Of a DNA stretch of 64,000 nucleotides, positions 1 to 64,000 are shown piece after piece. The stretch covers positions 248,001 to 312,000 of the forward strand of contig NZ_CP043026.1 of the NCBI RefSeq assembly GCF_008086545.1, read 5' to 3'. The notes below the pieces were generated by a model. That model saw nothing but the letters and a program-made list of their open reading frames with translations. It was not told the origin of the DNA and made no database searches. The translations under genes were made by a program, and so were the position numbers. Position 1 is the first letter of the stretch, and every line of letters begins with the position of its first letter. Source of the DNA: Spiroplasma chinense. Lineage in GTDB: Bacteria; Bacillota_I; Bacilli_A; Mycoplasmatales; Mycoplasmataceae.

Positions 1-763
1 TGTGAAATAACATAGCACATGAAATTGCCACCGTTACAAATGAAAGACAATAATTTACTGGAGCTTCTTTTACATGTTTTGACAATACTTGACTGTCTTT
101 AACTAAAGTTCCAATTAATTCTCCAATTTTATTTTCACTAAAATAGTGAACATCTTGGTCAATTAATTTTTCAATTAATTGTTTTCTAATCTTTGATTCA
201 TATGCTTGAGCAACTCACCCACTAATTACAAATACAACATAAGAACCTAATAAGATTCCACCAATATCTGCAATCATAATATAGATAAGTTTATACAAAG
301 TTAAATCCATACTTCAAAATGTTATGTATAGATCTTTTCCATTGTAATTAACATTTGAATAAAAGAAGGTTTTTATCATATCTTGGATAAAAGCATCTTT
401 ATCTAAATCATCAAGTCTATCTCCAATTAAAGACATAGCTAAATCTATATCACTTTGTTTAATTCCGTTTCTTACCAATAATTCTTTAAGTTTATCTAAA
501 GAATCTTCGTTTGAAACTACATCCACAACACTCTTTGAAACCAAAAGTTGTGTTATCATTTCTATATTTTTAATATTTGCAATTAATAAAAGAGAAACTG
601 CTAAGGTGATTAAAAATATTATTGTAGACAGAAATCATCTATCCTTTAAAGATTGAATTAAATGATTTCTTAAATCACTTTTTAATCCTTTTTTTATACT
701 TTTGAAAAAAGAATCCTTTTTGTTTTTAACTGATGAGTTAAAAACAGTTTCTTTATTTCCCAT
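1..763 (-). CDS. ABC transporter, permease/ATP-binding half-transporter (partial, N-terminal part)
   Basis: About 254 residues of an ABC exporter half-transporter are visible; the ATPase domain lies beyond the left edge. The start is an ATG preceded on the minus strand by a purine-rich GAAAAGAGTAGTG stretch. A charged N-terminal tail of roughly 40 residues is followed by a first membrane segment (FLSTIIFLITLAVSLLLIAN). An extracytoplasmic loop and further helices come next. The stretch QLIEKLIDQDVHYFSENKIG followed by ELIGTLVKDS is the typical coupling-helix region of type IV ABC exporters. Several Trp codons are TGA. It is divergent from the exporter pair at 1124-4792. The substrate cannot be told from the sequence. 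Confidence 0.85.
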
Positions 764-1123
764 TTTTTTCACTACTCTTTTCTTTTGAACTATAAAAAAT
801 CAGTTCAATATTTTAATTTTAACATAATAATAATTGACAAAAAAAACGAAAAAATTACTATTAAGAATAAAAAAGAATTGTGTTTTTTAAGCAACTATTG
901 ATGTAAAATATTTTTGATAAAGAGTTAAATGATTAAAAGTACTTGTAATTAAGTTTAGTGAAGCGTTTTAGTTAATAAAAAGTTTTATCAACAACAAACT
1001 AAATGAAATTCTTTAAATATTTATATTTAAGAGATAGAATCGGCCGAAGTTTTATAATACAAACAACTTGGTTCGCATCCTATTTTTTTAGTTTATATTA
1101 TCAACAAAGAAGGGGAGATGAAC
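764..1123. other. Divergent intergenic region, no gene seen
   Basis: These 360 bases separate two divergent ABC exporter operons. I see no convincing ORF. On the plus strand there is TTGACA at 834-839 with TACTAT 16 bases further on, and a second -10-like TATAAT at 1053-1058. If the first promoter is used, the exporter pair has an untranslated leader of about 250 bases. The GC-only hexamer CGGCCG near 1041 is unusual in such AT-rich DNA. Confidence 0.4.
834..861 (+). promoter_or_regulatory. Candidate sigma-70-type promoter (TTGACA-16-TACTAT)
   Basis: A consensus -35 box TTGACA is followed after 16 bases by TACTAT. It points towards the exporter pair but lies about 260 bases from its start codon, so it implies a long leader or an unannotated small RNA. 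A second TATAAT at 1053-1058 is nearer the gene. Confidence 0.4.
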
Positions 1124-2929
1124 ATGCAACAGGATTTGAAACAACGTATAAAGTTTTTTTCAAAAGATAAATTCAGTAGATTATTTAGAATGCTTGGTAT
1201 GGCTATCAAAGAATATCCAGGACTATTTACTGTTTTTATGTTAATAGCTATAATTGACACTGCAATTTTTTCAGGAATGTCAGTTGTAGTTTCAAATTTA
1301 GTTAAAAACATCACAAATAGTGGTGGAACTAGTTTCTTTGGATTAGAAATGCATTGATATAGCTGAGTTATTTTCGGTGGAGCAATGATTATAGTTTATG
1401 GATTTGTTGAATTTTCGCTTAACATTTTAAGTGGAGTTTGAACAAGAAAAATTGAAATATTTTTAAGAGTAAAATGTTTAGATGCTTTGGTTGATGTTGA
1501 CCTAAGTTTCTATTCAAAAAACCAAATTGGAAATATCATGACAAGAATTATTGGAGACTCTCAAGGGGTAGCTGATGGTTTAAACGAATTTACAATTAAT
1601 GCAATTTACATCTTAATATTATTTGTAACAGTTAATGTTGTTACATTTACATTAGATCCAAAAATTGCATCTTATTGTTTGGCAATTTTTGGAGTGTTAT
1701 TCTTAGTATCAATGATTATATTCTTTGCTTATCAAAAAGCATTGATTACATCAATTGACTTTAAACAAAAATTAGACACAAACAATACAGATAAAATAAT
1801 GAACATCCGTCTAATTAAATCTTCTGCAACTGAATTGCAAGAAATTGAAAACGTTAGACTTGGAAACCAAGAATACGGTAAAAAAATTAATAAGACAATC
1901 TTGATAAGAATTACTATGATGTTATTTTCTAACTTCTTAGGTTGAATTCTTCCAGGACTTACAACAATCTTTATTATTGTGACTTATCATGATTTACCAG
2001 TTGGTGAAGTGGTTGCAAAAGCTGTTTCATTTATTTCTGCAATGACTTTATATTCATCAGCTATTTTCTTAATGCCTATGATATTAAGAGCACTTTCAGC
2101 AGTTATGAACTGTAACTGAAGAATTAGTAATATTTATGCTCAAAAATCAATATTAGAATATATTGATGAACCAAAAGAAATTAAAGTAATTGAAGACATC
2201 GAATTAAAAGATGCTGAATTTATTTATCCAGAAGCACCAGAAAAACTTATTATGCCAAAAACAAACATTGTTTTTGAAAAAGGAAAAAGTTATGCCTTTG
2301 TTGGTGAAACTGGAAGTGGAAAATCTACAATTGCAAAACTGTTGCTAAGATTTTATGACACAAGTGCTGGACAAGTTTTAATTAATGGAATTGACATTAA
2401 AGAATTAAACATGCCAGACTACTTACAAAACGTAGGTTATGTAGAACAAGAACCTCAAATACTTTATGGTACTGTAATGGACAACATTCGTTATGGTAAA
2501 TTTGATGCAACTGATGAAGAAGTTTTTGAAGCTGCAAAAAAAGCACAAATTCATGATTTTATCCTAGGATTGGCAGAAAAATATGACACAATTCTTGGTG
2601 AACGTGGATTTATGTTAAGTGGTGGTCAAAAACAACGTCTTGTAATTGCAAGAATGTTTCTAAAAAACCCTCAAGTATTAATTTTAGACGAAGCTACAAG
2701 TGCCTTGGATAATATTGTTGAGAGAGAAGTTCAAGAACAATTGGATAAATTAATTGTAGGAAGAACAACTTTTGTTATTGCTCACAGATTAAGTACAATT
2801 AAAAACTGTGATGAAATAATTGTTTTGGGTAAAAATGCTCAAGGAATTATACAAAGAGGAAGTTTTGATGAATTAAAAGACCAACCAGGGCATTTTAATA
2901 AATTATATAATGCAGGTTTAATGGGTTAG
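1124..2929 (+). CDS. ABC transporter permease/ATP-binding half-transporter, first of a pair
   Basis: This is a complete ABC exporter half-transporter of about 601 residues. An N-terminal six-helix membrane domain occupies about residues 1-330. The ATPase domain has Walker [11 protein letters not shown]-loop region VEQEPQILYG, signature LSGGQKQR, Walker [13 protein letters not shown] and H-loop [10 protein letters not shown] start it at the ATG at 1124 because AGGGGAG ends seven bases upstream; an ATG at 1118 is too close to that site. The next gene, a close paralogue, begins 16 bases after the stop, so the two probably form a heterodimeric exporter. Substrate unknown; multidrug or peptide/lipid export is typical of the family. 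Confidence 0.92.
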
Positions 2930-2944
2930 AAAGGAGTATGAAAT

Positions 2945-4792
2945 ATGGCAGATTTTAAACAATTAGCAGAAGCTAAAGTTTTAGAAAAATTAAATAGCGA
3001 AAAAAACGGACGCGGTTATAGAAAAATGCTGGGAGCATATTTTAAAAATCACAGACTAAAAATGTTTACAATACTATTTTTAGCAATGATAACAAGTGCT
3101 CTTGCAGTTTCAGCTCCTTTGGTTATGAGAGAGATTATGTCTAACTTACAAGGCCAATCTACTTCAAAATTCATTATTTGAAACTTTGGTTGAAAAGAAT
3201 GAATTTACGTTCAATTAGGAATGTATGTAGTTTTAGGAACTAGTGTTTACTTTTTAAACTTAAATGTAGGTATGTTAGGTAAAAACATTGAACAATACCT
3301 TAGAAATGAAGCTTTAAAAGGCTTAATTATGCAAGATATCTCATATTACTCTGATAAAAAAATCGGAGAAATATTGACAAAAATTGGAGCAGATACTTGA
3401 ATTGTTGGAGAACAAACTCAAAATATTCCAACATTAATTTTAATGGCTTTCTTTAACTTTGTTGGATCATCAGTTGTTTTAATGACAATTGATTGAAAAC
3501 TTGGGTTAATAGCTGTGGGACTTGTAGGAATTGGAGTTGGAGCAATCTTAATCTTCTTTGGAAGAATTAAAAGATGAATCATAAAACTTAGAACTACAAT
3601 TACTTATGTAAATGGAGATGTAACTGACAGGATTGCTACAATTCGTTTGATTAAAGCAAGTGGAACTGAAGTTTATGAAAAACAAAGATTTAGAGATTTA
3701 CATGTTGAATTCATGCAAGTTGTAAAAAGTTTTTTTACAAGACTTAGTGCTGTTTTAACTTGTGGATTCTTAGCTGTTATGAGTTTACAATTAATTATCT
3801 TATCTTCAGCTTATGGTCTATATCATAATAATGATGCACAACTTTATGTTATTGCTACATCATTCTTATCAGGATTAGGAACTTTAACTTCACCAATATA
3901 CCAAGTATTGAGAATTTTATTTGGATATATGATGAGTGACGAGTGTACTAAAAGAGTATTTCAAATTATTGATGCACCATCAAGAGTTGATGGAAACTAC
4001 TTCAATGATAGTGCAAAAGAAATAAAAAAATTAGATAAAGGTATCATCTTTAAAGATGTAGTCTTTAATTATCCTGAAGATCCTTCAAAAAATGTATTGC
4101 CTAAATTCAACTTTACATTTGAAAAAGGAAAAAGTTATGCCTTTGTTGGTGAAACTGGAAGTGGAAAATCTACAATTTCAAAACTATTGTTAAGATTTTA
4201 CGACCCTACAGAGGGTGAAGTTTTAATTAACGAAGAAGATAACTTAAAAGATATTAAACTTAAATCATACTTAGATTTAGTAGGTTATGTTGAACAAGAA
4301 CCTCAAATTATTTTTGGTAATGTTAAAGATAACATTCGTTATACAACACCTTGAAAAACAGATGAAGAAGTAATTGAAGCTGCCAAAAAAGTAAACTTAC
4401 ATGAACTAATTATGTCTTGACCATTAGGTTATGACACAATTCTTGGTGAACGTGGATTTATGTTAAGTGGTGGTCAAAAACAACGTCTTGTAATTGCAAG
4501 AATGTTCTTGAAAAACCCACAATTACTTATATTAGATGAAGCTACAAGTGCTTTAGACAATATTGTTGAAAAAGAAGTTCAAGCAGAATTAGAAAAACTA
4601 ATGGAAGGCAGAACAAGTGTTGTTATTGCCCACAGATTAAGTACTATTAAAAACTGTGATCAAATCAATGTTTTAGCTCCTGGTCAAGGAGTTGTACAAA
4701 CTGGTTCGTTTGAAGAATTAAAAGATAAACCAGGACATTTTAAACGCTTATATGATGCGGGAAAAATGAGAGAAAAAGAAGTAGTAGCTTAG
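2945..4792 (+). CDS. ABC transporter permease/ATP-binding half-transporter, second of a pair
   Basis: About 615 residues, with the same plan as the preceding gene: a membrane domain, then an ATPase domain with Walker [20 protein letters not shown], signature LSGGQKQR, Walker [13 protein letters not shown] and switch histidine in VIAHRLST. An AAAGGAG site lies seven bases before the ATG. Long stretches around the Walker A and signature motifs are nearly identical in DNA to the upstream gene, so the pair arose by duplication. Both ATP sites look catalytically intact (both have DEATSALD and the H-loop), unlike many heterodimeric exporters with one degenerate site. A hairpin terminator follows, closing the two-gene operon. 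Confidence 0.92.
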
Positions 4793-4812
4793 TGTAAAAA
4801 TATATAATAATT

Positions 4813-4838
4813 AAAGGGTTTATTAAAACCCTTTTTTT
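4813..4838 (+). terminator. Rho-independent terminator of the exporter operon
   Basis: The hairpin AAAGGGTTT / AAACCCTTT with a short AT loop is followed by a run of T. It sits between the exporter pair and the acetyltransferase gene. Confidence 0.75.
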
Positions 4839-4854
4839 AAAGGAGAAATGAAGT

Positions 4855-5298
4855 ATGGAAAAACTAAACTTTTTAATAGAGTATGGTGTTGAAAATGAAG
4901 TGTTTGAAATAGCCAAATTAATTAGAGAAAAAGTTTTTATAGAAGAACAAAATGCAGACCCTGACCTTGATGTTGATGATAATGATCAAATATCTTTTCA
5001 TTTCGTAGGAAATGACAAAAACAACAACCCTGTTTGTTGTGCAAGGGTTTTTAAGGACGACAAGGGCCATTGAATTGGAAGGATTGCTGTTTTAAAGGAA
5101 TTTAGAAAAATGGGCTATGCAAGCCAATTGGTAGGGTTCTGTGAAAGTTATTGTTGAGAAGTATTGGGTGCAAATACTATAAATATACATTCTCAAAAGT
5201 ATATTGCAGATTTTTATAAAAGTTTTGGTTTTAAAGAAACTGGCTTAGAAGATATTGAAGAAGGTATAGAACATTTTTATTTACAAAAGAACAAGTAA
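4855..5298 (+). CDS. GNAT family N-acetyltransferase
   Basis: A 147-residue protein of the GCN5-related acetyltransferase fold. The N-terminal part reads IAKLIREKVFIEEQ followed by an acidic stretch and FHFVG, as in ElaA/YjcF-like proteins. The acetyl-CoA site motif is visible as RIAVLKEFRKMGYASQLV at about residues 77-93. The C-terminal IHSQKYIADFYKSFGFKETG matches the usual motif B. Two Trp codons are TGA, so a standard-code reading would truncate it. AAAGGAG lies seven bases before the ATG. The acceptor substrate cannot be inferred. Confidence 0.85.
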
Positions 5299-5330
5299 AT
5301 AGCAATATAGAAAACAATACTCCTAAATGT

Positions 5331-5336
5331 TATAAT
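5331..5336 (+). promoter_or_regulatory. -10 box TATAAT upstream of a small lipoprotein gene
   Basis: TATAAT lies 21 bases before the lipoprotein start, with TTAAGGGGG as the ribosome binding site between them. No good -35 box is visible, which is common in mollicutes. Confidence 0.45.
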
Positions 5337-5357
5337 TTTGTTAAGGGGGAATAAAAA

Positions 5358-5804
5358 ATGAAAAAATTATTAAGTTTTTTAGGAGCATTTGGTTTAATTG
5401 CTTCTACTAGCACAAGTGTTGTTTCATGTTTTGGAGAGGAAGATACTAGTTATATAACAGTTGATGTTGATAACTCAAACCTTTCTTTAGATGAAATGAA
5501 GACAAAATTACTAAGTACTCAAAAAGATTACAAAGTTTTAGCAAGAGTCGTTGAGGCTGAAAAATATAGCAGAGAAGAATATAACAAGTATGTTTTAATA
5601 GTTGTAGTTATTCAAGATTTAATATTGAGAATATTAAATAATGATGTTCCAACATATGAAATAGACTTGTTGGGAGTATTTGAAGATACTGCAAGTAAAG
5701 CTGTAGAGTTACTAAAACCCTCAATTGAAGATGAATCTAGAGAACTTTTAGAAGACAGCACTATAAAAGTGGTTGAAGACTTTTTAAACTATTATTCAAA
5801 ATAA
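5358..5804 (+). CDS. Small lipoprotein, function unknown
   Basis: A 148-residue predicted lipoprotein. It starts MKKLLSFLGAFGLIASTSTS and has the lipobox VVSC, with the lipidated cysteine at residue 24. The mature part is acidic and predicted to be helical (ESRELLEDSTIKVVEDFLNYY). It contains no tryptophan and therefore no TGA codons. Strong AAGGGGG ribosome site. It has its own -10 box and a palindromic terminator at its stop codon, so it is probably a single-gene transcript. I see no family signature beyond the Spiroplasma-type signal peptide. Confidence 0.8.
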   Translation: MKKLLSFLGAFGLIASTSTSVVSCFGEEDTSYITVDVDNSNLSLDEMKTKLLSTQKDYKVLARVVEAEKYSREEYNKYVLIVVVIQDLILRILNNDVPTYEIDLLGVFEDTASKAVELLKPSIEDESRELLEDSTIKVVEDFLNYYSK

Positions 5805-6119
5805 AACGGTTAACCGTTTTATTTTTTTATTTCTCAATAATAAGAAACTATGTATCAAAACACAAGAATAAAAAAATAGCATTTGAATGATCGTGATGAA
5901 AGTTTGTTTTTTAGCTTCTTCTGCATTTGATCCAAATACATAAGTTTTAACTTCTTTTGGTTTTTTTGAAAGTTTTAAATCTAATATTAATTCCCTTATT
6001 ATAAAAAAGATAATTGAAAATCTGTATGCTAAAAATCTTGATAAAAGATCGAGAAAGCAAATACAAATTAATTTATTTCTAAATTTAAATAAATAAATGG
6101 AAAATAATTTTAGAATTTG
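5784..6119 (-). pseudogene. Degenerate membrane-protein remnant, no start codon
   Basis: On the minus strand an open frame of about 111 codons reads like a real membrane protein. It has LDLLSRFLAYRFSIIFFIIR, then a charged KKPKEVKTYVFGSNAEEAKK segment, then FITIIQMLFFYSCVLIHSFL. It has no ATG, GTG or TTG near its beginning; an in-frame TAA precedes it, and its stop lies inside the convergent lipoprotein gene. I read it as the 3' part of a lost gene. The order of hydrophobic and charged segments suggests an RDD-like small membrane protein, but this is only a resemblance. Confidence 0.4.
5803..5827. terminator. Palindromic terminator, possibly bidirectional
   Basis: A perfect 18-base palindrome AAAACGGTTAACCGTTTT is followed by ATTTTTTT on the plus strand. 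It terminates the lipoprotein gene and, being symmetric, could also act on transcripts from the other side. Confidence 0.7.
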
Positions 6120-6184
6120 TTAATATAAAAATGAATAAGAAAGGAAAAAAATAGAAGAGGAATGAAAGAGTATTGAAACTAATT

Positions 6185-6798
6185 AAAAAACAATAAAAAA
6201 TAACTTTACGTATTTGGACTATCCAAGTGAAGGAGATAATATACTAAATGCTTGATGGTTTATATCAGATTCAGGTTCAACACCTTACACCTTTATTGAT
6301 AATATAGGTGTAAATATATCTACAACCATTGAAGGTGCTAAAAAAATACAATTTGATAAACAATCACCAATACTTTATAAAAAGTTTTACCTATATAATC
6401 CAAATGGAGAAATAATATCTGAAGATTATAACGAAGAAAATGCTTTAAGTTATTTAACTTCGACAATAAACATTAAGGAAAACTTTATAAATAAAAAAGA
6501 GTTGAATAATTTAGAAAACGAATATACTGACTTTGATGATTTAATTTCAAATGGAAAATATAATGTATATAGTTTCTCATTTGAAAATAGAATACTTTAT
6601 TTCAATAATTATGAAAATGCATTAAATGCATATAAAAATAATATAAATCTTATAACAGGTGTAAAAATCATTTACAGAAGCAGAAGAGTTTATGTTTACA
6701 ATACTGGAAAAGAATTAATAACATTCTACCGGTCAACAGAAGAAGAAATGAAAGAAATTATTAGCAAAATTTATATGCTAATAAACAATGGAGATTAA
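6185..6798 (+). pseudogene. Hypothetical protein with a damaged 5' end
   Basis: An open frame of about 204 codons (with a TGA Trp) runs up to two bases before the next lipoprotein gene. It reads like a secreted or globular protein (FTYLDYPSEGDN, GVNISTTIEGAKK, KNNINLITGVKIIYRSRRVY). It has no ATG at its beginning and is closed upstream by an in-frame TAA at 6184-6186. A good GAGGAATG start at 6162 lies in another frame and stops after six codons, so the original start and signal peptide were probably separated by a frameshift. A TTG at 6502 could start a 98-residue C-terminal fragment. No function assigned. Confidence 0.45.
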
Positions 6799-6800
6799 AA

Positions 6801-7526
6801 ATGAAAAAAATATTATTAAAATTACTAAGTGCTACGGTATTAATAGTTCCTACCAGTTTGGCGGTGTCATGTGTAGATCCAAAACATTATAGTGGACCAG
6901 AACCTGAAGAAACTTATTGATGACAAGATTATGAAATTGAAAAATTTGATAGCGCAAAAGATTTTTTAAAAGCTAACTTTGAAAGTTATATTCTTAAAAA
7001 TATAAAAATAAATAACCGTGACTTAGAATCTTTAAATGATAACCCTTCTTTAGAAAAAGCTTATAAAATTATAGTTAATAGTTTTGTTTATGACAGCGAG
7101 GCTAGAAGGAACAATTATATTTGATATGCTAGAGAAAGTTTTGGAGAACGTGAGGATTATCAATGGGATCTAAAAGATAAAAAAGGGAACTATATTTTTA
7201 ACGCAGTTTATAATAAAGGAACTTATGGTAGTGGGTCTACTAACGAAATACTTAAGGAAAACTTTGAACCTTTAAATTTTAATCCATATAAAGAAGAAGG
7301 GGATGAAAAAGTTTCGGCATTCACAATATGAAATGCTTATGATATGGATAATATTTTAACATTTAAACAATTTGGTTATTTAGAGGTTAGAGTATATCAA
7401 GATTCATTCCTTTGAAACCTTAACCCAGAAGAAGGGAAAAACTTTGAAAGATTCTTTATAGCAAAACGAAAAGAAAATGGTGATCCAGGTATTTACTTTA
7501 ACAGAAGTGATTTTGATAAAGAATAA
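6801..7526 (+). CDS. Lipoprotein, function unknown
   Basis: A 241-residue predicted lipoprotein with signal MKKILLKLLSATVLIVPTSL and lipobox AVSC (Cys24). Several TGA Trp codons break it in the standard code. The mature part is rich in Asp, Glu, Tyr and Asn, with segments such as VNSFVYDSEARRNNYIWYAR and FGYLEVRVYQDSFLWNLNPEEG. The GGAG ribosome site lies in the end of the preceding frame, whose stop is two bases upstream, so they were co-transcribed. The terminator downstream appears to have been split by the insertion sequence. Not assigned to a family. Confidence 0.75.
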
Positions 7527-7535
7527 AAAAAAGAA

Positions 7536-7550
7536 AAGAAGATGATAAAT
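7536..7550 (+). repeat. Left copy of a 15-bp direct repeat flanking the IS
   Basis: AAGAAGATGATAAAT occurs here and again at 9063-9077, immediately outside the inferred IS ends. At the right copy it continues into ATCTTCTTTTT and forms a terminator hairpin, so it looks like target sequence duplicated on insertion. IS3-family duplications are normally 3-5 bp, so 15 bp is unusual. Confidence 0.65.
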
Positions 7551-7560
7551 TGAATATAAT

Positions 7561-7619
7561 CTCCTATGTATAGTTATAATGATAAAAAAACATTATCATT
7601 ATAATGAAAAGCATAGGAG
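7561..7619 (+). promoter_or_regulatory. Long hairpin sequestering the transposase ribosome binding site
   Basis: Outer stem CTCCTATG (7561-7568) pairs with CATAGGAG (7612-7619). The inner stem TTATAATGATAA (7574-7585) pairs perfectly with TTATCATTATAA (7593-7604) around a seven-base loop. The 3' outer arm contains the AGGAG of the orfA ribosome site (7615-7620). A transcript entering from outside would fold and hide the site, as known for other insertion sequences; one starting inside the hairpin would not. Confidence 0.7.
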
Positions 7620-7627
7620 GTTTTTTT

Positions 7628-7975
7628 ATGGCAAACAAAAAAGGTAATAAATCAAATATTTTAACCCCAGAACAAAGAAAAAGACTTGTAAATGATCATT
7701 TTAAAAAAGATTTAAGTTGAAGAGAATTGTCAATCAAATATAATGTTTCATATTCCGCTGCAAGGCAAACTTGTATTAGATTTGAAAACGAGGGAGAAGC
7801 TAGTTTTGAAGTTAAGAGTGGTAACAGTTCTAATCACACAAATATTAGAGTTAATAGTGTAGATCCCAGAGATAAACAAATTGCACAATTACTTAAAAGA
7901 AATAAGGAACTTGAAATGGAGAACGAAATCATAAAAAAGTTCAAGGAATTTACAAAGAATCAAAAGACAAAGTAA
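7628..7975 (+). CDS. IS3-family transposase OrfA
   Basis: A 115-residue protein. The N-terminal helix-turn-helix reads LTPEQRKRLVNDHFKKDLSW, RELSIKYNVSYSAARQ. A C-terminal leucine-zipper-like helix follows (KQIAQLLKRNKELEMENEII). This is the normal DNA-binding/oligomerisation OrfA of the IS3 family. It starts at an ATG preceded by AGGAGG and seven T. A slippery A-AAA-AAG heptamer at 7933-7939 lets some ribosomes shift by -1 into orfB before the OrfA stop. Confidence 0.88.
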
Positions 7976-8847
7976 CGTTAAATTCCTATTATGTTTTTAT
8001 CGATGAAAACAGGAAATATTATCCTGTGTATTTGATGTGCAGAATTTTTAAAATTACAGAATCAAGTTATTATAGATGAATAAAACGCGGCAAAAAAATA
8101 TACAAAGTTAAGTTCAATTGAACACTCGCAAAAAAGATTTTAAAAATTTATAGAAAAAACATGGGAATGTATGGGGCTCCAAGAATTACTATTGATTTAT
8201 TCAATAAATATGGAGTTAGAGCTTCGGAGAAGAAAGTTTGAAGATATATGTCAATTCTTTCAATAAAATCTTTTGTAAGAAAGAAACGTTCTTACAGTGT
8301 TCCTAAAGAAAAGAAAAACACAAAAAGCGGAATACCAAATATAGTTGACAGAAAATGAGGTTTATATGGTCCCAATGAATTATTTGTAACTGATGTGAGT
8401 TACATACCATATGGAAATCACAAATTTGCTTATTTAAGTGTCATAAAAGATGCTTATAGCGGAATGATTGTTGCATGACACATTTCACTAAAAAATGACC
8501 TTATGATTTGAAAAAATACATTAAAAAAATTTGAAAAGGTTAGACCTAAAACTCAAATTATTATGCATTCTGATAATGGGTTTCAATACACATCATTATT
8601 TATGGCTGAATATTCAAAAAATAACAACATCATACAATCATGCTCTAGAGCAGGAAACTCTTTAGATAACGCTATGTGTGAAACGTTCTTTTCTTCTTTG
8701 AAAACAGAAAGACTTCACCATATTAAATTAAATAATCATTATGAAGTTTATGATCAAATAGATAATTATATTAATTATTATAATAATTATAGAATAACAA
8801 TTAAACACAGAGCTACTCCAACTTCAATTTGGAATACATATAATTAA
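7628..8847 (+). CDS. IS3-family OrfAB transposase made by -1 frameshift
   Basis: Frameshifting at A-AAA-AAG (7933-7939) joins OrfA residue 104 to the orfB frame, giving about 406 residues. The orfB frame is open from 7906 to 8847 but has no good start of its own upstream of its first conserved motif, which supports the fusion. The catalytic triad of the rve integrase core is visible: Asp256 in VTDVSYIPYG, Asp316 in HSDNGFQYTS and Glu352 in NAMCETFFSSLKTE, with exactly 35 residues between the last two. The C terminus YYNNYRITIKHRATPTSIW is typical (P-x-x-x-W). Several Trp codons are TGA, so the element is adapted to this genetic code. It appears intact. Confidence 0.88.
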
Positions 8848-8865
8848 ATTTAAAATTTCAAGAAA

Positions 8866-8989
8866 GTGAGATAGCTCACAATTTTTTGCGTTGTCTTTTT
8901 GAGAGAACCAAAGGGTTTCACCCTTAGTTTCTCTCAAACTCTCTCCTTAACCTACAAAAGAAAACTTCTTGCTGCGCGTAAAGTTTTCT
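8866..8989 (+). other. Three consecutive hairpins in the IS 3' non-coding region
   Basis: Downstream of the transposase stop are GTGAG/CTCAC (8866-8879), GAGAGAA...CAAAGGG pairing with CCCTTAG...TTTCTCTC (8901-8935), and AGAAAACTT/AAGTTTTCT (8959-8989). The tract is richer in G and C than its surroundings. It could terminate transposase transcripts or be a structured end of the element. It has no ORF. Confidence 0.5.
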
Positions 8990-9062
8990 CTTGACTCTTT
9001 CATACAAGCTTTAGCCAAATTTTGCATAAAAAAACACATTCTATACTTGACAGAATATGTTT

Positions 9063-9088
9063 AAGAAGATGATAAATCTTCTTTTTGT
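9063..9088 (+). terminator. Terminator hairpin overlapping the right copy of the IS direct repeat
   Basis: AGAAGAT-GATA-AATCTTCT followed by TTTTT forms a terminator. Its 5' arm is the 15-bp repeat (9063-9077) also found at 7536-7550, right after the lipoprotein gene. Before insertion this was probably the terminator of the lipoprotein transcript; the IS separated the gene from it and the target duplication rebuilt it on the far side. Confidence 0.6.
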
Positions 9089-9160
9089 TTGATTAGGTCG
9101 CTGTTGTGTATAAAATAAATTAAGAAAATTATATTAATTGTTTACAAAAGCTAAAAGATT

Positions 9161-9454
9161 TTGGACCGAAAAACAGCAAAAGAAAGAACTTTATGGATTT
9201 ATGTTAATATAGAACTTACACGAATTAAATATAGTTATGATAATCTAAACTTCTTTAATTCAACAGGAGAAGCTAGAGTGCATATTTTAAAACAAAAGTT
9301 GTACTATTTTGCCTTGAGGTATTTTAAGTTTAGGTGATTTGCAGTTAAATCTAACAAGCAACATTTTTTTTTTTTTTTTGTTCAAAGGTGATTAATTATT
9401 GTATTATTACATAGTAACAAATTTGAAAAGCAAAAATGTTCACAAAAAAATTAA
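9161..9454 (+). pseudogene. Possible decayed ORF with a 16-T tract
   Basis: From a TTG at 9161 a frame of about 97 codons stays open with TGA as Trp. It reads plausibly at first (RKTAKERTLWIYVNIELTRI, STGEARVHILKQKLYYFALR) but then passes through 16 consecutive T (9364-9379) into low-complexity sequence. No ribosome binding site is visible. I take it as a gene remnant or chance. No other gene is seen between the IS and the tRNA. Confidence 0.25.
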
Positions 9455-9514
9455 AAAAAATTAAAAAAATCGTTGCATTATTGAATATTCTATTTTATAA
9501 TCAATATTGGTTTT

Positions 9515-9591
<77 letters not shown>

Positions 9592-9612
9592 TTAAATGAA
9601 AACAAAAATCCG

Positions 9613-9650
9613 AAAATACACTTCTTTTATTCAAAAGGGGTGTATTTTTT
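9613..9650 (+). terminator. Terminator after tRNA-Ile
   Basis: AAAATACACTTCTTTT pairs with AAAAGGGGTGTATTTT (two G-T pairs) and runs into T residues. It ends the tRNA transcript just before the MATE gene ribosome site. Confidence 0.7.
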
Positions 9651-9679
9651 CTATATAGTTTATTAAGGAGGTGCAATTT

Positions 9680-11467
9680 ATGGAACCAGTAAAAGATCAA
9701 GAATTATCTGTAAAAACTTATAAAAAAGGTAAGAAGTCAAAAAGACATTTTTTTGCTTCTGGTAAATGATATAAAATTGCACTTACCTTAATCTTATGAT
9801 CTGTTTTGCAAGAGATTATTATGGCATCAACAGATTTAATTGATAATGTATTTGTAAACCATTTAAGAGAAGAACATGTTTATGGTTATGATGCATTTAA
9901 AAATATGGTTTTAAACGAAAGTGGTTGAACCATGTTGGATTATGATTTACTTAAAAGTGTAAATCTTGAAAGTTACTATGGTAATGGAATTTTATATTTG
10001 CCAGGGCAAATTGGGGTTAATGCAGTATCTGCAAGTAACCAATTATTTATTCTAATGTTTTCAATGGTTTCAGGATTTTGTTATGGAGCTGGAATATTCA
10101 GCGCTCAATATTTTGGTGCTGGAGATTATCAAAGACTTAAACAAATTACGGCCTTAAAAATGTATCTTGTAATTTCAATTACAGGTGTATTTGCATTATT
10201 TGGACTTCCTGGAGTTACTGAAAAATTAATTGCTTTTACAACTCATCCAAATTATGACATTGTAAAACCTGATTTTTCAGCACCAAAAGATGGACAATAT
10301 GCAATTCAATTACATAAGTATATTCAAAATGAGGTTGCTAAAATGGCAACTCAACAAGGAGCAACTTACTATAGAATAGTTTCTTTAAGTTATCCATTGC
10401 TTACTATTAACCAAGTTGCGGTTACTGCTTTAAGAGAAACTAGAAGACCTTTCTACTCATTCTTTATGTCAGCAATTTCATTGGTAGCAAACTTTACTTG
10501 TAATGTATTTTTAACAGCTCCAACTTTTATTCCTGGATTTATTGGATTTGGTATTGAAGGTTCTGCAGCAGGAACTGTTGCTTCAAGAGTTTTACAAACA
10601 GTATTTATATTTGTACTTCTTGGTATTAAGAAATTTGAATTTATACCAAGTATTAAGCACTTTAAAATTGAAAGAACAGTTTTAAGAGTAGCTTTAATCA
10701 AAAGTATGCCAATTCTTTTAAATGAAACACTGTTTGCTCTAGGACAAGTTGTACAAGTTAAATTGAGAGCAATGTATTCTGTAGATTCTTTATCTGCAAA
10801 TGCAATGTATGAAACCATGTTAATGGCATTCTTCTCGCCAATGTATCATGGATTAAATGCAGGAATATCTGTATTGGTAGGTAATGAGCTAGGAGCTCAA
10901 AACTTTGATAAAGCTCAATATAACGCAAAACACTTAATGAGATTAAGTTTTATGATAGCTACAGGGTTCTTAATGATATTTTCTGGATTATCATTTGTCT
11001 TACCTAAATTAATCTTTCCAAATATTACAAAAGAGGGATTAAGAATTGGACAATGAATGATATTTATCTATACTATGACTTATCCAATAATCTTATTAAA
11101 CTCTTGTGTATATTCAATTTTAAGAGCTGGGGGAAATGTTATTAATGCATTTTTAATGGATTCAGGATTTAACTGAGTATTACAAATTCCAACCCTTTGT
11201 TTATTAATTTTAGGAAATACTGAAGTAAGTAATTCAGGATTTATAACTTTAGGTATTATTTCAATACACTTAATAATTTGTATGTTTGAAGTAGTTAAAG
11301 TAATTCCAGCAACCATTTTCTACTTTAGAAGAAAATGAGTAAGAAGTATTATTGTTGCTAAAAACGTTTCTGTTGAAACAGATAAAAATATAGGATCATT
11401 TAGTCAAGAAATTAGTGCAGAATCTGTAATTGAAAATGTAGATTTAAATGATAAAGTTGAAAGATAA
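9680..11467 (+). CDS. MATE family efflux transporter
   Basis: About 595 residues. The repeated MATE signature features are present: a first half with AVSASNQLFILMFSMVSGFC, YGAGIFSAQYFGAGDYQRLK, and a second half with ALGQVVQVKLRAMYSVDSLS, GLNAGISVLVGNELGAQNF. It has about twelve membrane helices. The N-terminal tail is long and basic, and an extra loop around residues 60-105 makes it longer than usual MATE proteins (about 450). Such proteins export cationic drugs or metabolites against H+ or Na+. AAGGAGGTG precedes the ATG. The stop lies at the edge of a strong terminator. TGA encodes several Trp. Confidence 0.88.
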
Positions 11468-11468
11468 A

Positions 11469-11496
11469 CACCTTGCCTTTGGCAAGGTGTTTTTTT
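11469..11496 (+). terminator. Terminator of the MATE gene
   Basis: CACCTTGCC-TTT-GGCAAGGTG is a nine-base perfect stem followed by seven T, directly after the MATE stop codon. Confidence 0.85.
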
Positions 11497-11501
11497 GACA
11501 C

Positions 11502-11529
11502 TTGTTTAATAAAACTAAGATGTTATAAT
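11502..11529 (+). promoter_or_regulatory. Candidate promoter (TTGTTT-16-TATAAT)
   Basis: TTGTTT and TATAAT are separated by 16 bases, just after the MATE terminator and about 160 bases before the next gene. A TTGACA at 11495-11500 is too far from the -10 box to be its partner. Confidence 0.5.
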
Positions 11530-11691
11530 GAACCCATATTAATTAACAATGAATCTTGTATATTTTGCGCAAATAATAATAATTTTATAAAACATACATA
11601 AAAAAACAACTAAATACAAAATTAAGAGCCTTTTCAAATGTTGTTATTTTTTGTATTACCAAAAATATTTTAAAAGAAAAGAGAAGATTTT

Positions 11692-13290
11692 ATGAAATTT
11701 AGAAAAACATTTTTAACTTCACTATTTTCGTTTATCCTGACCTCATCTATTCTTCTTATAACTTTTTCTAGTAAGGTTACATTAAACATTTCAGAAAAAA
11801 GTGTTTATTTAGAAAGAGAAAGTTATTTGAATGATAAAGCCTTAGTTTTAAGAAGTGAAGATGTAAGTGATTTAGTTCTATTGGACAAAGGATTTGTTAG
11901 GAATGATGGGTACTTAAAGGTACAAACAGAATCGTATTTAGAAAAGGAAGCAGAAAAGTTTATAGAAGTTTATGATTTAAAAATTAAAGATGGCTCATTT
12001 TCATATGAAGTTAGAATTCGTAGATACAATGTAGAAAAAATAGAAAAATTAATTTACACATTTTTGGATGATGAATTAAATATACACAATACAAAAATTC
12101 ATGATTATAAGGAATTTTCAATCGAAATGACTTTCATTAATGCATATTTAAACGACAGTCATATAAATGCAAACAACAGTTTTGAAGAGACCTTATCTAA
12201 GCTTTATTTAAAAAAAATAAGTCTTGCAAATATTGCAGAATTTAATTATTTAAATACATATGCATATAACCAGTATAGAGCAGAGATAGAAAATGAACGT
12301 AGACCAAATCACTTCACCCAAACCATTAATGGTTGAAAATCCGTTGAAAGTAATTTTGATAAATTTATGATTACTGCATTTACATCAATAACAACTATGA
12401 TAATAACAACTGTAATTTTAAGTTATGTAGCCTCTGCCGTCGCAGGAACTATTGTTTTTAAAACGCTATTATCAGTAATATGAAAAAAATTAACTCTTAT
12501 GGGGTTTACAAACATGTTATTTTTAAATGTAAAAATTCTAGTAGCCTTGTCAATGGGTTTTTTGTTTTCATTTCCAATATCACAAGTTTTTAACTCTGTC
12601 TTTATTAAACTTTATCAAAAAAATAATATATCTAATATAATTGAAAAAAATAGATTATTCATTTCAGGTGAATATGGTGAAGATATCTTTGACAAATATA
12701 AGGATTTCTTTATGGGCGGATTTAGCAACGGCATAGTTGGTAAATTGAGTTCTTTGTTTGGCAAATTGGGTGTCAAAGATAGAGCTGTTTTAATATTTGA
12801 TAAGATTAGAAATCCAATGTGAGATCTAAATTATGTAAATTCTTATTCATATGCCAAATACAGAAAATGGTTACCATGAATTACTTACGAAATAAATAAA
12901 AGTAGAGCACATTATATGAATAATAATGCTAGAAAAATGACTTTTTTCACAGCAACCCTAGCTTCAAAATCAACATGACTGATAACGTATTTTGGTGATA
13001 TCAAAACTCCATTAGATAATTTTTATGAAGTTCATCATGCTGGAAATTGACTAGAAAAAACTCGTTTAGAAATAACGCCAAATTTTACTAAGAAGACAAA
13101 TTCTGCAATTAAAGCTATGTATGTTTCAAAAAATCTTAGAACAGCAAGTGTTTATGCAAGAGTTTACTATGGGAATGAAATGGAGTTTGCCGATTTGGAT
13201 TACAGAGTAAAAAATATTTTAAGGAATTATCCTAAATCAACTAATAAAAATGTAGACAAATTTATTGCTTTTAGTGACATATATAGATAG
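11692..13290 (+). CDS. Hypothetical membrane protein
   Basis: A 532-residue protein I do not recognise. Residues 1-32 contain an N-terminal membrane anchor (FLTSLFSFILTSSILLITF). An external, charged segment of about 180 residues follows. Two or three central membrane helices come next (FMITAFTSITTMIITTVILS, MLFLNVKILVALSMGFLFSF). A cytoplasmic C-terminal domain of roughly 250 residues ends it. It has several TGA Trp codons. The C-terminal stretch SAIKAMYVSKNLRTASVYAR with later S-x-x-NVDKFI faintly resembles a KTSC domain, but I would not rely on it. It is followed eleven bases later by another membrane protein gene, so the two are probably co-expressed. Confidence 0.75.
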
Positions 13291-13301
13291 GAATTTAAGA
13301 G

Positions 13302-13868
13302 ATGAATAGAGAAGAATTTTGGAAAAAGAATAATATCAAAATTTGTATAAGAATGATGATTTTAATTTTTTGCACGTATATTTTATTTTTGGCGTCATTG
13401 ATAATAGCTGCTTTTTATAGCATCAACTCTTCTGATTATAAGAATTCTAACGTATTCTTATGCTTTATATTTGCTGTTATTTTTTTCATATCTTTTTTCA
13501 CCACAATTATATTCTTAGTTGTTAATAGTTGGAATATAAGTAAGGGCAAGGGATCAAATTATGAGGGAGCATGTTTAATATTTATTTCCTTTTTTGTTGG
13601 TTCTAAAAAAATAAAAAAAATGCATCCTAATTCGGATTGAAATTTCCCATTTGGAAATCTACTGGAAACTTGTATAAAACAATATTGATGGTTTGGTATG
13701 TTTAACATACTGAATTTACCCCTAATTTATGTTTGTATTAGAATATTTTGTTTTTCATTTGGAAAAAAATTGGGTAAAGAAATAGATGAATTAAAGCTTG
13801 ATGATTTGTCAAAAATAGACGAGATAGATTCTAATAAAAATATACAAAGTTTAAGTGAAAAAAATTAA
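13302..13868 (+). CDS. Hypothetical multi-pass membrane protein
   Basis: A 188-residue protein starting MNREEFWKKNN. Two strong membrane helices (MMILIFCTYILFLASLIIAA, VFLCFIFAVIFFISFFTTII) run into a third hydrophobic stretch. A fourth segment lies near FGMFNILNLPLIYVCIRIFC, and an acidic, Lys-rich tail ends it. TAAGAGATG gives a weak ribosome site. It probably forms an operon with the preceding gene. A decayed paralogue with the same N-terminal REEF motif follows at 13914. Function unknown. Confidence 0.7.
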
Positions 13869-13913
13869 AAAAACAATTTACAATTTTTAGTTTTTTTTTG
13901 GGGGGGTAAATAA

Positions 13914-14136
13914 GTGTCTAGAGAAGAATTTCTTTACATAACTATCAAAAAAATAATATCTAGATGATTATTTTTAACACAATTGCAGGTGCTTCATTGA
14001 TGAGTTTAATGTTTGTTTATTGAGACAAATTAGATTAAGTATTTTTGCGGAAATATTATTTTTTATGATTATAGTTCATTTAATAACTGTACCTATTGGA
14101 TTAACTTGATTACTTATGTCTAATATCAAAAGAATT
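13914..14136 (+). pseudogene. Decayed paralogue of the preceding membrane protein
   Basis: A GTG with a GGGGGG ribosome site begins VSREEFLYITIKKIISRWLF, matching the N-terminal pattern of the gene at 13302 (NREEFWKK). The frame stops after about 33 codons. A second frame then carries the hydrophobic continuation IRLSIFAEILFFMIIVHLIT to the TAA at 14134-14136. This is a frameshifted, shortened copy. Confidence 0.55.
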
Positions 14137-14192
14137 TAAAAAAAATATAAAGGAAGAAAAAAAACTATTGATTTAGCTTAGAAAACCCAAAG

Positions 14193-14215
14193 AAATCCAA
14201 AAAATGGATTTTTTT
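14193..14215 (+). terminator. Terminator before the mgtA leader
   Basis: AAATCCA-AAAAA-TGGATTT with a T tail. An outer stem AAAACCCAA (14182) / TTGGGTTTT (14224) encloses it, and its 3' arm overlaps the -35 box of the next promoter. Confidence 0.65.
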
Positions 14216-14223
14216 AAATTTTA

Positions 14224-14253
14224 TTGGGTTTTAGAGTTTTTTTCCCTTATAAT
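14224..14253 (+). promoter_or_regulatory. Candidate promoter for the mgtA transcript (TTGGGT-18-TATAAT)
   Basis: TATAAT at 14248-14253 and TTGGGT at 14224-14229 are spaced by 18 bases. The transcript would start near 14260 and carry a leader of about 150 bases containing a short ORF. Confidence 0.5.
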
Positions 14254-14281
14254 AAAAAAGGTTTAGAAAGAGGTGGTAATT

Positions 14282-14374
14282 ATGGCAATTCCTTCCGTCA
14301 GCAGTTGAAACAATTTAGTGAACGATATTAAGAAGAATGCCTATAATTGCGCTCTTTCTTATTTAGTACGTTAA
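14282..14374 (+). CDS. Possible 30-residue leader peptide upstream of mgtA
   Basis: A 30-codon frame begins at an ATG with a good AGAGGTGG ribosome site: MAIPSVSSWNNLVNDIKKNA followed by YNCALSYLVR, with one TGA Trp. It ends 35 bases before the ATPase gene. GAAGAATG inside it (about 14331-14339) is complementary to CATTCTTC (about 14382-14389). The latter lies next to a TTCCT that can pair with the AGGAG of the mgtA ribosome site. Ribosome position on the leader could therefore switch between open and closed mgtA initiation. No known riboswitch class was recognised. Regulation by this peptide is inference. Confidence 0.45.
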
Positions 14375-14409
14375 TATAGTCATTCTTCCTATAAAAAGGA
14401 GAAAAAACT

Positions 14410-17112
14410 ATGAAAAGACTTAAATTAGAAAATAATAATAAAAATTCAAAAACAAAATTAATTCAAAATAAACTTACAAACTATTCTAAGTATTCTCAAC
14501 AAGATGTTCTAAAAGATCTTCAAGTACCAAGTTTTGGTCTAAATGAAGAACAAGTAGAACAAGCTGTTGAAAAGTACGGTTCAAACAAGTTAAAAGCTAA
14601 AGGATTTAATTTCTTTACAACTTTTGCAAAAACTTTTCTAAGTCCTTTCAATATAATCTTAACTATCATCGCAGCTTTCAACTTCTACACTTATTTTTCA
14701 GGAGAAGACAGAGAAATGTCTGATCTTGCTGGTGCATTAATTGTTCTATTTATGATTCTATTAAGTGGATCAATTATGTTTTTCCAAGAAGTAAAGTCAC
14801 ACTTAGTAATTAAAAAAATATCATTTGATAACAAAAAAACAACCAAAGTTATTAGAGATGATGAGTACAATATTACAAATATTGATAATGCTAATTCAAT
14901 TAAATTAATTAAAGAAGCAGAAGCTATTGACTCTGAAGACTTAGTACCTGGAGATTTAATTTACCTTTCAAACGGAGACTTAATTCCATCAGATGTAAAA
15001 ATCATATGAGCAAATAGTTTATATGTTGATCAAGCATCATTAACAGGTGAATCTTTTCCTGTGCAAAAAAAAGAAGTTAACGAAAATTCATCATATTTAG
15101 AATATGAAAATATTTGTTATATGGGAACTAGTGTAGTTTCAGGTTCTGCTCTTGGAGTAGTAATTGCAACTGGATACAACACTTATTTCTCAACTATCAA
15201 TGATAAAGTAACTGAAAAAAGACCTAAAAGTTCATTTGACAAAGGTATTAAAAAAGTTACATTCTTATTAATTTCATTTATGCTTGCTGTAACACCAATT
15301 ACTTTATTAGTATTTGGACTGGGACATGGTGGACAATGAGTTAATGCAGCATTATTTTCTGTATCAATCGCTGTAGGATTGACACCAGAAATGATGCCAA
15401 TTATTGTTACATCAAACCTTTCAAGGGGATATTTAAAAATTAAAAAAGAAGATGTTTTAGTCAAAAATTTAAACGCTGTTCAAAATATGGGAGCGATAGA
15501 TATTTTATGTACTGACAAAACAGGAACAATAACAAGTGGTGAAATCAAACTAGATAGAGTTTTAGATTACAGCTCACAAAAATGTGATTTTGTAAATAAA
15601 GCACTTTACTTAAACAGTTACTTCCAATCAGGATTCCAGAATCCTATTGATCAAGCTGTATTACTTTCAAAAGACATCGAAAAACCTGATGTTGAAAGTT
15701 ATACAAAAGAATGAGAAGTACCATTTGACTTTACAAGAAAAATCTTATCTGTCATCTTAACTAAAGATGACGAAAAAGAAATTTTCACAAAAGGTGCAAT
15801 TGAAGAAATTCTAAAAGTTTGCGACAGAATTTCTATCAGAGGAAAAATAGAACCAATAACACAAGAACATAAAGATAAAATTATCAAAAAAGCTGAAGAG
15901 ATGAACCTTGATGGTTACAGAGTAATTGGAATTGCTCACAACCACCTAGAAGATGAAGATATTGAAGAAGACTTAGTATTTTACGGTTTTGCAACATTCT
16001 TTGATGAGCCAAAAGAAACATCAAAAGAAATTATTAAAAACTTAAAAGAAAAAGGTATCGACACTAAAGTATTAACTGGAGACAGTGAAGTTATAACAAG
16101 AGCTATTTGTAAAAAAGTAGACTTTAAAATTACAAAAATTTATAGTGGAAAAGAAATTGAAGAGATGAGTGAATCTCAATTAAGAAAGGCTGTAGTTAAT
16201 GCAAATGTATTTGTAAAACTTAGCCCAATGCATAAATCAATGATCATTTCTTGTTTAAAAGAACAAGGACATGTAGTTGGATTTATGGGAGATGGAATTA
16301 ATGATGCGCCAGTTTTAAGAGAATCTGATGTAGCTATTTCATTCTCTGATGCATCAAACATAGCACAAGATGCAGCAGATATTATTTTGGTTGATGAATC
16401 ATTAATGGTTCTTGAAACTGCAGTGCACGAAGGAAGAGTGAGTTTAGCAAATATATTGAAATATATTAAAGTTACAATTGCTTCAAACTTTGGAAATGTA
16501 TTAAGTGTACTTGTAGCATTGTTCTTAACATCAGTTGAACCAATGCAACCAATCCACTTACTATTACAAAACTTAATTTACGATATTGTTATGTTTGCAT
16601 ATATATTTGATAAAGTTGATAAAAAATTCACAGACACACCTAGACCATTTAGAACCAAAAATATTATTTGGTTTACAGTCATAAACGGGCCTGTAAGTTC
16701 AATTTTTGATATATCAACATTCTTAGTATTAATTTATGGTTACCAACATAAATTAGGAATAGAACCAGGTATGAGCTATGATGCAAGTAATAACATTAAT
16801 GGGGTTCAAATGTTTAACGCTTCATGATTTGTTGTTGGATTAATGACTCAAACAGCGGTTCTACAAATGTATAGAACTGAAAAAATACCATTTATTCAAT
16901 CTAATGCATCATGACAAGTAAATGCAGCAACAGTGTTTGTTTGTGCAATGGCAGTTATTGTGCCATTCACACCATTTATTGCAGAAAATGTTAAAATGCT
17001 TCAACCACCTATAACATTCTTGCCAATAGCTTTAGGATTTGTATTAGCTTATGTAATGCTAGCACAAGTTGTAAAAACACTATACATCAAAAGATTTAAA
17101 GAATGATTATAA
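14410..17112 (+). CDS. mgtA: Magnesium-translocating P-type ATPase (MgtA/MgtB type)
   Basis: A 900-residue P-type ATPase of type IIIB. The N-terminal cation-ATPase domain is LNEEQVEQAVEKYGSNKLKA. Actuator-domain motifs follow (VPGDLIYLSNGDLIPSD, LTGESFPVQ). The phosphorylation motif DKTGTITSGE has Asp near residue 369. TGDSEV and the hinge GDGINDAPVLRESDVAISF follow. The C-terminal membrane segments (LLLQNLIYDIVMFAYIFDKV) are characteristic of MgtA. ATP hydrolysis drives Mg2+ import across the cell membrane. It is preceded by a leader ORF and candidate pairing elements, consistent with regulated expression, and is followed by a terminator. TGA Trp codons are frequent. Confidence 0.93.
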
Positions 17113-17118
17113 AACACA

Positions 17119-17147
17119 AAAACTCTACACAATGGTGTAGAGTTTTT
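17119..17147 (+). terminator. Terminator of mgtA
   Basis: AAACTCTACAC-AATG-GTGTAGAGTTT followed by T residues, just after the mgtA stop. Confidence 0.8.
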
Positions 17148-17200
17148 TAAATTTTAATTACTTTTAATGTAAAATTATTTAAGTGTAGAGGTGAGCAATT

Positions 17201-19618
17201 ATGGAATTTTCACATAAAAAAATAGAAAAAAAATGACAAAAGTATTGAGATGAAAATCATACTTTTAAAACAACAAATAATCACGATAAAAAATCTTTTG
17301 TACTAGATATGTTTCCTTATCCAAGTGGAGCTGGACTTCATGTAGGACACCCAAAAGGATATACTGCAACTGATGTTTTTGCAAGAATGAGAAGAATGCA
17401 ACAATATGATGTACTTCACCCAATTGGGTGAGATGCATTTGGTCTTCCAGCAGAACAATATGCACTTAAAACAGGAAATGATCCAAGAGAATTTACAGCT
17501 AAAAATATTGATATTTTTAGAGCACAATTAAAAACATTAGGTTTTAGTTATGATTATGAAAAGGAAGTTAACACAAGTCATCCAAATTATTACAAAGTAA
17601 CACAATGAATTTTTCAACAACTTTACAAAAAAGGATTAGCAGAAATTAGAGAAGCTAATGTTAATTGATGTGAAGGATTGGGAACAGTTCTTGCAAATGA
17701 AGAAGTAATTTTAGAAAACGGTAAAATGGTAAGTGAAGTTGGTGGTTTTGAAGTTATTAAAAAACCAATGAAACAATGAGTTTTAAAAATTACAAAATAT
17801 GCAGACAGATTACTTGATGGACTTGAAGGTTTAGATTGACCAAATTCAGTAAAAGAATTACAAAAAAACTGAATTGGTAAATCTAAAGGTATGTTAATAG
17901 ATTTTAAAGTTGAAAATAAAGATGATGTAATTAAAGTATTTACAACTAGAGCAGATACTATTTTTGGTGTTTCATACATTGTTTTAGCACCTGAAAATGA
18001 AAATGTTTTAAAATTAACAACCCAAGATAATTTAGATAATGTAAAAAAATATATTGAAGTTACAAAAACAAAAACTGATATTGAAAGACAAGATGATTCA
18101 AAAGAAAAAACTGGTGTCTTTACTGGAAGTTATGTAATAAACCCAGTTAATGGTGATAAAGTACCAGTTTGAGTTGCAGATTATGTTTTAAATGATTATG
18201 CAACTGGTGCTGTAATGGCAGTTCCAGCACATGATGAAAGAGATTGAAAATTTGCAAGTAAATATGATTTACCAATCAAATTTGTAATTGAAACAAAAGA
18301 TGAATCAAAAGCGTTTGTTGGTGAAGGGATTCACATTAATTCAGAATTTTTAGATGGTTTAGATAGAATCCAAGCAATTGAAGCTATGGGTAAAAAACTA
18401 AAAGAATTAAATGCTGGAGAAGAAAGAATTAACTATAAACTTAGAGATTGATTATTCTCAAGACAAAGATTTTACGGAGAACCTTTCCCTGTATTATTTT
18501 TAGAAGATGGAGAAATTGCTCTAATTGATGAAAAAGATCTTCCTTTGGAATTACCAAAAACAGATTACATTAAACCATCAGGAACTGGAGAATCTCCACT
18601 TGCCAATTTAACCGATTGAGTAAACGTTGAGTATAACGGTAAAAAAGCAAAAAGAGAAACAAATACAATGCCTCAATGAGCGGGTTCTTGTTGATATTAC
18701 TTGGCATACATTTTAACTGTAAGTCCAAACGAACTAATTGATATTGAATCACAAGAAGCTAAAGAGTTATTTAAAAAATGATTACCTGTAGACTTGTATA
18801 TTGGGGGACAAGAACATGCAGTTCTTCACCTAATGTATGCACGTTTTTGACACCAAGTGTTATTTGATCTTGGTGTTGTACCAACACCAGAACCATTCCA
18901 AAAACTAATTAATCAAGGAATGATTTTGGCAGATACTGGTGAAAAAATGTCTAAATCAAAAGGTAACGTAATTAATCCAGATGAAATTGTAGAATCTCAT
19001 GGAGCAGATACTTTAAGATTATATGAAGTATTTATGGGACCACTTGAAGCATCATTACCTTGAAGTTTTAAAGGATTAGATGGTGCTAGAAAATGATTAG
19101 ATAGAGTTTATAGAATGGTTGAAACTATTGAATTGACAGATCAAAACAATGGTAACCTAGACTTTGTTTATAATGATGTTGTAAAAAAAGTTACAAAAAT
19201 GATTGAAGAATGTAAATTTAATACTGCAATTTCTCAATTAATGGTATTTGTAAACGCAGTTTACAAAGAAACAACACCAGTTTACAAAGAATACATTTTT
19301 AACTTTACAAAAATGTTATCTGTTTTTGCCCCTCACTTAGCTGAAGAGTTATGAGAAAAAATGGGAAATAAAAATTCAGTTTGTCTTCAAGAATGACCAA
19401 GTTATGATGAAAGCAAACTTGTATTAAATACAGTAACAATTGCGGTTCAAATTAATGGTAAACTTAAAGCCACTTTTGAAGCTGATAAAGGTTTAGCAAA
19501 AGAAGAATTAATTTCAAAAGCAAAAGAAATTCAAAACATTGCTGAAAATATTCAAGGAAAAGAAATTGTTAAAGAAATTGCTGTTCCTGACAAAATTGTA
19601 AATATCGTAGTCAAATAG
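17201..19618 (+). CDS. leuS: Leucyl-tRNA synthetase
   Basis: An 805-residue class Ia aminoacyl-tRNA synthetase charging tRNA-Leu in the cytoplasm. The HIGH-type motif is [13 protein letters not shown] near residue 45. The editing domain carries [12 protein letters not shown] and the [12 protein letters not shown] motif. The zinc-type region is reduced. The catalytic [11 protein letters not shown] loop lies near residue 582, followed by the anticodon-binding domain. The length is normal for bacterial LeuRS. Many Trp are TGA. The start has GAGGTGAG upstream. No T-box leader is visible in front of the gene. Confidence 0.97.
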
Positions 19619-19654
19619 CCTGAAAAGGTTATTTTTTTTGTTGTTAATTTTAAA

Positions 19655-19679
19655 ATTGTATACAATTATTGTATACAAT
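19655..19679. promoter_or_regulatory. Tandem palindromic operator for a GntR-type regulator of the citrate operon
   Basis: The perfect palindrome ATTGTATACAAT occurs twice, at 19655-19666 and 19668-19679, with centres 13 bases apart. TTGTATACAA-type sites are the known class of operators for GntR/FadR-like regulators, including citrate regulators of the CitO type in Gram-positive bacteria. The sites lie about 60 bases before the first gene of the citrate operon, next to a GATAAT -10-like box at 19695. The regulator is most likely the GntR domain encoded in the same operon at 24479. Confidence 0.8.
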
Positions 19680-19735
19680 TTTCCTAAAATGGTAGATAAT
19701 TAAGTTAGCAGAGATGCTACGAAAGGAAAAAAGAT

Positions 19736-21751
19736 ATGAAGCTAGTGTTGACAGTTGAAGAAACAGAACGTTTCAAACTCAAAAAGAGCAAGGCTCAAGA
19801 AAAAGTGGACAAGAGTAAGTCTAAACTTGATAATTATGAAGCCAAACAACTAGAAGTTTTGGATAAAAAAACAAAACTAGAAGAATTAAGATATAAACAA
19901 CGAATAGAAAAAACAGAAGCTAAATTCGAAAAAAAGATAAGTAATTTAAAGTCTTCTGGACAAAATAATGAAGTGATAACAAAATTAGAAGAGTATAGAA
20001 TAAAAAGATTAGAAGATATTAATGAAGATTATGAGATTATCAAAAAAAATCTTAGTTTGGGAAAAGAAGACCTTTTGGATGGAACCAAAGGTGCTCACGA
20101 AAACAACGTAAGAATTAAACTGACAGCAATTGATTATAAAATATCAAAAATCAATTTTAAAAGGAATTGAAAAACTCAAAAAGAAAGTAATTTTTCTGAA
20201 TTGAGAGGTAAAGAAAAGAAAATAGCTATGTTTGCAGCTCAAGCAGAACTGTTTGAAAGTGGAGATAAGTTATTTAAACCATTTGGTTTAAAAATGGTTG
20301 ATAAAAAAGAAGAAATCAAAACCAAATATGATCTTTGAAAATTAGATTGAAAGATTAAATTTGCAAAATGCAGTCAATGAACTTTCAAAGACTGAATAAA
20401 TATAAAAATTTGGACAATTCCATTTTGAATGTATGCTGGATTTGTTGGTATATTAGCAGCTTGTATTGCTACAAAAACAGTGGATGCAAACATGGTTTAC
20501 GGACCAGGAGTTTTGCTAACTATTGCGATAGCATCAGGGGTAGTATTTGGTAAAATTCCAATTTGAAAAAAATACTTTGGAGGCGCTGTGATGGGTTCAA
20601 TGTTTGTTGGAACCTTCCTAGTTTATTTTGGAGTAATTTCAAATCCCAAAGGAATACCACAAACTGATTGGAATGCAGGGCATTTTGTTTATAATGCAGT
20701 ACTTGTCTGATTTAAAAATCAAGACTTCCTAAGTTTCTATATTTCTGTGTTATTAGTGGGAGCTGTATTATTAATTCCAAGAAAAATGATTATTAAATCT
20801 ATTGGTGGTTTCTTTGCACTTATTATTATGGGAACAGTAATTGGACTTATTTTAGGTTATTTAGGTGCAATGATAACAGGTATGAATACCAAAGAATTAG
20901 TTTTATATTATGCATTACCAATTTTAGCTGATGGAAATGGTGGAGGAATCCAACCTATTGGTAAAATAGCTGGTAAATTTGGATATGATGAAGGAGCTTG
21001 AATTTCAAGAGGACTTGCAATTTCAACTTTAGCTTCAATCTTATCTGTAGTTGCAGCAGCTATTGTAAACGGTGTTGGAAAAGCAAAACCAAGTTTATCT
21101 GGAAATGGTAAATTAATGTTAAGAGATATTCACACAGTGGATAGAACTGCAAAAGTAAATGATAGAAATATTGCATCAGCATTGTTAATGATAATGATGA
21201 TCTATATGTTAAGTGATTTATTTGAAAAAGCTATTTTTACAGAAGAGAGAATTAAAATTTTAGTGCCTAACTTTGCATGAATGATTGTTATTTGTTTAGC
21301 ATTAAACTTAGCTAATGTAGTTCCTGTTGAAATGAAACTGGGAGCTGAAAAAATTAACAAATTTATTTCAAAACAAACTACTTGATTATTAATGGTAGGT
21401 GTTGGTATTATTTACATAGACTTAAAAACATTTATAGCAGCACTTAATGGAGAGGCATTATTTATATCAGCATTATTTGTAGTTGGTGCAACAGTTGGAC
21501 CAATGTTAATAGCAAAACCATTGAAATTTAATGCCGTTGAAGGAGCGGTTTCAGCTGGATTATGTATGACAGCACAAGGTGGATCTGGAGCTATTGCGGT
21601 TCTGGGAACAAGTGAAAGAATGGAGTTAATGCCATTTGGACAAATTACTTGTAGAATTGCAGGTAGTGTAGTTCTGGTGTTTGCGGCCATTGCGTTTGCA
21701 CAATATCCACCAAGCACCGCAGAAACAGCTCTTGCAGTTGTGGCAATATAA
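19736..21751 (+). CDS. 2-hydroxycarboxylate (citrate/malate) transporter with N-terminal coiled-coil extension
   Basis: A 671-residue protein. Residues from about 228 to the end are a normal 2HCT-family transporter (CitP/CitS/MaeN type). Both re-entrant-loop GGxG motifs are present (DGNGGGIQPIG and TAQGGSGAIAVL), and so is the conserved arginine motif GQITCRIAGS. The first 220 residues are not part of the family: they are highly charged, Lys/Glu-rich and coiled-coil-like (EKVDKSKSKLDNYEAKQLEV, LEEYRIKRLEDINEDYEIIK), probably cytoplasmic. The start has AAAGGAAAAAAG upstream. As first gene of the citrate lyase operon it most likely imports citrate, perhaps in exchange for acetate or with cations. 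Confidence 0.88.
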
Positions 21752-21764
21752 TAAAGGAGAATAT

Positions 21765-22025
21765 ATGGAAAAAATAGTGGTAGGTAGTGTTGAGAGTGGA
21801 GACTTAATGATGTCTATTTCTGAAAGTTCAGCAGGACATAATGAAATAGTTATTGATTCAAAATTCATTCAACAGTATGGAGACGAAATAAAAGAAATTA
21901 TTTCAAATATTTGTAATGAATATAATGTAAATAATGCAAAAATCGAAGTGAACGATCAAGGGGCAATCCCTGCAGTAATTAGAGCCAGAACTAAAACTGG
22001 ATTAGAGAGATTTTTGAATAAATAA
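21765..22025 (+). CDS. citD: Citrate lyase acyl carrier protein (gamma subunit)
   Basis: An 86-residue protein, normal length for CitD. It reads MEKIVVGSVESGDLMMSISE, then SSAGHNEIVIDSKFIQQYGD; the Ser that carries the phosphoribosyl-dephospho-CoA group lies in the first segment (VGSVESGD). The end ARTKTGLERFL matches the family. It starts 14 bases after the transporter with an AAAGGAG site. Its TAA overlaps the citE ATG (TAATG), so translation is coupled. It serves as the swinging arm of the citrate lyase complex. Confidence 0.93.
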   Translation: MEKIVVGSVESGDLMMSISESSAGHNEIVIDSKFIQQYGDEIKEIISNICNEYNVNNAKIEVNDQGAIPAVIRARTKTGLERFLNK

Positions 22026-22927
22026 TGGTTAAATTTGATAGAGTAAAACCTAGAAAACATATGTTATTTGTTCCTGCAGATCGACCTTCACTTTATAGAG
22101 ATTCAGTCTTCTATAAACCAGACACAATTATGTTTGATTTAGAAGATGCTGTTGCATACTCAGAAAAAGATGCAGCAAGAATGTTATTAATAGAAATATT
22201 AAACGATATAGATTACAATGCAAGTGGAATTGAAACTTGTGTAAGAATTAATGGCTTAGATACTGAATTTTTTGAAAAAGATATTGAAGCTTGTATAAAA
22301 GCAAAAGCAAATATGATTAGGCTTCCAAAAGCAGAAACTGTTGATGATGTAAATCAACTAGTTGCTTTAATGGAAAAATATGAAAAAGAAAATAATTTAG
22401 ATTATAAACTAAAAATATTTATAGCCTTTGAAAGTGCTTTGGGTATATTGAATGCATTTGAAGTTGCCAAAGCAAGCGACAGAATTGTTGGTATTGCTCT
22501 TGGAGGAATGGACTACTTACTTGACTTAAAAGGGAGTAGATTGCCAAATCGTGAAGAATTATTATATGCTCGCCAACATTTAGTTCATGTTGGAAGAGCT
22601 TTAAAATTGGATGTATTTGACGTAGTTTATGGAAATACATCAGATGATCAAGGATTTATTAATGAATTCAAATTTATAAAATCACTTGGATTTGATGGTA
22701 AATCTGTAATTCACCCAAACCAAATTCGATTAATTAATGAAGTTTATAAACCAACACAAGAACAATTAGAATATGCTCTTGAAATGAAAGAAGCTTTTGA
22801 AGAAAGTGTAAAACTTGGAAAAGGTGTTTTCTTATTCAAAGGTAACATGGTAGATAAACCAGTTGTTGAAAAGCAACTTGAAATTATTGAATTAGCAAAA
22901 GAATTTGATATGGAGGGTGCTTTATAA
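22025..22927 (+). CDS. citE: Citrate lyase beta subunit (citryl-ACP lyase)
   Basis: A 300-residue HpcH/HpaI-fold protein that cleaves citryl-ACP to acetyl-ACP and oxaloacetate. Motifs are LFVPADRPSLY, TIMFDLEDAVAYSEKDAAR, VRINGLDT, IRLPKAE with the Mg2+-binding Glu in IFIAFESALGILNAF, and GIALGGMDYLLDL. The C-terminal GFDGKSVIHPNQI is typical. The start codon overlaps the citD stop and the stop overlaps the citF start, giving a fixed stoichiometry. It contains no Trp, hence no TGA. Confidence 0.95.
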   Translation: MVKFDRVKPRKHMLFVPADRPSLYRDSVFYKPDTIMFDLEDAVAYSEKDAARMLLIEILNDIDYNASGIETCVRINGLDTEFFEKDIEACIKAKANMIRLPKAETVDDVNQLVALMEKYEKENNLDYKLKIFIAFESALGILNAFEVAKASDRIVGIALGGMDYLLDLKGSRLPNREELLYARQHLVHVGRALKLDVFDVVYGNTSDDQGFINEFKFIKSLGFDGKSVIHPNQIRLINEVYKPTQEQLEYALEMKEAFEESVKLGKGVFLFKGNMVDKPVVEKQLEIIELAKEFDMEGAL

Positions 22928-24477
22928 TGGAAAAACCGATTTTAACAAAAGAGTATCTAGAAAAAAACTTTAAAAATACTGGAACTAATTTAGTTCCTTA
23001 TCAACCAAAAGAAGTTAGAACTTCAACATTTAGTTCTAATTTAAAAGAACTTCCTAACAAAGGAATTGTAAGAGATAAAGTTGTAGATCTTGAAACTGCT
23101 ATAAAGAATAGTGGACTTCAAAATGGTATGACAATTTCTTTCCATCACCATTTCAGAAATGGAGATAAAACAGTTAAAGTTGTAATGGAAGTTATTAAAA
23201 AACTTGGAATAAAAGATTTGACAGTTGCAAGTAGTAGTTTTACAGATGCACACAATTTTTTAGGACAATATATTAAAGATGGTTATGTAAAAGCTTTGCA
23301 ATCATCTGGTTGTAGAGATGAATTGGGTGAATTTATTTCTGCTGGTAATTGTGAAACGCCTTTAATAATTAGAAGTCACGGAGGAAGAGCAAGAGCTATT
23401 GAATCTGGTGATTTAAAAATTGATGTAGCTTTTATGGCAGCAAGTGCAAGTGATTGTATGGGTAATGCAAATGGTATGATGGGAAAATCTCGTTGTGGAA
23501 GTTTGGGTTATGCAATGGTTGATGCACAATATGCAAAAACAACAATCATATTAACTGATAACTTAGTAGAATATCCAAATAGTGTAATTTCAATTCCACA
23601 AAATCATGTGGATTATGTAGTTGAAGTTGATGAAATTGGTGATTCAAAAGGAATTATGAGTGGTGCTATTAGGTTAACCACTAATCCCAAAGAAGAAATA
23701 ATTGCAGAAAACATTACCAAAGTTATTGTTAACTCAAGTTTATTTAAAAATGATTTCTCAATTCAAATGGGAAGTGGAGGGGCTTCACTTTCGGCTGTAA
23801 AGTATTTAAAAAAACATATGATTGAAAAAGGTGTTGTTGCAAGTTATGCACTTGGAGGTATAACTTCACATCAAGTTTCAATGTATAAAGAAGGACTTGT
23901 TAAGAGAATTTTGGATACACAATGTTTTGATCTTGCAGCAGTAGAATCAATTTATGAAAATAATGATCATATAGAAATTTCTGCATCTATGTATGCAAAC
24001 CCTCATAACAAATCACCATTCGTAAACAATTTAGATTTTGTAATTTTAAGTGCATTAGAAGTTGACATAAACTTTAATGTAAATGTTATGACAGGTAGTG
24101 ATGGGGTAATTCGAGGAGCTTCAGGAGGACATTCAGATACAGCTGAAGCTGCAAAAATTTCAATAGTATGTTTACCGTTGATTCGAGGAAGAATGAGTTG
24201 TGTTGTTGATAAAGTAAACACAATTATTACTCCTGGAAATACAGTTGATGTTATTGTGACCGACTTTGGTATTGCGGTAAATCCTTTAAGAAAAGATTTA
24301 CTTGATGAATTTTCTAAAGCTGGAGTAAAATTAAAAAGTCTACAAGAAATGAGAGACTTTGCTGAAGGTATTGTTGGAAAAGCAAAACCTATAGAATGAG
24401 ATTATAATAGACCTGTTGCGATAGTTGAAGCAAGGGACGGGTCGGTATTAGATATCATTTATAAAAGAAAGGGATAA
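22927..24477 (+). CDS. citF: Citrate lyase alpha subunit (citrate-ACP transferase)
   Basis: A 516-residue CoA-transferase-fold protein that exchanges acetyl-ACP for citryl-ACP. Features include GIVRDKVVDLETAIKNSGLQ, TISFHHHFRNGDKTV, IIRSHGGRARAIESGDLKID, GNANGMMGKSRCGSLGYAM, and the C-terminal VTDFGIAVNPLRKDL. One TGA Trp near the end must be read through to reach the family C terminus (RDGSVLDIIY). Its ATG overlaps the citE stop and its TAA is next to the following start (TAATATG). It is part of the CitDEF complex. Confidence 0.95.
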
Positions 24478-24478
24478 T

Positions 24479-25609
24479 ATGTTAGAATTAATTTTAGCGG
24501 CAAGAGAAAAGAGAACACTACTCTTACAAAATAAACTGTCAAATTATGATTTTATTGTAACTTTCGGTTTAAATATCCCAGGTGATCAAAAGTTGGGTGC
24601 AGACAAAGAAGCGTTCATAAAAAAATATTTTTTTGAATATGTTTCTTTTATAAATAAAACATATGATTCTCTTAATTATGAAGCTGTAGTTGACTCAGCA
24701 GGTTACATGTACTATGTATGATTTAATGATGCTGATGCATACGAAGTGAAAAAATTATCGTTAAAATTTGAACAAAGAATTGGAGACGTTAGCTCTTTAA
24801 TTGATATTGATGTTTATTTAGACATAAATAATAAAATATCTAGACAAAACCTTGCAGGTTTTCCACGTAAATGTTTTATGTGTGATCAACCTGCAAAGGT
24901 TTGTGCTTTTAAACAAACTCATCCCTATGAAGAATTGGTAGCCTTTGCAAATAAAAAAATGTCTGAGGAAACCAGTTTTGTTTTGCCGCATGAATATATT
25001 TTTGATGACATTATAAATGAAATCTTAAAAGGAAATTATTTACCAGGAGATAGATTAAAAGAACTTGAACTTGTAAATATTTATAAAGTTAGTAGAACAA
25101 AAATTAGAGATGTATTAAAAGAATTAGAGAGTAGTGGCGTTGTAGTTACAAAAAAATCTATGGGAGCTGTTGTAAAAAAACTTACAACAGACGAAGTCAT
25201 GGAACTTACTAATTTAAGAATTAAAATAAAAGAAATTCTCTTTTTGGATGTTTTTGAAAACTTAAATAAGAATGGTTATTATATAGTTGAAAACATTAAA
25301 AGAAATTTAAAAAAAATGGATGTAAACAATTACGATCTTGTAAAAAAATGAAACACACAATTTTATGTAAGACTATTTTCTATATCTAATAAAGAATATA
25401 CTAAAAAAATATTTAAAGGATTAGAAATGGTTTTTGGTAATATAAATTACCAAATTAATAAAAAAATTCTAGAAGGTGGTTTTAATATGAGAGACTATCA
25501 TTTAAGAATATGTGATGCCATTATGGATGAAAATTTCGAAGACTATCAAAAAGTTTTATCTGATTATTTTGCAACATTGAAAGATTTAATTTTAAATCTT
25601 GATGAGTAA
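24479..25609 (+). CDS. CitX (holo-citrate lyase synthase) fused to a GntR-type transcriptional regulator
   Basis: A 376-residue two-part protein. Residues 1 to about 162 are CitX, which transfers phosphoribosyl-dephospho-CoA to apo-CitD: MLELILAAREKRTLLLQNKL, the core IDIDVYLDINNKISRQNLAG, and the cysteine-rich motif RKCFMCDQPAKVC...THPYEEL. From about 165 on it is a GntR regulator. The winged HTH reads IINEILKGNYLPGDRLKELE and VSRTKIRDVLKELESSGVV, and an all-helical ligand-binding domain follows (FCD-like). No stop or frame break separates the parts, and TGA codons are in frame as Trp. Normally these are two proteins (CitX and CitO). The regulator part probably binds the tandem operator at 19655. 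It overlaps citC by eight bases. Confidence 0.88.
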
Positions 25610-26636
25610 CTACGTTTTTGAAAAAATAAATTTAGACAGCAAAATATGAAAAAATAAAATTGAAAACTTTTTAGAAAAATTTAAATTAAAATACACAGAT
25701 GTAGATTTAACTATTGTTGTAACTGAAAACAACAGTATTGTTGCAGTGTGTAGTAAGAAAAATAATTTAATAAAAAATATAGCTATTGATGAAAAACATT
25801 GAGGTGAAAATATTTCAAACACTTTAATTACAATGGTAATGAAAGAAATATTTCAGCAAGGTTATGATAGTGCTATGGTTGTAACTAAAGTTGAAAATAA
25901 AAAAATATTTGCATCTTTAAACTTTAAGTTAATATATCAAAACGAAAGAATTTCATTTTTAAGTTCTAATGATAAAGATTATTTAAGTTATAAAGAAATG
26001 ATACAAAATTTAGATTATAAAAATAAAACTGCATTTATTATTTTAAATGCAAATCCATTTACATTAGGTCATGAACATTTAGTTGAAACTGCAAGTAAGG
26101 AAAATGATATTGTATATTTAATTCCGGTATTGGAAGACATTTCGTTTTTTTCAACTGACGAAAGAACTGAAATTATATTAAAAAACATTACTAAGTTTAG
26201 TAATGTTGAGTTGCTTAAAGGAACACAATATTTAATTTCAAATAATTTATTTCCAAGTTACTTTCTAAAATCAACAGAAGAAAGTATAAAAGAGCAATCT
26301 CAATTAGACGCAAATATATTTTGTGATTTAATAGGAAAAAATTTTTCTAAAGTAACAAGATACGTTGGTGAAGAACCTTATTCAAAAACTACAGAGATTT
26401 ATAATAATATAATCAAAGAAGAATTAAATCAAAGAAATATAAAACTAAAAATAATAAAAAGGTTAGAAAAAAACAATGTAGCAGTAAGTGCTTCAATTGT
26501 TAGAGAGTGTATTTTTAAAAATGATTTGGAGACAATAAAAAAAATGGTTTCTAAAGAAACCTTTGAAATAATCTCTCAAGAGAAATATTATAAAAGAGCT
26601 TTAGAAAATCCAAACAAAATATTTAAGAATAATTAA
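25602..26636 (+). CDS. citC: [Citrate (pro-3S)-lyase] ligase
   Basis: A 344-residue protein that acetylates the prosthetic group on CitD with ATP and acetate, activating the lyase. A GNAT-like N-terminal part (IAIDEKHWGENISNTLI) occupies about residues 1-130. The nucleotidyltransferase domain follows, with FIILNANPFTLGHEHLVETA (TLGH is the HxGH-type motif) and a C-terminal VSASIVREC motif. The start ATG overlaps the end of the CitX-GntR gene by eight bases (GATGAGTAA), so the two are translationally coupled. Its 3' end overlaps the convergent citG by 14 bases. Two TGA Trp codons occur in the first third. Confidence 0.93.
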
Positions 26637-27402
26637 TTAGATCTAGAAAAATAACTAGAACTAAAATATCTGCACAACCACCTGGAGAAATATTGTTATT
26701 TATTGCTTGTTGATTTATTTCGAGTATTTCTTCAAATGTTAATTCGTTGTTAATTAACTGATTTTCAACTTTGATATAGCTTTGTTTGATTTCTAGTCAA
26801 TTTTCAAAACCAATTTTATTTATCAAAGTTGTGTCGTCTAAATTAATTGTGAGATGTATTAGTGTTGTAAAAAGTTTTATGTTTTCATCTTTAATATTTA
26901 ATTTCTTGTAAAACATATAGGTTTCAAAAACAATTTTGTAACCTTCAATTGCATAATCAATTGCATGTTTTAAATTATATTTCTCTACCATAGAATTTGA
27001 TTTGGATACAGGTCTTGGAATTCTTGAAAGTTCTTTACAAAATTGTAATAGATAAGTTTCAAAATCTAAAGAAAGCATTTTTGATTTTTTAAAACAAAAA
27101 TAAAAAATGCCGCAACAAAATATTAATCCTTTATGAGTATTTATATCCTTAGTCTTTTTAAACATAATTTGTTCGTATTTAAAACCAATTTGTTTTAATT
27201 GATTAAAAGTATTTATTGATTCTAAATTATTATCAATTTCCTTAAAATATGGAATGAAAGCTTTATAACTTTTTTGAAAAGTTTTAAAGTTCATATCTTT
27301 ATGAGAACCTGAATTCTTTTTACTAACTAAACCTAGTGAGGGAAAGAAACTATATTCAGTTTTAATGGCTCTTAACATTAAAGAACTATATAAATTTCTC
27401 AT
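26623..27402 (-). CDS. citG: Triphosphoribosyl-dephospho-CoA synthase
   Basis: A 259-residue protein making the precursor of the citrate lyase prosthetic group from dephospho-CoA and ATP. Family motifs are LRAIKTEYSFFPSLGLVSKK NSGSH near the start, NTHKGLIFCCG, and the C-terminal NNNISPGGCADILV after a TGA Trp. The Ser-Gly-Ser-His and Pro-Gly-Gly motifs are intact. AAGAGGTG precedes the ATG. It lies on the opposite strand from the rest of the locus: tail-to-tail with citC (14-base overlap) and head-to-head with the aldolase gene, with only 49 bases between starts. That space has no TTGTATACAA site, so it may not be controlled like the main operon. Confidence 0.88.
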
Positions 27403-27451
27403 AAAACACCTCTTAATATATACATTATATAACAGAAAGGAATTTAAAATT
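27403..27451. promoter_or_regulatory. Divergent promoter region between citG and the aldolase gene
   Basis: These 49 AT-rich bases must hold both promoters. ATATATAC and ATTATATAAC resemble -10 boxes in either direction, and the ribosome sites AGAGGTG (minus) and GAAAGGAA (plus) flank them. I see no copy of the palindrome found at 19655. Confidence 0.4.
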
Positions 27452-28087
27452 ATGAGTGAGATACAAAAACATATTGAAAAGTTAGAGAAGCATAAAATTT
27501 CTACAATAATTAGAACTGATGATTTTGATCATGCATACAATATTGTTAAAGCTTCAAATGAAGCGGGAATAAAGTTTGTCGAGATTACTCTAACAATACC
27601 AAATGCACTAGAATTAATTAAAAAATGTAGTATTGATTTCCCAGAACTAAGTGTGGGGGCAGGAACTGTGATTACAATGGAAGATGCTAAAAATTCTTTA
27701 GAGTATGGTGCAGAATATTTGGTTTCACCAATAGCTATACCAGAAGTTGTTGAATGAGCAAAAGAACAAGATGTATTGTGCATTGCTGGAGCTTTAACTC
27801 CAACTGAAATGCATACACTTTGAAAAGCGGGTGCTGATTTAATCAAGTTTTATCCAGCAACTTCAATGCCATTAGATTACATTAAATTAATTCATAATCC
27901 TATGCCAGAATACAAATTCTTGGCAACTGGAGGTATTGATTATAACAATATTTTAGATTATATAAATGCAGGTTGTATTGCTGCAGGAGTTACAGCAGAT
28001 TTAGGTGGAGCTGCAAAAACAGTTTCTTATGAAGAACTTGTAACTATTGCCAAAAAATATGTTGAAAAAGTAAATTCAATAAAATAA
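27452..28087 (+). CDS. eda: KDPG/KHG aldolase family protein, possible oxaloacetate decarboxylase
   Basis: A 211-residue class I aldolase. The catalytic Glu44 lies in FVEITLTIP, the GAGTVITMEDA motif follows, and the Schiff-base Lys132 lies in DLIKFYPAT, as in E. coli Eda. The C-terminal LGGAAKTVSYEELV fits. The start at 27452 has GAAAGGAATT upstream. Eda enzymes are known to decarboxylate oxaloacetate as a side activity. The Entner-Doudoroff pathway is not expected in mollicutes, and no partner gene for it is here. In this position the enzyme may convert the oxaloacetate released by citrate lyase to pyruvate; that role is inferred from context. Confidence 0.85.
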
Positions 28088-28092
28088 TATTC

Positions 28093-28123
28093 AAAACCTA
28101 TAGCTTAGCTATAGGTTTTTTTA
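28093..28123 (+). terminator. Terminator of the aldolase gene
   Basis: AAAACCTATAGC-TTA-GCTATAGGTTTT, a perfect 12-base stem with a T tail. Confidence 0.85.
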
Positions 28124-28191
28124 AACTTGTTTATAACCAACACTTTAAAAGAGTTTAGATATGATAAAGTAATATTAGAGGGAATAATAAA

Positions 28192-28560
28192 ATGAACGAT
28201 AAAAGAAAATTTAACTTTACATATGTAATTATCACCTATATTCTAATGTTTTTATTTTTATTAGTGTATATATTTTTGATGTCTAAAAACTCAAATATGA
28301 GACCATACTTGGTTTGAATTTTTGTAGGTTTATACATCACATCAACTATGGTGGTAATACCGATTAGAACAATATTTGATATAAAAAAGAAATTATACCT
28401 AAACAATAGCGACCTGATTATTAAGAAAATGTGAAAAACCTGTTTTCTAGGACCTTTTGTATTTTTCTATTGAAATCACTTAATAAAAAACAGGGATAAT
28501 GAAGAAGAAACAGACAAAGAGGCTGTTGAAATTAGTGCAAATAAACAAGAAAATGAATAA
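28192..28560 (+). CDS. Small membrane protein, function unknown
   Basis: A 122-residue protein with three membrane helices: YVIITYILMFLFLLVYIFLM, PYLVWIFVGLYITSTMVVIP and CFLGPFVFFYWNHLI. A basic cytoplasmic segment and an acidic C-terminal tail complete it. TGA encodes several Trp, which hides the frame in the standard code. TTAGAGGGAATAATAAA precedes the ATG. It resembles the next gene in size and layout but not clearly in sequence. Confidence 0.65.
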
Positions 28561-28637
28561 ATATATTTTAAAAAAGAAAATACTTTTTAATATTTATATT
28601 TTCCAAGTTCTTTATGGTTTTGTTATACTTTGAAGAG

Positions 28638-28643
28638 TATAAT
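28638..28643 (+). promoter_or_regulatory. -10 box TATAAT for the next small membrane protein gene
   Basis: TATAAT, with TGGTTT 17 bases upstream as a weak -35 box, lies about 28 bases before the start codon. Confidence 0.4.
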
Positions 28644-28670
28644 TAAAGTATTAGAAAAGGGATGTTAATT

Positions 28671-29051
28671 ATGGAATTTAAATTTAAAAGACAAATAAGA
28701 AACCTAAGATTAATAGTGCCTTTATTAGATTTAGTTATTTCAACTGCTTTGATAATTGGTGCAGTAGATCTAGCAAAGCCAATAAACAATAATAATTTTT
28801 CAATGCCTTTAAAAATATTCTTTGTACATCAAATAGCTATTTGTTATGTTTTTGCTTTATTAGCAAGATTCTTCTTAATAGATTATTTAGATAAAGATAA
28901 CTATTTTGAAGATAATAAAGGATTGAAAAAGTTCATGCTAATTACAGCTTGAATACCATTGGTAAATATTTTAGTAACAAACTGAAAAACTTATGTATTA
29001 TGTAAAAAAGCTCATTTACAAGAAGTAAAAGAGCATCAAACAAACGCTTAA
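28671..29051 (+). CDS. Small membrane protein, function unknown
   Basis: A 126-residue protein. The basic N terminus MEFKFKRQIRNLR is followed by membrane helices LIVPLLDLVISTALIIGAVD, IFFVHQIAICYVFALLARFF and LITAWIPLVNILVTNW, then a short basic tail. I start at 28671 because AAAAGGGATG lies at correct spacing; an ATG at 28662 overlaps that site. The stop codon is inside the terminator stem. No family recognised. Confidence 0.65.
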
Positions 29052-29066
29052 AAAAGCGTTTTTTTA
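29042..29066 (+). terminator. Terminator overlapping the stop codon
   Basis: AAACGCTT-AAAA-AAGCGTTT followed by T residues. The stop TAA of the small membrane protein gene lies at the stem-loop boundary. Confidence 0.8.
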
Positions 29067-29098
29067 GTTCTAAATCCAAAAAGTCAATGTTTATCATA

Positions 29099-29127
29099 TT
29101 TAACTAAGCAATATAAAATGCTATAAT
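29099..29127 (+). promoter_or_regulatory. Promoter of the helicase operon (TTTAAC-17-TATAAT)
   Basis: TTTAAC at 29099-29104 and a perfect TATAAT at 29122-29127 are spaced by 17 bases. This is the only clear promoter before the five-gene operon; the gaps inside are 12 bases or less. Confidence 0.55.
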
Positions 29128-29154
29128 TAAAGGTAATTGATGGGGGAACTAAAT

Positions 29155-32100
29155 ATGGGTAATATTATTGAAAACAATGGCACAAAAGAACTCTTTTTGG
29201 ATTTTTCTTATCTTCAAAATGTAATGTTCAAAGACAATATAGCTCAATTAGACCAAATAGTTGAAAGACTGGACATTGAAGGTATTAATACATACCAAGA
29301 ATTTCAAAATTTCTTAAGATCTTCAATGGTTAAACAATGTTTTATCTGTTTAATTGATGATAAAACAAGAAAAGTAGGAAAAAAAGATACTAAACAAATT
29401 TACGATGCTATTGTTAGGTTAGAGATGAATTCAATAAGTCAATCAAAGTTTCCAAAAGATACTTATTTAGGGCTATTTGTAAATATAAATCCACAAACCC
29501 CATACCTAACTATTAATTCAATTTTTGAAACAAGGTTAAAACCCAGTCCTCAAGAATTTGAAACTACCATAAAAGAAACTCAAATTCAGGTTATTAAATA
29601 CCAAAATCAAATGACTCCTGACGAAATATTAAGAAGAAGTATCTTAAACTCTTCAAACATATCACAACTTGGTAAACTGGTTTCTTCTTTTGAAGAAGAA
29701 AAAACCAAGTGATTGAATTATTTAGACTTTTCATCAGATTTATTAAATATACAAAGAAAAAATAGTCTACCATTTCTTGGTTGTTTTATAGAACAGGTTA
29801 TAAAAGTTGAAAAGAAAAACTTTAATTCAGCTTTGTCTAATAAAATTCAAAGTGAATATAGTTCAAGAAATGATGTTTATTTAGAATTATCGGCAGAGCC
29901 AATTTTAAAAGGAAATGGTGAAGTCTATGAAAAGGTAAATATTATAACTTTGGATGTTTTAACTGATAATGTAAAAAAAGTTGAAAGAATTAGAAAAACT
30001 AATGATTTATCAATAATACCTTTTAGATTAAACAAAATATTTCCGCCAGTTTATAATCTGCAAAAAAACCCAGCAGAAATTTTTGATTTTGAATTCGAGA
30101 AAGTACAAGACAGCAGTAGCATTGTTCCACTTTCAAATTTGGTAGGTATAAAAAATGGACAAGAAAGTTTGATTGATTATTGACAAAAAGCTGGACATAT
30201 AATTTTTGGTACACAAAAAGAAATGTTAGAAATAGAAAAGAACTTTTCTAAGGAATTTAGTGAATGAAAAGTTTTAAAACTTCAATATGAAATGTCTTTA
30301 GATATAGACTTAGATCTATTTAAAATTAAAAATAATATTGATTATTTATCAAGTGGATATTTAGCTTATGTTGGTATTGGAGAAGATGTTTTAATTGATA
30401 GAAGTAGACAAGTTTTAAAAAGAATAAGTGAAGGAAATACCAAAAACCCTTATTTGATAAATTATCTTTTTAATACAAAACTTATTGAACTTTCAGAAAG
30501 TGCAAACGAAGTTGAAATTAGTGATGATCAATTTAACTATAGTTTAAATTTTGAGCAAAAAGAAGCTGTTAGAAAAGCTTTAAATTCAAAAGATATTTTT
30601 TTACTGCAAGGTCCACCAGGAACAGGTAAAACACAAGTTATTTGTGAAATTATTTATCAGTTAAGTAAGTTAAATAGAAAAGTTTTAATCTCAAGTCAAA
30701 ACCATGAAGCTATAAAAAATGTAGTTGATAGACTTCCTTATGAACCAAACGTTAATAGAATTAGATTAACAAATCAAATAAATGCAAAGAGTAAAAGTGC
30801 AAATAATTTTTCTCCTGAAAGAGTGGTTTATAATTACTATAAATCAATTGCAAAATCAATGTATGATGACATGATGGTAAGTCAAAATACTTTAGATGAG
30901 TTTAAAGAAATTGAAAGTAAACTTGAAAAATTGATTTTAAGTAATAAAGGTTACCACCAAAATAATAATCAAGTTAGAGAAATACAAAAACAAATTGATT
31001 CAATTAATGATCGAATTAAAGAATTAAGATTAAGTGAATTAAGTTCTATTGGTCTAAAAAATGAATTAAAAGAAGAACTTATAAATATAGAAAATTTAAT
31101 TTCAGTTTTAAAAGATTTAGATTTCAAAATTGCAATAAGTGTTTCTGAAAAAATTAAAAAAGTTTATGAACAAGAAATTAAATTTGAATTAGATCAATTT
31201 GTTTTTAAAAACTCAATTGAATTAGAAGATGAAGGAAACATTTTTTCTGTGCTTCAAAAAGTTGCGCAAGAAATTTTATTTAGTGATGAAGTTTATGCAG
31301 ATATTCAAACCGCAAAAGTTAGAGCTGTAGAGTTTAGAAGAAATGCAGAATTTGATTTAGCTCAACAAGAAGATGAAAGAATAGTAATGTTAGAAAAAAT
31401 ATTACTAAAAAATGAATCTGCAAATGAACTATTAAATATTTTTTCAACATTTTCAAAAAGACTTGATGATTTAAAAGTTGAATTAACTTTAAATCTTGAA
31501 AAAAGTAATGTTGTAGATAACGAAGTTGAATTAAATAGATTAGAAATTGAAAAAAATGAATTACAAGTTACAAAACAAAAACTAACTGAAGTTGTTGGAA
31601 GTGCAAGTGGAGAGTTAAGAGAATTAATTAAATATGCAAACTCTAAATTTAATTTATCACTTGGTGTTACTGACGTAGATTTAGAAGAACAAGTTAAGGC
31701 AGAGTTAAAAAAATACAGCACTAAACTTGAAGAGAGCAAATCAAAAAATGATGAATTAAAATACCTTTACGAAAATGTAAGTGAATATTTGAAAGACAGT
31801 TATGGTATTACAAATAATTGAAATGAAGAAATTGCAACTAAGAATTTTACAAATCAAATGATGCAAGAATCAAAAAGATATGCTTCATCAATTATTAATA
31901 ATTTAGTTAATGTGTATGCTATGACTTTAACTTCATCAAACTTATTTAGATATAACAAAGATGACTATGCAAAAAAACTTGGTTTAGATGAAATTAACCT
32001 AAGAACTATGGATGTAGATGTTGTGATAATTGATGAAGCTTCTAAAGCTACACTATTAGAAATTTTAATGCCTTTAGTTTATGGAAAGACATTAATTTTG

Positions 32101-32997
32101 GTTGGTGATTACAGACAACTACCTCCAATTTTAAAATTACAACCAAGTGACGTTGATACAGTTAATGAATTAACTGGTAAAAATTATAATTACCAACAAT
32201 TATTTGAACTATTAGATCAATCTGCATTTAAAACATTAGTTGGTGCTAAAAATAAATCAGTAACAACAATGTTGAAAACACAATACAGAAGTCACGGACA
32301 AATAATGGATATAGTTAATAAATTTTATGATAATGAATTAAAAGTTGAACCGCAAGTAAGTGAGCAAAAAAGACATGACCTAATTGTTAAAACAAAAAAT
32401 GGAAGTGACTTTATTGGACCTCACAGTTCAGTTTATTGAATAGATTCTTCTAATGATGAAAACGATCAATTAAGTTTTGAACAGAGCGAAGAATATTCAA
32501 CAAGTTTATTTAATGATTTAGAAATAAAATTAACTTTAGAAACATTAAAAAATATAGATAAAAGTTTAGAAGGTAAAACTTTTGCTAACAAACCAACCCT
32601 TGCAGTAATTAGTTTTTATGGATTACATGTAAATAAATTAAAAAAAGAAGTTAGAAGAAATAATTATAAAAACTTTGAACTTATTGTAAACACTGTTGAT
32701 GATTTCCAAGGTAAAGAAGCTGACTATGTTATTGTAAACTTGGTTAGAAATCCTGAAAAACTTTCGTCAAGAAGTGGTAGAGAGTTCTTAAAGAAATACG
32801 AAAGAATAAATGTTGCTTTCAGTAGAGCAAGAGAGTTACTTGTAATAATTGGAGCACAAAGAGCTGTTAATGATATTACAGTTCAAATACCAACTGTAGA
32901 AGATCCAAATGTTTCAAACACATATGAAGTTTATGCAGATATAATTGCAAAAATTGATTTTGATCATGGATTTAAAACAGCAAAAGAAATTTTATAG
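29155..32997 (+). CDS. Very large superfamily 1 helicase (Upf1/DNA2-like), first gene of a five-gene operon
   Basis: A 1280-residue protein. Residues 1 to about 460 are an N-terminal region with no recognised motif. SF1 motifs then follow: Walker A GPPGTGKT at about 486, then after a coiled-coil-rich insertion of some 400 residues the Walker B VVIIDEAS near 960, GDYRQLPPI (motif III) near 984, QYRSHGQI (motif IV), DDFQGKEADYVIV (motif V) near 1182 and NVAFSRARELLVIIG (motif VI) near 1223. It should be an ATP-dependent RNA or DNA translocase. The start at 29155 has GGGGGA at the right spacing. Five in-frame TGA codons are Trp. The large insertion between motifs I and II is typical of Upf1-like enzymes in conflict and repair systems. 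The partner genes follow at once. Confidence 0.88.
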
Positions 32998-33009
32998 GAG
33001 GAAATAAAA

Positions 33010-35280
33010 ATGATATTTGATAAAATTGAAATTCTTTATGAAAAGTTTTGTTTACCAGTAAAAATTAAATATTCTGAAACTAGAAAACCTACGTTTATGG
33101 AATTTTTAATTTTATCAATCATTTTAGAATACCCCAATAGAAATAAATCAATTAGAAAAATTTTAAACGAAGACTTTAAAATTTTAAATGTTGAATTATT
33201 TGAAAGAGCTTTAAAAGATTTAATTAATTTTAAAATTATTGAACTTAAAAAAACTCAAGCAGGTTGAAGTACTTTAGGAATTGATTTAGCAATTGATAAA
33301 ATTGAAATTAATGAATTACTAAAAGAACAATTTATAAAAAAAGAATTTGTTATTTCTCAAATGGATAAAAATTTAGATGTGAACTGAATTTACGATCCTG
33401 TAATGGAAGGTTATGAACTTTCAAGAGAACAAGAATGAAATAAAAGATTAAATGGTGTTAAACTTTCACATAAATTAAACTTTGTAAAACCAGGAGATAA
33501 ATTTTATTCTGAAAAAGATATAACAAATAATGCAAGTAATTTTGTAAATGCTAAACCCGAATATTTTGGAGATAATGCAATGTTAACTCGAGTAGAATTA
33601 AATAAAGAAATTGGTTTGGAAGATTTAAATTTAGCAAAACAATTAACTAATACTAAACCTTGTGCTAATGAAGCGTTTTTAGAATTTTTTGAAAATGATA
33701 CTTTTAAATTAAGAACAGATAATATTTTCTTAGAAAATTATTTTAGAAAAAACCCAAACGTTTCTAAAGATATTGCAATAGATGTTGCAAACAAATATTC
33801 TGAAAAAATAAAAGAACGTTTTGTACCAAAAAGAAATTTCAACTCATTAGATAAATTCCAAAAAGAACCAGATTTAATTTCAAACATTAATGTTAGATCA
33901 AGTTGAAATTTACTTTTAATAAATGGACAAGATATTACGTCAACAAACAAAATGTTAAAAAATAAAGATTTAATATCAAATGTTAAAATTATTATTTTTT
34001 ATAATTCAAAATCTAATGATAAAACTATTGAAGTGGTTGACGATAAAATTGTAGCTTATCTTGAAAGTTCGGGACACGAAATTTTAAGAGATAACTCATT
34101 GATTTATTTAGATTCAGAAAATAATGCAACTGGTTTTTCAATCGTAGATAAACACATACCTACAATCAATCAATTTATTCCAGTTGTATACGCTTATAAA
34201 AATAAAGGTAAAGTTAGAATTGAAGAATTGTTTGAAGATAATTTGGTTAGATTATTTGAAAATTACGAAAACGAATTATTTGAAGGAAGATTACAAACTT
34301 CAACAATAATGTTAAATCTTTTAAAACGTATTGGTTTAGAACAAAAACTTTACCAAGTGCTTTATGATTATTTAGCAAGAGAAATAGATGACCAAAGCTC
34401 ATTTGAAAAACTAAACGACTTTTTAGTGGAAAGCGACAACTTAGAAGGAAGTGTCTTTCTAGAAAAATGTTTGAAGGATGTTTTAATTAACGCTTCTCAA
34501 ACAAGAGATTCAGAAGCTATGATGTTGTTGTTAGAAAAATACAAATTTAAAAGTACTTCAACATTATTTGAAATGTTGAACAATATAAAATTAGATAATG
34601 ATATTAACTTTATATTTAGAATCAATTCATTATTAGATGAAAGAAAAATTGATGGATGAAAAGTCAATGTAAGAAATTGTTTGGTTAAAGTATTGGAATA
34701 TGCAAAAGATAATTTGAGATCAGAGTTACTTTCTTTAGATAAATATCGTTCGACTGTTTGAAAAGAACATGCAGCTACAATAAACAAAATTGGAAATATA
34801 ACAAAAGAACTTTACAATAAAAATTTTGAAGTTGTAGAAAAAAATTATCAAGACATGTTAATTTCAGTTATTGATTTAATTAAATCTAATAATGAAATAC
34901 AAGATTATAAAAATTATTTATGATACTTATCAGAAACTTTAGTAGATTTCTATTCTAATTATTATGAGTATAAAATAAATGAAATGCAAAACTCAGACTC
35001 AAACTTAGTTGAATACAAAATTCAATTGGTAGCAGGAAATGCGATTAACAAAATTGAAGAAAAACTTGATTCTATAATTGATGTTAAGGCAAGAAAATTG
35101 CCAATAGAATTAAAACTTGAATGAGCAAAACATGTTGAAAATAAAAGAGATCTTGTTAATGAGATAATTAAAAAAGATGACAGTCTTTTATACTTGGCTT
35201 TAAATTTAGTGTTTGGTAAAAAAGATGATTTCAACGCAGAGAACTTGCAACGTTATCAAGATAAATTGGGAGGATTATAA
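33010..35280 (+). CDS. Unknown 756-residue protein with winged-helix-like N terminus
   Basis: I do not recognise this family. Residues about 20-85 (FMEFLILSIILEYPNRNKSI, then LFERALKDLINFKIIEL) look like a winged helix. A middle region contains SSWNLLLINGQDI and a mixed alpha/beta stretch VKIIIFYNSKSNDKTIEVVD near residues 310-400, with GFSIVDKHIPTINQFIPVVY. The last 300 residues are helical, with many Leu, Asn and Lys. TGA Trp codons interrupt it in the standard code. GGAGG lies before the ATG, twelve bases after the helicase stop, so it belongs to the same operon. It may be a DNA-contacting or scaffold subunit; this is inference from the fold-like N terminus. Confidence 0.8.
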
Positions 35281-35282
35281 TT

Positions 35283-36374
35283 ATGAGTATGTCAGCAGAA
35301 GAAATTTTGCTTAATTGCAAAAAACAATTTGATTTTATAAAAACAGATATAAATGTTTTGCTCGCATATATTCAAGAAATGATTTTACATTGTAGAGAAA
35401 TCGATAATTCTGGATATTATGAAGAACAATTAAAACAATTAGAAAAAAGAGTTAAAGATGAAATTGAAGATTTAAAATATGCAGATCAATATGCAAAAGA
35501 AGTTGAAGGACAAGTTCATGTAGCAACCGAACGTTATCATGAAATTCAAAGATTTGCAGAACGTAAAAGAGAAATGATTGCAGATTTTAAAACTGAAGTT
35601 TTTATGTTAAAAAAAGATGTTGTAAAAAAAGAACAAGAAGCAATTGCAAAAAAACTTAGTGAGTCTATGTTTTCAAGTTTTGAAGAAATGGTTAACGAGT
35701 TTGTGTCTTTACAAGACACTTTAGATGATAAGGTTTTGGTAAAAAACTATTTTGATAAATATGAAGCAGTGTTAAGAAATAAATCTAAAGAAGAAATTAT
35801 TGAAGAGTTAAAAAATCACTTAACAAGCGAAAAAGAATCATTCAAGTTTATTGCAAAACAAATGATAAACTCATCAATACAACTTTATGATCAAGACCAA
35901 GATGTTGTTAATGCCATTAAAGAAGATGCAAAAGATTTTTTACAAAATTCAAATGAACAAAATATTTTTGAAGATGCTAAAAAATTCTTTGTAAATTCTT
36001 CAAGAAATGCAGAAAATGAAGCAATAAGAAAAGATAATGTTATAAAGATTGTTAAAGCAATTCGTGATGTAGGTTATATTGTAAATGAAAACAATATTAG
36101 AAAAATTGAAGAAAAAAATTTAATTCTAATTCACGGAGAAAAAGTTACTGGTGAATCAGCTGACTTTGCTGTAAGATTAGATGGAAGTTTTATTTATAAT
36201 TATGAAGGGTTCGAGGGAAAAGAACATGATGCTGATGCTGATGCTTTCTTACAAAAATTGAGAGAGCAAGGTATTCAATCACAAGATGCCTTCAACAAAC
36301 AATACAGAGAACCAAAATATATTGCAAAAAATCAACAGTCATTAGTTAATAAAAAAACAAAATCAGATAAGTAG
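35283..36374 (+). CDS. Coiled-coil protein with a conserved-looking C-terminal domain
   Basis: A 363-residue protein without Trp. Residues 1 to about 150 form long charged helices (YYEEQLKQLEKRVKDEIEDL, ERYHEIQRFAERKREMIADF). A helical middle follows. The C-terminal 100 residues form a compact alpha/beta-like domain: VKAIRDVGYIVNENNIRKIE, ILIHGEKVTGESADFAVRLD, GSFIYNYEGFEGKEHDADAD. The ATG lies two bases after the previous stop, with its GGGAGG ribosome site inside the previous gene. The short spacing and unknown partners suggest a structural subunit of the same complex. No family name assigned. Confidence 0.78.
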   Translation: MSMSAEEILLNCKKQFDFIKTDINVLLAYIQEMILHCREIDNSGYYEEQLKQLEKRVKDEIEDLKYADQYAKEVEGQVHVATERYHEIQRFAERKREMIADFKTEVFMLKKDVVKKEQEAIAKKLSESMFSSFEEMVNEFVSLQDTLDDKVLVKNYFDKYEAVLRNKSKEEIIEELKNHLTSEKESFKFIAKQMINSSIQLYDQDQDVVNAIKEDAKDFLQNSNEQNIFEDAKKFFVNSSRNAENEAIRKDNVIKIVKAIRDVGYIVNENNIRKIEEKNLILIHGEKVTGESADFAVRLDGSFIYNYEGFEGKEHDADADAFLQKLREQGIQSQDAFNKQYREPKYIAKNQQSLVNKKTKSDK

Positions 36375-36382
36375 GTGCAAAT

Positions 36383-38197
36383 ATGAGTGTAAAAAGAGAA
36401 TTAAGTCAATTACAAAATTTAATAGGAATTAAAAAAGCAATCGTTATTGAAGGTAATGTTGATGATATTTATGAACTTGAAGGTAAGTATGTTAATTTAC
36501 ATGAATACTTAATGAAAATTTTTGATAACAAAAAATATACAGACAGATTCTTATACGACAGAAATTCAGGTATAAGAGGACAAAAAATTAGTAATTTAAT
36601 TTTGACAAGTGATGATAAAAAAGCTAATGGTGAAAGTGTTGCAGATGATTTCGATGAATTATTTGGGAATCAAAGTGGTTCAACTTCAACAGGAGAAGAA
36701 TCAACACAAATAAAAAAACCAATAGAGTTTTTTGCTGTTTTAAATAAAAATTTAAATAGAGATGATAATCGTAAAATTGGTTTTGTAGCTGATTATACAA
36801 ACTTTGTATTTAGTGATCAAGGTTTAGATATTGATGACAGATCTGTTTTAACAGAGTTTTCAAAAACTTTAAAGGAATCTAAATTTATGATTTCAAATAT
36901 TGATGAATTATCAAACTGTGTAATTTTTGTTACTAAAAAAATTAATCAATTACCTCCAAGTCTTTATTTGGATAATCCAGATATGTTAATTGTGACTCTA
37001 CCAAAACCAAGTAGAGATGAAAGACACGAATTTTTAGCAACAGTTAAATCGAGAATTCAAGTTACAGATATTGGAACTGAATTTGAAAATATAGTTGATG
37101 CAACAGATTCGTGAACAATTAAAGAACTGTCTCACTTTGTTAAGTTCTCATGTAATTTTAATCAACCAACACCATTTAATAAAATGTTAAACATTTATAA
37201 ATATGGAGAAAAAACTTCTCCATGAGAAGATTTAAGTTACGACAAAATGATAAACATTAAAGAAGAGTTGAAAAAAAGAGTTATAGGACAAGATGATGCA
37301 ATTGAAAAAGTTTCAAAAGTAATTTATAAAGCTTATACAGGTCTTACTGGAATTACTTACTCTGCAAAAAGAAGTAAACCCAAAGGTACATTATTTTTTG
37401 TAGGACCAACAGGTACTGGTAAAACAGAACTTGCAAAAGCAATAACTTCTTTCTTATTTAATGATGAAGCAAATTTAATAAGATTTGATATGTCTGAATA
37501 TGGACAAGATAATTCTGACCAAAAACTAATAGGAGCGCCTCCTGGTTATGTTGGTTTTGAAGGTGGGGGACAACTTACAAATGCAGTTAAGGAAAAACCA
37601 TTTTCAGTAATCTTGTTCGATGAAATCGAAAAAGCTAGTCCAAAAATATTTGATAAGTTTTTACAAATTCTTGAAGATGGAAGACTTACAGACAACACGG
37701 GACAAACAATTAGTTTTAGTGAAAGTTTTATAATCTTTACATCAAATATTGGAGCGGCTGAAGTTTCTCCTAATCAAGATAAAGATGCTATTTATAAAGA
37801 ATTTATCAGCAAAGTTCAGCAACACTTTACTTATGAATTAAATAGACCTGAACTATTGGGAAGATTTGGAAATAACATTGTGCCTTTCAACTTTATTAAA
37901 GACAATTCTCTTAAAGCTGGAATTATTAAACAAAAAGTTAGACCAATTCAAATTGCAATTTATGAAAAATATAAAGCAGAATTACATATAGATCTTGCAA
38001 ATGATTCTATTATTTCTATTCTACTTCAAGATGCAGATGAAAGAAGAGGGGGACGTGATGTTTTAAACTCACTTGAAACTAATTTAGTTGACCCTCTATC
38101 AGAATTTGTATTTGAAAATTTACAAAACTTAAAACCAGGAACAAAAATATCTGTTCAACCAAGTGATAAAAAATTAGTCTTTTCTTTAAATGTCTAA
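36383..38197 (+). CDS. ClpB-like AAA+ ATPase with degenerate first module
   Basis: A 604-residue protein. Residues 1 to about 280 look like an AAA+-related module beginning IKKAIVIEGNVDDIYELEGK. It keeps NVDD-type and sensor-like stretches (FMISNIDELSNCVIFVTKKI, DMLIVTLPKPSRDE) but shows no Walker A. The second module is a standard Clp/HSP100 D2: VIGQDDAIEKVSKVIYKAY, Walker A GPTGTGKTELAKAI near 341, FDMSEYGQ, GAPPGYVGFEGGGQL pore loop, Walker B VILFDEIEKA near 413, FTSNIGA, and a C-terminal small domain with RGGRDVLNSLE. It lacks the N-terminal substrate domain and the ClpB middle coiled coil. It probably remodels a protein or nucleoprotein partner encoded in the operon. Its end overlaps the next gene by eight bases. 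Confidence 0.87.
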
Positions 38198-38786
38198 TAT
38201 AAATGTTGCCAAATTTTTAATGAACAGTGAAATTGAAGGCCCTGGAACAAGATTTGTAATTTGATTTCAAGGTTGTAATATAAACTGTAATGGATGTTCA
38301 AACCAAGAGTTAATACCTCTAGAACCTAAATATTTTATTCCTACATCTTTATTATTTGAAAAAATACTTGAAGCTAAAGAAGAATTTTGTATTGAAGGTG
38401 TTACATTACTGGGTGGAGAACCTTTTTTACAACCAGATGCATTATTAGAATTAACAAATTTTTGTAAAGCAAATGACTTGACTGTCATTTGCTTTACGGG
38501 ATATATTTATGAAAAGCTAAATCTAGAATATCAAAATATACTATCAAATATTGATATTCTAATTGATGGACCTTTTTTGATAAAGCAATTAGATTATAAA
38601 CGTAGGTTAATTGGTAGTAAAAATCAAAGAGTTATCAAATTAACTGAGTTTTATAAAGATTGTGATTACTTTGAAAAACCCCATTCAGAAATTGAAATAC
38701 AATTGTATAACAACAGACTTTCAATGAATGGTGATGGTGTAGTTTTTGATAATGAATTTGGTGAATTTAAATTTAAAATTAATTAA
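38190..38786 (+). CDS. Compact radical-SAM / 4Fe-4S single-cluster protein (NrdG/PFL-activase-like)
   Basis: A 198-residue protein with the cluster motif Cys29-x3-Cys33-x2-Cys36 (CNINCNGC), preceded by EIEGPGTRFVIWFQG. It has the SAM-binding LLGGEPFLQPDAL motif and a central strand-helix pattern (VICFTGYIYEKL, IDILIDGPFL). These match the anaerobic ribonucleotide reductase activase group, yet no glycyl-radical enzyme is encoded here. The ATG lies inside the end of the AAA+ gene (AAATGTCTAA), so it is translationally coupled. A TGA Trp sits just before the cluster motif. In this operon it probably modifies a partner or a nucleic acid; the target is unknown. Confidence 0.85.
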
Positions 38787-38808
38787 TTCCTTTTAAGGAA
38801 TTTTTTCT
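38785..38808 (+). terminator. Terminator of the helicase-AAA+-radical SAM operon
   Basis: AATTCCTT-TT-AAGGAATT followed by TTTTC, overlapping the last stop codon. Confidence 0.75.
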
Positions 38809-38872
38809 TTTAACTCTGAATATAGTGCCAATTCAAGTTATAATAAAAATTGTATTATTTTTTAGAAAATGA

Positions 38873-39871
38873 GTGAAGAAAATGAATAATAAGTTTCAAA
38901 TATATTTAAACAAAATTTTGAACTTAAGAGTCATTATGACTGTAATAGTTATTTTGGGTTCAATAACAGCAGTATTGGGTACATACCTTACAAATTACCA
39001 TCTTTTAACAGATAGTCTTCAAGTTTTAAGGTTTGGTGATTATCGAACAAGCGAACAAAAACAATGACAGAGAGAAATAAAGGAAGAAAATAGTAAGATA
39101 GAACTAAATAATAAAAAAAGTGTCTACTTGTTATCTTTTGATGGTATTTTATATGACCTTCTAGTTAAGTACACTTTAGATGACTATTTAAAAAATAAAT
39201 TGGAAACAGGGGAGCTATATTCTAGACAATACAATATTTTTACATATGAAACTAAATTAGGCTTTAGAAATATTTTAGGGGGCTATAAAACTAGAACTGA
39301 TTTTAATATTTTTAATCTTATAGCAAATTCAAAAAACCCACTTAAAACTTTTGCAGTTTATTCATGAGAACCTATGAGAACAGCTGTTTTGTCAAGAAAT
39401 ACCCACATTGATAAAGAATATAATTTAGAAAGATACCCGTATGAGGGTTATGCGCACAGCAAACTAAATAAAAAATTTAATGATGGAAAAGAATTGATGG
39501 ATTTTTCAACAGGCCTTCTTAATGAGTCTGTAGAAACCAAAGACTATAACTTTTATTTCTATTTAGATGATGTAGCAGATAATGCAGGGCACTTATGGTT
39601 GAAATTAAGTTCAGATTATATAATAAATACTTACAAGTATTACTACAATATCATAGGCACATTATTAAAAAAATTTGAAAATGACCCAAATACTTTGGTC
39701 ATTGTAACAACAGATCATGGTAGAAATAAAAACGGTTATAATCACGATTTTTGAGATAAAAATGCTTATAAAGCTTTTGTTGTTGCAAATCACAATTTGA
39801 ACAACATAATTAATAGACCATTTGTAAATTACATAGACATTATGCAAGCTATTTACACATTTCTTCAATAA
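38873..39871 (+). CDS. Membrane-anchored alkaline-phosphatase-superfamily (sulfatase/phosphodiesterase-like) protein
   Basis: About 332 residues. One N-terminal membrane anchor (VIMTVIVILGSITAVLGTYL) is followed by an extracytoplasmic domain. The strand SVYLLSFDGILYDLL carries the first metal-binding Asp. DDVADNAGHLW and VIVTTDHGRNKNGYNHDF carry the later Asp/His ligands of the superfamily. It could hydrolyse phosphate or sulfate esters, or transfer phospho-head groups to surface lipids or glycans. The start is uncertain: GTG at 38873 or ATG at 38882, neither with a strong ribosome site, both downstream of a TATAAT at about 38840. TGA Trp codons are in frame. It stands alone, with its own terminator. 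Confidence 0.75.
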
Positions 39872-39877
39872 TTAAAC

Positions 39878-39919
39878 TAAATACATCAGATCTTATAGCA
39901 AGATTTGATGTATTTTTTT
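39878..39919 (+). terminator. Terminator of the phosphatase-like gene
   Basis: AAATACATCA pairs with TGATGTATTT across an AT-rich loop with an inner GATCTT/AAGATT stem, followed by T residues. Confidence 0.75.
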
Positions 39920-40017
39920 GTAATTTTTTTTCATATTCAAAAAAACTCTTGCATATTTTATATAATTGAATATACTTAAATTGTAATTAAACTAATTAAT
40001 TACATAACACAATTTAA

Positions 40018-40172
40018 AAGAAGATTTGAGTTGAAATGCTCATGTAAATATTTAAAATTTAATATTTGCTTACATTAAACTATATGTATAACAATAGTTT
40101 AATTATTTTATTGGAAAAATAACCAATACTCTATTAGATCTCTTCTTAAATACATTTATAAGGAGGACACAA
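40018..40172 (+). promoter_or_regulatory. Structured 5' leader of the nitroreductase gene, candidate RNA switch
   Basis: AAGAAGA (40018-40024) can pair with TCTTCTT (40141-40147) and enclose three hairpins. These are ATGTAAATATT with AATATTT...ACAT (40042-40075), TTAAACTAT with ATAGTTTAA (40075-40083/40094-40102, perfect), and TTATTTT with AAAATAA (40103-40122). TCTTCTT can instead pair fully, with two G-U pairs, with the AGGAGGA of the ribosome site at about 40161-40167. The two pairings exclude each other, as in a translational riboswitch. No known class recognised. A possible promoter, TTGCAT-16-TATACT, lies at about 39951-39978. Confidence 0.5.
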
Positions 40173-40174
40173 GT

Positions 40175-40822
40175 ATGTCAAAAAGTTTAGAATTATTAAA
40201 AGAAAGAAGATCAGCTAAAAGATTTGTTAGTGACTTCGAAGTAAGTGATGCACAAATTACAGAAATCTTAGAATCTGCAAGATTTGCACCATCATCATTT
40301 GGAATGGAACCATTTAAATTAGCTTACATTTCAAATAAAGATATTAGAAATGAATTATTAGAACCATGATGAAACCAACCAGGAGTAAATACTGCATCTG
40401 GATTATTGGTTTGAATGACACCATTAGAAGAAACAATCGAAAAAGAAATTATTCCTTCACAAAATGAAAGAAACATTCCTGAAGAATTTAAAGATATTCG
40501 TGAACAAATGACTGGTGGATTACACGCAGCATTAGCAGCACACGGAATTTCACACGATGAATGAGCATCAAGAGGAGCTTACATTTCATTAGGTACTGTT
40601 TTAGGAACAGCACAAGAATTAGGAATCGATTTATGTCCATCAGAAGGATTTGATCCTAAAGCTGTTGGTGAAGTTTTAGCAAAACACGATATTATGGATA
40701 ACAAAAAATGAAAAGTTGCTGTTGGAGCATTTGTTGGTAAAGTTGATACTAACCAAGATTTCCACCACTTCTTCTCAAAAACAAGAAAGCCAGCTGACGA
40801 ATCATACAAAATCGTTAAATAG
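40175..40822 (+). CDS. Nitroreductase family protein (NAD(P)H-dependent flavoprotein)
   Basis: A 215-residue FMN-binding oxidoreductase of the nitroreductase fold. The N-terminal motif is LLKERRSAKRFVSDFEVSDA with Arg residues that contact the FMN phosphate. SARFAPSSFGMEPFKLAYIS and the C-terminal GTAQELGIDLCPSEGFDPKA, GEVLAKHDI are also typical of NfsB/YfkO-like members. It reduces quinones or nitro compounds with NAD(P)H in the cytoplasm. The strong AAGGAGGA ribosome site and regular codon choice suggest high expression. A structured leader of about 200 bases precedes it. TGA Trp occurs several times. It is followed by a terminator. Confidence 0.92.
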
Positions 40823-40830
40823 TTATAAAA

Positions 40831-40862
40831 AATCAAAAAACACAAAGTTTTTTGATTTTTTT
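40831..40862 (+). terminator. Terminator of the nitroreductase gene
   Basis: AATCAAAAAAC-ACAAA-GTTTTTTGATT followed by T residues. Confidence 0.8.
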
Positions 40863-40881
40863 TGTCTATTTTGGATAAAAA

Positions 40882-40944
40882 TTTTTCTAAAACTTAAAAA
40901 TTGTTTGATTGCTTTTTTCTTATTTATTTGTAAACTCTTAATAT
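40882..40944 (+). promoter_or_regulatory. Conserved upstream region of surface module copy 1
   Basis: About 60 bases here (CTAAAACTTAAAAATTGTTT, then GATTGCTTTTTTCT, then TTTGTAAACTC.TAAT) recur with few changes at 52657-52716, in front of the second copy of the same four-gene module. Both end in a TAAT-containing -10-like box about 40-50 bases before the first gene. This is the shared promoter region of the duplicated module. Confidence 0.6.
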
Positions 40945-40991
40945 CAAGTAAGAATGAAGAAAAGAAGAAAAGAAGGAAAGAGGTTAGTTGT

Positions 40992-41699
40992 ATGAAAGCT
41001 GTTAAATACAGAAGATTAAAAATTAGAACATTTTTAGCTGTTATTTTTTTAACATTGTCGATTTTCATTGCAACTAAAAAATCTGAATTAAGTAGCGAAG
41101 GGCATTTTTCAAAAATTATTCCCATGTTTTTCTATGTTTTTAAAAACTCAATTGCTCTAGCTATAATGTTAGCATTTGCCGCCTTAACAATACGTGTCGT
41201 AGTTCTATTTTTTACAAAAAATAAATTAAATTTTAGATCAATTCAAAGAAATAAGAGCATTGTAATAAACTTATTCTTGATTTTTACTATACTTTTTATA
41301 TTTTCAAAAGGTCTTTCAGAAAACTTTACAAAAATGTTTGCTTTAGTAATTTCAAGCAATGTATATGAACAATTATACGTTTTTGAAATTACTATGTTAG
41401 CTATTTGTTTGGTTTTGTCTATAATATCTATTATTTTGTTAAAAAGAATATCTGGAGACAAAATTGTTTTTAATCAAGAAATAATAATAGATCAATTTCT
41501 AGCCGAAATTGATGCATTACATAAAAATTATGTTGGAATTGAATTTGAATTAAGAGAAAATGAAGAAGTTTTTGAGAACAAAGTTAAACTATTTATTTCA
41601 AAAACTAATAAACAAAGAATCATGATACATTCTGTCAAAGAAAGTGATGAATTAGCAGTAGATAAAAAGGCAAAAATGCCACCAACTTTTCTTTTTTAA
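40992..41699 (+). CDS. Four-helix membrane protein, surface module copy 1
   Basis: A 235-residue protein with four predicted membrane helices: FLAVIFLTLSIFIATKK, FYVFKNSIALAIMLAFAALT, NLFLIFTILFIFSKGLS and ITMLAICLVLSIISIILLK. A cytoplasmic C-terminal domain ends in VDKKAKMPPTFLF. It contains no Trp. It is a paralogue of the gene at 52747 (shared KNSIALAI/KNSFILIS, VYEQLYVFEI/LYEKLYIFEI, FISKTNKQ, DKKAKMPP). It is the first gene of a four-gene transcript of about 9.6 kb. Function unknown; it may help assemble or anchor the surface proteins that follow. Confidence 0.75.
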   Translation: MKAVKYRRLKIRTFLAVIFLTLSIFIATKKSELSSEGHFSKIIPMFFYVFKNSIALAIMLAFAALTIRVVVLFFTKNKLNFRSIQRNKSIVINLFLIFTILFIFSKGLSENFTKMFALVISSNVYEQLYVFEITMLAICLVLSIISIILLKRISGDKIVFNQEIIIDQFLAEIDALHKNYVGIEFELRENEEVFENKVKLFISKTNKQRIMIHSVKESDELAVDKKAKMPPTFLF

Positions 41700-41729
41700 T
41701 ATAAAAAAAAGAAAGGAATTAGAAAAAAA

Positions 41730-43886
41730 ATGATAAAATCAAAAACACTTATTATGCTTGCGGGAGTAGGTAGTCTTTCTGCCGCCGCTGTGATACCTGT
41801 TGTTGTTCTATCAAATAACTTTTCAGATACTTTTAAAAAAGCAAATGATGGAAGTGATGCAACAAGAGTTCCAGATGCTTCATTAGATGAAAGTTTAAAA
41901 GATTCAAACCAAGGGTTTGAAGCAATATCTGTATTAGGAATTAAATCTGAATTAGATTCAGTAGACAACTTAAGTGAACAGTCAATGAAAGAAAGACTTT
42001 ACGCAGCAAATAAAAAATTAGTAGGAAAAGAAATTTATATTAAAGGAATTACATTAAAAAAAGTAAAATTTACAGTAGAAAATTATTCAGGAACAGCTGA
42101 GGTTAGTTACAAAATTACAGACCTTAACAGTTTAATTAAAGAAAAAGAATTAGGAAAAATTAAAGATGTTAGATCGACATCAATTATTGAAAAAATTAAA
42201 GAAATAAATCCATTATTATCAGGAGTGAGTTTTGAAGACGAACTTAGCTTCGATATAGTTTCTCTTGATAAAATATTGGTTACATTAAATGTTGGAGAAG
42301 GAAACACTAGATCTGCAAAAGACTATTCACAATCATTAACATTAGATTATAAATGTACTTCAATTGAAGGTTTATTTTCAGAAAATGATTTAGGAGAAGT
42401 TGTAGATCTTAGAGAAGCAAATATTTCAAATAAAGTTAAGGCTGCAAATAATCATTTAGCATTTGCATCAGAAAAAGAATATGAATTCAAATTTGTTGAT
42501 GCAGCAGCTCAAAGTCCAAATGGTGTAAAAGTTAACTTATACTACAATGGTCAATTACAAAAATTTGATGATGCTAGTTTCTTAAACATTACATATAATG
42601 TAAGTTCAATTGAAACTATTATTACAAACCTAAATTTAGGTGAAATTAACAGTATTTCATCAGAGGATATTTTAAACAAAGTAATTAGTTTAAACCCAAT
42701 TTTTGGTAATTACAATGCACTAAAAAATACAACTGTTAAATCAATTGGTTTAAATAGTGCAGTTATTTCAAACACAAACTTAAAAAGCCAAGTTACAGTA
42801 AATTATGTTATTAAAAATTTATCAGGATTATTACTATCAACTGATATTTCTGATGTAGAAAACTACAACAGTAGTAGTTCTACTGAAAGAGATAACGCAT
42901 TAATTAAGTTGATAAAAACTGCAAATCCAATTTTAAATGATTTAAGTTCATCATCAATGAATATTTCTTCAGTTAAATTAAATTCAAGTTTTGGATTAAC
43001 AGATGAATATATTTCAGGAAATAGTTTTGTTTTAAGTATAAGCGGATACAACGGAACTCTTTCATATACATTTAAAATTAAAAGAATTAACATTGAAAAA
43101 TTCTTAAAAGTAACAGACTTAGGAAGTATTTATTGAATTAATTCAAGTGAAATTATTCAAAAAATTAAAGATAGAAATGGAGCTGACTTTAATCAAGATG
43201 AAATGGTTTTCTCAACTCCAAATTATACTGGTTTACAAGTTACTGCAAAAACAGGATCATATAATTACTATGGAGTTGTAAACATTAAATACACAACCAC
43301 ATTCAAAAAAACAACAGGATTCAATTTAAATGCTGCAACTAATGGTACAATTTCAAGTGATACATTTACTGCAGACCAAGGTGTTTACGGTAATGGGCTA
43401 TGAGGAAGTCACGTTACAACTTCATCATCATCTTCAGTAGAAATGAAATATGCAATTCCTGATGGATATACAAAAGCTTCAGCTGCATATAGTAAATTTA
43501 AATTTAATGCAGTTGTAAAAGCAACTAGTTTACAAGCTGGAAAAACAGTATCAGCTTCAACTTTAAATAGCAACCAAACTTCAAGAGAGATTTCTGTTAA
43601 CCTATCAAGTATTTCAACTAGTTACTCTGGTCAAACAAGTTTTGGGCAACAATCATACAGTCTAACTTTCAGAACAAGAAACTGAACTGGAGCATACTGT
43701 ACTGGTGGAGACAAATCTTGAGGGTACTCAACAAACATTAATTATCAAATAGCAAGAGAAACAACTGGTGGAGTAGATTACATTAAGATTAAATTCTTAT
43801 TAAGTTCATCAATGGAAACTTATTCAACATGTGATAATGTTCTAGCAGATTACCAAGTATATTTAAATTCAGTAGATATTAGTTAG
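41730..43886 (+). CDS. Repeat-rich surface protein, module copy 1
   Basis: A 718-residue protein with an N-terminal signal or membrane anchor (LIMLAGVGSLSAAAVIPVVV) but no lipobox cysteine. The rest is built from about six tandem units of 70-90 residues. Each has the pattern LG-x-I-x-x-(I/L)-x4-I-x-x-K(I/V)-x3-NP, for example near residues 68, 140, 220, 303, 373 and 464, followed by beta strands. This recalls the lipoprotein-associated repeat domains of mycoplasmas. The C-terminal part is Ser/Thr-rich with two Cys and several TGA Trp. The permease gene begins two bases after its stop. It is probably a cell-surface or periplasm-like ligand-binding or adhesion protein. Confidence 0.78.
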
Positions 43887-43887
43887 T

Positions 43888-46800
43888 ATGAAAAGTTTAG
43901 ATAATAACAATGAATTAAATAAAGATAAAAAAATTAAAGTTGAGAAAATAAAAAAAGAAAAAGTATCAAAAGATAAGCCAGAGAAATTTAAATATAAAAG
44001 ACTGATCTTGAAATCAGGATTTAAAAACGCAGTAAGAAATATATTCCAGTTATTTGGTTTAGCAATTTTAGTAGCTACAACATTTATGATTTCAATGAGT
44101 GTTGTAATTACAAATGGTAGAGTAAACAATAATTATAAAAATATATTAACAACATCTGTACAACATGACTTTATAGTTGATGTAAGCAATTCACCAAGGG
44201 TTTCTTTTCAAGAAGATCAATGAATTGGTGGAGAAAATATTGACGAATTCAGTAACCAAGACTTATTTGAACAATACCTAATGAATGTTTTGTCAAGAAA
44301 AGGTATTAACAAAGATAATTCCGGACAAGTTACAGGTAACGATTATTTTGATTGAAGTAGAACAGAGACAAGAAATTTCTACGGTTTACAAAATAATCAG
44401 ACAGATTTAAATGTCAAAGTTATAACAAAAACATCTTTAGTTGATGAATCTAAAGATGTTTCAAAAACAGGACAACCTCCTGTAGATAAATTGGTTCTAG
44501 AAAACAATCAAACTGAAAACATTTTTTCAGAAGATAAAGATATTTCTAGAAGACAAGTTGTTATGCAAAGTAATTTTGCCAGCAAAAACAATATTAAAAT
44601 AGGAGATATAGTTAGGCTAACACCAGATAATTATGGAAGTGAACTCTTAGTAAAAAAAGATGTAACTGACATTGAATTTGGTGGTGAAGTTAGCATAACT
44701 GATGAAACTGTTGGAATTGATAGTACCATTTATAAAGACCAGAACTGATTTCAAGTTATTGGATACGGTACATCTGCAGACTTTATATATCCAACTATTG
44801 GAACACAAAGTATAATTCCATCAAGTAAAACTGACATGACAGCTTATGTTGACCCTGCAGTTTTTGGATTGACTGAACAAAGAGTTAACCCAAAAGAAGG
44901 TAGTCAAATTATTCTTTACAGTTATGATCTAGCTTCATCTAAATTAAGTGTTCAATCTGAAAACGATAGAGAAATTTACTTTTCAGGTAAATTTATAAAT
45001 GATCCCGAAGATGTAGAAGGATATTTAGAAGCATTTAATAATGAATGAATTAGATATGGTCATGTTAGTTCAAGTAAAGTTAAATTATTTTATAAATTAA
45101 ATGACCCAGGATACAAATGATCAATTAGAACATCTGCTTATAGCAAAGTTATTTTATCTTATTGATTAATGTCGGCTTTCATTATTGTTTTAATAACAAT
45201 AATATGTATATTTTCAGTAACATTGATTGTTAAAAAACAATTTGATGATGCAAAAAGTAAATTGGGAACATTTAAAGCAATGGGGTATTCAAATAGAGAA
45301 TTGTTAGTATACTTTGTAGCAACGCCTTTCCTAATTGCTGGAGTTGGTGCTTTAATGGGTTACATTATTATGATGGCAGCTCAAAATGCTTTAGTTGCAG
45401 TATTCTTAAATTACTTTAGTTTACAAAGTACAACTGTCCATTCATTTTGATGACAAGCTATACTTATAATTCTTGCAATTATAGGAGTGCTTGTAGCAAC
45501 AACACTTACAATTGGATATTCAGTTATAGAACAAAATGCATTATATCTATTAAGCGGAAACGCTTCTAGAAAAAGCAGTAGACTTGGTATGTGAGTTAAA
45601 GTCTTATTTAGAAAAGCACGACCAAGTATTAAATTACATGCAGCACTTACAATAGGTTCTATGCCAAAAATTATAGGTACAAGTTTTACATTATTAATTT
45701 CAACTTTCTTAATTTCTATAAGTTTAATAACACCAGATATTTTGAGAAAAAATAGTAGTGCAACTTTTGCAGGATTAAATTATTCAGGAACTGTAGAATA
45801 TAACGAACCAGTTCTAAATAACCCTGCAACCTTCTTTAAAACTTATAATCCAAATAAGGATAATGATTGAAAATACAAATCAACTAATTTAGTTACAGAA
45901 ATTAATGATGCAACAAACAACCCAACTCAATATGAAACAGCCTATCCGATTGTTTCAAATGGAGATGGAACTTATAAGTATGATACAAAAAAAATAATCA
46001 AAGATTTGATGAATGGCGACATAAGTCAGAATTATTGATCATACAATATACCTACTAATGTAGATAAAGACCCAACAGCATATTATGAATATGCAAAAGT
46101 AAACTATTCAAACTGAAAAAATCTATCTCTTCAATATCTTGAAGCTTTAGATTCTATAAATACAGATATTGATTATAGTGATGGTCAAATACCATTTACA
46201 GCAATTACTTCATTAACAAAACAATGAACGGATTATAAATACTTGATTGATGATATTGAATCAACAGCTATTTCTCTAAGTTCATCTGCTAATGGAGGAA
46301 ATCTTTACGAAAATTCTTTACGTAAAATTGCTTTAAGTTTACAAAACTTTTACAAAAAATACCATAGTGGTATACCAGTTAAAATTAACAGTTCTTATTT
46401 AAGTGGTTCAAAATTAAATAGTGAAGCTGTTAGTGCAATTGATTTTGATAAACAATTAATTGATTCATCAACAAACCAAATTTATGACACATATAAAGTT
46501 AGAACACCACTTAAATTAGCAACAAAAGCTAATCCATTATTCTATGGTTTGAGTGGATCAAACGAATCAACTTCAAGTGACGAAACTTGAAGAGCTACTG
46601 TATCAAGTTTTGCAAAAGATTTAAATGTAAAAGAAAATTCTTTACAATTTAAAAAAGAAAAAATGGAATCAGTTGATGTAAATGATAAAAGTTTAAAAAC
46701 TGATGATTTAATTAAATTTAATACTTATTTAATTACATGATACTGAATAAACTTTGAAGGAAAAATTGGAACTATGTTATTAGAAGCCAATTACCAAAAT

Positions 46801-48498
46801 TCAAATAACGTTGTTCAAAAAAGTATTATCCAAAAAATTGAAAATGGTGAAAATTACAATATTACAACCGGAGTAGTGCCATATGATTTAGAAAAAGAAG
46901 AGTTAGGAACTCTTATTAATGGGATTTATAAAACTTCTCAAAACAGTCAAAAAATTAAAATTTATGGTATCGATGAAGATACCAGAGCAGTTGATTTAAA
47001 AGATACAGCTGGAAATAACTTAACACCTAACTTGTTTGCGACTTTGGCAGATGACTATAAAGATTACACACCAATTGTTGTTAATCAAACTGTTGCAAAA
47101 AAATTAAACGTTGGATTTAAAGACGTTATTGACATTGATGTAATTAAAAAAGCTTTATTAGATAACGATAATAAAACTTTGAAATTAGATGATGTTCAAA
47201 TGGGAGTTAAATCAGCTTACAAATATGATGGAGAGTCTACAACTAACGATATTATTTCAGAAGCTAAAAAGAATTATTATGCTTACAACTCAAATAATAA
47301 AGGTTGAAACTCAACTTCAACATTTGATACAGCTAAAATTAACGGCTATAAAGTAGCTTCAAGTTCTGTAGGAGATCTTGGAACTAATACAGAAATTTTA
47401 AATGCAGTAAATAGCTCAAAAGTTAAAGTTGAAAATTTATCAGAGTCTAAAAAATTTATAGTAGTTGGAGTAAGTGATAACTATGGTGAATCAAAAGCTT
47501 GAATTTCAAATGAAAATGCAAATGATGTATTGGGTTATAAAGAAGTTAAGAAATATTTCTTTAACAAATTCTTTATTAATGAATGAAAATCAAGCCCGGG
47601 ACTTAAAAATTTCTATGATGTAACAATTATGGAAGATGTTACAAAAGCTCAATGAGAGAACTTTATTAATTTATGGGAATTAAAAATTGCCAATTGAGAA
47701 GATGGAGATTATTCAGATTCCCCACCTGGAGTAAATAATCCTTATGATGACTTTGTTCAATCATATTTAAATATTTCTGATGAAGCAACCGCTGCGAAAC
47801 GAAGTGTTAGAAATTCTGCAAATTATTTATTTAAAATGTTTAATAACTTGTATCCAACATTTAACTATAAATTTTTATTAGATGATGAATATGATGATCA
47901 ACAAAGTGTATCTCCAAAAACTCAAGCTTATGGAGATTACAGCGCAAACGGAATGGTTGGGTCAAGTAGTATAAGTACAGATTCAACTGGACTTTCAACT
48001 ATTGAATACACACAAGGTCATGAACAATCAGGTATTGCAAATAACTATTTAATGTCTGATAGACACAAGTTGTTAAAAAACATTGAAGATTTAACTACCT
48101 TATTAATTTATGTCATCATGTTTGTAGCACTTATTATTTCGATAATTATTATTGTTATTACAACTTCGTTAATTATTGAAGAAAATTCACAGTTTATAGC
48201 AACAATGAAAATTCTTGGATATTCAAATGCCTATGTAATGATGCAAGTTTCAGGAATTTACCTAATGCCAATATTGATTATGTTTGGTGTAGGGTTTGTT
48301 TTAGGAAACTTGATGTTATCGAAAGTGACAACATATATTTCAAAAAATTATGCATTTGTTATACCATTTAACTTTGGAATTTATGTTCCATTTGCAGTTC
48401 TTGGTATATTGTTATTAATTTATGTATCAACAATAACAATAACTTATAAACGATTCTCAAGAATCAAACCAACAGACTCACTACAAATTAGTAGTTAG
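43888..48498 (+). CDS. Giant FtsX-type ABC transporter permease, module copy 1
   Basis: 1536 residues with a duplicated FtsX layout. A membrane helix at about 52-75 is followed by an ectodomain to about 425, then three helices with the FtsX-domain pattern (LGTFKAMGYSNRELLVYFVA) at about 428-555. A helix near 592-615 precedes a second, very large ectodomain of about 780 residues. A final FtsX domain at about 1402-1530 contains ATMKILGYSNAYVMMQVSGI. It ends KPTDSLQISS. No ATPase gene is in the module, so a shared ABC ATPase encoded elsewhere would be needed. The role is probably lipoprotein or surface-protein handling, or mechanotransmission as in MacB/FtsX families. TGA Trp codons are numerous. 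It starts two bases after the surface protein gene. Confidence 0.85.
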
Positions 48499-48509
48499 AA
48501 GGAGGAGTA

Positions 48510-50588
48510 ATGAAAAAATTAATTTCTATGTTATCATCGCTTTCTCTAATCACATTTTCAACCCTTTCGGTTGTGAGTTGTGCAGGAGATTATAACTATG
48601 ATTCTTTATTTGTCGAAAAAGATAAAGGAAATAAAGGAGAATATGTTGATGATTCAACAGTAAAAGTAGTAAACAAATTAGAAAAATTAACATCAAAACA
48701 AATGGCTGCAAATGTAAATTTGGGTAGAGCAGCACATGGAACAGATTGAGGGGATTTGGATAGTTCAGAAAAAGCAGATATTCAAAACCAAGTTAAAAAT
48801 TTCATTTCTGAACAAATCGAAATGGATACAAGTAAATTTGAATTAGAAATGGATACAAGTGCAACTTTCACAATACCAAAGTTAATTGGTATGGAAGGGC
48901 AAAGTATCACCCAGGAAGCTAAAGTAACAACAGGAAATGCAGGTATTAGTCTTAAGTATAGAAGTAAAACAATATATGAAGGAAATATTGCATGATCAAT
49001 TCCTGAATTTGATATTATAAAAGACATTGCAAATATTTTGAACTCAAATAGTGGTTTAAATTCAATTTACGATATCAAACAAATTGATATTCCTTTAGGT
49101 ACTTTTGATTTTTCAGGAGTTTCTATAACACTTACAATGGGAACAATAACAAACTTTATAGGTTTAGTAAATACAATGCTAAATTCTTCGTTATTGGGAG
49201 ACGTTGGGGTTGGTGTTAATAATCTTATGAAAATGGATCTTAAAGGATTGGCAGCAGCTCAACCTGGAAGTCCAGTTTATGATAAGTTTGACTCTGATTT
49301 TAGAAACAATTTAAAAATGATTTTTACAGGTTTAGAGTCTTTATTGACAAGTTTTGGTATGTCGCCAATTATTACTTTACCTTCAATGGGTGAAGGTAAA
49401 GAACCTATAGAATTAAAAATATCTGAACTATTAGACTTCAATATTTTAGATTTAGTTGACTTCAATGTTTCAGATATGAATACTGAAATGGATTCTAATG
49501 GGGCTCACATAACAATTAAAGCAGAAATGCTATCTAGAGGTAAAGAAAATACTTTAAGATTAATTGATATTTTAAGTAATGTTGCACCAAATGTTGTACA
49601 TTTGGTCTCAAAATTTTTAAATCCAGATACTTATAACCCAGATTTAGGTGGTAGTGGAAATATTCTGTTTTTACTACTACAAGATCTAATTACAGAAATG
49701 TCTCCAGAATTGGAAACTATTAATAATAAAAATAACGATGATAATGCAAGTGCTGGAGCAGCTAGAAGTGGGCTTGATTCCCTGTTATTCAATTTCTTGT
49801 TAGGATATAATAAAGTAAATAGAACAAGAGAAAAAGCTAATCTATATTTCTATATTGATCTAACTGCTTTTAAAGATATATCACTCGGGACTGCTACTAT
49901 TAAATTACTTCACTATAATTTAGAAGAATTGTTGAATTTAATTACACTTAGACCTGGAGAAATTGTTATGAAAATAATAAACAAACTCTTTGATTTAGAA
50001 GGTGAAAGTTATCTTGATTTAAATAAACCATTTATTTCAGGAGAAGATAACATGCAATTTGTTGATGGTAACTTAATTTCTGACACAGCATTTGCAAATC
50101 TTGTGGATGGTGCAGAATACACTACAACAGGCGTAGTACCAGAAGATGCAGTTAAATCTTATTTAGAAGCTTATCGTGATAGTTTTAGAAATCAAATAAT
50201 CACTCAAATTAATGATCAAATTAATGCGATGATACCAACACTTTCATTGCAAGATATAATTAATTTAAATCCAAACCTAATGCTTCAACAATTAGGTATT
50301 GTGCCAGAAAACTTACAAACAGCTGAAGTTAAAATTACAAAAGCTCACTTTGTATTCGAGTTCTGAAATGATGATGCAAAAGAATGAGATAAAATTACAA
50401 AAGGAATTAGTGATAGAACTTTTGCAGTTTACAAAAGTATGAAAGTTCGTTTCTTCGATGTTCAATTCCAAGTGGATTTAGATACTGAAGCTAACGGTAA
50501 ATACACATTACTTACTCGTGATGATTTAACTTACGATATCATATTTGATGTGGCAGATGCCAATAAAATTGGAGAATCAAGTTCTTAA
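48510..50588 (+). CDS. Large lipoprotein, module copy 1 (MOLPALP-like)
   Basis: A 692-residue lipoprotein with signal MKKLISMLSSLSLITFSTLS and lipobox VVSC (Cys24). Notable segments shared with the copy at 60185 are WSIPEFD, LGDVGVGVNNLMKMDLKGLA, NVAPNVV, FLNPDTYNP, DDNASAGAARSGLDSLLFN, FDLEGESYLDLNKPFISGED and LPTLSLQDIINLNPN-like. The layout (large lipoprotein after a giant permease, in multiple copies) matches what I recall of the MOLPALP lipoprotein family of Spiroplasma relatives; that name is from memory. It starts eleven bases after the permease with an AAGGAGGAG site. It probably sits on the outer face of the membrane and works with the permease. Confidence 0.8.
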
Positions 50589-50682
50589 TTTTATAAACTG
50601 ATAACTTTTAATCATATGAAATGTTAATCGTTTTATATGATTTTTTTTGTTAAAATAATAAAGATGAAGGGGGGAAATTTCT

Positions 50683-50736
50683 ATGACATATTTATTTAAA
50701 AGTAGAAACAACTTTTTCTCCCTTAGCCTTAATTAA
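50683..50736 (+). CDS. 17-residue leader peptide upstream of the ECF-S/MFS fusion gene
   Basis: MTYLFKSRNNFFSLSLN, with a very strong GAAGGGGGG ribosome site. Its stop TAA (50734-50736) lies inside the 5' arm of a perfect 13-base hairpin (50726-50738 / 50743-50755). The 3' arm of that hairpin covers the AAGG of the next gene's ribosome site. The arrangement is that of translational attenuation, as in erm and cat leaders: a ribosome stalled in the leader would open the hairpin. The signal causing stalling is unknown. Confidence 0.6.
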   Translation: MTYLFKSRNNFFSLSLN

Positions 50737-50759
50737 ATAAAAGTATTTAATTAAGGAGG
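50726..50759 (+). promoter_or_regulatory. Hairpin sequestering the ribosome binding site of the transporter gene
   Basis: CCTTAATTAAATA pairs perfectly with TATTTAATTAAGG around a four-base loop. The ribosome site AAGGAGG occupies 50753-50759, so part of it is in the stem. The start codon of the transporter is at 50765. Confidence 0.7.
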
Positions 50760-50764
50760 TTACG

Positions 50765-52588
50765 ATGAAAGGAAAGTGCTATAAGTATCAATCTATAGCA
50801 GACATATCAGTTTCATCCCTTTTTTGCGCACTAATAATAACAATTAATTTATTTTTAAAAGGTTTTGCAAGTTTTGATATAGGCTTGTATATTTTAGCAA
50901 TTGCTACAATATTTTTTAAAGTAAACATTTCGTTTGGAATAGCTTTAGGAACTAGTTTTTTAACCCTATTTATAAATGCAGACCCAATCTATTTGATTGC
51001 AAATTGTTTATCTTATATTTTGATGTGAGCTTTTGTGATCCTGTTAAGAAAAGTTTTTTATAAAGTGAATGTTTTGTTTTATATATTCATATTGTTATTT
51101 AGTGTTGTCAAATATATGTTAATGTTTACGTTTTGAACAATAATTTATGATGCTGAAACCGCTGTAGGTTTTTATATTGTGTATTCAGTTGAAATGCACA
51201 TGCTTTTTATTGGTTATTTAATTTTGCCAATTTTGTTAAATGGCAAAATTTATATGATTATGAAAGGTATTAAAAATTTAAACGAGAATTATTTTAATAA
51301 AAAAATAAAAAAAATTATAAATGATGAGGAGAAGGAAATGAAATTTTCAGATAATATAAAACATTATCGAATCCAAATGGCTTCGTTAATGTTTAGTATA
51401 ATGTTTATGGCAGCCTACTTTACGTTTGCACCATACGCTATTGCTGTACAATTAAAAAATGAATATTATGCAGCTCTTATATTTTTAACCCCATTCATAA
51501 TGGTGTTTGCAGCACCAATGTGATTGAAAGTTAAGAAAAAAATTGGAAGTAAACAAGTATTGATAAATAACTGAATAGGTTTATTTATTGGAACAGTATT
51601 GATGTTTACAATGTTTGCAATTAAAAGTGATAACATTCACTTTACAATAATGTTTTTATTAGGACATATTATGTTTTCTATATTTTTTGCAGGAGTTATT
51701 CCTGTAAACATGGAGATGATAAGAAGTTTTATGAATAGAAACAATATGAAGACAAATATTCGTGCATATATGGGTTTTAGTTCACTTCTATTAATTGCGC
51801 CTCTCTATATTTTAAATCACTACAATTTAAATTGAGCAATAGCTGCTATTTTTGGAGTTGTAGGATTAGTAATTATTATCTTGTTAGTAGTTAATCAAAA
51901 TATTTGAGATAAACCAGTTACTTTAGATATAAACACAAAGGCCTTTGCTTCTTTAAAAACTAATAAAAAGTTTTGAGCAAATGTATTTTTACAAAATTAC
52001 TTTTTTGGAGTATCTAAATTCTTTGAATTTGGGCTTGTTTTAATGATGTTTATAAATATAAAAACTAACAAAATGGATATGAATTTAAATAGTTTTTGAA
52101 TTTACATATCTTGTGCATTTCTTGCAAAATACTTGGCACAAGCCTTTGCAAGAATCGTAAAAATAAAAGACGAAAAAATGAGAAGTGCCAATATTTTTGG
52201 AAATACCTTAATATTATTATCAATAGTTTCACTTGCGATATTCTTTTTATTATTAAATGAAAAAGAAATTACTCAAATTGCATATTTTGCAGTTATGATC
52301 GGAGCAAGTTTCTTTATTGGTTTTGGAGGATCTTTAATAGATAAAACAAAAACAAGACTAATAAAATCAATAGTAAAAGACGAAGAATATAGTTTGGCTA
52401 TGATAATTGACCATGTTGCAGGTCATGCAATATTTTCATTGGTAGTGAGTCTTGTGTATTTGATAGTTACTTTAGCTATCACTTTAACACCATTTAACTT
52501 ACTGCTATTTTGAACTAGTGCGTCAGTTGTAACTCTAATAATATTTAGTTTCCAGACAGTTTTATCTAAAAACATAAATACAAAATAA
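50765..52588 (+). CDS. Apparent fusion of an ECF-S-like membrane domain with an MFS-type transporter
   Basis: 607 residues. The first ~165 (SVSSLFCALIITINLFLKGF, YILAIATIFFKVNISFGIAL, later LFIGYLILPILLNGKIYMIM) form about six helices in the style of ECF-transporter substrate-binding components. A charged linker (KKIKKIINDEEKEMKFSDN) follows. The remaining ~400 residues have about twelve helices arranged like a major facilitator, with a central loop (NQNIWDKPVTLDINTKAFAS). TGA encodes most Trp. The gene has a leader peptide and an RBS hairpin, as in inducible efflux genes, so drug export or uptake of a small nutrient are both possible. Domain assignments are from pattern only. A strong terminator follows. 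Confidence 0.65.
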
Positions 52589-52589
52589 A

Positions 52590-52628
52590 AAAATGACTTG
52601 TATAGTTTCTATACAAGTCATTTTTTTA
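52590..52628 (+). terminator. Terminator T1, stem identical to T2 at 62346
   Basis: AAAATGACTTGTATAG-TTT-CTATACAAGTCATTTT, a 16-base perfect stem with a T tail. The same stem, with loop AAG, is found after the second surface module, so the two terminators bracket module copy 2. Confidence 0.88.
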
Positions 52629-52656
52629 TTTAGACTACGTTATAAATTAGTAAATG

Positions 52657-52716
52657 TTTTCTAAAACTTAAAAGTTGTTTGATTGCTTTTTTCTATTTTT
52701 TTTGTAAACTCATAAT
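52657..52716 (+). promoter_or_regulatory. Conserved upstream region of surface module copy 2
   Basis: Closely matches 40882-40944 (CTAAAACTTAAAAGTTGTTT, GATTGCTTTTTTCT, TTTGTAAACTCATAAT). It lies at the corresponding distance before the first gene of the second module. Confidence 0.6.
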
Positions 52717-52746
52717 AGTTTGAATTAAAGGGAAAGAGGAGAACTT

Positions 52747-53463
52747 ATGAATCAAGTGATGAGAAGCAAAAAAGTAAAACTAGAGGTAAGAACCATTTTA
52801 CTTATGCTATTTTTGCTAGTAACTATCCTTATGACTGCAAAAAGTTCAAAGCTAAGTGAAAGTAGCGAATTTGAAAATGTAGTGCCTTTAATTATATTTA
52901 TTCTAAAAAATTCATTTATTTTAATATCTTTAATTGTTTTTTTTATATTAACAATTCGTGTTATAACTTTATATTTTTCAAAAAAAGATCTAAATATTTT
53001 AAAAATAGAGAAAAGCAGTACAAGTACTATAAGATTATTTTATATTTTTGCAGCTATACTCGTTGTTTTTAAATCATTATCTACTAACTTTTCAATTACT
53101 TTAGATTTTACTATTTCAAAAGAACTTTATGAAAAGTTATACATATTTGAAATATCTATTTTAACTTGTTGCACTATAGCTTCAATAATTTCTATTTTTT
53201 TATTCAAAAATATATCAGGTGATGTTTTGGTTTTTGACCAAGAAATTTTGATTGAAAAGTTTCAATTGGAGATTGAAAGTTTAAACAAAGAAAATTTTGG
53301 GTTTAAAATAAAATTTAATGTTCTTATGATTTTGTTTGATAATAAAATAAAACAATTTATATCAAAAACTAACAAGCAAATAGTAGTTTGTATTTTAGTA
53401 AGAAAAACTAAGGAATTAATCGAGGATAAAAAGGCTAAAATGCCACCACTTTCTTTTTTTTAA
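52747..53463 (+). CDS. Four-helix membrane protein, surface module copy 2
   Basis: A 238-residue paralogue of the gene at 40992 with the same four helices (ILLMLFLLVTILMTAKS, LIIFILKNSFILISLIVFFI, RLFYIFAAILVVFKSLS, EISILTCCTIASIISIFLFK) and the same tail (ISKTNKQ, DKKAKMPPLSFF). A GGGAAAGAGGAG ribosome site precedes the ATG. First gene of the second module. Confidence 0.75.
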   Translation: MNQVMRSKKVKLEVRTILLMLFLLVTILMTAKSSKLSESSEFENVVPLIIFILKNSFILISLIVFFILTIRVITLYFSKKDLNILKIEKSSTSTIRLFYIFAAILVVFKSLSTNFSITLDFTISKELYEKLYIFEISILTCCTIASIISIFLFKNISGDVLVFDQEILIEKFQLEIESLNKENFGFKIKFNVLMILFDNKIKQFISKTNKQIVVCILVRKTKELIEDKKAKMPPLSFF

Positions 53464-53490
53464 TATAAAAAATAGAAAGGAAGAATTAAA

Positions 53491-55605
53491 ATGATAAAAT
53501 CAAAAACCCTTTTATTGATTGTGGGATTAGGAGGACTTTCTACAGCTGCAGTTATACCGGTTATTTCGTTATCTAACAGTTTTTCAAATACTTTTAAAAA
53601 ACAAAATGAAGGAACTGATTCAACATCAAATTTAGATGAAACACTTGATGAAGATATAAAAGATTCAAATCAAGGTTTTGAAGCAGTGGGTGTTCTAAAA
53701 ATTAAAACTAATTTAGGAGATATTAACGATTTAAGTGAGCAATCAATAAGAGAAAAATTATTAAAAGAAAATAATATACTAAAAGATAAAACAATTTATA
53801 TAAAAGGAATTACTTTAAAAAAAGTAAAATTTACAGTAGAAAACTACTCAGGGACAATGGAGGTAAATTACAAAGTTACCGACCTGAATAATTTAATTAA
53901 AGAAAAAGAATTAGGAAAAATCAAAGACATTAGAGAAACAACTATTATTGAAAAAATTAAGGAAAAAAATCCTTTACTTTCAGGTGTGAGTTTCGAAGGA
54001 GAGTTAAGTATTTCAATAACTTCTTTGAGTGAAATTCATGTATCTTTGGCCAATAACTCTAGATCAGATGAAAACTATATAATTTTAAATTACAAATGTA
54101 CTTCAATCGAAGGGTTGTTTTCTGAAAATGATCTTGGTCAAATGGACGATATTAGTGAAGCAAATATTTCAGCACAAGTTAAAAATCACAATACTCAATT
54201 AGAATTTGCAGCTGAAAAAAACTACGTGTTTAAATTTGTTGAAAACACAGTTCAAACTCCTTCAGGGGTTAAAGTTAATTTATATTTTAACAATGAATTA
54301 GTTAAATTTGATGAAGCTAATTTCTTAAATATTACATATAATGTAAAATCTATTGAAACAATAGTTACCAAACTTGATTTAGGTGAGATAGAAAGTATTT
54401 CTCCAACAGTTATTTTAGACAAAATAACTAGTCTGAATCCAATCTTTGCAAATTATAGAAATATTAAAGATTCAAAATTTGAATCAATAGGTTTAAATTA
54501 TGCAATTCTAAGAAATGATAATTTGGAAGGTCAAGTTACAGTAACTTTTGTAATAAAAAATCTCTCAGGATTATTATTAGAAACTGTTGTTGGAGACATC
54601 GAAGACTATTCTACCGATAGTTCTAAGAGAGATCCAAAAATTATTGAATTAGTTAAAAAAACTAATCCAATTTTAAGTGATTTAAGTACATCATCTTTAC
54701 ATGTGGCTACTTTTAAAATTTCAAGTTTTACTGTTTCTGACCAATATATATCAAATAATACATTTGTTTTCTCAATTGATGGATACAATGGAACTTTAAC
54801 TATGACTTTTAGAATTAAAAGACAAAGTATTGAAAAATTCTTAAAAGTAACAGACTTAGGTAATTTATATTGAATTTCTACAAAAGAAGTAATTCAAAAA
54901 ATAAAAGATAGAAATGGTGCAGATTTTGACGAATCTGAGTTAATCTTCTCTACACCAAACTATACTGGAGTTACTGTTACCGCTAAAGAAACTTCATATA
55001 ATTATTATGGAGTTGTAAAAATTTCTTATAAAACATTATTTTCAAAAACTACAGGATTTAATTTAAATTCAGGGGTAAATGGAACAATAACAGGAGATAC
55101 CTTTGTGGCAAATCAAGGGATAATTTCTGGTGGTGATAACCAAAAAGCAAATCAATCAAGCATTGAAATGAAATATGCTATACCAGATAATTATAATAAT
55201 TTAAAAGCTGCTTATAAAAACTTTGTTTTTGACATTACAATTAAACCCAAAAGAATTCAAGCTAATAAAGCTGTAGCTAGCAGTGAATTAACTTCAAAAA
55301 CAACAAATAAAAAAATAACCACATCTATTTCTTCTATAACAACAAGTTGATCTAAAGAAGCAGAATTGGCACACCCAGGTTTTACATTAACATTTAGATC
55401 TAGAAACTGATTAGGGTGCAATGCTGGACCTCAATCATGAAGTTATTCAACAGTGTTTAAATACCAAATTTCTAGAGCGACAAGCGGAGGAATAGACTAT
55501 ATAAAAATTAAATTAGTTATGAATTCTTCAATGTCTGATTACTCAACTTGTGATGATGTTGTTTCTGAATACTCTACTTACTTAAATTCTATAGATATTA
55601 ATTAA
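53491..55605 (+). CDS. Repeat-rich surface protein, module copy 2
   Basis: 704 residues, collinear with the protein at 41730. It has a signal/anchor LLLIVGLGGLSTAAVIPVIS, then tandem repeats (LGKIKDIRETTIIEKIKEKN, LGEIESISPTVILDKITSLN and others), then a C-terminal Ser/Thr-rich part with Trp encoded by TGA and paired Cys. The most conserved stretch is IYIKGITLKKVKFTVENYSG. Differences from copy 1 are spread along the protein, with some regions nearly identical, so it is an old rather than recent duplication. It ends two bases before the permease gene. Confidence 0.78.
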
Positions 55606-55607
55606 TT

Positions 55608-58600
55608 ATGAAAAATACAAAAAATCAACAAAAAACTAGGGAAAATAATGTAGTTAAAAAGAATAAAGTAGAAAAATACAAATACAAGCATTTGATCCTT
55701 AAATCAGGATTTAAAAATGCAATAAAAAACATCTTCCAATTATTTGGTCTGGCAATTTTGATTGCAACAACTTTTATGATTTCGATGAGTGTTGTTATAA
55801 CAAATGGAAGAATTAACAGTAATTATAAAAATATTTTAAACACTTCAGTTCAACATGATTTTATAGTTGATGTAAGTAATTCGCCAAGGGTTTCTTTCCA
55901 AGAAGATCAATGAATTGGTGGAGAAAATATTGATGAGTTTAGTAATCAAGATTTATTTGAACAGTATCTAATAAATGTTCTTTCAAGAAAAGGGATAAAC
56001 AAAGATAATAGCGGTCAAATAACAGGAAATGATTTCTTTGATTGAAGTAGAACAGAGACAAGGAACTTTTACGGGTTACATGAAAATAATGTAGATTTAA
56101 ATGTAAAAGTTATTGCAAAATCTTCATTGGTCGACCAAACAAAAGAAACCGCTAAAACAGGTCAATTACCAGTTGATAAAATAGTTTTAGAAAATAACCA
56201 AACAGATAATATCTTTTCTGAAGATAAAGAAAAAGCTAAAAGAGAAGTTGTGATTCAAAGTAACTTTGCACACAAAAATAACTTAAAAATAGGAGACATA
56301 GTTAGACTTACTCCTGACAATTATGGAAGTGAACTTTTAGTAAAAAAAGATGTATCTGAAATAGAGTTTGGTGGAGAAATTAGTATAAATGATTCTGAAC
56401 TTGGAATAGATAATACAATTTTTAAAGATCAAAACTGATTTCAAATAATCGGATTAGGTACATCTGCTGATTTTATTTATCCTACTGTGGGTACAAAAAG
56501 TATAATACCTTCAAGTAAAACTGATATGACAGCATATGTTGACCCAACAGTATTTGGATTAACTGAACAAAAAATTAATCCTAAAGAAGGAAGTCAAATA
56601 ATACTTTATAGTTATGATTTAGTGGCTTCAAAACTAAGTGTCCAATCAGAAAGTGACAGAGAAATATATTTCTCAGGGAAATTTTTAAATAAGGTTGATA
56701 AAATTGAATCATATTTAGAATCTTTTAATAACGAATGAATAAGATATGGACATGTTAGTTCAAGTAAAGTTAAATTATTTTACAAATTAAATGACCCAGG
56801 ATATAAATGATCAATAAGAACATCTGCATATAGCAAAGTTATCTTATCTTATTGATTATTGTCTGCTTTCATCATTGTTTTAATTGCTATTATTTGTATA
56901 TTCTCAGTTACTTTGATTGTAAAAAAACAATTTGATGATGCGAAAAGTAAATTAGGAACATTTAAAGCGATGGGTTACTCAAATAGAGAACTACTGGTTT
57001 ATTTTATAGCCACACCTTTTGTTATTGGTGGAGTTGGAGTTCTATTAGGTTATTCAATAATGATGGCTGTTCAAAATACTTTGGTAGGTGTATTTTTAAA
57101 CTACTTTAGTTTACAAAACACTTCTATTCATTCATTTTGGTTACAAGCTGTCGCTATAGTCATTGGAATCATAGGAATTCTTGTAGCAACAACTCTTATG
57201 ATTGGTTATTCAGTCATTGAACAAAATGCACTCTCTTTATTAAGTGGTAATGCTTCAAGGAGAAGTACAAAAATTGGAATGTGGATTAAAGTTTTATTTA
57301 GAAGAGCGCGACCAAGTATTAAGTTACACGCAGCACTTACAATAGGGTCTCTTCCAAAGATTATAGGAACAAGTTTTACATTACTTATTTCAACATTTTT
57401 GATAACAATAAGTTTAATAACACCAGATATTTTAAAAAGAAATGGTAGTGCTACTTTTGAAGGGCTAAATTATGCAGGAACTGTAGAATATAACGAACCT
57501 GTTTCAAACAATCCAGCTACATTTTTAAAAACTTACAATCCAAATAAAGAAAATGATTGAAAATACAAGTCTACAAATGTAGTTTCAGAAATAGATGATT
57601 CTTCAAACTCACAAAAAAATTATGAGACAGCATACCCAGTTATAAGCGATGGGAATGGTGGGTATAAATATGATTCAACAAAAATTATTAAAGACCTTAT
57701 ATCAGGAGATATAAGTCAAAATTATTGATCATATAATATACCAATTAGTGAAGAAGGAGATTACACTTCATATTATGAATATGCTAAAGTAAATTACTCT
57801 AATTGAAAAAACTTATCATTAGATTATTTAAATGCTTTAGATGAAATTAATACAGATATTGATTATAGTAATTCGAGCATTCCTTTTTCTGCAATTACTT
57901 CATTGACAAGACAATGAACTGATTATAAATATTTAATAGATGATATTGAGTCATCAGCTATTGCGTTAAACTTGTCAGCTACAAGTGATAATTATTTAAA
58001 CACAATAAGAAAGATTTCTTTAAGTTTACAAAACTTCTATAAAAAATATCACAGTGGTATACCGTTAAATATCGATAAGCGATATTTAAGTGGTTCAAAA
58101 TTAAACAACCAAGCTGTTACAGATATTGATTTTGATCGCCAATTAATTGATGCGCCAACAAATGATGTGTATGACACTTACAATGTTAGATCACCAATTA
58201 AGTTAGCAACTAAAGGAAGTTATCCGATTTTCTATGGTTCAAGCGGTTCATCAGAAGGTTCATCAGATGATCAAAAATGAAAAAATATTATTAGCGAATT
58301 TTCAAAAGACCTAAATGTAAAAGAAAACTCTTTAAAATTTAAAAAAGAAAATATTGAAACCGTTAATTTAAATAATAATAAATTAACAGTTGAAGATTTA
58401 TTGAAAGTAAATACTTACTTAATCACATGATACTGAATTAACTTTGAAGGTAAAATTGGAACTATGTTATTAGAAGCTAATTACCAAAATTCAAATAATG
58501 TGGTTCAAAAAAGTATTATTAAAAAAATAGAGGACGGAGAAAACTATAATATCACAACAAATGTGGTACCTTATGATTCTGAACAAGAAGAGTTGGGAAC

Positions 58601-60173
58601 ATTATTGAATGGTATTTATAAGACAAAACAAAATTCTCAAAAAATTAAAATCTATGGTATTGAAAAAGATACCAAAGCTGTAGAACTTAAGGATATTAAA
58701 GGCAATAATTTAGTCCCAAATCTTTTTGGGACATTATCTGAAGAATATAAAGAATATACCCCAATCGTTGTGAATCAAACAGTTGCCCAAAAACTTAATG
58801 TCGGCTTTAAAGACGTAATTGATATTGATGTTATCAAAAAAGTTTTAATGGATGATTCAAATAAAATTTTAGGCCTTGATAGTGTGAAAATGGGGGTTAA
58901 AACTCCTTATGAATATGGAAATCAAACAACAAATGACATAATTTCAGAGGCTAAGAAAAATTATTATTCTTATGAAACAAACAATAAAGGTTGAAGTTCA
59001 ACTTCTTCAATTAAAACAGCAACTATAAATAATAATCAAATAGCTGCAACTACAGTAAATGATTTATCTTCAGATACTGAAATCTTAAATGCAGTAAATA
59101 ATTCAAAGATTAAAGTTGAAGAAGCTCCAACTCCAAAAAAATTTATGGTAGTTGGAGTAAATGATAACTATGGAGAATCAAAAGCTTGAATTTCAAATGA
59201 TAATGCTAATGAAGTTTTGGGTTATAAAGATGTTAAGAAATACTTCTTTAATAATTTCTTTATTAATGAATGACGTTCAAATCCAGGACTTGCAAATTTC
59301 TTTAATAAGACAATAATGGAAGATATTACAAAAAATCAATGAGCTACATTCCTGTCATCTCTGGAAATAAAAATGACTGAATGAGAAAACGGTATATACA
59401 GTGCAAAACAAGATAATGCATATGACGATTTTGTAGAAACTTTCTTAAATATTTCAGACAATGCAACGAATAAAGTTAGTTTGAAATATTCAGCTAGGTA
59501 TTTGAAAAAAATATTTGATAATTTATATCCAATATTTAACTATAAATATTTATTAAATGAAGAATATGATGATCAAGTAAATATTTCTCCAAAAACTCAA
59601 CCTTATGGAGATTACAGTTCAAACGGAATGGTTGGTTCAAGTCGCGTAAGTATAAGTGATAGTGGGGTTTCTAGTGTAATTTATACTCAAGGTTATGAAC
59701 AATCAGGTATTCTTGATAACAATTTTATGTCTGATAAACATAAAATGCTTAAAAATATAGAAGATCTAACAATTTTGTTAATTTATGTAATCATGTTTGT
59801 TGCACTAATTATTTCAATAATTATCATAGTTATTACCACTTCGTTGATTATTGAAGAAAACTCTCAATTTATAGCAACAATGAAAATTTTGGGATATTCA
59901 AATGCTTATGTAATGTTACAAGTTTCTGGAATTTACTTTATTCCAATATTATTAATGTTTGCATTAGGATTTACAATGGGTTACTTGATTTTGTCAAAAG
60001 TGACAAGTTACATATCATTAAATTATTCATTTGTAATTCCATTTAACTTTGGAATTTATGTTCCTTTTGCAGTTCTTGCAATATTGTTATCAATTTATGT
60101 CTTAACAATATCTATAACATATAAAAGATTTACAAAAATCAAACCAACAGATTCACTACAAATTAGTAGTTAG
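55608..60173 (+). CDS. Giant FtsX-type ABC transporter permease, module copy 2
   Basis: 1521 residues, collinear with the permease at 43888. It has the same N-terminal helix (NIFQLFGLAILIATTFMISM), first FtsX domain from about residue 418 (FKAMGYSNRELLVYFIATPF), large second ectodomain, and last FtsX domain (ATMKILGYSNAYVMLQVSGI, ending KPTDSLQISS). Membrane regions are nearly identical to copy 1; the ectodomains differ more, especially in Ser/Gly/Asn-rich loops. No ATPase is encoded nearby. Confidence 0.85.
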
Positions 60174-60184
60174 AAGGAGAAAGA

Positions 60185-62290
60185 ATGAAAAAATTACTAT
60201 CCGTACTATCTTCATTTTCACTAATAACATTTTCAACATTATCTGTTGTAAGTTGTGCTGGTGATTTTGATTATGATTCAGTTTATACAGAAGAACCCGA
60301 AGGTAATAATGGTCAATTTGTTGATGATAGTACCTTAAAGATTGTTACAAAAGCAGAAAAATTAGTAAATAACCACGCTTCAATTGGTGCAAACTTAGGA
60401 GAAGCTGCTCATGGTAAAGAATGGTCTGACTTATCTAGTGATGTTAAAGGTTCAATACAAGACCAAGTTTATAATTATATCTCTGATCAATTAGATTTGG
60501 ATGCTTCTAGATTTCAATTAGAAATTGCAAGAGATTCAACATTTTCTATACCAAAATTAAAAGGATTAACAAATGAAAGTATTACAGAAGAAGCTATTGT
60601 AGATAGTGGAAATGTTAAATTTTATTTAAAATATTTAAATAAAGAAATTTATAGAGGCGAGATAAAATGATCAATTCCTGAATTTGATGTAATAAGTAGT
60701 ATTGCAAATATATTAAATTCAAATAGTGCAAAAAATTCAATTTATGATATTAAAAAAATTGATATTCCATTAGGTGCAGTAGACTTTTCTGGTGTTTCAA
60801 TGGAGTTAACTTTAGGAACTATAACAAACCTTATAGGGTTGTTAAACACCTTATTAGACTCTTCACTTTTAGGTGATGTGGGAGTTGGAATTAAAAATAT
60901 TATGAATATGGATGTGAAGGGTCTTGCAAAAGCAGACCCAGACAAAAACCAAAGTGTTTATGAAAGCTTTGACAAAGATTTTAGAAAAAATCTTCAAACC
61001 GTTTTTAATGGTATTAAAAAATTATTGGATAACTTTGGAATACCTTCAACCATTACAATACCTTCTTTCTTTGAAGGAAAAGAACCAATAGAGGTTAGCG
61101 TTGATAAATTATTAGAAGTAAATATCTTTGACATTATAGACCTTGACTTATCCAATCTTAATGAAGATATTCATCAAGATGTAGATAGTGGAATGGCTAT
61201 TGTCGGAAGTGTTCCTGTAGATATTCACGTTGAAGGTTCAATGACCTCTAAAGGACAAAAAAACAGTTTAAAATTAATTGACCTAATAAGTAATGTTGCT
61301 CCAAATGTTGTTAAACTTTTGAATAAATTTTTAAACCCAGACACTTACAATCCAGAACTTGGTGGAAGTGGAAATCTACTTTATTTATTGTTAAAAGAAT
61401 TAATAACTGACATGGATCAAGATTTAGAAACTATTAATAGAAATAATAATGATGATAACTTAAGTGCTGGAGCTGCAAAAAGTGGATTAGATTCAATGTT
61501 CTTTAACTTAATTTTAGGTTACAACAAAAATAAAAGAGAAGAAAAAGATTCAGCTATTTATTTCAAATTAAAAGTTCAAATTACAGCAGTTCCATTGGGT
61601 TTGACTGTAAAAATTGATTTATTAGATGATAATTTATATCAACTATTAAATAAAGTGAGAATAAACCCAGGTGAAATAGTTCTTAAAATAATTAATAAAT
61701 TATTCAACTTGGAAGGGGAAGAATATTTAGATTTAAATAAACCTTTCATTTCAAGTGAAGACAATATGCAATTTATTGAACCTATAGATATCTATTATGA
61801 TGAAATAATGAGTGAAGCTGATATAACTGAAAAACCAAGTATACCATTTGTGGATTCTGATGAAGTTGTTAGAGGAATTTTAAGTGGTTTGGATACATCT
61901 GTTACAACACAAATTGCAGATCAAATTAACGGAATGATAAATGGTGCTCTGCCAACCTTATCTTTACAAGATGTTATTAATTTTAAACCCTCAATTTTAT
62001 TAGAACAATTAGGGATAGTATCTGAAAATCTTGAAAATGCAGAGGTTAAAATTACTCAAGCTCATTTTGTCTTCCAATTTTGAGAACCTATCAATAAAGA
62101 ATGAGTTTCTCAAACAACAGGAATTAATGATATTACTTTTGAAAGATATTCAAGTATGAAATTGCATTTCTTTGATGTACAATTTCAAATTGATATGAAC
62201 ACTGAAAGTAACGGTTCATACACATTGAAAACTAGAGATGATTTAAGATTTGACATGATTTTTGATATTGCTGATGCAAACAAAAATTAA
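60185..62290 (+). CDS. Large lipoprotein, module copy 2 (MOLPALP-like)
   Basis: 701 residues, paralogous to 48510. Signal MKKLLSVLSSFSLITFSTLS, lipobox VVSC (Cys24). Shared motifs: LGDVGVGIKNIMNMDVKGLA, NVAPNVVKLLNKFLNPDTYN, DDNLSAGAAKSGLDSMFFN, FNLEGEEYLDLNKPFISSED, LPTLSLQDVINFKPSILLEQ. The region around residues 320-350 (HQDVDSGMAIVGSVPVDIHV) is an insertion absent from copy 1. Starts eleven bases after the permease with AGAAGGAG. Followed by terminator T2. Confidence 0.8.
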
Positions 62291-62345
62291 ATCTTAAATG
62301 CAGTATATATTCTGCCTTTAGTTTATACATTAAATAAAAAATAAA

Positions 62346-62382
62346 AAAATGACTTGTATAGAAGCTATACAAGTCATTTTTA
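62346..62382. terminator. Terminator T2, shared by convergent transcripts
   Basis: AAAATGACTTGTATAG-AAG-CTATACAAGTCATTTT, stem identical to T1 at 52590. It lies between the second lipoprotein gene and the convergent folD, whose stop codon is at its right end, so it can serve both. Confidence 0.85.
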
Positions 62383-63225
62383 TTTGTTTTTTTCCAAATA
62401 CAAGTTATATACGTTTTCAAGTAAACAAGCAATGGTCATTGGTCCAACACCACCAGGAACTGGAGTTATTAGTTTTACTTGGTCAATTACTTGATCAAAA
62501 TCAACATCACCACAATATTTGCCATCCACAAAGTTTGCTCCAACATCAATTACTGTCATATCTTTGTTTACAAAATCCTTAGTAATTAATTTTGCAACAC
62601 CAGCTGCACAAATTAATATATCTGCTTTTTTAGCTACATTTGCTAAATCTTTAGTTTTTGTGTTGCAAATAGTGACTGTTGCAGACTTATTTATTAGCAT
62701 GTTAGCCAAAGGTTTTCCTACTATATTGCTTCGTCCGATAATGACAACATTTGCACCCATTAATTCAACATTTTTTCACTCTAAAAGTTTTAAAATACCA
62801 AAGGGGGTTGCTGGAAAGATCTTAGAGGTGTTTAACATAACTTTTCCAAGTGTTGAAGGACTAAAACCATCAGCATCCTTATTCACATCAATTGTTTCGT
62901 TAATCACTTGTGTATCAATGTGATTTGGCAAAGGGAGTTGTACTATAACTCCATCTACCTTATTATCGTTGTTTAATTTGTGTATTTCTTCTAAAAGTTC
63001 TTCTTGCGTTATATTTTGGTCTAATTTTAAGTGTTCACTTAACATACCTATTTTTTCACAAGATTTAAGCTTGTGTTTTATATATTTGTTACTTGCAAGA
63101 TTATCTCCAACTTGAACAATAACAATTTTTGGTAATCTATTATTTGTTATATTATTTATTTTTTCTTTTAAGTTTTCTAGTAATATTTTAGATAACTGTG
63201 TTCCACTAATTAATTTATTCTCCAT
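62380..63225 (-). CDS. folD: Bifunctional methylenetetrahydrofolate dehydrogenase/cyclohydrolase
   Basis: A 281-residue protein. The catalytic region is KIVIVQVGDNLASNKYIKHK with Lys in KSCEKIG, followed by DGVIVQLPLPNHI, NVNKDADGFSP-like and the FPATPFGILKLLE loop. The NAD(P)-binding half has VVIIGRSNIVGKPLANMLIN, ATVTICNTKT, ADILICAAGVA, VIDVGANFVDGKYCGDVDFD and the end PVPGGVGPMTIACLLEN. One TGA Trp joins the halves. It interconverts 5,10-methylene- and 10-formyl-tetrahydrofolate. It is divergent from fhs, which acts on the next step, with 83 bases between starts. Confidence 0.95.
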
Positions 63226-63308
63226 TTTTTAACTTTTTTCCTTTCACTAGTATTTAATATATCTATTTTTGAGATATTATTATATAGTATCTCATAAAGG
63301 TGAAAAAT
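63226..63308. promoter_or_regulatory. Divergent promoter region folD/fhs
   Basis: AT-rich, with TAATATATC and TATTATATAG as possible -10 boxes. GAGATA (about 63272) and TATCTC (about 63288) form a short inverted repeat just upstream of the fhs ribosome site AAAGG. It could be an operator or a small leader hairpin. Confidence 0.35.
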
Positions 63309-64000
63309 ATGGAAAAAATAATAGAACAACTTGAAAAATTGAATATAGATAAAAAAGACTATGATTTCTTTGGTAAAAGTATTGTAAAAATAGATTACAA
63401 ACCTTACTTAAAAGAAGAAAAAAAAGGTAAATTAATTTTAATGACCTCAATTAATCCAACTCCAGCAGGTGAGGGAAAAACTACAACAGCAATTGGTTTG
63501 GTAGATGGACTAAATTATATTGGTAAAAAAGCTATTTTAGCTTTAAGAGAACCAAGTTTAGGACCTGTTTTTGGAAGAAAAGGTACTGCAACTGGTGGGG
63601 GTGAAAGTGAAGTTTTACCTGTTGATAAAATTAACTTACACTTTACAGGTGATTTTCATGCAATCACAAGTGCAAATAACTTGGTATCTGCTGCAATTGA
63701 TAATGAATTGTATTGAGCAAATAAACTAAATATTGATATTAACAAAGTTGTGTGAAAACGTTGTATGGATTTAAATGACAGAGCTTTAAGAGATGTAGAA
63801 ATTAAAGTATCTAAAAAAATAACAAGAAAAGAGCAGTTTACAATAACTGCTGCAAGTAATATGATGACAATTTTGTCACTTTCTAAAGATGAATTTGATT
63901 TAAGAGAAAGATTGGATAACAGTTTAATTGCTTTTGATCTAGAAGGAAAAGAAATATTTTTAAAACAATTAGGAGTAACTGGTTCTTTAATGGCTTTGTT
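63309..64000 (+). CDS. fhs: Formate-tetrahydrofolate ligase (partial, N-terminal part)
   Basis: About 230 residues before the right edge. The ATP-binding motif is [20 protein letters not shown], followed by [20 protein letters not shown], the strictly conserved [20 protein letters not shown] and [15 protein letters not shown]. It makes 10-formyl-tetrahydrofolate from formate, ATP and tetrahydrofolate, feeding folD and purine or fMet-tRNA synthesis. The start is at 63309 because AAAGG lies at correct distance; a GTG at 63300 is too close to it. TGA is used for Trp. Confidence 0.95.

What the first reader, a model, noticed from the sequence alone, without database searches (positions are those of the whole stretch)
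24479..25609. CitX fused to a GntR-type regulator in one polypeptide
One uninterrupted frame carries a CitX enzyme (RKCFMCDQPAKVC motif) and, after a short linker, a GntR winged helix plus helical effector domain. CitX and CitO are separate proteins in the citrate loci I know. The fusion would make the prosthetic-group transferase its own operon regulator, linking enzyme maturation to transcription.
Basis: partly seen in the sequence, partly recalled or inferred. Interest (0 to 1): 0.82.

Follow-up and report, generated by a model that had tools for sequence, protein, structure and literature searches.

The report
Citrate-lyase maturase fused to gene regulator
In a group of wall-less bacteria, the enzyme that fits citrate lyase with its cofactor is joined in one protein to a DNA-binding regulator, and a matching DNA site sits in front of the citrate genes, so one protein probably both matures the enzyme and controls its genes.

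Summary
The fusion is real. The frame 24479-25609 is open only under genetic code 4 (two TGA codons read as Trp); it encodes 376 aa: CitX (residues 2-162), a GntR winged helix (172-232) and an FCD-like helical domain. It is no sequencing artefact: seven genomes of one Mollicute family carry it as one clade, with an unchanged 26-residue junction and dN/dS below 1 in every part. A sister genome has separate, overlapping citX and gntR; a clostridial locus has them side by side. None of 97 other class-level CitX loci has the fusion (85 are CitX-CitG). The exact pair recurs at the cit promoter in six of eight genomes with this GntR, one exact copy in the seventh, a one-mismatch copy in the eighth; the two cit loci without GntR have none. 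The own genome has only three exact copies; the third precedes a malic-enzyme gene. Best reading: a bifunctional CitX/cit-operon repressor responding to citrate or a similar acid, BirA-like in design. Direct coupling of maturation to transcription is unproven; effector-domain metal positions are eroded in six of seven fusions.

The parts
19655..19666 (.). operator copy 1, ATTGTATACAAT (perfect palindrome)
   Evidence: recurs at cit promoters of related genomes
19668..19679 (.). operator copy 2, ATTGTATACAAT; overlaps a predicted -35 hexamer (TATACA 19672-19677)
19695..19700 (+). predicted -10 hexamer GATAAT, 15 bases after operator copy 2
   Evidence: consensus match only
19736..21751 (+). citS-like 2-hydroxycarboxylate transporter with a long N-terminal extension
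   Evidence: PF03390 7.7e-111 over residues 225-652
21765..22025 (+). citD, citrate lyase acyl carrier protein, the expected substrate of CitX
   Evidence: PF06857 1.1e-24
22025..22927 (+). citE
   Evidence: conserved in all ten cit loci; name from recall of the family
22927..24477 (+). citF
   Evidence: conserved in all ten cit loci; name from recall of the family
24479..25609 (+). citX-gntR fusion gene, 376 aa under code 4
24479..24964 (+). CitX domain, residues 1-162
   Evidence: PF03802; fold match 7dcm Z 20.6
24965..24991 (+). junction, residues 163-171; no length change in seven fusions between residues 148 and 173
24992..25174 (+). GntR winged helix-turn-helix, residues 172-232
   Evidence: PF00392
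25175..25606 (+). FCD-like helical effector/dimer domain, residues 233-376
   Evidence: fold matches to FCD regulators; Pfam FCD not reached at E 1e-3
25602..26636 (+). citC; its ATG overlaps the last codons of citX-gntR
   Evidence: PF08218 2.3e-55; sequence
26623..27402 (-). citG, separate and on the other strand
   Evidence: PF01874 1.4e-42
27452..28087 (+). KDPG/KHG aldolase-family gene linked to the cit genes; candidate oxaloacetate decarboxylase (inference)
   Evidence: PF01081 3.4e-32 (read from the second codon); in 10 of 10 cit loci

Best explanation
The gene makes one bifunctional protein. Its N-terminal CitX domain transfers the phosphoribosyl-dephospho-CoA prosthetic group to CitD (inferred from the family). 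Its C-terminal GntR/FCD part dimerises and binds the two ATTGTATACAAT sites that overlap the predicted core promoter of the cit operon (and probably one such site before a malic-enzyme gene), most likely as an autoregulatory repressor that a tricarboxylate such as citrate releases. It arose once in this Mollicute family by joining adjacent, overlapping citX and gntR genes of a cit operon. Shown by sequence: the single frame, its conservation, both domains' folds by model, the co-occurrence of operator and GntR. Inferred: enzymatic activity, DNA binding, sign of control, ligand.
For: Single open frame and two confident domains. Full-length CitX-GntR in 7 genomes; their GntR parts are one clade with 99/95 support, the separate-gene genome G166 as sister. 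Junction of 26 residues (148-173) without a gap in 7 of 7. dN/dS 0.09-0.16 for G181/G186 and 0.18-0.40 for own/G180 across CitX, junction, HTH and effector parts. The fusion has the residues that are invariant in 17 CitX proteins, fused and not, among them C132, C135, C142 and H148. The own genome has one CitX and one match to the fusion profile (5 of 8 candidates scored). Operator: exact pair at the cit promoter in 6 of 8 genomes with the GntR (own, G180, G181, G182, G186, G166), one exact copy in G151, a one-mismatch copy in G162; at the cit loci of G152 and G155, which lack the GntR, no copy within two mismatches in the stretch read except one two-mismatch match inside citS of G155; expected number per 500 bp about 0.0002-0.0004 by base composition. 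In 37 genomes that I named, pairs within 50 bases occur only at these six places. The last copy ends 6-15 bases before a candidate -10 hexamer in the seven promoters with an exact site, a repressor-like position. Related standalone GntR genes at aconitase/isocitrate dehydrogenase genes carry the same 12-mer upstream: 8 of 8 in one clade of class relatives (6 exact, 2 with one mismatch) and 4 clostridial ones (2 exact, 2 with one mismatch), which points to a citrate-type ligand.
Against: No experiment. The four positions that hold metal in canonical FCD domains are largely replaced in six of seven fusions (N,Y,H,Y in four; A,K,Q,Y; N,H,F,Y), so citrate binding in the usual way is doubtful. E. 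faecalis CitO is an activator (passages of PMC3198936), so the sign may be the other way. The malic-enzyme site is not conserved: the only other malic-enzyme gene found in the ten cit genomes, in G186, has no site within one mismatch. G181 has a third exact site near a phosphoribosyl-pyrophosphate-synthetase-like gene and G151 four more elsewhere, so some copies are chance or another regulon. The absence test rests on two genomes only. In the window alone, two matches within one mismatch are not beyond chance (24 of 100 shuffles).
Confidence: 0.72

Rival explanations
1. Same bifunctional protein, but a citrate-dependent activator like E. faecalis CitO rather than a repressor.
For: CitO activates with citrate at two sites (PMC3198936 passages); the citO-like proteins of family f28 share an unusual Asn at the second FCD position with G166 and M. 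lactucae.
Against: Sites overlap the -35/spacer region of the predicted promoters, which fits repression better; the fused proteins do not group with the four citO-like proteins of f28 in the tree, and those loci lack the 12-mer within one mismatch.
Confidence: 0.22
2. BirA-like coupling: the state of the CitX active site (prosthetic-group precursor bound, or apo-CitD docked) directly changes dimerisation or DNA binding of the GntR part, so transcription reads the demand for citrate lyase maturation.
For: Fixed-length short junction in 7 of 7 fusions; canonical effector-site residues lost in six of seven fusions while the domain stays under constraint; effector domain least conserved (mean pairwise identity 0.33 against 0.51 for the HTH). 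BirA shows that such a design exists (abstract starts of PMC6391492 and PMC4016012).
Against: No evidence of contact or signal between the domains; M. lactucae, also fused, has N,N,H,H; the effector domain is retained, not deleted.
Confidence: 0.2
3. The fusion is only a co-expression device: both domains work, independently, and the junction has no regulatory meaning.
For: CitX is fused to CitG in 85 of 97 other class-level loci read, so fusions of CitX are common and need no signalling; separate neighbouring citX and gntR exist in G166 and G813.
Against: Junction length is invariant at 26 residues although the proteins are only 33-60% identical to the window's.
Confidence: 0.35
4. Two separate proteins are made from the frame by internal initiation or cleavage.
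For: The window has an in-frame ATG at residue 161, right at the junction.
Against: That ATG lacks a Shine-Dalgarno and is not conserved: in the printed stretch the only in-frame start of G180 is TTG 193, inside the HTH, and G162 has none; the separate gntR of G166 does have GAAGAGGAA before its ATG.
Confidence: 0.08
5. The frame is an artefact (sequencing error, misread stop or chimeric assembly).
For: Table 11 shows two stops.
Against: Both are TGA in a code-4 genome; seven genomes agree; the named complete genome of Mesoplasma lactucae, NZ_CP023668.1, has it too.
Confidence: 0.01

Closest known systems
CitO (GntR family) of Enterococcus faecalis, and citO-like genes beside citG in family f28 genomes
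   Same: GntR regulator tied to a citrate lyase operon; CitO too has two operator sites; unusual Asn at the second FCD position shared with G166 and M. lactucae
   Different: separate protein, activator, not fused to CitX; the 12-mer not found within one mismatch in four f28 loci; not one clade with the fusion in the tree (E. faecalis CitO itself was not at hand)
CitX (PF03802; structures 7dcm/7dcn) and CitX-CitG fusions
   Same: CitX domain with the family-invariant residues; fusing CitX to a partner is common
   Different: the partner elsewhere is CitG, the enzyme of the preceding step (85 of 97 loci), not a regulator; score below the NCBIfam TIGR03124 cut-off (91 against 105.25 bits)
BirA, group II biotin protein ligase/repressor
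   Same: design: an enzyme that attaches a prosthetic group to a carrier protein, joined to a winged-helix DNA-binding part that controls genes of the pathway
   Different: unrelated enzyme; regulator C-terminal, not N-terminal; a separate effector domain is kept; signal between the parts not shown
Standalone GntR genes at aconitase/isocitrate dehydrogenase operons of class relatives and Clostridia
   Same: same 12-mer palindrome upstream; GntR regulators beside citrate enzymes
   Different: not fused; beside aconitase and isocitrate dehydrogenase rather than citrate lyase; the class relatives keep three of four FCD metal positions as His

Membership tests
CitX (PF03802) | family profile over the curated cut-off | tested here: met
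   109.6 bits against 25
CitX (PF03802) | residues invariant across CitX proteins (N32 P34 G35 K38 G75 K91 E98 D109 D111 R122 C132 C135 C142 H148) | tested here: met
   17-protein alignment A2
CitX (PF03802) | CitX fold | tested here: met
   model matches 7dcm, Z 20.6, rmsd 2.0 over 164 residues
CitX equivalog TIGR03124 | curated cut-off | tested here: not met
   91 bits against 105.25
CitX (PF03802) | transfers the prosthetic group to apo-CitD | not testable with these tools
   needs biochemistry
GntR regulators | GntR winged-helix profile PF00392 over the cut-off | tested here: met
   47.6 bits against 27
GntR, FCD subfamily (PF07729) | FCD profile | tested here: inconclusive
   not reported for the window protein at E 1e-3, met by the unfused relative of G166 (40.5 against 24.3 bits); fold matches FCD regulators
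GntR, FCD subfamily (PF07729) | metal-chelating positions D/N,H,H,H | tested here: not met
   window has N,Y,H,Y (the role of the positions is recalled)
CitO | GntR regulator encoded with and acting on a cit operon | tested here: inconclusive
   the gene lies in the operon and the operator co-occurs; action not tested
CitO | one clade with citO-like proteins | tested here: inconclusive
   separate clades, deeper order unresolved; E. faecalis CitO itself not in the set
CitO | citrate-dependent activation | not testable with these tools
   needs reporter assays
BirA-like maturase-repressors | enzyme state controls DNA binding | not testable with these tools
   needs binding assays; no homology claimed

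The most novel reading that the evidence does not exclude
The fusion is a second, independently evolved BirA-type switch: occupancy of the CitX active site by the prosthetic-group precursor or by apo-CitD, rather than citrate in the FCD pocket, sets DNA binding at the tandem ATTGTATACAAT sites, so the cell makes citrate lyase only as fast as it can mature it. The loss of standard FCD metal positions in six of seven fusions would mark the hand-over of sensing to CitX.
Probability: 0.18. Interest if true: 0.85.

Novelty: new variant of a known kind. Interest (0 to 1): 0.62.

Why it matters
It is a compact natural case of a prosthetic-group transferase joined to the likely regulator of the operon whose enzyme it matures, in bacteria with small genomes. 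Because a sister genome keeps the two parts separate, two relatives lack the regulator, and the operator can be followed in all of them, the question whether joining an enzyme to a regulator creates a new signal can be tested directly. It also points to a GntR group with operator ATTGTATACAAT at citrate lyase, aconitase and isocitrate dehydrogenase genes well beyond Mollicutes.

Tried and rejected
Artefact from reading TGA as stop: rejected, code 4 and related genomes. Internal start for a free GntR: not conserved. Fusion outside the family: 0 of 97 CitX loci of the class sample (all fetched); in the profile searches of 391 genomes (class of a Clostridiales MAG) and 369 genomes (class of a Burkholderiales MAG) no listed match spans both domains (low-scoring rows are not listed there). 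Wider conservation of the malic-enzyme site: 2 of 10 cit genomes have the gene, only the own genome has the site. The 12-mer in the four citO-like f28 loci: none within one mismatch; in the clostridial cit locus G813: only two-mismatch matches. In the tree of citE+citF the fused genomes are not one clade, because the two GntR-less genomes (G152, G155) fall among them, as expected if they lost the domain; a later origin of the fusion with respect to G155 is not excluded. Literature: searches listed no paper whose title, abstract start or passages read describe a CitX-GntR fusion or this operator; most subscription papers, including the CitO paper of 2008, are not held. The AlphaFold alignment held only two CitX rows, so the arrangement of the two domains in the model should not be trusted.

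Full report
What was checked. The frame 24479-25609 has two TGA stops under table 11 and reads as one 376-residue protein under table 4, the code that neighbouring genes also require. Pfam places CitX at residues 2-162 (E 1.7e-31) and GntR at 172-232 (E 1.3e-12). The window's genome (1,370,182 bases, one contig) has a single CitX gene.

How widespread it is. In the 320 genomes searched of the order, 12 have a CitX match. Two were set aside: G014 is below the family cut-off and G311 holds only a fragment. The other ten hold full cit loci, which I read. Seven carry CitX-GntR in one frame, 374-391 aa from the conserved start (own, G182, G180, G181, G186, G162, G151). G166 has citX (180 aa) and gntR overlapping in different frames; G155 has CitX alone (172 aa); G152 has CitX with about 100 further residues that do not match GntR. 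In a class-wide sample, 96 of 395 genomes have CitX. I took all 97 CitX loci outside the own family: 85 have CitX and CitG in one frame, 12 have CitX alone, none has GntR in frame. A phylum sample of 392 genomes gave full-length matches only in the seven. In 391 genomes of the class of a Clostridiales MAG and 369 of the class of a Burkholderiales MAG no listed match spans both domains. One clostridial locus, G813, has citC-citD-citE-citF-citG-citX-gntR, with citX and gntR as neighbours 70 bases apart.

Origin. The seven fused GntR parts are one clade (99/95), with the separate gntR of G166 as sister (96/93). On citE+citF, G166 branches first among the ten, followed by the fused genomes and the two without GntR. 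The simplest account is joining of neighbouring genes after the split from the G166 lineage and later loss of the regulator in G152 and probably G155.

One protein. In G166 the gntR ATG lies inside citX and has GAAGAGGAA before it; in the fusions no such start is conserved. The window has an ATG at residue 161 without a Shine-Dalgarno; in the printed stretch G180 has only TTG 193, inside the HTH, and G162 none. From residue 148 to residue 173 all seven have exactly 26 residues. dN/dS is 0.09-0.16 for the G181/G186 pair and 0.18-0.40 for own/G180 over CitX, junction, HTH and effector parts, with synonymous sites near saturation, so all parts are under constraint.

Domains. CitX has every residue invariant among 17 CitX proteins, matches solved CitX by sequence (A2 profile, 1.2e-29) and by modelled fold (7dcm, Z 20.6, rmsd 2.0, 164 aligned). 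The C-terminal half matches GntR/FCD regulators: TM0439 3sxy (Z 14.7), PmiR 7xp0 (Z 14.5), and Atu1419, whose entry title reports a fortuitous citrate. At the four positions that hold metal in FCD domains (role recalled), two kdg-type regulators have D,H,H,H, seven aconitase/icd-type ones N,H,H,H, four citO-like ones S,N,H,H, G166 and M. lactucae N,N,H,H, and the other six fusions N,Y,H,Y (four), A,K,Q,Y and N,H,F,Y.

Operator. A dinucleotide-shuffle control in the window for up to one mismatch is weak (24 of 100 shuffles have two or more), so the case rests on comparison. The exact pair lies upstream of the cit operon in own, G182, G180, G181, G186 and G166, with gaps of 1, 9, 19, 7, 7 and 2 bases; one exact copy in G151; one copy with one mismatch (ATTGTATACAAA) in G162. 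The cit loci of G152 and G155, without GntR, have no match within two mismatches in the stretches read, save one two-mismatch match inside citS of G155. Among 37 genomes that I named, 12 have any exact copy and only the six above have a pair. The own genome has three copies in all; the third ends 39 bases before a malic-enzyme gene. Most other single copies lie inside genes or beside unrelated genes, as chance would give. The last copy ends 6-15 bases before a candidate -10 hexamer in the seven promoters with an exact site, which suggests repression; these are consensus matches only.

A wider GntR group. Standalone relatives in the class sit at aconitase-isocitrate dehydrogenase operons or related genes, and 8 of 8 in that clade have the 12-mer nearby upstream (6 exact, 2 with one mismatch). 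Of nine clostridial loci fetched, the four whose GntR gene follows an isocitrate-dehydrogenase-like gene have it (2 exact, 2 with one mismatch), the other five, G813 included, do not within one mismatch. Aconitase was confirmed by Pfam in one locus (L204); isocitrate dehydrogenase is named from the look of the sequence. This links the operator to citrate metabolism well beyond Mollicutes.

Mechanism. I think the protein matures citrate lyase through CitX and, as a dimer through its GntR/FCD part, represses its own operon until citrate or a related acid is present. citC starts inside the end of the fusion gene, and citD, the expected substrate of CitX, is three genes upstream, so enzyme, substrate and regulator rise together. 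Whether CitX occupancy feeds into DNA binding is open; the eroded FCD pocket is the one observation that hints at it.

Literature. Passages of PMC9666726, PMC6245734 and PMC12239587 describe citrate genes in Mollicutes; none of the three has the word GntR in its main text. PMC9666726 and PMC12239587 say that a further use of oxaloacetate is missing or unclear. Passages of PMC3198936 describe CitO as a separate activator in E. faecalis. For BirA I saw only search listings with abstract starts.

Verdict. A real, conserved fusion with a matching, conserved operator; ordinary in its parts, unusual in their combination.

Noticed in passing
window 27452-28087 and the nine other cit loci (L013-L021): A KDPG/KHG-aldolase-family gene lies by the cit genes in 10 of 10 loci. 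Such aldolases can decarboxylate oxaloacetate (recalled), which could answer what happens to the oxaloacetate, a gap noted in PMC9666726 and PMC12239587. In G166 only a 106-aa frame matches.
   Followed up: partly
L223:3999-5195 (own genome C1:732299-733495): The only other exact ATTGTATACAAT in the genome ends 39 bases before a malic-enzyme gene (PF00390/PF03949), a possible second target of the regulator.
   Followed up: partly
L204-L208, L210, L213, L222 and L248-L251: GntR genes at aconitase and/or isocitrate-dehydrogenase-like genes of class relatives and Clostridia carry the same operator upstream; searches listed no paper describing such a regulon.
   Followed up: partly
window 19736-20407; L015:4139-5527; L016:4041-7070: The CitS-like transporter has a 224-residue, charged, coiled-coil-like N-terminal extension; in M. 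lactucae a similar-looking stretch is a separate frame, and in G152 the fused frame reaches 1009 aa.
   Followed up: no
L016:9820-10698: G152 CitX has about 100 C-terminal residues with no Pfam match in place of the GntR part, and no operator copy in the cit locus: a regulator apparently lost or decayed.
   Followed up: partly
L017:8141-9173: citC of G180 is split into two overlapping frames (frameshift or sequencing error).
   Followed up: no
L022:9964-10260: G311, outside the family, keeps only a C-terminal CitX fragment (98-aa frame) with no other cit gene recognised around it.
   Followed up: no

What the first reader, a model, noticed from the sequence alone, without database searches (positions are those of the whole stretch)
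29155..38786. Five-gene helicase / unknown / coiled-coil / ClpB-like AAA+ / radical-SAM operon, possibly an undescribed system
Five genes lie head to tail under one visible promoter, with gaps or overlaps of 12, 2, 8 and -8 bases, ending in one terminator. Seen: complete SF1 motifs with a 400-residue insertion in gene 1, a winged-helix-like N terminus in gene 2, long coiled coils in gene 3, a Clp-type second AAA+ module in gene 4, and a CxxxCxxC radical-SAM motif in gene 5. Known: Upf1-like helicases and Clp-like ATPases recur in genome-conflict and RNA-quality systems, and NrdG-like proteins normally activate a glycyl-radical enzyme, which is absent here. Inferred: the five products act together on a nucleic acid or nucleoprotein, with the iron-sulfur protein as modifier or redox sensor. 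I know no named system with this set.
Basis: partly seen in the sequence, partly recalled or inferred. Interest (0 to 1): 0.92.

Follow-up and report, generated by a model that had tools for sequence, protein, structure and literature searches.

The report
Five-gene helicase–effector–Clp–radical-SAM system
A mollicute bacterium (probably Spiroplasma) keeps a five-gene machine whose exact gene set also turns up on Proteobacterial plasmids and in other Bacilli, where the variable second gene carries a predicted RNA-cutting domain, so it looks like an undescribed variant of known RNA-targeting defence modules that has become a permanent part of this genus.

Summary
The operon is real and is a conserved system, not a chance cluster. 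In mollicutes all five genes occur in one order in 24 of 26 neighbourhoods examined in detail; one of the other two is a decayed copy. The same set occurs in other Bacilli and on plasmids of Acinetobacter, Photobacterium, Moellerella, Polaromonas and Leisingera. Genes 1, 3, 4 and 5 are clear homologues throughout. Gene 2 keeps an N-terminal winged-helix-like region but swaps its C-terminal part: an intact PIN domain (5/5 Proteobacteria), a HEPN-like domain with RNx3H (6/6 Bacilli), and a helical domain without a recognised nuclease motif in mollicutes. Genes 1–2 thus match the CnuH–CnuE layout described for CoCoNuT relatives and resemble Mokosh MkoA/MkoB. What I found described nowhere in the held sources is the attached trio: coiled coil with a DUF2997-like end, ClpB-like unfoldase without ClpP, and a glycyl-radical-activase-like radical-SAM protein. 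Some Bacilli copies sit beside Thoeris-like and type IV restriction genes. In the window's genus the system is universal (20/20 genomes) at a conserved site, which argues for domestication. NrdD and a PFL-like enzyme exist in the genome with their own activases. RNA-targeting defence is inferred, not shown.

The parts
29155..32997 (+). Gene 1: UPF1/IGHMBP2-like SF1 helicase, 1280 aa; MkoA/CnuH-like
   Evidence: Pfam AAA_11/AAA_12, TIGR00376 8.7e-58, PADLOC MkoA 4.8e-95; homologous in 39 loci, 82 columns at least 95% identical
30610..30633 (+). Gene 1 Walker A, GPPGTGKT
   Evidence: residue 486; G..GTGK present in 39/39
30787..31899 (+). Gene 1 insert after the first RecA-like motifs, about 370 residues, probably helical/coiled coil
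   Evidence: 0% Pro, 2% Gly; fast evolving, 0.47 mean identity against 0.77/0.73 for the flanking core
33010..35280 (+). Gene 2: CnuE/MkoB-like adaptor or effector, 756 aa; effector part variable between lineages
   Evidence: AlphaFold2 pLDDT 89; hhalign to Bacilli gene 2 96.5%, 7e-10 and to Proteobacterial gene 2 N terminus 72.7%, 3e-5
33010..33399 (+). Gene 2 N-terminal winged-helix-like region
   Evidence: beta hairpin then three helices in the model; region shared with Proteobacterial members, one of which matches MkoB residues 6-189 at 1.1e-5
34243..35277 (+). Gene 2 C-terminal helical domain in the slot of PIN (Proteobacteria) or HEPN-like (Bacilli) effectors
   Evidence: all-helical 412-756; no HKD and no RNx3H here; PIN_4 in 5 members, DUF4145 in 4 members of the family
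35283..36374 (+). Gene 3: helical/coiled-coil scaffold, 363 aa, with conserved C-terminal domain
   Evidence: model; homologous to Bacilli and Proteobacterial gene 3, hhalign 99.4%, 2e-21 over the C-terminal 127 columns
36018..36317 (+). Gene 3 conserved C-terminal domain (DUF2997-like by weak match)
   Evidence: conserved E246, R249, G264, G290, F295, G301, Y305, D318, P344; DUF2997 only at E 0.05-0.17 in relatives
36383..38197 (+). Gene 4: AAA+ protein, 604 aa, unassigned N-terminal half plus ClpB/ClpC-type second module
   Evidence: AAA_2 1.5e-50; ClpB 2e-77; Clp D2 structures; pore motif GYVG in 40/41 and Walker B in 40/41 relatives
38190..38786 (+). Gene 5: radical-SAM protein of the glycyl-radical-enzyme activase class, 198 aa
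   Evidence: Fer4_12 3.7e-32, NrdG below cut-off 95.6/126.1; CxxxCxxC 39/39
29100..29127 (+). Candidate extended -10 promoter
   Evidence: TTAACT-16-TATAAT with TG; such matches are not in excess of chance in the region
38787..38814 (+). Candidate terminator: AATTCCT-TTTA-AGGAATT then T tract
   Evidence: read from the sequence; not listed by the scan

Best explanation
This is one five-protein machine: a CnuHE/Mokosh-type module (UPF1-like helicase plus winged-helix adaptor with exchangeable effector) joined to a coiled-coil scaffold, a ClpB-like unfoldase and an activase-type radical-SAM enzyme. Proposed working (inferred): the helicase loads on foreign or aberrant RNA (or ssDNA) and uses ATP to translocate; its long helical insert holds the gene 2 protein through the winged-helix region; the gene 2 C-terminal domain is the effector, an RNase (PIN or HEPN) in relatives; the gene 3 protein bridges this pair to the hexameric gene 4 unfoldase, which threads and remodels a protein partner rather than degrading it (the genome has no ClpP); gene 5 installs a radical-based modification on a partner and so arms or limits the complex. 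In Proteobacteria and other Bacilli it behaves like a mobile defence-type system; in this genus it is fixed at a conserved chromosomal site, its effector has no recognised RNase motif, and it probably serves as a standing nucleic-acid/ribonucleoprotein surveillance function. Shown here: co-inheritance, domain content, effector swapping, plasmid carriage, fixation. Inferred: complex formation, RNA as target, order of action, substrate of gene 5.
For: Same order 1-2-3-4-5 in 24/26 detailed mollicute neighbourhoods, a 25th with its gene 2 too diverged for the script, the 26th decayed; 1-[~720 aa]-3-4-5 in six further Bacilli loci and on plasmids of five Proteobacterial genera. All ten plasmids with gene 3 also carry helicase and gene 4. 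Profile matches: gene 1 2e-85, gene 4 2e-145, gene 5 4e-47, gene 3 2e-21. Effector swapping: PIN_4 down to 7e-24, DUF4145/HEPN families; catalytic PIN acids and RNx3H present. Helicase closest to MkoA in PADLOC; [quoted passage not shown] Bacilli neighbours: Thoeris ThsA macro domain 3.6e-34 and GmrSD 1.2e-20. No ClpP in the genome. Genes 4 and 5 conserved nearly as well as LeuRS (0.78, 0.75 against 0.80), gene 2 much less (0.445).
Against: No functional data. Universal presence in the genus at one site is unusual for defence systems. No nuclease motif was found in the mollicute effector. Only ten Bacilli neighbours were scanned, with no base rate. The Proteobacterial link for gene 2 is modest (72.7%, N terminus only). 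In Clostridia the gene 4-5 pair travels with a different set (DUF4011 helicase, kinase, FHA, PP2C), so the pair may serve a more general task. Step correlation of divergence mostly reflects shared descent.
Confidence: 0.58

Rival explanations
1. A housekeeping RNA/protein quality-control complex: the helicase and effector clear stalled or damaged RNA and the ClpB-like protein clears associated proteins, with no role against invaders.
For: 20/20 presence in the genus, vertical descent beside leuS in relatives, strong conservation of genes 4 and 5; loss only in the small-genome genera of the family and one of ten in genus g5.
Against: Plasmid carriage with low identity between plasmids, exchangeable nuclease domains, rarity outside the mollicutes, and defence-type neighbours in two Bacilli loci.
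Confidence: 0.27
2. Gene 5 is simply a spare activase for NrdD or a PFL-like enzyme and the operon is two unrelated functions.
For: Gene 5 matches NrdG and PFL activase profiles and the genome contains both enzymes.
Against: Both enzymes have their own adjacent activases; gene 5 scores below the NrdG cut-off and follows gene 4 in Bacilli and Proteobacteria.
Confidence: 0.05
3. A Mokosh or CoCoNuT system proper, with accessory genes.
For: MkoA-like helicase, MkoB-like N terminus in one relative, CnuH/CnuE-like layout.
Against: No PLD HKD motif in any of the gene 2 proteins; no McrB/McrC-type gene in the operon; three extra genes in every lineage.
Confidence: 0.1

Closest known systems
CnuH-CnuE module of CoCoNuT type II/III systems and relatives (PMC11090510)
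   Same: UPF1-like SF1 helicase with large helical insert after Walker A, followed by a winged-helix protein with exchangeable C-terminal effector (HEPN with RxxxxH, PLD and others)
   Different: No CnuB/McrB GTPase, no CnuC/McrC nuclease, no TerY-P; instead coiled coil, ClpB-like protein and radical-SAM protein. Clp, ClpB, radical SAM and NrdG do not occur in the main text of that paper
Mokosh type I (MkoA, MkoB)
   Same: Best PADLOC match of gene 1 is MkoA (4.8e-95); one Proteobacterial gene 2 matches the MkoB N terminus (1.1e-5)
   Different: Mokosh uses a PLD nuclease (table in PMC10952713); gene 2 has no HKD motif; five genes, not two
Dodola DolB / candidate PDC-M37B
   Same: ClpB-like AAA+ module (PADLOC 1e-23 and 1e-34 for gene 4)
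   Different: Matches largely the common Clp module; no other shared component was detected
Clostridial operon DUF4011 helicase - kinase - coiled coil - FHA - radical SAM - ClpB-like - PP2C - DUF4236 (L054, L064)
   Same: Gene 4 (about 37% identity) and gene 5 families, side by side
   Different: Helicase of the ProA/Hhe type, phospho-signalling parts, gene order 5-4; homology of its coiled coil to gene 3 not shown
NrdG / PFL activases
   Same: CxxxCxxC radical-SAM core and GGEP motif of gene 5
   Different: Below the NrdG equivalog cut-off, no adjacent glycyl-radical enzyme

Membership tests
CoCoNuT type II/III | UPF1-like helicase (CnuH) with helical insert after Walker A | tested here: met
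CoCoNuT type II/III | Downstream winged-helix protein fused to effector (CnuE) | tested here: inconclusive
   layout agrees by model and by relatives with PIN/HEPN, but no direct comparison with published CnuE sequences was made and the mollicute effector has no nuclease motif
CoCoNuT type II/III | CnuB/McrB GTPase and CnuC/McrC coiled-coil nuclease | tested here: not met
   no McrB- or McrC-type family in genes 2, 3, 5; gene 4 is Clp-type (AAA_2 1.5e-50)
Mokosh type I | MkoA-type helicase | tested here: met
   PADLOC 4.8e-95; the library gives no cut-off
Mokosh type I | MkoB with PLD nuclease | tested here: not met
   no HxKx4D in any gene 2 protein; structural likeness of residues 282-411 to Tdp1 is Z 5.9, rmsd 4.1, 106 aligned, within noise
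NrdG (class III RNR activase) | Score above the TIGR02491 cut-off and adjacency to NrdD | tested here: not met
   95.6 against 126.1 bits; the genome's NrdD has another NrdG next to it
ClpB disaggregase | Two active AAA+ modules and full-length match | tested here: not met
   only the second module matches, 261 against 1232 bits
ClpP-dependent unfoldase | ClpP in the genome | tested here: not met
   no PF00574 match
Anti-phage defence system | Protection against phage | not testable with these tools
   only context is available

The most novel reading that the evidence does not exclude
A new class of helicase-effector surveillance system in which a glycyl-radical-activase-type radical-SAM enzyme chemically arms or licenses a partner and a ClpB-like motor resets or releases it, mobile in Proteobacteria and permanently domesticated in Spiroplasma, where the RNase effector was replaced by a new helical domain.
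Probability: 0.25. Interest if true: 0.86.

Novelty: new variant of a known kind. Interest (0 to 1): 0.7.

Why it matters
It defines a fixed five-gene set that spans at least two phyla, with a clear variable effector slot, and ties two protein types not so far linked in the sources held (a Clp-type motor and an activase-type radical-SAM enzyme) to the UPF1-like helicase/effector theme shared with RNA surveillance and phage defence. The plasmid copies in Gammaproteobacteria make it testable in ordinary laboratory E. coli, and its fixation in a genus with reduced genomes offers a case of a defence-type module turned into core machinery.

Tried and rejected
Homology of gene 3 to the Clostridial coiled coil: suggested by eye, not supported by profile alignment (probability 1.5-5%). 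PLD fold in gene 2: Tdp1 appears at Z 5.5-5.9, within noise, and no HKD motif exists. Foldseek with genes 2 and 3 against PDB, and gene 2 against BFVD: nothing at E <= 0.001. DUF2997 for the gene 3 C terminus: only E 0.05-0.17. PLuB and prokaryotic viperin: weak general matches; literature search for PLuB found nothing relevant. Gene 3 in phages, viral contigs and E. coli genomes: none found (the E. coli search was DNA only). MkoB search in the phylum hit general PLD proteins, so was not informative. Literature searches for the whole set found no description; supplements and most subscription papers were not available. Survey in Proteobacterial chromosomes could not be run.

Full report
What is there. 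The window reads with TGA as tryptophan, so it is a mollicute; with a 1.37 Mb genome and its relatives' sizes, Spiroplasma is the likely genus (inference). Five ORFs lie head to tail at 29155-38786 with gaps of 12, 2, 8 and -8 bases. An extended -10 promoter match lies 28 bases before the first ATG, and a hairpin with a T tract follows the last stop; neither is statistically special on its own.

Is it more than chance? A search with gene 2 found it in all 20 genomes of the same genus and in several other genera of the family. With gene 3 the count in the family was 20/20 (own genus), 3/3, 9/10, 1/1 and 1/1 in five genera and none in the genera with the smallest genomes. I read the neighbourhood of 26 copies: 24 show genes 1-5 in the same order; L132 has the same order with a gene 2 below the script's threshold; L121 has genes 1, 2 and 5 broken. 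Gaps between genes are nearly constant, the 8-base gap before gene 4 above all. In many relatives the operon follows leuS, the 805-aa neighbour; in the window about 10 kb, holding a citrate lyase region, lies between them.

Beyond mollicutes. Gene 3 profiles found six more complete or nearly complete loci in other families, mostly of the class Bacilli outside the mollicute order (L165 is from the same order and also uses TGA=Trp), and a seventh (L167) that lacks a matched helicase in the stretch read, with the order helicase, ~720-aa protein, gene 3, gene 4, gene 5. In L164 gene 5 appears as two fragments. A tblastn with gene 4 against plasmids led to five Proteobacterial genera with exactly the same order: AAA helicase, PIN-domain protein, ~370-aa protein, AAA family ATPase, 4Fe-4S protein. 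All ten plasmid records with gene 3 also hold the helicase and gene 4; seven of the ten are predicted conjugative. Profile-profile scores against the Proteobacterial proteins are 2e-85 (gene 1), 2e-145 (gene 4), 4e-47 (gene 5), 2e-21 (gene 3, C-terminal 127 columns) and 3e-5 (gene 2, N-terminal 218 columns).

The variable slot. Gene 2 was the unknown. Its AlphaFold2 model is good (pLDDT 89): a winged-helix-like start, a mixed middle part and an all-helical half. In Proteobacteria the C-terminal part is a PIN domain (5/5, down to 7e-24) with its acidic residues in place; in Bacilli it matches DUF4145 or HEPN families, with RNx3H in 6/6; the mollicute version has neither motif nor an HKD motif. 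Swapping of nuclease domains on a constant carrier is typical of conflict systems (established knowledge). Gene 2 is also the fastest-evolving of the five (mean identity 0.445 in the genus, against 0.60, 0.54, 0.78, 0.745 for genes 1, 3, 4, 5 and 0.80 for LeuRS).

Relation to known systems. [quoted passage not shown] Genes 1 and 2 fit this. PADLOC places gene 1 nearest to MkoA, and a Proteobacterial gene 2 matches the MkoB N terminus. The operon is not a CoCoNuT (no McrB/McrC-type genes) and not Mokosh (no PLD motif). The added trio, genes 3-5, is what I found described nowhere in the sources held. Genes 4 and 5 also travel together in a Clostridial operon with a DUF4011 helicase (ProA/Hhe type), a Ser/Thr kinase, an FHA protein and a PP2C phosphatase, so the Clp/radical-SAM pair is a recurring partner of conflict-type helicases.

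Gene 4 and gene 5. Gene 4 has one complete Clp-type module with Walker A and B, the GYVG pore motif and arginine and sensor motifs conserved; its first half matches no family. The genome has no ClpP, so threading without degradation is the likelier activity (inference). Gene 5 has an intact radical-SAM core.

Defence or housekeeping? For defence: plasmid carriage, effector swapping, sparse distribution outside mollicutes, and neighbours such as a Thoeris ThsA macro domain (L164) and a GmrSD type IV restriction enzyme (L168); ArdA and integrase genes lie near the Moellerella copy. Only ten neighbours were scanned and no base rate was measured. Against: fixation in this genus at a conserved site and no nuclease motif in its effector. 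I take the view that a mobile RNA-targeting module was domesticated (confidence 0.58); a general quality-control role is the main rival (0.27).

Limits. No interaction or activity was tested. Organism names of the whole-genome set are withheld. The structure-search results for genes 2 and 3 are within noise. The literature held is open-access only, so a description elsewhere cannot be excluded.

Noticed in passing
window 38464-38497: Perfect 14-bp inverted repeat (GTAAAGCAAATGAC / GTCATTTGCTTTAC, 6-base loop) inside the gene 5 coding sequence, found once in the window; possible regulatory hairpin.
   Followed up: partly
L121 (G150), same genus: Decayed copy: genes 1, 2 and 5 are broken while genes 3 and 4 stay open.
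   Followed up: partly
L182, about 4-11.3 kb, Mesomycoplasma hyorhinis NCTC10121: Fragments of an AAA-domain protein and of the ClpB-like gene with small hypothetical ORFs between them, possibly a relic of this operon outside the family.
   Followed up: no
L170 6338-7444 and L171 6038-7144: In two genomes of genus g5, gene 5 is 368 aa with an unidentified C-terminal extension of about 170 aa.
   Followed up: no
L164 1990-2526 and L165 1971-2513: A 178-180 aa protein with a weak HTH_22 match lies directly upstream of the helicase in two Bacilli loci; possible regulator.
   Followed up: partly
L028-L104, many Clostridia: In over forty Clostridial loci the ClpB-like gene is followed by a gene matching the L054 DUF4236 protein without the rest of the operon in the stretch held.
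   Followed up: no
window 22927-28087: Citrate lyase region (citF, a CitX-GntR fusion, citC, citG on the minus strand, KDPG/KHG aldolase) lies just upstream of the operon, between it and leuS.
   Followed up: no
G000 1200131-1200588 (outside the window): The PFL-like glycyl-radical gene reads as two short open frames (96 and 214 aa), perhaps a broken gene.
   Followed up: no
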